Source: a virus. From it: 20,087 bases of DNA. The notes beneath the pieces are model-generated. The model did not search any database. It was not told the DNA's origin and saw nothing but the letters and a program-made list of their open reading frames with translations. Position 1 is the first letter of the stretch; the number at the start of each line of letters is the position of its first letter. Made by a program: the position numbers and the translations under genes. The DNA is taken from positions 1 to 20,087 of IMG/VR virus record IMGVR_UViG_3300033553_000488; one strand, 5' to 3'. Below are positions 1-20,087 of this stretch, piece by piece.

Positions 1-1
1 C

Positions 2-616
2 AGTAACCTGGAAGTGGATGCTGCGGATGAGATCACGTATGACGATCTTCTGCGTATGTCCATTGACCTGGACAACAACCGCACACCGAAGCAAACCAAA
101 GTCATTACCGGTACACGTATGGTCGATACCAAGACCGTTGCGGGCGGCCGCGTTATGTACGTTGGTTCTGAGCTTCAGCCGCTGATCGAAGGCATGGTAG
201 ACCTACACGGTAACCCTGCCTTTATTCCGGTTCACAAGTACGGTGCAGGCGGCACGATCCTGAACGGCGAGATTGGCTCCGTTGGGTACTTCCGCATTGT
301 GGTGGTTCCGGAAATGATGAAGTGGGAAGGTGCCGGCGCTGACGCAACGGCAAACACCACACATTACAAGACCGGTACCAAGTTCGATGTGTTCCCCATG
401 CTGGTTGTGGGCGATGGCGCCTTCTCCACGATTGGTTTCCAGACCGATGGCAAGACTGTGAAGTTCAAGATCACTCACAAGAAGCCGGGTGAGGAAACAG
501 CAGACCGTACCGACCCTTATGGTGAGACAGGTTTCATGTCCATCAAGTGGTACTACGGCTTCCTGCTTGAGCGTGCTGAGCGTATCGCTGTAGCGAAGAC
601 TGCCGCACCTCTGTAA
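2..616 (+). CDS. Major capsid protein, N4 gp56 family (C-terminal part, 5' end outside window)
   Basis: The reading frame is open from the window edge to TAA at 614-616, giving about 204 residues; the family is usually near 400, so roughly the C-terminal half is present. No ATG start is visible and the internal GTG at 14 is not taken as a start. Recognisable family features are the segment around TKVITGTRMVDTKTV, the GGRVMYVGSEL strand, a PAFIPVHKYG segment, the EIGSVGYFRIVVVPEM core and the closing GFMSIKWYYGFLLERAERIAV. The protein forms the icosahedral shell of N4-like podoviruses. It is the first gene of the plus-strand virion operon seen here and is followed by a strong hairpin. The family call rests on remembered family pattern, supported by the N4-like order of everything downstream. 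Confidence 0.9.
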   Translation, partial: SNLEVDAADEITYDDLLRMSIDLDNNRTPKQTKVITGTRMVDTKTVAGGRVMYVGSELQPLIEGMVDLHGNPAFIPVHKYGAGGTILNGEIGSVGYFRIVVVPEMMKWEGAGADATANTTHYKTGTKFDVFPMLVVGDGAFSTIGFQTDGKTVKFKITHKKPGEETADRTDPYGETGFMSIKWYYGFLLERAERIAVAKTAAPL

Positions 617-637
617 CCCAGAGGCTAGGTAACCGGT

Positions 638-661
638 AGAGGGGTGGGCAACCGCCCCTCT
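638..661 (+). terminator. GC-rich hairpin after the capsid gene (attenuator or weak terminator)
   Basis: A 10-bp stem (638-647 with 652-661, one G-U pair) closes a GCAA tetraloop of the stable GNRA class. It starts 21 nt after the capsid stop codon. The sequence after it has no long U-run (ATTCATGA), so it may be a partial terminator, an RNA-processing site or a 3' end stabiliser of the capsid message rather than a full stop. Its position would allow the capsid message to be more abundant than the genes behind it. Confidence 0.65.
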
Positions 662-675
662 ATTCATGACCGATC

Positions 676-681
676 GGAGAG
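676..681 (+). promoter_or_regulatory. Ribosome binding site that decides the gp55-like start
   Basis: GGAGAG lies 5-8 nt before a tandem ATGATG at 684-689. It supports initiation at 684 or, with better spacing, 687, and argues against the in-frame ATG at 666, which sits just behind the hairpin with no Shine-Dalgarno sequence. Confidence 0.7.
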
Positions 682-686
682 TAATG

Positions 687-1277
687 ATGAGTGAAGACAC
701 CGTAGTGCAATCCAATCTGGAAGCCCTGAAGGCCCGTGCTGATGTCCTGGGTCTGTCCTACCATCCCAGTATTGGTGAAGCCAAGCTCCAGGAAAAAGTG
801 AACGAAGCCCTGGCTGAGAAGCCGGCTGCCAATGACGCTGTATCCGGCGCGGCCAGTGTGGGTGCCGACTCTGAACACTCTGATGCCAAGGCGTCAGCGA
901 ATGAGACTGACACCCAGAAGCGTCAGCGTAAGCAGAAAGAAGCGTCTGAGTTGATCCGGGTACAAGTGACCTCTATGGATCCGAACAAGCGTGAATACGA
1001 CGGTGAGATCTTCTGTGCGGGTAACCGCGTGATTGGTACTTTCAAGAAGTATGTCCCGTTCGATGTTGAGTACCACGTACCGCGTGTGATCTACAACATG
1101 ATCAAAGGAAAGATGTGCCAGGTGTTCGTGACCAAGCGTGACGACAAGGGCCGGCAGATCCGGGAAGGCAAACTGATCAAGGCCTACAACGTGACGGTAC
1201 TGGATCCACTGACGCAGACCGAACTGGATGACCTGGCTCAGCGTCAAGCCATGTCCCGCGGCACCTCCGCGGCGTAA
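687..1277 (+). CDS. N4 gp55-like virion protein with HeH/LEM-like N-terminus
   Basis: The product is 196 aa from the ATG at 687; ATG 684 and ATG 666 are in-frame alternatives. Residues about 11-45 (LEALKARADVLGL, then YHPSIGEAKLQEKVNEAL) resemble the short two-helix HeH/LEM/SAP-like module found in many phage structural proteins. An Ala/Ser/Asp-rich linker follows to about residue 75. The C-terminal domain (about 85-180) carries VQVTSMDPNKREYDGEIF, GTFKKYVPF and EYHVPRVIYNMIKGK, a pattern I associate with small structural proteins next to gp56-type capsid genes. Its place directly after the capsid gene matches N4 gp55. It may be a head or neck component; the exact role is not established from sequence. 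It has two cysteines. Confidence 0.72.
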   Translation: MSEDTVVQSNLEALKARADVLGLSYHPSIGEAKLQEKVNEALAEKPAANDAVSGAASVGADSEHSDAKASANETDTQKRQRKQKEASELIRVQVTSMDPNKREYDGEIFCAGNRVIGTFKKYVPFDVEYHVPRVIYNMIKGKMCQVFVTKRDDKGRQIREGKLIKAYNVTVLDPLTQTELDDLAQRQAMSRGTSAA

Positions 1278-1305
1278 TCCACGAAACAGGCAATGAGGGA
1301 AGACC

Positions 1306-1956
1306 ATGGCAGCAATTATATTAGCCGACCTGACCACCGGTAACGTAGACGGCACTGGCGTCTTCGACAAGTTGATGGCTGCAACAGAGGCCCACCTTGA
1401 ACGAGAGTATTCCAAGAGCCGGATCAAAGGCGGGGAGTATGCCACGGTCTACCTCGGCGCTATGCAGTCGGTGATGACACAGTCCCTGCAATTTCTGTTG
1501 CAGGAACAGAAAACCGATCTGGAAGCCCAGCTCTTACAGGAACAGCTCGTCTCTGAAAACTTGAGGCAAACGAATCTGCAAACCGAGAACACGGTACTGC
1601 TGGCGCAGGAGTGCAAACTCCGTGCTGAGTATGACCTGATCATGGAACAGAAGCTCAAGACCATCTCCGAGACGGCGTTGCTGAACCAGAAGAAGGTAAC
1701 GGAACAGGCCCAGGTATCGGGTGTGGGCGTAGACGCGGATTCCGTCATCGGCAAGCAGAAGGTGCTGTACACCAACCAGGCAAATGGGTTCAAACGCGAT
1801 GCGGAACAGAAAGCCGCCAAGTTGTTTGCTGATACCTGGAACGTGGCCCAGACCACGACCGGTAACATTGACCCAGCCCCCTACGGGTTGTCTCCAGCAC
1901 AGGTAAAGACGGCGGTGGACACGATGCTTGCAGGCGTCAACCCACCGGTGGTCTGA
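1306..1956 (+). CDS. N4 gp54-like coiled-coil virion protein
   Basis: This 216-aa protein starts at ATG 1306 behind GAGGGAAG. After an N-terminal segment (GTGVFDKLMAATEAHLEREY, about residues 16-35) that is typical of this phage family, residues about 52-135 form a long Gln/Glu/Leu-rich helix with coiled-coil character. The C-terminal third (KQKVLYTNQANGFKRDAEQKAAKLFADTW in two adjoining parts, about 150-180) is again helical. The tail ends in a Pro/Gly-rich stretch. One cysteine (C103) is present. The gene sits two genes after the capsid gene, as N4 gene 54 does, and N4 gp54 is reported as a virion component. A rod-like assembly within the head or neck is an inference. It is followed by an intrinsic terminator at 1983-2006. 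Confidence 0.7.
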   Translation: MAAIILADLTTGNVDGTGVFDKLMAATEAHLEREYSKSRIKGGEYATVYLGAMQSVMTQSLQFLLQEQKTDLEAQLLQEQLVSENLRQTNLQTENTVLLAQECKLRAEYDLIMEQKLKTISETALLNQKKVTEQAQVSGVGVDADSVIGKQKVLYTNQANGFKRDAEQKAAKLFADTWNVAQTTTGNIDPAPYGLSPAQVKTAVDTMLAGVNPPVV

Positions 1957-1982
1957 CACGTGCAGTAAACCCTGGAGAGTAT

Positions 1983-2006
1983 AAGGAGCCTGATGGCTCC
2001 TTTTTT
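1983..2006 (+). terminator. Intrinsic terminator inside the late operon
   Basis: AAGGAGCC (1983-1990) pairs perfectly with GGCTCCTT (1995-2002) around a TGAT loop, followed at once by more T residues (TTTT, then ATAT). This is the textbook shape of a rho-independent terminator. The AAGGAG in the left arm looks like a Shine-Dalgarno sequence for the ATG at 1993, but that ATG lies in the loop and stem, so this reading is not preferred. Confidence 0.75.
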
Positions 2007-2010
2007 ATAT

Positions 2011-2014
2011 GAGG
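2011..2014 (+). promoter_or_regulatory. Ribosome binding site that decides the gp53-like start
   Basis: GAGG lies 5 nt before the ATG at 2020. With the upstream ATG (1993) buried in a terminator hairpin, this favours 2020. The resulting N-terminus, MSVFGTSKKTYVSTSVSRL, also matches the way related phage proteins begin. Confidence 0.65.
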
Positions 2015-2019
2015 CAGTT

Positions 2020-4272
2020 ATGAGCGTATTCGGCACCAGTAAGAAAACCTACGTCAGTACATCCGTGTCTCGCTTGGTCAGCGACGACCAGATTCCGGAT
2101 CCCACAAAAAAGGCCATGATCGAGGCCGTTCTAAAAAACCAGAACATTGCCGACAGTATTCTGGATGAGAATCTGAACAGCTCCGTGTTCAAGTTTGAAC
2201 GTATGTACCGCTACGCTGAGCGCGGCGAGTATTTCTACGGTTTGCCCAGCGCCCGGGAAAGCAGTGAACCAACGGTCATACCGGTGGTTGCCAGTGTGCT
2301 GGAGTCCTTGGAGGGTCAGGCAGTCACGGTTGATTACGCAAAGCTGGACGAAGCCCTGCCCAAGCACTATGGCTATCAGGTTCTGTACGACGACTACGGG
2401 TATGACCGTATCCAGGGTGAGATCGCAGTGCTCTCACAACAAAAGGGTACGCCGGTCTACCTGAAGAACATGCTGTCGTATGTGCCGGTGACCTCGGAAG
2501 CCGATATTGATTTTTCCATTCTGCAATTAGAAGACGACATCCTGCCTGTCGAGTATGGAAACCGAACCGATGCTCAACAGGATCAGGCGGTGTACGAAGC
2601 CTTGAAGGGCATCAAACGCGTCACCACCACGAACGACTTCATTTATGACTTTACAGTGGGTGCCCAACTCCGGGTAGAGGTCTTTTACATCTGGGACGTT
2701 GCCGGAGAAACCCAGCAGGACTCGTTCACGGTGATCCTGCCAGACAGTACCGATGACGCCCCCAAACTGTTTTACCAGGTGGGTTACTTCGTAGGCCCAG
2801 GTCACTATGGGTACTGGACGTACCCGTATGGTTCAGGACTTCACCCAACTCTGGATACCTTTGCAGATGTTCAGTACAGCAAAGAAGGGACGTATTTCCC
2901 CTTTGCCATCTTCAGGCGGCAGTTTACCAACAGAACCGCCAGTGCCCTTGAAGAGACGGAGGAGTTCAAAACCACCAAACGGTTACTGGCTCATATTGAC
3001 CTGGATTTCCAGGGCCTGGGTGAGAGTATCCATGAAAACCCGGATATAGCCGATGTGCCTCAAGCCGCGTTGGTTATGGCTGTGCCTATGAATACGACAA
3101 ATCAGATAGAGAGTCGCTATCTGTTTGATTACTTTGATCGGTTACAGGCCGCAAATACGCGCCCCCAGGTGAGCTTAAACGCTGACACTAATGCAACGGC
3201 CAACAACGCCATTACCTGGTCGGATGCGGATTTCAGTCTGACCTTGTCGTATCACGATGTGTACAAGAGAGCGGTGAGTGAATCGTTTGGGAAGCCGGGC
3301 GATTACACGGTGGGTGTAACAGACCATAGCTACACGTACACGGTAGACGTAGAAGACAGGGACGGTACAACCACAGAAACGCGCACGGCGTATTACAAGA
3401 AGTATCATATTAAAAAGCAACTGACAGCCGGGTTGTGTCAGGTGATTACCGTGGTGAACCCCGTTGCTAAATACGACATTGATTCCAGCCGATCGTATGA
3501 GAGTACACAAGACAATTCGATCCTCCTGATACCTCTGGATTACTTAATTACTCGACGGTATAAAATATCAGAACGGACGGAGCTGTATCACCGGTCGCTG
3601 CATCTGGTATTTAACGCCAAAGTGGTTGTTAAACTTAAATGGTATCAGTCCGGATTCTTCAAATTTATTTTGCTGGTGGTTGCTGTTGTTCTTATGTTCA
3701 TACCCGGAGGACAATTTGCAGGGCAAGTTATGTTTGTCTGGGGACTCGGGCTTACGTATTTGGCCGTTGCCATGGTACTTGTGTATGTGGCCGTCATGGT
3801 TGCCGTGTCTTATGCGTTCAAGCTGCTTGTAAAAGAAATTGGCGCGGAAGCTGCCATGATTATCGCAACCGTCTTGATTGCGTATGGTGGCTATAAGGCC
3901 TTCAGCGGGGCTATGCCTGCGGCGCAGACGTACACGGCGCTGGCTTCCAACTTGATGGACGCCAGTACCTATGTGATGGAACAGGATATGAAAGCCATTA
4001 CAGACGAGATGGAGGAACTGTCTGCCCTTAAAACCAAACAGGAGCTTGAATTAGAAAAGGCCATGGCGTTATTGGATAAGAATGATTTCCTGGATCCTTT
4101 CGCGTTTATTGGTCAACAACCTATATATATAGCGGGTGAATCACCCACTGAACTGTATACCCGAACCATTCACATGGGGAACCCTGCGGATTTATCTTAT
4201 AAGTCGATTGAGCATTACGTAGATATATCCCTTACACTACCGGATATTAACGCGACACTAGAGAGAAGCTGA
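2020..4272 (+). CDS. N4 gp53-like large virion protein with membrane segments
   Basis: The product is 750 aa from ATG 2020. The first about 540 residues are soluble and beta-rich, with few motifs I can name. Residues about 548-630 hold three hydrophobic stretches: about 549-566, a long one at about 570-602, and 610-629. They are followed by a charged coiled coil (about 654-690) and a C-terminal segment, GNPADLSYKSIEHYVDISL, that recurs in this family. Such a membrane-spanning block in a virion protein suggests insertion into the host envelope or a capsid-internal assembly. By position it is the counterpart of N4 gp53. Base composition changes within the gene: sampled 60-base lines at 3661 and 4201 are 38-40% G+C, against 60% in a line sampled in the polymerase gene. 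One cysteine is present. It ends 2 nt before the next gene. Confidence 0.72.
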   Translation: MSVFGTSKKTYVSTSVSRLVSDDQIPDPTKKAMIEAVLKNQNIADSILDENLNSSVFKFERMYRYAERGEYFYGLPSARESSEPTVIPVVASVLESLEGQAVTVDYAKLDEALPKHYGYQVLYDDYGYDRIQGEIAVLSQQKGTPVYLKNMLSYVPVTSEADIDFSILQLEDDILPVEYGNRTDAQQDQAVYEALKGIKRVTTTNDFIYDFTVGAQLRVEVFYIWDVAGETQQDSFTVILPDSTDDAPKLFYQVGYFVGPGHYGYWTYPYGSGLHPTLDTFADVQYSKEGTYFPFAIFRRQFTNRTASALEETEEFKTTKRLLAHIDLDFQGLGESIHENPDIADVPQAALVMAVPMNTTNQIESRYLFDYFDRLQAANTRPQVSLNADTNATANNAITWSDADFSLTLSYHDVYKRAVSESFGKPGDYTVGVTDHSYTYTVDVEDRDGTTTETRTAYYKKYHIKKQLTAGLCQVITVVNPVAKYDIDSSRSYESTQDNSILLIPLDYLITRRYKISERTELYHRSLHLVFNAKVVVKLKWYQSGFFKFILLVVAVVLMFIPGGQFAGQVMFVWGLGLTYLAVAMVLVYVAVMVAVSYAFKLLVKEIGAEAAMIIATVLIAYGGYKAFSGAMPAAQTYTALASNLMDASTYVMEQDMKAITDEMEELSALKTKQELELEKAMALLDKNDFLDPFAFIGQQPIYIAGESPTELYTRTIHMGNPADLSYKSIEHYVDISLTLPDINATLERS

Positions 4273-4274
4273 TT

Positions 4275-4640
4275 ATGCCACTTGACGACCTGTTAAATAA
4301 GTATGGACCTAGTACCTCTACTACACCTGCTGCACCTGTTAATACCGGTGGTGGTTGGAACTGGTTTGATCAAACAAACGATAAGGGGATCAAAACACAA
4401 GGCGTAGCCGGTCTTGGCTTGGGTGCAGCACAGGGCCTATTTAATGGCTGGATGGGTATGAAACAGCTCGGTGTGGCCGAAGACGAACTTAAAGAGAACA
4501 AACGCCAATTCAATATGAACTGGGGGGCTCAGAAGAAGACGGTGAACAACCAACTGCACAATGACCAGCAGTTCCGTAATTCGGTGAACCCGAACTCGCA
4601 GCCGGTTGGGCAGTACATGAACAAATGGGGGATTGAATAA
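4275..4640 (+). CDS. N4 gp52-like small internal virion protein (likely ejected)
   Basis: This is a 121-aa protein with no cysteine. A Ser/Thr/Pro/Gly-rich N-terminus (about 1-35) leads into a small-residue helix (GVAGLGLGAAQGLFNGWMGM, about 43-62), then a charged helical region (AEDELKENKRQFNMNWGAQ) and an Asn/Gln-rich end. The pattern of a glycine-rich helix followed by QFNMNWGAQKKT is common in short proteins encoded just before internal virion proteins of podoviruses. It begins 2 nt after the stop of the 750-aa gene and its stop overlaps the next start (TAATG), so translation is probably coupled. The order matches N4 gp52. In the N4-like phage DEV, proteins encoded beside the virion RNA polymerase form the genome ejection apparatus; assigning this role here is inference from position. 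Confidence 0.65.
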   Translation: MPLDDLLNKYGPSTSTTPAAPVNTGGGWNWFDQTNDKGIKTQGVAGLGLGAAQGLFNGWMGMKQLGVAEDELKENKRQFNMNWGAQKKTVNNQLHNDQQFRNSVNPNSQPVGQYMNKWGIE

Positions 4641-6004
4641 TGGCTAGACCCATCACCTGGCAGACCATTAATGGACGCTCCAACGAAGGGGCTGCCCGGA
4701 TGCTGGAAGGCGCCTCCGATTCCATGGATTCGGGCTTTGACATCTTCAATAAGCTCATCGCCGGTACCGAGCAGGTACAAACCGACAACCGTAATACGAC
4801 GATCAAGAACAACACCCTGGATGCCCGGAGCTTTCTGGCAGGCATTACCGACCCAGAGGAGATGGCACGTGTGCAGGCCTCTGGTGAGTTCCGTGACAGG
4901 GTTGCCGGTTACGGTGGCATGGTTGACCAGGAGGCTCTGCAAGGGGCTGCTGATGAGCGCCTGACAGGCTTGCGTGACATGCAGACCACCAACCGGGCCT
5001 ACGACGACAGTGAGACACGTTTTGGTAACCGGGATGTCCGGGATTCCATGCAGGCCGATCTGGCAGCCGGCCGCTTGAGTGCCTTTGATCAGAAGCTGGT
5101 GAGTAACCCAGGCCTGTTGGATCAGGGTGAGCTGGCTCAGCAACGCGCTGCTGCTGCGGCCCGTATCAAGCAGGAAGGGCAATCTGACGAGCAGTATGAG
5201 CGTAACACCGAGACCTACAACCAGGGCCAGGACGACCGGGCAAAAACAAAGGCCGAAGAAGCCGCCGTGGATATGGGTACAAAGAGACTCAACGAGATTG
5301 TGGCCAAGGCCGATACTGCGTCAGACGCCAGAGCCCAGACCCAGGCATGGCTGCAATCTGAAGAAGCCGCAGGCATTCCCCCACAACAGCGGAACCGGTT
5401 ACAGGCAGACGCTGAACCCCTGTACATACAGAACAATGATTTTACTCAAAACCAGTCGAACCAGCTTGAAGAGGTTAAGGCTACCCAACAGGCCAGGGCT
5501 CAAGAAGTCATTGCCCAACAGGAACTGGAACAGCAGCGGATTGTGGAAGACAACCCGGTTGATCCGCAGTTGGCGTTCACAAGTGAAGACCGCGTTGACA
5601 TCACACAGGCCAAGAAATACGCCGAAGAGCAGGTGGATGATTACTGGACGAAAGGCAACATCGACAGTGCTATGAAGCTGGTTAAAGACAGTCGGAACAT
5701 CTCCGACAGGGACGCTGTGCCCTGGGGCAACCTGATCAAAATGGCGGTAGACGGTGCCAAAGAGCGTGATGTATTTGGCGATGATTACGACCTGGATTCA
5801 GAGCCTATGAACCAGGAATTGATGGACGTTTACGATCGGTGGGTCGAGACCACACAGAACAAAAAGAATGTTCGTGAGGGTGAAGACGCTTTGTTGGGTG
5901 TCCGGAAGACACAGACTGATCAGGTCAGCTACGAAGTTAAGAAGATGCGGGAGGCTTTGAAAGCCGCCAACAAAAATGCACGTTCTTTGAAAGGTGGTAA
6001 GTAA
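4640..6004 (+). CDS. N4 gp51-like internal virion/ejection protein
   Basis: The product is 454 aa, almost entirely predicted helix, rich in Gln, Glu, Ala and Asp, and free of cysteine. The N-terminus (MARPITWQTINGRSNEGA, then a GFDIFNKLIAGT helix and FLAGITDPEEMARVQASGEF) is characteristic of a podovirus internal protein family. Residues about 150-300 are strongly coiled-coil-like, and the C-terminus is basic (KKMREALKAANKNARSLKGGK). The gene overlaps both neighbours by one base (TAATG at 4638-4642 and 6002-6006), which ties its synthesis to that of the giant polymerase. By position it corresponds to N4 gp51 and to the ejection proteins beside vRNAP in phage DEV. It probably helps the polymerase and DNA cross the periplasm; that role is inferred. 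Confidence 0.72.
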   Translation: MARPITWQTINGRSNEGAARMLEGASDSMDSGFDIFNKLIAGTEQVQTDNRNTTIKNNTLDARSFLAGITDPEEMARVQASGEFRDRVAGYGGMVDQEALQGAADERLTGLRDMQTTNRAYDDSETRFGNRDVRDSMQADLAAGRLSAFDQKLVSNPGLLDQGELAQQRAAAAARIKQEGQSDEQYERNTETYNQGQDDRAKTKAEEAAVDMGTKRLNEIVAKADTASDARAQTQAWLQSEEAAGIPPQQRNRLQADAEPLYIQNNDFTQNQSNQLEEVKATQQARAQEVIAQQELEQQRIVEDNPVDPQLAFTSEDRVDITQAKKYAEEQVDDYWTKGNIDSAMKLVKDSRNISDRDAVPWGNLIKMAVDGAKERDVFGDDYDLDSEPMNQELMDVYDRWVETTQNKKNVREGEDALLGVRKTQTDQVSYEVKKMREALKAANKNARSLKGGK

Positions 6005-9000
6005 TGGCGGATCGTCGGTCGATTGTTGATGAACTTCTGGGACGTAATGAACCTACTAAAGAGCAGCAGGTAGAACGTGCGTCTATCTTCAAGAAGCAGG
6101 CGCTGGCCAAGAGATCAGCCGCCAACGATCCTGTTGAAGTGAACCAACCATCGCCGATTGATCCGTACAAACAGGATCCGGCTGCACGGTATAACTCGCT
6201 GGAAGAATTTCGTGCCAACGAGGGCCCTGCGGACATAAACACCATTCGCCGGTTTAACGACCAGGAGAACGCAGGCCTCCGAGACCGTGCCCGGGCAGGG
6301 CAGCGTGAACAGGCGCGCGTCGATGATAAAGCCTGGATGGACACGACGGAGCAGGGCAGTGTTGGTGGTAATGCCAAACAGATTGGCTCGGCACTGGCAC
6401 AAGGGTCTGCAAGACTGTCCGGTGAAGTGTCTGGTTTGCCTTTCAATATGGCCGGTACCCAGTCCATGGTACGGGTGGATGATAAAGCCCGGGAGATCTA
6501 TGGACGTCTGAAGCAGAACGAATTGAAACGTGGAGCCATTGCCCAGAAGCGTAACCAGATCGCGGCTGATGGTATCCGGGGCAAGTTGAGTCCAGAAGAC
6601 GTACAGAACGGTCTGGCTTTGATGGCGGGTGTAGAGCAGTCCATTGAGTCGATCAGTGACGAAGACAGTGCGTATCTGGATCAGGCCGGAAAAGCGGTAA
6701 CCAGCGATCTCAGAAACGGAGGCTCGAACTATTACAAAGACCGTTCCAACCGTGAGTTGATGGACGACGCCTTTGATAACTTCGACACCGCTGAAGGGCT
6801 GAATGCGTTCTTTAATAAGAACGAGTTTATCGACGGTCTGATGAACCCGGTCAACGCCAAAGGTCTGAGTAAGGATCTGGGGGCCAGCTACGACAAGCAC
6901 ACAGGCACATTCAAAGACGCCAAAGCAGCCTATGAAAAGGGTGACACCACCGACGCCGTTATTACCGGGGCCAAAGGTCTGGTCAGTCTGATTGGTGACC
7001 AGATCGGGGATCTGATCAGTAACCCACAGGCCGTGGCGGAACACCTGGCCCAGACAGCGCCGGAACTGGCACTGGGTATGGGCGGTGGTGGCCTCAGTAA
7101 AGCGTTGTTAGGTACCACCAACCTGTCGTATGGCATGGATCTGTACCGCAAATCCCTCGCCGAGTTTGAGAAGCGCGAAGGGCGTATAGCAAACCAGAGC
7201 GAATCCAGTCAGATGCTGGTGGTCAACCTGTCAGCCGCGGTCGCGGATTACGCTATGGACAGCCGGCTGGTCGCACCTTTCCTGAAAGGCAAGGCGGGCC
7301 AAGTAGCCGCGGAAGTCACCAAGGCTCAGGCAGTCACAGGCACACTTAAAGGGGTTCTCAAGAGAACCGGCAGTGCCGCAGGCACCGGTGCGGGTGAATA
7401 CATCACTGAGGGTTACCAGAGTGCTGTGGAAGAAGGTCTGGGCAGTCTGACTACAGACATCGACGGTAAGAACGTGGCCGAGGGTGCAGCCATTGGTCTG
7501 GGTGCCAGTTCACCGATGGGTGTGACCGGTGAACTGGTTGACGCCAAGCGGGATGCTAAGGTCAAGATCCAGAAACAACAGGCCGAGAAGCAGAAGCAAC
7601 AGCAGAAGGTCAACAAGTCCGTTGGGGATATGATCGCGGAAGGCAACATTGAAAAAGTCCTGGATGACGATGTGCTTGCGACTCAGGACGTTGAAGCGGC
7701 CGGTAAAGCCATATTGCAAGTTGCCGGTCATACAGGTGATCGGATTGCCAAAGATAAAGTAGACACCGCCCGGGGAATGCTGGATCGCCTGGATCAGCGT
7801 GCCGACAGTGACATCAAGGATCTCAAGGCGGTCAACGAACGCTTCTCCAAAAAGAACAAGGATAAGTTTACCGGGTTGTTGCAAGGCAAGAAGGAAGCCC
7901 TGCAAGACTACAAGCTCGATGGTAACAAAGACGCTGTTGAGCGGGTAACCGGTGAAATCGCCACTATTGAAAATGAGTTGAAGAAGATCAACGCAGATGA
8001 CCGGGGTAAAGCCAAAGCACGGGACGCACGGATCGCCCGTCTGGGGGACATGCAGCGCAAGATCGCTGAGACCCAGAAGCTGGCCACGGCCAATGTGACC
8101 AATACGCCTGACGCGGGTAAGCGCCTGGTGGTACTGGACGATGCAACCGCAACCCCGGAAGCCCGCAGTACAGCGGCTAAAGAAATGGTCACCCTGGCCA
8201 TGGACAACCCGGACATGCTGGACATTGATACGGCCAAGCGTCTGGCTGATGATCCGACCCTGGACATTCCTGAGAACCAGAGAAGCTACCTACGGGCCCT
8301 GTCCGCGCGTAAGCAGGTTGATACGAACCTCAAGGGCTACAACGAGGTGCGTCAGGATGTCTTTACCGGGGACACGAAGAACGGCTTCCGCAGCTTGCCT
8401 GAGTACCGGACGATGTTCTCCCGGGCCATGAAGACCAATAACCCGGAGCGTGCCGGTGTCCTGATGGATCAACTGGGTAAGTTCCAGACATCCCATGAGC
8501 GTAAGGCCGAAGCCCTGCGTAAAGCCGTGAGCCAAGCCAAAGAGACTGGCAAACAGGTACAGGTCGTCGCCCAGAAGCTCGATGACGGGACGGTGTCCTG
8601 GGAAATTAACGATGGACGCAAACTCAAAGACGCTGATCTGACCAAGAACGGTGGCCTGAACATCAATGCCAAGCTGGGCAAGATGGCTGACACCCTTGCC
8701 AGTATCAAACTGGAAGGTCAGGCCATTACCGCGACTCAGGCAGAACTGCAAGCCATGCAGACACTGTCGCTGGGTGAGTCGCCTGTAGCCCCCGTCACCG
8801 AACAACCGGAGGTTGTTGCAACCCCTGAAGACACTGCATCCCCTGTTGTTACTGAGGAGCCTAGTAGTGGCCAGACTGAAGCCGCGCAAACCCTACCAGA
8901 AACAGCAGAGCAAGCGACGCCAGCAACAACTGAGTCTGCACCAACCGAGCAGGCAAGTATTGATACGTACACCGACGCCGATCGTCTGGCTGTTGAAGTC

Positions 9001-12000
9001 AACGAAGCCGGGGTAGACAGTGATCCGGTGGCTGAGCCAGAGAACGAACCCACCTCTGAGGCTGCTCCGGTAGACGACCGTACTACGGCGTCTGTGGAAT
9101 CAGTCCTGGATGTGGATCGTACTGACGCAGAGCCGGTGGAAGGTCAGCTTCCGCTTGAACGGTTCCAGAGTGAGAACCTCAAACAGGCCTACATCAAGAC
9201 GAAGAAAGGGTTGCCCCTGACCTCGGTGAAGAACTACTTGTCCAATGTCCTGGCCCAGGCGGTGAACAGCCCGGAAAGTCTGGGGGATAAGCTCAGTACC
9301 GATCCAACCGTCAAAGTGGCCCAGCAGAAGTTACTGGCTCGGTTTGTTGAAGAGGCTCAGCGGTGGAACGGTCTGATGGATGGCCTGATGCAACAGGACA
9401 CCAACGCCAAGTTCCAGTACACCAACATGCTCAACTACTACACCGATGGGAACGGTAACCTGGAAGAGAACATCAAGACGGCAATCAGTGCGGCCCTGTT
9501 CTCGTTTGTGCAGGACAACGGTAACGATCTGTGGACGAACACGGACGATGCCATGAAGGCAATCCTGAACATGGACAGTGCAGAGTCACTGGGGATCAAC
9601 GAACGTAATCTGGTTCAGAACATCGGTACCCGGGAAGACAATGTGATTGCCGATCTGGGTATCCGGATCACGCAGGCACTGGGGCAGTCGGCGTATAAAG
9701 ACGCGCCGGCCAATCACATGACGCAAGTAGAAGGGGCGTTTGGTGCCCTTGCCCTGGCGGTCATGCTGGAGGCTGGGGCAGATACCCAGACTCAGGCCCT
9801 GGTTCAACGTAATGGTTTGCAGGACGCGGCATTTGGTCTGGACAAGCGCCAGATCCAGACTGTGAAAGGCAACCCGGCCAAGGGTATCAAGCCAGTGTAC
9901 AAGCAGGCTTACCCCACCCAGTGGTTTGTCCGCAGCAACAAGGTGTTTGATAAAAAGACAGGAGAGTGGGTCAAGAACCCGTACCTGATGGAGCTGTTGG
10001 ACGTCAGTAAAGGCACTCAGGGCTTCCTGAACGGCCTGTTCAGCATCGAAGCCACCACGGCAGACGTTGTGGATACAGCCCCAACTGAGGCACCGCAGAC
10101 CACCAAGCGGACGAAGCAGAAGACCTCGAACGAGCAGCGGGAGATTCTGACCGCGGCCCAGAAGCAGGAACACTTCCCGCGGACAGACATGCTGGAGCCG
10201 GAAACCGGCCTGATGCACAAACTGGGCCGGGACTTCCTGTTACGCATGGAAGGCCACCAGGAGATTGATCTGGAGACGACTCAGGTGAACCTGGTCGAAG
10301 CCCAGCGGGGTAAGAACAACAGTGCTGAGCGTACCGTAGACGGTCTGTTCACCTTTGGTGAAAGCCGGGAAGGTCGTATGGCTCAACCGTTCTTCTTCAA
10401 GCGGTTTGTGGCCAAGCAGCAGCGGGTGCATCTGGATTCCAGAGTGTTCAACCCACAGGAGAACAAACTGCACCGGATCAACTTCACCCAGACTGGGTGG
10501 GAGATGACGGTACCGGTGGACTTCAGTGGTGAGACTGGCTTCCTGTTCAAGCACACCGTGGGCGAGGCCATGGGCTACAAAGTCGGTAACATGACCCCGG
10601 ATCAGGTGCTGACCACGTTTGATGTGATCCAGGCAGACCCCAAGGTGATCTCAGCCCTGGAAGTGCTGGCTGACGTTGATGCCTCAAATAAGGCCATGAC
10701 CGTACAGCAAGAAGCCGATCTGATGGCGGCACTGAAAGAAAAGTCCTGGAGCCTGGATGCCTTATGGCACCTGCACCAGTGGAACAAGGCCCTGGACACT
10801 AACCAGACCACGTTTGTATCCACCTTGCACGCAGAGGGCGATGGTCGATCAAACGGCGCTATGTTCACACTGGCACAGACCGGAACACTGTCTACCGACG
10901 TCGGTGCGGCGGGTGGCTTCTTTACCAAAGAACAGGGGTATGTGGAGTCGTCAGACTGGGCCAGTGAAGCGGGCAATCTCGATCCCTACGAAACCATGGG
11001 CTACAGCGTTGATGCGAAGATGGCCAATGCCGCCCAACACAGCGAAGAAACCCGCCAGATGAACGCATTGGTTCATAACCTGCTGGGTGACTTTGTGGCA
11101 GACGGTGAAGTAACCCCGTCCGGCCGTAATGCGTTCAAGTATCCGTATCTGCGACTGATGTTTGGTGCCGGTAAGAAACGCTCAGCCAGCACCATGGGCG
11201 AAGTGATGATCGAGAAGATGTACGAGAAAGTACAGAAGCTCATGAAAACCAGCCCCAACGACGCCGAGATTGGCGAACAGATTGGTACCTTGTACGACAC
11301 GCTGAACTACTTCCTGGGTAAAGGGCAGCAGATAACGGCTAAGCACACCTATGACGGCGCGCGTCGGTTTACGTTGACCGAAGGCCAGGCCAAACAGTTG
11401 GTGAAAAAGTTCACCGAGCTGGTCGGCCCGCACATTGAGGAAACCATTGATGAACAGTACCAGGACACACTGGATCGTCGGGAGTCCCTGAACGGTGCAG
11501 CGAACCTGTCGTTCAAGTTGTACAAGCTGGTCTACGACTTTGAGAAAGCCAGAATGCTTGCGTCGGTTAAACCGGCGACCCGGGAGCTGGTTGACAAGAA
11601 AGGGAATAAGACGGGAGAAGTCGAGGTACTACAGGACTTGACCAAAGCCCAGGAAGCAGACCTTCAGAAGCGGCTCAAGGCTGTGGCACCCTTGGTGCAT
11701 ACGGCTATGTCCAAAGGTGGGGATCTGGATGCTGGTTTGAAAATGGCCAAGACCAGAACCGTCTCTGGTGCTAATAAAGATGCGGCCCACAGTGGCCGGG
11801 TACGCCTGAACCATACCATCAAGATGTCGTCGGCGGATCTGAACAAGGATCTGATCTCACCACACGCTGCTCCAGACCCGACGGTGGTTAAAGCGATTGA
11901 TTACTCATCCAACACCAAAGAGGAAGTGGAGCCGGGTGTAGCCATGGTGGTCAGTCTGATCCACTCGATGGACAGTGCGGTCATTTCCCGGGTGTACAAG

Positions 12001-15000
12001 ATGTTCAATGTCTTGAACGTCCACGATGCGGCGATTGGTTCACCGGAGCAGTTGGTGAAAGTGATCCAGAAGATGAACCAGGAAACGGTAAACGCGCTGA
12101 TTGACTGGTCACTGTCTGAAGAACTGATGCAGGCCATGTTCCGCACCATGGAAGGCTTTGACGATTACGTAGCCAACCTGCCGGCAGCGGATCGACAGAC
12201 CCTGGATAACTCGCTTCAGGAACTGATGAAGACGTACCAGAAAAAAGACGCGCCTATGCCTACCCGTGACGGGTTGGCCGGCCAGTACCTGAAAGACGCC
12301 GAAGCGGCTGACAGAGATGCCATGCTCTGGCTCAAGCATATCACGCAGGTCAGCCAGTACGGGTACCCGGGATCGTCGTATGCAATGTCGGACACAGACT
12401 ACGCCAAGATTGAGGCGCGTCTGGGTACCACCATTGCCCAACGCATTGAGGCACGCTCAGCCAAGCGTAAAGCGAAGAACCCGGGCAAAGCTGCGGCCGT
12501 GTTACGGGAGTTCCTGGAAGACGCTGAGCAGAAGTTTGAGAACAAGATCCTCAAAGAAAACACGGTGTCTGAACCGGGTAAGCACTACGTCCGCAACCTG
12601 CGCCTGGTGAACAAGATCTATGTCCAGACGGGTTCACTGGATCAGGCCCTGGGCCGTGTGTTCAAAGGTGATGAAAACAAATCCGAACGCGATGCCATGC
12701 GGGACGTGTTGCTCAAGCGTCTGGGACACAGTAACACCCGCCAGAAGAGTCTGACTCATGCACCGGCCGGCCGTGTACTGGGCATGCTGCAAGCGGCTTC
12801 ACAGAGCCCGTATATTGACGCGGCCCTGAAGCCGGTTCTACAGGCGGTTCACAACAACCTGATGACACTGGGTTCTGAGGCCAAAGTGGCTGAGACACCC
12901 ATGGACAAGGTCATGGATACCGCGCTCTGGTTGGGTACCCAGAACGAGAAGCAGTTCAACGACGTCAAAGACCTGTTGACCCGGATGTACAACGGCTACC
13001 AGCAAACCCCATGGGGCACGCTGTCCGGACGTAACAAGCCGGTGACCAATGAACAGGCGCCCTTGCTTGAGGCCTTGCAGGCTAAGCCGCGTATGACGGT
13101 ACGGGAGCTGATCCCAGCCATGCGTCGGGCGTTGTCTGCTATGCCCAAGGATGACAAGCAACGGGCGGTACTCGGCCAGGTACTGGCTCGGGTACTGGAG
13201 CAGGGCAATCTGGATGTGGAAGTTCAGTATGTGACTCAGGAAACACCGATCTCGTTGGCACCGGAGATGCAGAACCCGGGACGTATCCGGGGCATGTGGC
13301 ACCGGGATGCCGGCGGTAAAGAGACCATCTTTATCAAGGGCCCGGATTTCCTGGAGTCCAATGTGACTGTGGAATTGCTGGCTCACGAACTGTTGCACTC
13401 GCTGCTACGGGATACGGTCGCGGCTGAGCTGCACGCCAAGCGGGCCAACCCCAAGCATAACGATCCGGCTGTTTCTCCGCATGTCAGTGAGCTGATGGCA
13501 CTGCGTAAGCAGGCGGCTGAGCTGATCAAAGGCGATCCGGCACTGGAACTGAAGTACCTGAACGCGGTTGAGAACCTCGATGAGCTGATGAGCTGGGGCA
13601 TGACCAACAAAGGCTTCCAGGAAGACGTCCTGAACCAGATTGAAATGAAGTCCCGCAACAGCAAGCGGGGTGTGGTCACAGGTTTGAAAGCCTTCATTGA
13701 GGCGATCACCGGTCTGTTTACCCGTGGCAAGCCGACCGCAGGCCTGGTCTCGGGCGTAGAGATCCTGGTCAGCAATACCGCCGCCTTGATGGAAGCGAGT
13801 AAAGCAGCAGAAACCCGGGTGATTACTGAAACCCTGGCTCAGGCGTCCCCTGATCCTGTTCAGGAGGTAGAGGGCTACACAACCGAGCAAGTCTATAACT
13901 CACTGGAAGGAACGGATACAGGCCGTCCCAGGAACGTGCTGGATAAGATTGTCGAGACCTTGCACGGGCCAGGTGGTGGCGTGAAAGCCTTTGTGGATAA
14001 CCACACAGCACTGTCACCGGAAGATGCGTACCTGGAAGCACTGGCGTCAGACCAGATGCCGTTTGTGACCAAGGCCACCGCAGCCGGTCTGGGACTGACC
14101 GATAAAGAGTTGTTTGTACTGGAGCAAGCCGAGGCCAGTCTGCAAGCGGCGGCGGATCCACGGACTTCGGCCTACCGGGAACTGGTGAAACTGTTCCAGG
14201 CGGCACGCGCCCAGGTAACCCCGGAGATGCTGTTTGCCGGTGACTGGAGTAAGGCTACCCGGGCCGAGAAAGAGAAGGCCCAAAACACGCACGCCTTTAT
14301 CTTCGACATTCAGAAAACCAGTGAAGCCAGCAAATCGGATCACCTGACCCGGTTTGGGGCGTTGGCGTTGGTATACTCCCCGCTGATTGCGGCCATGGAC
14401 TTTGACGCTACCCCGGACAACGAGGCGGTGAGCGACAAGCTGGGCGACCGTATCCAGAGTCTGTTCAACAAGGGGATGCAGCAGTTCTCGGATTACGCCA
14501 ACGGTACCCGGGCCAGCCAGAGTGCCCAGGAACGGATGGACACGGTACTGATCAAACTGGTTCAGACCGAGAAGCGCCGTAAGGTGTCGATCGCCAAGGA
14601 CAAGATCTCGTTGATTGATGAGCTGGAAGAGGCCAACCAGCAAGCCGGTGGTAAGCTCAGAGGCGCGATTGCCAAGGCGTCACGGTCGAAAACAGTACAA
14701 GACTCCAAGAGTTCGACGGTGCGTTTGACCGGTAAGATTGTGGAGATGACCGCAGAAGACCGGTTGCACGAGTTTCTGGACGAGGCAGAGTTGTTCCGCA
14801 GTACGACCTTTCGGGCACGGGAAGACTTTGCAACCAGTATGGTGAACGAAGTACGTGGGCCGGCCGAGGACACCAAACCGTTACTGGATCTGTTGAACGA
14901 GTACGGCAACCAGCAGCGGGAGAAGATGACCCGGATCGGTAACACCAAGCAACACCTGATGGACATGTTCGGGGATGCCGCGAAGTCGTTCAGCAAAACC

Positions 15001-17322
15001 GACAAGCAGAGCCTGACCAAGGTGCTGCTGAAGACAGACATCACTGTTCTGCTGGATCGCTACGGTATTGATGAGGTGACCCAACTGGTCAATGACGATC
15101 CCAAGGTTCGTCGTAAGATCCGTGAGGTAGAGTCTGAGCTGCGTAAAGTCACCAAGGCTGAGGATTACAACTACTACGTAAACCAGGCCGAAGCACTGGG
15201 ACTGCACATAGCCGTCGGTGGGGCGCACTCACCCTGGTTGCAGTTCAACGCCACGCAGATTGCTCAGCAGGCGGGTATGCCCAACGCCCGTAAAGTGACT
15301 CAGGCACAGATTACCAAGGTGCTGCCGTTGATTGACCAACTGGCCAGCTTGCACGCGCTGTCCAATACCGCCAGTGAGTCGCGGAGACTGGCCGGTGACA
15401 TCCTGACAGACCAACTCGCCCGAGGGGATCAGAACGGGGCGGTGTTCATGATCAATGTGCATAAGGATCAAAAGAAGCAGGCCCTGGCCAGTAACTTTGA
15501 AAACGATCCAGCCCTGATGATGAAAGGCTTTATCAAGGAAATCTACGACCCCAAGCGGGAAGTGGAAACCGCCGTTAAGGACAGTGATCGGGCCAAGCGG
15601 TTTGAGAAAATGGGGTATGTGCGTCAGAACGAGCCCCTGAAAAAAGATGTCAGTGATCCTGACAAGGCGTCAGACGAATACCTGTACGTCCTGAAAGACG
15701 GTGGGTTACCGACCTGGGTGACGGGCGCAATCAGTTATGCCGGTATGCGGGCCAAGGGTAATACGGTTCACGGCGGACGTTACAGTGTGTCTATGGATGA
15801 AACCCTGCGGATGAACGAACGCGCCAACCAGCAGATCCTGGTGGATCGCCAGTCGCTCATCCACATGCTGTACCAGCCCAATGCCCTACAGGCGTTCAAG
15901 AACCAGACGTTTATGGCACCGGTTACCAACCAGCGAGGCGAAGCAACCAACTGGCGGTACCTGATGACTGAGCAACACAAAGACGATCTGATGAACCGGG
16001 ACACCACGTTTGATAACGTGATGGGCGCTATGGACGGCGCCATCTATGAAAAGATGACCGCCGCGGTGCAGAACGAGAAAGTCATGCAGGCACTGAAAGA
16101 TCAGTACGATACCGACGATAGCCGCAACTCGGTGCGTTACATTGCCTTTGGGCCGGACGCCGCGGATAAGGACATCCGGGAAATGTACGACCTGCTGCCT
16201 AACAGTACCAAGATGGCCATGCGTAAGATCTGGGGTTCAGATCAGGTCATGGTTCGTAACGACACCCTGAACATGGTGTTCGGGTACCGTCAGTACAGCC
16301 TGGCCGAGATTGCCAACAAAGACGCCGAAGCCCGCAACTACGTTGAAAAGCTCATTGGCTATTTGATGGAGAAAGTCTTTGGGGAAGGTGCAGCCAAGCG
16401 TATCCAGAAGTACCAGGACATCTGGGAAGGCATGGTTCGGGAGCGTAAAGACTTCTACGTGATCAAGAACCTGTGGACTCTGGTGGGTAACGAGCTGAGT
16501 AACGCCAGTATCCTGTTGTGGGAAGGGATCACGCCGAAGAGACTTCTGGAAGACAAGAAAGTGGCGATTGATGGACTACTTCGCTACGACAAAGACTACA
16601 AGGAAAAAATGCGTCTGGAACGGTTGCAGCGGGTCGGGAGTTACACCGGCACCGCCAAGCAACTGGAACAGAAGATCCGGGAGCTGGATCATGCGATCAA
16701 CACTAACCCGGTCAAGCATCTGATCGACGGGGGCCAGTTCCAGACCATCATGGAAGATCTGGATAACGAAGACGATCAGTTCTCTTACAAGTCACGCCTG
16801 ACGGAATGGGTCGATGACAAAACCAAGAAAGTACCCAAGGGTATGATGACCGTAGGGCGTTGGGCCTATATGACTCACGACACCCAGTTGTACAGATTGC
16901 TCCATAAGAGTACGCAGATGAGTGACTTCACTTCCCGGTACTCGCTGTATCAGCACTTGACGACCCGTAAGCTCAATCCGTTGAGTGATGCCGACGCCAT
17001 GTTCAAGATCAAGGAGACGTTCATCAACTACGATGTGGCGACCCACAAAGGTCTGGATTTCATGAACAAGGTGGGCCTGGTGATGTTCACCAAGTATTAC
17101 CTGCGGGCACAGCGGATTCTACTGGGGCTGTACAAAGACAAGCCAGTACGGGCGTTGCTGATGATCCTGTTCTCCCAGTTCTTTGAGAGCGTGACCACGG
17201 TGCAGGACTCTGGTGCCTTGGGACGCATTGGTAACAACCCGTTCGATACCGGGGCCATTGGAATGCCCGGTGCCATTAAGGAAAGTATTGTGATGCAGGC
17301 GATACTCAGCCCGTTCAATTAA
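6004..17322 (+). CDS. Virion-encapsidated RNA polymerase, N4 gp50 type (giant, injected)
   Basis: The 3772-aa product (N4: about 3500) is packaged in the virion and injected with the DNA, where the family transcribes early genes from hairpin promoters. The N-terminal region (1-920) is helical with a Gly/Ala-rich segment (about 446-506) and a Lys/Gln run (about 522-535). An acidic Pro/Thr/Ala linker (about 925-1048) leads to the T7-like core. Core landmarks are R1474 before FNPQENK, motif A D1613 (EGDGRSNG), motif B R1708-K1712-F1720-G1721, the IHSMD signature at 1986-1990 and motif C H2007-D2008. Spacings agree with N4 (R424, D559, R666, K670, Y678, D951). The C-terminal half carries HELLH (2461-2465) and ends in a hydrophobic YYLRAQRILLGLY to ILFSQFFE segment. 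No cysteine occurs anywhere. Start ATG overlaps the previous stop. Confidence 0.93.
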   Translation: MADRRSIVDELLGRNEPTKEQQVERASIFKKQALAKRSAANDPVEVNQPSPIDPYKQDPAARYNSLEEFRANEGPADINTIRRFNDQENAGLRDRARAGQREQARVDDKAWMDTTEQGSVGGNAKQIGSALAQGSARLSGEVSGLPFNMAGTQSMVRVDDKAREIYGRLKQNELKRGAIAQKRNQIAADGIRGKLSPEDVQNGLALMAGVEQSIESISDEDSAYLDQAGKAVTSDLRNGGSNYYKDRSNRELMDDAFDNFDTAEGLNAFFNKNEFIDGLMNPVNAKGLSKDLGASYDKHTGTFKDAKAAYEKGDTTDAVITGAKGLVSLIGDQIGDLISNPQAVAEHLAQTAPELALGMGGGGLSKALLGTTNLSYGMDLYRKSLAEFEKREGRIANQSESSQMLVVNLSAAVADYAMDSRLVAPFLKGKAGQVAAEVTKAQAVTGTLKGVLKRTGSAAGTGAGEYITEGYQSAVEEGLGSLTTDIDGKNVAEGAAIGLGASSPMGVTGELVDAKRDAKVKIQKQQAEKQKQQQKVNKSVGDMIAEGNIEKVLDDDVLATQDVEAAGKAILQVAGHTGDRIAKDKVDTARGMLDRLDQRADSDIKDLKAVNERFSKKNKDKFTGLLQGKKEALQDYKLDGNKDAVERVTGEIATIENELKKINADDRGKAKARDARIARLGDMQRKIAETQKLATANVTNTPDAGKRLVVLDDATATPEARSTAAKEMVTLAMDNPDMLDIDTAKRLADDPTLDIPENQRSYLRALSARKQVDTNLKGYNEVRQDVFTGDTKNGFRSLPEYRTMFSRAMKTNNPERAGVLMDQLGKFQTSHERKAEALRKAVSQAKETGKQVQVVAQKLDDGTVSWEINDGRKLKDADLTKNGGLNINAKLGKMADTLASIKLEGQAITATQAELQAMQTLSLGESPVAPVTEQPEVVATPEDTASPVVTEEPSSGQTEAAQTLPETAEQATPATTESAPTEQASIDTYTDADRLAVEVNEAGVDSDPVAEPENEPTSEAAPVDDRTTASVESVLDVDRTDAEPVEGQLPLERFQSENLKQAYIKTKKGLPLTSVKNYLSNVLAQAVNSPESLGDKLSTDPTVKVAQQKLLARFVEEAQRWNGLMDGLMQQDTNAKFQYTNMLNYYTDGNGNLEENIKTAISAALFSFVQDNGNDLWTNTDDAMKAILNMDSAESLGINERNLVQNIGTREDNVIADLGIRITQALGQSAYKDAPANHMTQVEGAFGALALAVMLEAGADTQTQALVQRNGLQDAAFGLDKRQIQTVKGNPAKGIKPVYKQAYPTQWFVRSNKVFDKKTGEWVKNPYLMELLDVSKGTQGFLNGLFSIEATTADVVDTAPTEAPQTTKRTKQKTSNEQREILTAAQKQEHFPRTDMLEPETGLMHKLGRDFLLRMEGHQEIDLETTQVNLVEAQRGKNNSAERTVDGLFTFGESREGRMAQPFFFKRFVAKQQRVHLDSRVFNPQENKLHRINFTQTGWEMTVPVDFSGETGFLFKHTVGEAMGYKVGNMTPDQVLTTFDVIQADPKVISALEVLADVDASNKAMTVQQEADLMAALKEKSWSLDALWHLHQWNKALDTNQTTFVSTLHAEGDGRSNGAMFTLAQTGTLSTDVGAAGGFFTKEQGYVESSDWASEAGNLDPYETMGYSVDAKMANAAQHSEETRQMNALVHNLLGDFVADGEVTPSGRNAFKYPYLRLMFGAGKKRSASTMGEVMIEKMYEKVQKLMKTSPNDAEIGEQIGTLYDTLNYFLGKGQQITAKHTYDGARRFTLTEGQAKQLVKKFTELVGPHIEETIDEQYQDTLDRRESLNGAANLSFKLYKLVYDFEKARMLASVKPATRELVDKKGNKTGEVEVLQDLTKAQEADLQKRLKAVAPLVHTAMSKGGDLDAGLKMAKTRTVSGANKDAAHSGRVRLNHTIKMSSADLNKDLISPHAAPDPTVVKAIDYSSNTKEEVEPGVAMVVSLIHSMDSAVISRVYKMFNVLNVHDAAIGSPEQLVKVIQKMNQETVNALIDWSLSEELMQAMFRTMEGFDDYVANLPAADRQTLDNSLQELMKTYQKKDAPMPTRDGLAGQYLKDAEAADRDAMLWLKHITQVSQYGYPGSSYAMSDTDYAKIEARLGTTIAQRIEARSAKRKAKNPGKAAAVLREFLEDAEQKFENKILKENTVSEPGKHYVRNLRLVNKIYVQTGSLDQALGRVFKGDENKSERDAMRDVLLKRLGHSNTRQKSLTHAPAGRVLGMLQAASQSPYIDAALKPVLQAVHNNLMTLGSEAKVAETPMDKVMDTALWLGTQNEKQFNDVKDLLTRMYNGYQQTPWGTLSGRNKPVTNEQAPLLEALQAKPRMTVRELIPAMRRALSAMPKDDKQRAVLGQVLARVLEQGNLDVEVQYVTQETPISLAPEMQNPGRIRGMWHRDAGGKETIFIKGPDFLESNVTVELLAHELLHSLLRDTVAAELHAKRANPKHNDPAVSPHVSELMALRKQAAELIKGDPALELKYLNAVENLDELMSWGMTNKGFQEDVLNQIEMKSRNSKRGVVTGLKAFIEAITGLFTRGKPTAGLVSGVEILVSNTAALMEASKAAETRVITETLAQASPDPVQEVEGYTTEQVYNSLEGTDTGRPRNVLDKIVETLHGPGGGVKAFVDNHTALSPEDAYLEALASDQMPFVTKATAAGLGLTDKELFVLEQAEASLQAAADPRTSAYRELVKLFQAARAQVTPEMLFAGDWSKATRAEKEKAQNTHAFIFDIQKTSEASKSDHLTRFGALALVYSPLIAAMDFDATPDNEAVSDKLGDRIQSLFNKGMQQFSDYANGTRASQSAQERMDTVLIKLVQTEKRRKVSIAKDKISLIDELEEANQQAGGKLRGAIAKASRSKTVQDSKSSTVRLTGKIVEMTAEDRLHEFLDEAELFRSTTFRAREDFATSMVNEVRGPAEDTKPLLDLLNEYGNQQREKMTRIGNTKQHLMDMFGDAAKSFSKTDKQSLTKVLLKTDITVLLDRYGIDEVTQLVNDDPKVRRKIREVESELRKVTKAEDYNYYVNQAEALGLHIAVGGAHSPWLQFNATQIAQQAGMPNARKVTQAQITKVLPLIDQLASLHALSNTASESRRLAGDILTDQLARGDQNGAVFMINVHKDQKKQALASNFENDPALMMKGFIKEIYDPKREVETAVKDSDRAKRFEKMGYVRQNEPLKKDVSDPDKASDEYLYVLKDGGLPTWVTGAISYAGMRAKGNTVHGGRYSVSMDETLRMNERANQQILVDRQSLIHMLYQPNALQAFKNQTFMAPVTNQRGEATNWRYLMTEQHKDDLMNRDTTFDNVMGAMDGAIYEKMTAAVQNEKVMQALKDQYDTDDSRNSVRYIAFGPDAADKDIREMYDLLPNSTKMAMRKIWGSDQVMVRNDTLNMVFGYRQYSLAEIANKDAEARNYVEKLIGYLMEKVFGEGAAKRIQKYQDIWEGMVRERKDFYVIKNLWTLVGNELSNASILLWEGITPKRLLEDKKVAIDGLLRYDKDYKEKMRLERLQRVGSYTGTAKQLEQKIRELDHAINTNPVKHLIDGGQFQTIMEDLDNEDDQFSYKSRLTEWVDDKTKKVPKGMMTVGRWAYMTHDTQLYRLLHKSTQMSDFTSRYSLYQHLTTRKLNPLSDADAMFKIKETFINYDVATHKGLDFMNKVGLVMFTKYYLRAQRILLGLYKDKPVRALLMILFSQFFESVTTVQDSGALGRIGNNPFDTGAIGMPGAIKESIVMQAILSPFN
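8776..9150 (+). other. Acidic Pro/Thr/Ala/Glu-rich interdomain linker in the virion RNA polymerase
   Basis: Residues about 925-1049 are dominated by Pro, Glu, Thr, Ala, Val and Asp, with almost no predicted structure. They separate the N-terminal domain from the polymerase core. N4 vRNAP is known to have three separable domains with the mini-polymerase in the middle, so this stretch is a natural domain boundary. The acidic, flexible character would also suit threading through the tail. Confidence 0.75.
10423..12027 (+). other. Catalytic core of the single-subunit RNA polymerase (R1474 to D2008)
   Basis: Codon positions of key residues are: R1474 at 10423, D1613 (motif A) at 10840, R1708 at 11125, K1712 at 11137, F1720 at 11161, H1987 of IHSMD at 11962 and D2008 (motif C) at 12025. 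The two aspartates would hold the catalytic metals, and K1712 and R1708 would contact the incoming nucleotide. The IHSMDSAVISRVY to NVHDAAIGSP block is very close in form to the T7 block FVHSQDGSHLRK to LIHDSFGTI. F1720 sits where T7 has Y639 and N4 has Y678. Confidence 0.9.
13384..13584 (+). other. HExxH zinc-metallopeptidase-like module in the polymerase C-terminal region
   Basis: H2461-E2462-L-L-H2465 follows a hydrophobic VELLA strand, as in zincin active-site helices. A likely third ligand is E2527 in LDELMSWGMTNKGFQ, 62 residues later; an acidic residue followed by a small hydrophobic helix and TNxxFQ is the gluzincin-like pattern I know from large multi-domain phage proteins. The upstream TIFIKGPDFLESNVT could be the edge strand. 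Peptidase activity is an inference; the metal-binding residues are all present. Confidence 0.6.
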
Positions 17323-17327
17323 AGGAG
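17321..17327 (+). promoter_or_regulatory. Orphan Shine-Dalgarno-like sequence after the polymerase stop
   Basis: AAAGGAG overlaps the polymerase stop codon region but no start codon follows at a usable distance. The next ATG (17354) lies in the terminator loop and opens only 14 codons. It may be a remnant of a lost downstream gene or chance. Confidence 0.35.
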
Positions 17328-17341
17328 AAAACAGTAAACAG

Positions 17342-17370
17342 ACAAAAGCCCTCATGACGAGGGCTTTTGT
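17342..17370. terminator. Bidirectional intrinsic terminator between convergent operons
   Basis: A perfect 12-bp stem, ACAAAAGCCCTC with GAGGGCTTTTGT, closes a 5-nt ATGAC loop. The A-rich and T-rich arms give a U-tract on both strands. It lies 20 nt after the polymerase stop and 4 nt after the stop of the minus-strand secreted-protein gene, and so serves both units. Confidence 0.92.
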
Positions 17371-17374
17371 TTAT

Positions 17375-17740
17375 TCACAATCCGTGTTTCTGCTGTAATG
17401 CCCAGTATTCCATAGACCATCGGATAACATAGGAATGTAGGACGCGACAATTTTCGGTCATATCACGATCACTGTTTTCTATTTCAGCTTTTTTAAGGCG
17501 TTCATATTCCAAGAAACGGTCTGAATCAATAGCATCTGACATAGCTATGCCTGAAATAACTGCATTCAATTCGTCAGTGGAGTACATCGGTACAAGTTCA
17601 CGTTCTGCACAAAGGCGGCTGTGGGCCAGAACACTGGCCATTTCGTTGAGCTTTTTAATGGGTATAGGGGATTCGGCCAGGGCCGGTGTTGTGACCAACA
17701 TCAGTCCGAGAAGACTGATCCGTAAAGCATGGGTCAACAT
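17375..17740 (-). CDS. Secreted (periplasmic) protein of unknown function with signal peptide
   Basis: The product is 121 aa from the ATG at 17740, preceded by AGGA at good spacing. Residues 1-22 form a clear Sec signal peptide: a short basic start, a hydrophobic core (LLGLMLV) and an ALA cleavage site before ESPIP. The mature part of about 99 residues is helical and charged, with two cysteines (C44, C98) that could form a disulfide in the periplasm. The in-frame extension upstream to 18154 is rejected because it would cross the terminator and the antisense of neighbouring genes. The gene lies alone between two terminators, so it depends on read-through or an unseen promoter. I do not recognise the family. 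A role in lysis, superinfection exclusion or periplasmic help for injection is possible but unsupported. Confidence 0.72.
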   Translation of the reverse strand: MLTHALRISLLGLMLVTTPALAESPIPIKKLNEMASVLAHSRLCAERELVPMYSTDELNAVISGIAMSDAIDSDRFLEYERLKKAEIENSDRDMTENCRVLHSYVIRWSMEYWALQQKHGL

Positions 17741-17762
17741 AAGGTTGTCCTGTGGTGGGGTG

Positions 17763-17794
17763 AAAAACCCCAGGGTGGTTGTACCCCGGGGTTT
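17763..17794 (-). terminator. Intrinsic terminator on the minus strand
   Basis: Reading the minus strand, AAACCCC and GGGGTTT pair around an inner GGGT/ACCC stem, with a single mismatch between them and a 6-nt loop. Five T residues follow directly (plus-strand A-run 17763-17767). It closes the small-gene operon after the 61-aa membrane protein and lies 23 nt upstream of the secreted-protein start. Confidence 0.82.
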
Positions 17795-17805
17795 CAGTTT
17801 GTGCG

Positions 17806-17991
17806 TTACTCGTCTTTCTTGTTTCGGGCGGATTCCCACAACAGGTAATAAACCAGTGTGAAAATACCCGCCACCGCAAGAAGGACGGTCACTATAGCGG
17901 ACACCACGGAGAACACAAATCCTCCGAACAGTGCCAGACCGGTGACCAGTGCCGCAACAAACGCCAGCCCAAGTGCTTTTAGAAAGGCCAT
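17806..17991 (-). CDS. Small two-helix membrane protein, holin-like
   Basis: This is a 61-aa protein with a very strong Shine-Dalgarno sequence (AGGAGG, 4 nt before the ATG). Two hydrophobic helices are visible, about residues 5-29 and 31-52, divided by a short FSVVS turn, with a basic/acidic cytoplasmic-type tail (ESARNKKDE). Size, two transmembrane segments and charged end fit a class II holin, but the same form occurs in many unrelated phage membrane peptides. No endolysin or spanin is next to it in this window, though a secreted protein follows. It is the last gene before the minus-strand terminator. Confidence 0.65.
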   Translation of the reverse strand: MAFLKALGLAFVAALVTGLALFGGFVFSVVSAIVTVLLAVAGIFTLVYYLLWESARNKKDE

Positions 17992-17995
17992 ACAG

Positions 17996-18001
17996 CCTCC
18001 T
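17996..18001 (-). promoter_or_regulatory. Consensus ribosome binding site of the 61-aa membrane protein
   Basis: Minus-strand AGGAGG lies 4 nt before the ATG at 17991. It is the strongest Shine-Dalgarno sequence in the minus-strand unit, which suggests high translation of this small membrane protein. Confidence 0.7.
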
Positions 18002-18002
18002 A

Positions 18003-18410
18003 TCAGCCGAATAGGCTCTTACTGCTTGGTGCGGTTTCGGTCTTTGTGGGTGCTTCCACAGCGTCATTGGCTGAGGCTTCTTGCGTGTCCGGTGTGAAAG
18101 GAGGCTCAGTCGTGGCTGGCTCAGGTTCCGTGGCTTCCGGCTCTGCCTTGACAACCGCTTTGGGCTTGGCCCGTGGCTTGGTTTGGGGTGCTTCTACTTC
18201 TGGAACCGCTTCTGCGACGGGCTCAGGTGTCTCAGCCACCGGTGCGACCGAGACTTCGGAGACCTGAACGTCGGCTGACAGGGCGAAGCCGCCTCTACGA
18301 GAGACGGCAAAGTTGATGGCGCGTACCGGTGTCGTGATGCCTTTGGAGGCTACGTAGTCACGGATGGCCTGTTCGATGTCGTCCTGGTTAATACTGAGTT
18401 TCATTTCCAT
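18003..18410 (-). CDS. Phage protein of unknown function, small N-terminal domain and long disordered tail
   Basis: The product is 135 aa from ATG 18410 (AAGGA 7 nt upstream; a second ATG two codons later is less well spaced). Residues 1-50 (LSINQDDIEQAIRDYVASKGI, then AINFAVSRRGGFALSADVQV) look like a compact helix-plus-strands domain that I have seen in other phage small proteins. Residues about 51-130 are Ala/Pro/Glu/Val/Thr/Lys-rich and probably disordered. The extreme C-terminus, SSKSLFG, is nearly the same as the KSSLFS end of the protein encoded at 19745-20087. The shared tip suggests binding to a common partner. Function is unknown. Confidence 0.68.
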   Translation of the reverse strand: MEMKLSINQDDIEQAIRDYVASKGITTPVRAINFAVSRRGGFALSADVQVSEVSVAPVAETPEPVAEAVPEVEAPQTKPRAKPKAVVKAEPEATEPEPATTEPPFTPDTQEASANDAVEAPTKTETAPSSKSLFG

Positions 18411-18434
18411 GGGTGTTTCCTTATTGGTTTAGTG

Positions 18435-18929
18435 TTATGCCACTTGGGCAATGGATTGGTGATACTTGTGGAGGCCGTAGAGCCCGATGAACAGGGCATC
18501 TGCAATGGCCTGGCCCTTGGCCTTCTTATCCAGAATACGCAGGTCAGGGAAGAGCTGAGTGGCCTTGGATCGAGCAATGTCCTTGTCAGTCCCCAACAGG
18601 TTGGTGTGTTTCTTCCAGGCCTGTGGGGTGACCAGGGTCAGGGGAATGCTCTGGCCAACGATGATGCCCTGAACGATCCCCGCCGAATGCCCAAACGAGA
18701 AGGCCCGTGAGGCCCCGTCGGTTGGCATACTGTGGACGTTCTCCACGTAGGCATGGGACAGTCCGGGCCAATCACGGAGCCAGGCAGCAATGGCGGCACC
18801 GTTGACACGGTTCTTACTGCCGATCTTTATGCTGGGCATAAAGAGGTGATCGACGTACTTACCCTGTTCATTGATGATGACCATGGAGCCTGTTAGCCCC
18901 GGATCGACGGCCAGAAAGCCTTTGCTCAT
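18435..18929 (-). CDS. RuvC-like Holliday junction resolvase
   Basis: This 164-aa protein has an RNase H-like fold signature. D9 in LAVDPGLTGSM is the first catalytic acid, E63 in HAYVENVHSMP the second, and D144 in AIADALFIGLYG the last. PQAWKK (about 102-107) and the SFGHSAGIVQGI helix (78-89) are usual in phage and bacterial RuvC proteins. The acid three residues before the last one in cellular RuvC (D138 in E. coli) is Ala here (A141), so the metal site may be altered. Such nucleases resolve branched DNA during replication or before packaging. Its start overlaps the previous stop (ATGA at 18926-18929), giving coupled translation. Confidence 0.85.
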   Translation of the reverse strand: MSKGFLAVDPGLTGSMVIINEQGKYVDHLFMPSIKIGSKNRVNGAAIAAWLRDWPGLSHAYVENVHSMPTDGASRAFSFGHSAGIVQGIIVGQSIPLTLVTPQAWKKHTNLLGTDKDIARSKATQLFPDLRILDKKAKGQAIADALFIGLYGLHKYHQSIAQVA

Positions 18930-19192
18930 GAGAGTTTACTCTTGCCCGGGCTCCCCGGACTGACGGTTCCCGGTGGGATTTCCAGATAGCCTTCTTCAAA
19001 GACGGCCTTGGGCGACCAGGAATGGTGCTCATCCTGGGTACCCCGGTTGTAAATCACATGGTAGCCGTTGGCCAGGGGATCCATGCTGCCGACATCCCGC
19101 ATCTTTTTGATGCTGGTTGTGAAGGCACCAAAGGTCATGGGCTCGGCATGGACTTGCTTGATGCACTGGTAGAACTTGAGGCGATTACTCAT
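18926..19192 (-). CDS. Small phage protein with SWSP motif
   Basis: The product is 88 aa from the ATG at 19192. An AAGGAG sits 10 nt upstream inside the preceding gene, and the start overlaps that gene's stop (ATGAGTAA). A longer in-frame start at 19270 would run through the 55-aa gene and is not preferred. Residues 18-31 (EPMTFGAFTTSIKK), 43-50 (GYHVIYNR) and 57-69 (HSWSPKAVFEEGY) form a pattern often found in short phage proteins, where Y-x-V-x-Y is followed by SWSPxxxFEExY. These usually lie near genes of the gp49/gp66 family, as here. Function is unknown. The C-terminal SPGSPGKSKLS is a flexible basic tail. Confidence 0.72.
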   Translation of the reverse strand: MSNRLKFYQCIKQVHAEPMTFGAFTTSIKKMRDVGSMDPLANGYHVIYNRGTQDEHHSWSPKAVFEEGYLEIPPGTVSPGSPGKSKLS

Positions 19193-19352
19193 TGAACATC
19201 CACTCCTTGAGGGCGCTTTTGGCATCCTGTCTGGAGAGATCGAACTCAAACTCCAGCGTAGGTGCCGCACCCATCATATTCATGGTTCCGGTATCACGAA
19301 GCTCTTCCAGAAATTTTTCCATTTCATCGGTCAGAATACGACGTTCGCTCAT
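19185..19352 (-). CDS. 55-aa phage protein with N-M-M-G-A-A-P motif
   Basis: This short gene is read from ATG 19352 to TAA 19185-19187. It overlaps the previous gene's stop by ATGA and the next gene's start by 8 nt, which strongly supports it being real. The peptide has an acidic N-terminal helix (DEMEKFLEELRDTG), then TMNMMGAAPTLEFEFDLSRQDAKSALKEWM in two adjoining parts. The order F-L-x-x-L-R-x-x-G, N-M-x-G-A-x-P, then a helix ending in EWM recurs in small proteins of many tailed phages. Function is unknown; a helix-turn-helix-like shape is possible. Confidence 0.75.
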   Translation of the reverse strand: MSERRILTDEMEKFLEELRDTGTMNMMGAAPTLEFEFDLSRQDAKSALKEWMFNE

Positions 19353-19684
19353 GAGATGGGTGGCTCCTCGTTCAGTTGCATGAACAGCCGGTAGCCTTCC
19401 AGTCCCCAGAGCTTTTCAGCGGCCTGGTTTGTGGCATTACGTCTGGCAATGTCTTCGCCCATGGCTGCATCGAAGTTGTCCACTGACACACAGGCACTGT
19501 GACCAGACGTGAGGTAAAACCGCCCGTCCAGATACGCGTGACAGAAGGTACTGGTCGTACCCATCGGCTGCTCAAACTGGTAGAACACACGGTTTTTCAG
19601 AGCCTGGATGTGGGCAACGGTGATCCGGGGAGCGGTCAGACCTCTCTCCTGGATCTGGTCTTCAATCGCTTGGTCGTTTGACAT
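19349..19684 (-). CDS. N4 gp49 / Sf6 gp66 family protein
   Basis: The product is 111 aa from ATG 19684, with GAGAG upstream. Residues 46-103 match the family pattern: TFCHAYLDGRFYLTSGHSAC, then VSVDNFDAAMGEDIARRNA and KLWGLEGYRLFMQL. This is a small domain of unknown function widespread in tailed phages. In N4 the gene precedes the convergent junction with the virion polymerase gene; here it is five genes further away, so the region has extra cargo. It starts 61 nt after the stop of the probable ssDNA-binding protein, across a hairpin region, and overlaps the next gene by ATGA. Function is unknown. Confidence 0.85.
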   Translation of the reverse strand: MSNDQAIEDQIQERGLTAPRITVAHIQALKNRVFYQFEQPMGTTSTFCHAYLDGRFYLTSGHSACVSVDNFDAAMGEDIARRNATNQAAEKLWGLEGYRLFMQLNEEPPIS

Positions 19685-19710
19685 AACACTCTCTTTAACG
19701 ATAAATGTCA

Positions 19711-19739
19711 GGGGCCGGCACGCGGCCCCCGGAGGGGCC
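19711..19739 (-). promoter_or_regulatory. Two overlapping, mutually exclusive GC hairpins (attenuator-like)
   Basis: On the minus strand GGCCCC-TCCG-GGGGCC (19739-19724) forms a 6-bp stem with a C(UNCG)G tetraloop. The second arm of this stem is also the first arm of GGGGCCG-CGTGC-CGGCCCC (19729-19711), a perfect 7-bp stem. The two cannot form together. No U-tract follows, so simple termination is unlikely; message processing, 3' end protection or attenuation between the ssDNA-binding-like gene and the gp49-like gene are possible. Confidence 0.55.
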
Positions 19740-19744
19740 TGTGC

Positions 19745-20087
19745 TTAGCTGAACAGGCTGGACTTGGGCTTGGCACCACCGGCTGCAGCAGCCTTGGGAG
19801 CGCCCTGAGACGCACCGTTGGCATCGTTGGCTGCCGCAACCCGGTTACGGGTCTGGCCAGTCCACTTCTTGTCCCAGGTGTTGTAGAACGCAGGTTCTTC
19901 AGCACTGGCACGTACCTCAGCGGTCGTGAGCTTGTCACGCTCACGGAAGATCTTGTCGATCTCGTTGACTTCACGGGACTCACCGGTTGGCTGGTAAGAG
20001 CCGTCGTCCGCCTTCTGGCGCTTGTCAACGACCTGCTTCTGCAGACCCACGATGATGCGCTGGCCAACCAGATCGGTAACCATATCC
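19745..20087 (-). CDS. Probable ssDNA-binding protein, N4 gp45 position (C-terminal part)
   Basis: About 114 C-terminal residues are visible and the frame continues past the window edge; the ATG at 20083 is unlikely to be the true start because no ribosome site can be seen and N4 SSB is about 265 aa. Visible features are LVGQRIIVGLQKQVVDKRQ, an EVNEIDKIFRERDKLTTAEV segment, PAFYNTWDKKWTGQTRNR, and an Ala/Gly-rich flexible tail ending in KPKSSLFS. A globular domain followed by a flexible tail with a conserved tip is usual for phage single-stranded-DNA-binding proteins. N4 SSB also activates late transcription through its C-terminus, where a lysine is essential; the lysines in the final 10 residues here fit that. 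Assignment is by form and gene order and is not certain. Confidence 0.5.
   Translation of the reverse strand, partial: DMVTDLVGQRIIVGLQKQVVDKRQKADDGSYQPTGESREVNEIDKIFRERDKLTTAEVRASAEEPAFYNTWDKKWTGQTRNRVAAANDANGASQGAPKAAAAGGAKPKSSLFS

Follow-up and report, generated by a model that had tools for sequence, protein, structure and literature searches.

SSBs usually recruit their partners by means of a flexible arm that ends in a short hydrophobic tip. In phage T4, gp43, gp55 and gp33 have common clamp-binding C-termini, so that several phage proteins reach a single hub through the same C-terminal docking peptide. For phage N4, it has been reported that the SSB (gp45) contacts the conserved C-terminus of the beta' subunit of host RNA polymerase (RNAP) and that S260, K264 and K265 are part or all of its RNAP-activating region (PMC2784036, PMC4496689). 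S260 is the Ser of a Ser-Leu-Phe (SLF) stretch spanning S260 to F262. The published accounts cited here treat the SSB, with no second tip-bearing protein, and gp47, encoded nearby, is uncharacterised and is missing from the N4-like core genes that have been listed in print (PMC4193335). A search of the literature found no title or abstract describing a tip common to SSB and gp47.

An N4-like locus with two SLF-tipped proteins

The DNA considered here, a virus record of 20,087 bases (the window, meaning this whole stretch), is a fragment of an N4-like (Schitoviridae) phage (Table 1). The plus strand encodes the end of the major head protein and virion proteins. Transcription of the minus strand passes from an SSB fragment through genes for a protein of the N4 gp49 type, a resolvase resembling RuvC and a 135-aa protein to a gene for a protein of 61 aa. 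In N4, the genes for SSB (gp45), gp46 and gp47 come in this order too and likewise face the vRNAP gene. The resolvase gene (57 relatives found) lies downstream of the SSB gene and 24 bases upstream of that for the 135-aa protein, and gp46 of the N4 relative Escherichia phage AlfredRasser is annotated as RuvC-like. Between SSB and resolvase sits the gene of the N4 gp49/Sf6 gene 66 family, and at a position equivalent to that of the 61-aa protein, phage DS-1410Ws-06 encodes a hydrophobic protein of 75 aa (L153:5226-5450).

Table 1. Features of the window, with coordinates in the numbering of the record
Feature	Position	Strand	Evidence or remark
Major head protein, end of gene	2-616	+	
3,772-aa protein	6004-17322	+	vRNAP position; vRNAP_dom_2 match sub-threshold
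61-aa hydrophobic protein, probably membrane	17806-17991	-	between gp47 and vRNAP gene
135-aa protein, N4 gp47 family	18003..18410	-	ORF; head HMM E=3e-19; phrog_7564 E=7.9e-10
gp47 C-terminal tip SKSLFG	18006..18023	-	sequence; conserved, covaries with SSB tip
Acidic-PPF motif TEPPFTPD, internal in gp47 tail	18087..18110	-	motif scan
gp47 head, aa 1-53, predicted beta-alpha-beta-beta	18252..18410	-	AlphaFold2 pLDDT ~81-92, residues 1-50
RuvC-like Holliday junction resolvase, N4 gp46 position	18435..18929	-	phrog_1770 E=1.8e-34
N4 gp49/Sf6 gene 66 family protein	19349-19684	-	PF13876 E=1.6e-13
SSB (N4 gp45 family), C-terminal 113 aa	19745..20086	-	ORF; phrog_743 E=4.9e-30
SSB C-terminal tip KSSLFS	19748..19765	-	sequence; tip on 54/56 non-redundant pairs

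The SSB is cut by the window end at 20086, its N-terminus lying beyond; it matches our own SSB profile with E=5e-49 and ends in GGAKPKSSLFS (stop at 19745-19747). It belongs to the same family as N4 gp45 (phrog_743) and has the same S-L-F tip, including the Ser, but no lysine follows the Phe, K264 and K265 being missing. The 135-aa protein ends in TAPSSKSLFG (stop at 18003-18005). An earlier note on this DNA had pointed to two minus-strand proteins sharing an SLF tip at the end of Ala/Pro-rich tails; both open reading frames, both tips and the composition of both tails are borne out, the tail of the 135-aa protein being strongly acidic as well.

Most of the SSB core falls outside the window. 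For the SSB of a relative (L005), AlphaFold2 gave a confident core and a disordered tail, and the best match in the PDB was PrgE of plasmid pCF10 (E=1.4e-4, with a low TM-score), bacterial SSBs ranking after it with weaker E-values.

The gp47 family

The 135-aa protein belongs with N4 gp47 and with PHROGs 7564, 7641, 18842 and 20916. Its head aligns with those of N4 gp47 and PYDG_00078 of Pseudoalteromonas phage pYD6-A, and fits the family pattern MQIxLxQxEIExAxxxYV...GR...GLxAxV. A direct scan with the 135-aa sequence found no relatives, and family members were instead reached via the SSB and the resolvase. A profile of the head recovers the 135-aa protein and relatives across the family; its seeds include the window protein, so that E-values for seeds are not independent, and many of its matches are to non-seed sequences.

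The window member consists of a small head, a tail rich in acidic residues, Pro and Ala that is predicted by AlphaFold2 to be disordered, and the SLF tip. Within the head, the program assigns one helix and two strands, the first strand being our own reading. No significant fold match to the head model was found in the PDB. A weak sequence resemblance of the head to ribosome-associated inhibitor A/YfiA (E=0.018) was not relied on.

Conservation of the tip, and its restriction to two genes

The tip proved to be conserved in relatives, contrary to the outcome that the earlier note had named as refuting its idea. Of the SSBs encoded at 110 loci, nearly all have SLF at or close to their end, and among 56 non-redundant genome pairs an SLF-type tip is present in 54 SSBs and 52 gp47 proteins. 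The typical motif is x-x-S-L-F-[GAS], preceded by Lys, Thr or Ser, at or near the end of the disordered tail; in gp47 the tip is kept, but not the sequence of the tail that joins it to the head. The four gp47 exceptions are N4, L132, FBKp27 and Presley. In L132 the called open reading frame has no tip, and in FBKp27 and Presley a changed gp47 tip is matched by a changed SSB tip. Annotated N4 gp47 lacks the tip because, in a stretch rich in A, it shifts out of the frame used by its relatives. AlfredRasser holds an intact copy, and it is from this that the frame of N4 gp47 (L066:31678-32112) diverges near the end, leaving the SLF stretch out of frame.

In pYD6-A and in four near-complete contigs, a search for further tip-bearing proteins found the tip on no genuine gene but those for SSB and gp47. 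In pYD6-A, S[LIM]F followed by at most nine residues is terminal in 2 of 98 coding sequences, those for the SSB and the homologue of the 135-aa protein (one further coding sequence ends in AIFSGK, which has no Ser before the hydrophobic residue); in the four contigs it occurs on six of 321 mechanically called genes, all of them SSB or gp47. Among N4 gp1 to gp52, it is found on gp45 only.

Within one genome the two tips are encoded by different synonymous codons, which speaks for selection on the tip peptide and against the tail having been copied recently, whether by DNA duplication or by gene conversion. Some gp47 proteins have the tip at an internal position, and several have more than one (repeats were read directly from the sequences), so a requirement for a free C-terminal carboxylate is also disfavoured.

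The two tips change together

Not only is the tip kept in both proteins, but its variants are matched within genomes. For the 22 genomes with SSB cores less than 50% identical, the similarity of own-genome tips is 16.3, compared with 10.6 (SD 1.1) for shuffled pairs, and own-genome pairing still exceeds shuffled pairing (p=0.007) at SSB identities below 45% and with two odd genomes removed. Own-genome tips were more alike than shuffled pairs at every redundancy level tested; since the genomes are related, the shuffle overstates independence, which the <50% and <45% sets reduce but do not remove. A basic residue after the Phe tends to be present in both proteins or in neither (10/1/1/10; Fisher 3e-4). 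Unusual tips are matched in individual pairs: PLF occurs in both proteins of L121, SLFAKPQS is common to both tips of L129, and further SSB/gp47 pairs are KKKSSLFDD/KKKSSIFDVD, PTKSLFAK/PTKSLFARN and KPLFT/EPLFG. The odd tips, although few, follow the same rule. In FBKp27 they are DDPFTL (SSB) and EDDPFANFD (gp47), and in Presley KRQFFKR (SSB) and KRTFGxxK repeats of the TFGKK type (gp47), basic-Phe-basic in both.

The sequences compared show that SSB and gp47 of Schitoviridae bear one short linear motif, kept and altered in concert. The common docking site suggested by the earlier note is therefore well supported, by family-wide conservation and by covariation, and SSB and gp47 probably have a docking partner in common. 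The arrangement would resemble that of bacterial SSBs in having a disordered tail that ends in a short partner-recruiting peptide. Whereas the bacterial tip (DDDIPF) is acidic, however, the phage tips are basic or polar residues plus SLF and need not be terminal, and in the phages a second protein also bears the tip. Neither KSSLFS nor SKSLFG in the window is an acidic tip ending in PF. FBKp27 is the only case with a DDPF-like tip resembling that of bacterial SSBs; here DDPF lies near the end of both proteins (L156:3474-4214 and 5109-5789).

Association of gp47 with Holliday junction resolvases

The distance between a resolvase gene and the start of gp47 is a few dozen bases at most in nearly all loci, and the resolvases concerned are of two unrelated types, RuvC and RusA. 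None was found at loci L091, L119 and L136, and at L096 and L116 a resolvase is present at a greater distance. In phages RHph_I1_6, ZC08, RG-2014, DS-1410Ws-06 and 12VC501 the two are fused (PHROGs 1682, 14238, 21721 and 33948), with a RusA domain followed by the gp47 head and tip, unlike the window, where the resolvase is RuvC-like and separate. Either gp47 or a counterpart with an SLF tip follows the SSB at all 37 loci having at least 4.5 kb downstream: 34 are of the gp47 family, L125 has a broken head, and L140 (with L141, the same phage by its SSB) has an unrelated head. The L140 protein (L140:7267-7740) lies directly after a RuvC-like gene, in the place of gp47, and ends in KSLFS; thus the tip and the resolvase-adjacent place outlast the head.

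What might the tips bind?

It is this linkage, together with the RusA fusions, that leads us to propose that gp47 targets the resolvase. In the reading that we prefer, to which we would give about an even chance, gp47 is a predicted targeting adaptor for the adjacent or fused resolvase, acting through the docking motif that it has in common with SSB. The SLF motif would be a docking peptide for one partner of both proteins, and gp47 would have its head and the resolvase at one end, then a flexible acidic arm and, at the other end, one to several SSB-type tips. By using the same docking site as SSB, it may bring the resolvase to that site on replicating and recombining phage DNA; alternatively, within the same scheme, it may compete with SSB for the site. 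The earlier note had cast the 135-aa protein as a competitor or second hub. Competition survives as an option, but that proposal misses the strongest clue, the adjacency or fusion to a resolvase. Gene adjacency can, on the other hand, reflect operon history only, and neither the SSB nor the gp47 tip docks confidently in AlphaFold2 models.

Candidates for the partner are the beta' subunit of host RNAP or a phage protein. Since the tip is part of the published activating region of N4 SSB, RNAP is a real candidate, and it may conceivably be the common partner, with gp47 competing with or assisting SSB at the C-terminus of beta' to tune the switch to late transcription. The N4 data on S260, K264 and K265 and on contact with beta' suit this, as does the presence of basic residues after the tip in N4-type gp47 (SLFAGLKR in AlfredRasser), residues that co-occur in the two proteins. 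The host RNAP guess of the earlier note thus fits what is published for N4, but we consider it rather doubtful that RNAP is what both tips bind. The two lysines are missing from both tips in the window (and in most contig phages), and the tips of two Klebsiella phages, KP8 and FBKp27, differ, where a conserved target in the host ought to be almost the same, so that the case for RNAP falls short of proof; furthermore, RusA fusions have no obvious role in transcription. The divergent but matched tips of FBKp27 and Presley suggest that the partner and the phage evolve together; it could be a protein of replication or recombination, or else the SSB core itself. If the tip docked on the SSB core, it would mediate cooperative SSB-SSB binding, and gp47 would bind SSB-coated DNA and bring the resolvase there. 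One co-evolving phage partner would explain the matched tips, the repeated tips of some gp47 proteins would suit a multimeric SSB filament, and the SSBs of FBKp27 and Presley, where the odd tips occur, are among the most divergent. In the SSB model, moreover, pLDDT is below 50 over residues 222-243 but not for the last four residues; this rise is small, however. Docking on the core would also leave the RNAP-activating role of S260 unexplained, and on balance we think it unlikely.

Two other explanations carry much less weight. The bacterial sliding-clamp-binding consensus is of the Q-L-[SD]-L-F type, and S-L-F fits its last three positions, so that the tip might take both proteins to the host clamp. 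However, Lys and Thr dominate four positions before the Phe (Lys or Ser in the window), the consensus Gln does not figure among the frequent residues there, and neither DDPF of FBKp27 nor the FF and TFG tips of Presley fit. This motif was rejected, and a clamp-directed role seems very improbable; the tips differ from those of T4 in lacking the bacterial consensus Gln and in having a hub that is as yet putative. That two low-complexity, Ala/Pro-rich tails should end alike in a short motif by chance or composition is scarcely credible in view of the family-wide conservation, the restriction to SSB and gp47 genes, and the covariation, and was likewise rejected.

More speculatively, and with little confidence, one could imagine SSB and the resolvase adaptor competing, across Schitoviridae, for one hub through a shared and co-evolving tip code. 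A single docking site would then couple replication with the late transcription carried out by host RNAP and with the resolution of recombination intermediates. The gp47 family, for its part, gains a testable function, and its tip offers a second probe of the docking site behind the activation of host RNAP by N4 SSB. The two proteins are a clear natural example of one linear motif held in step on two phage proteins, and FBKp27 and Presley are in effect natural tip-swapped pairs, ready-made for tests of specificity.

Finally, we draw attention to a second motif, acidic-[PA]PF-x-x-D, which recurs in the gp47 tails of about a dozen distinct relatives.
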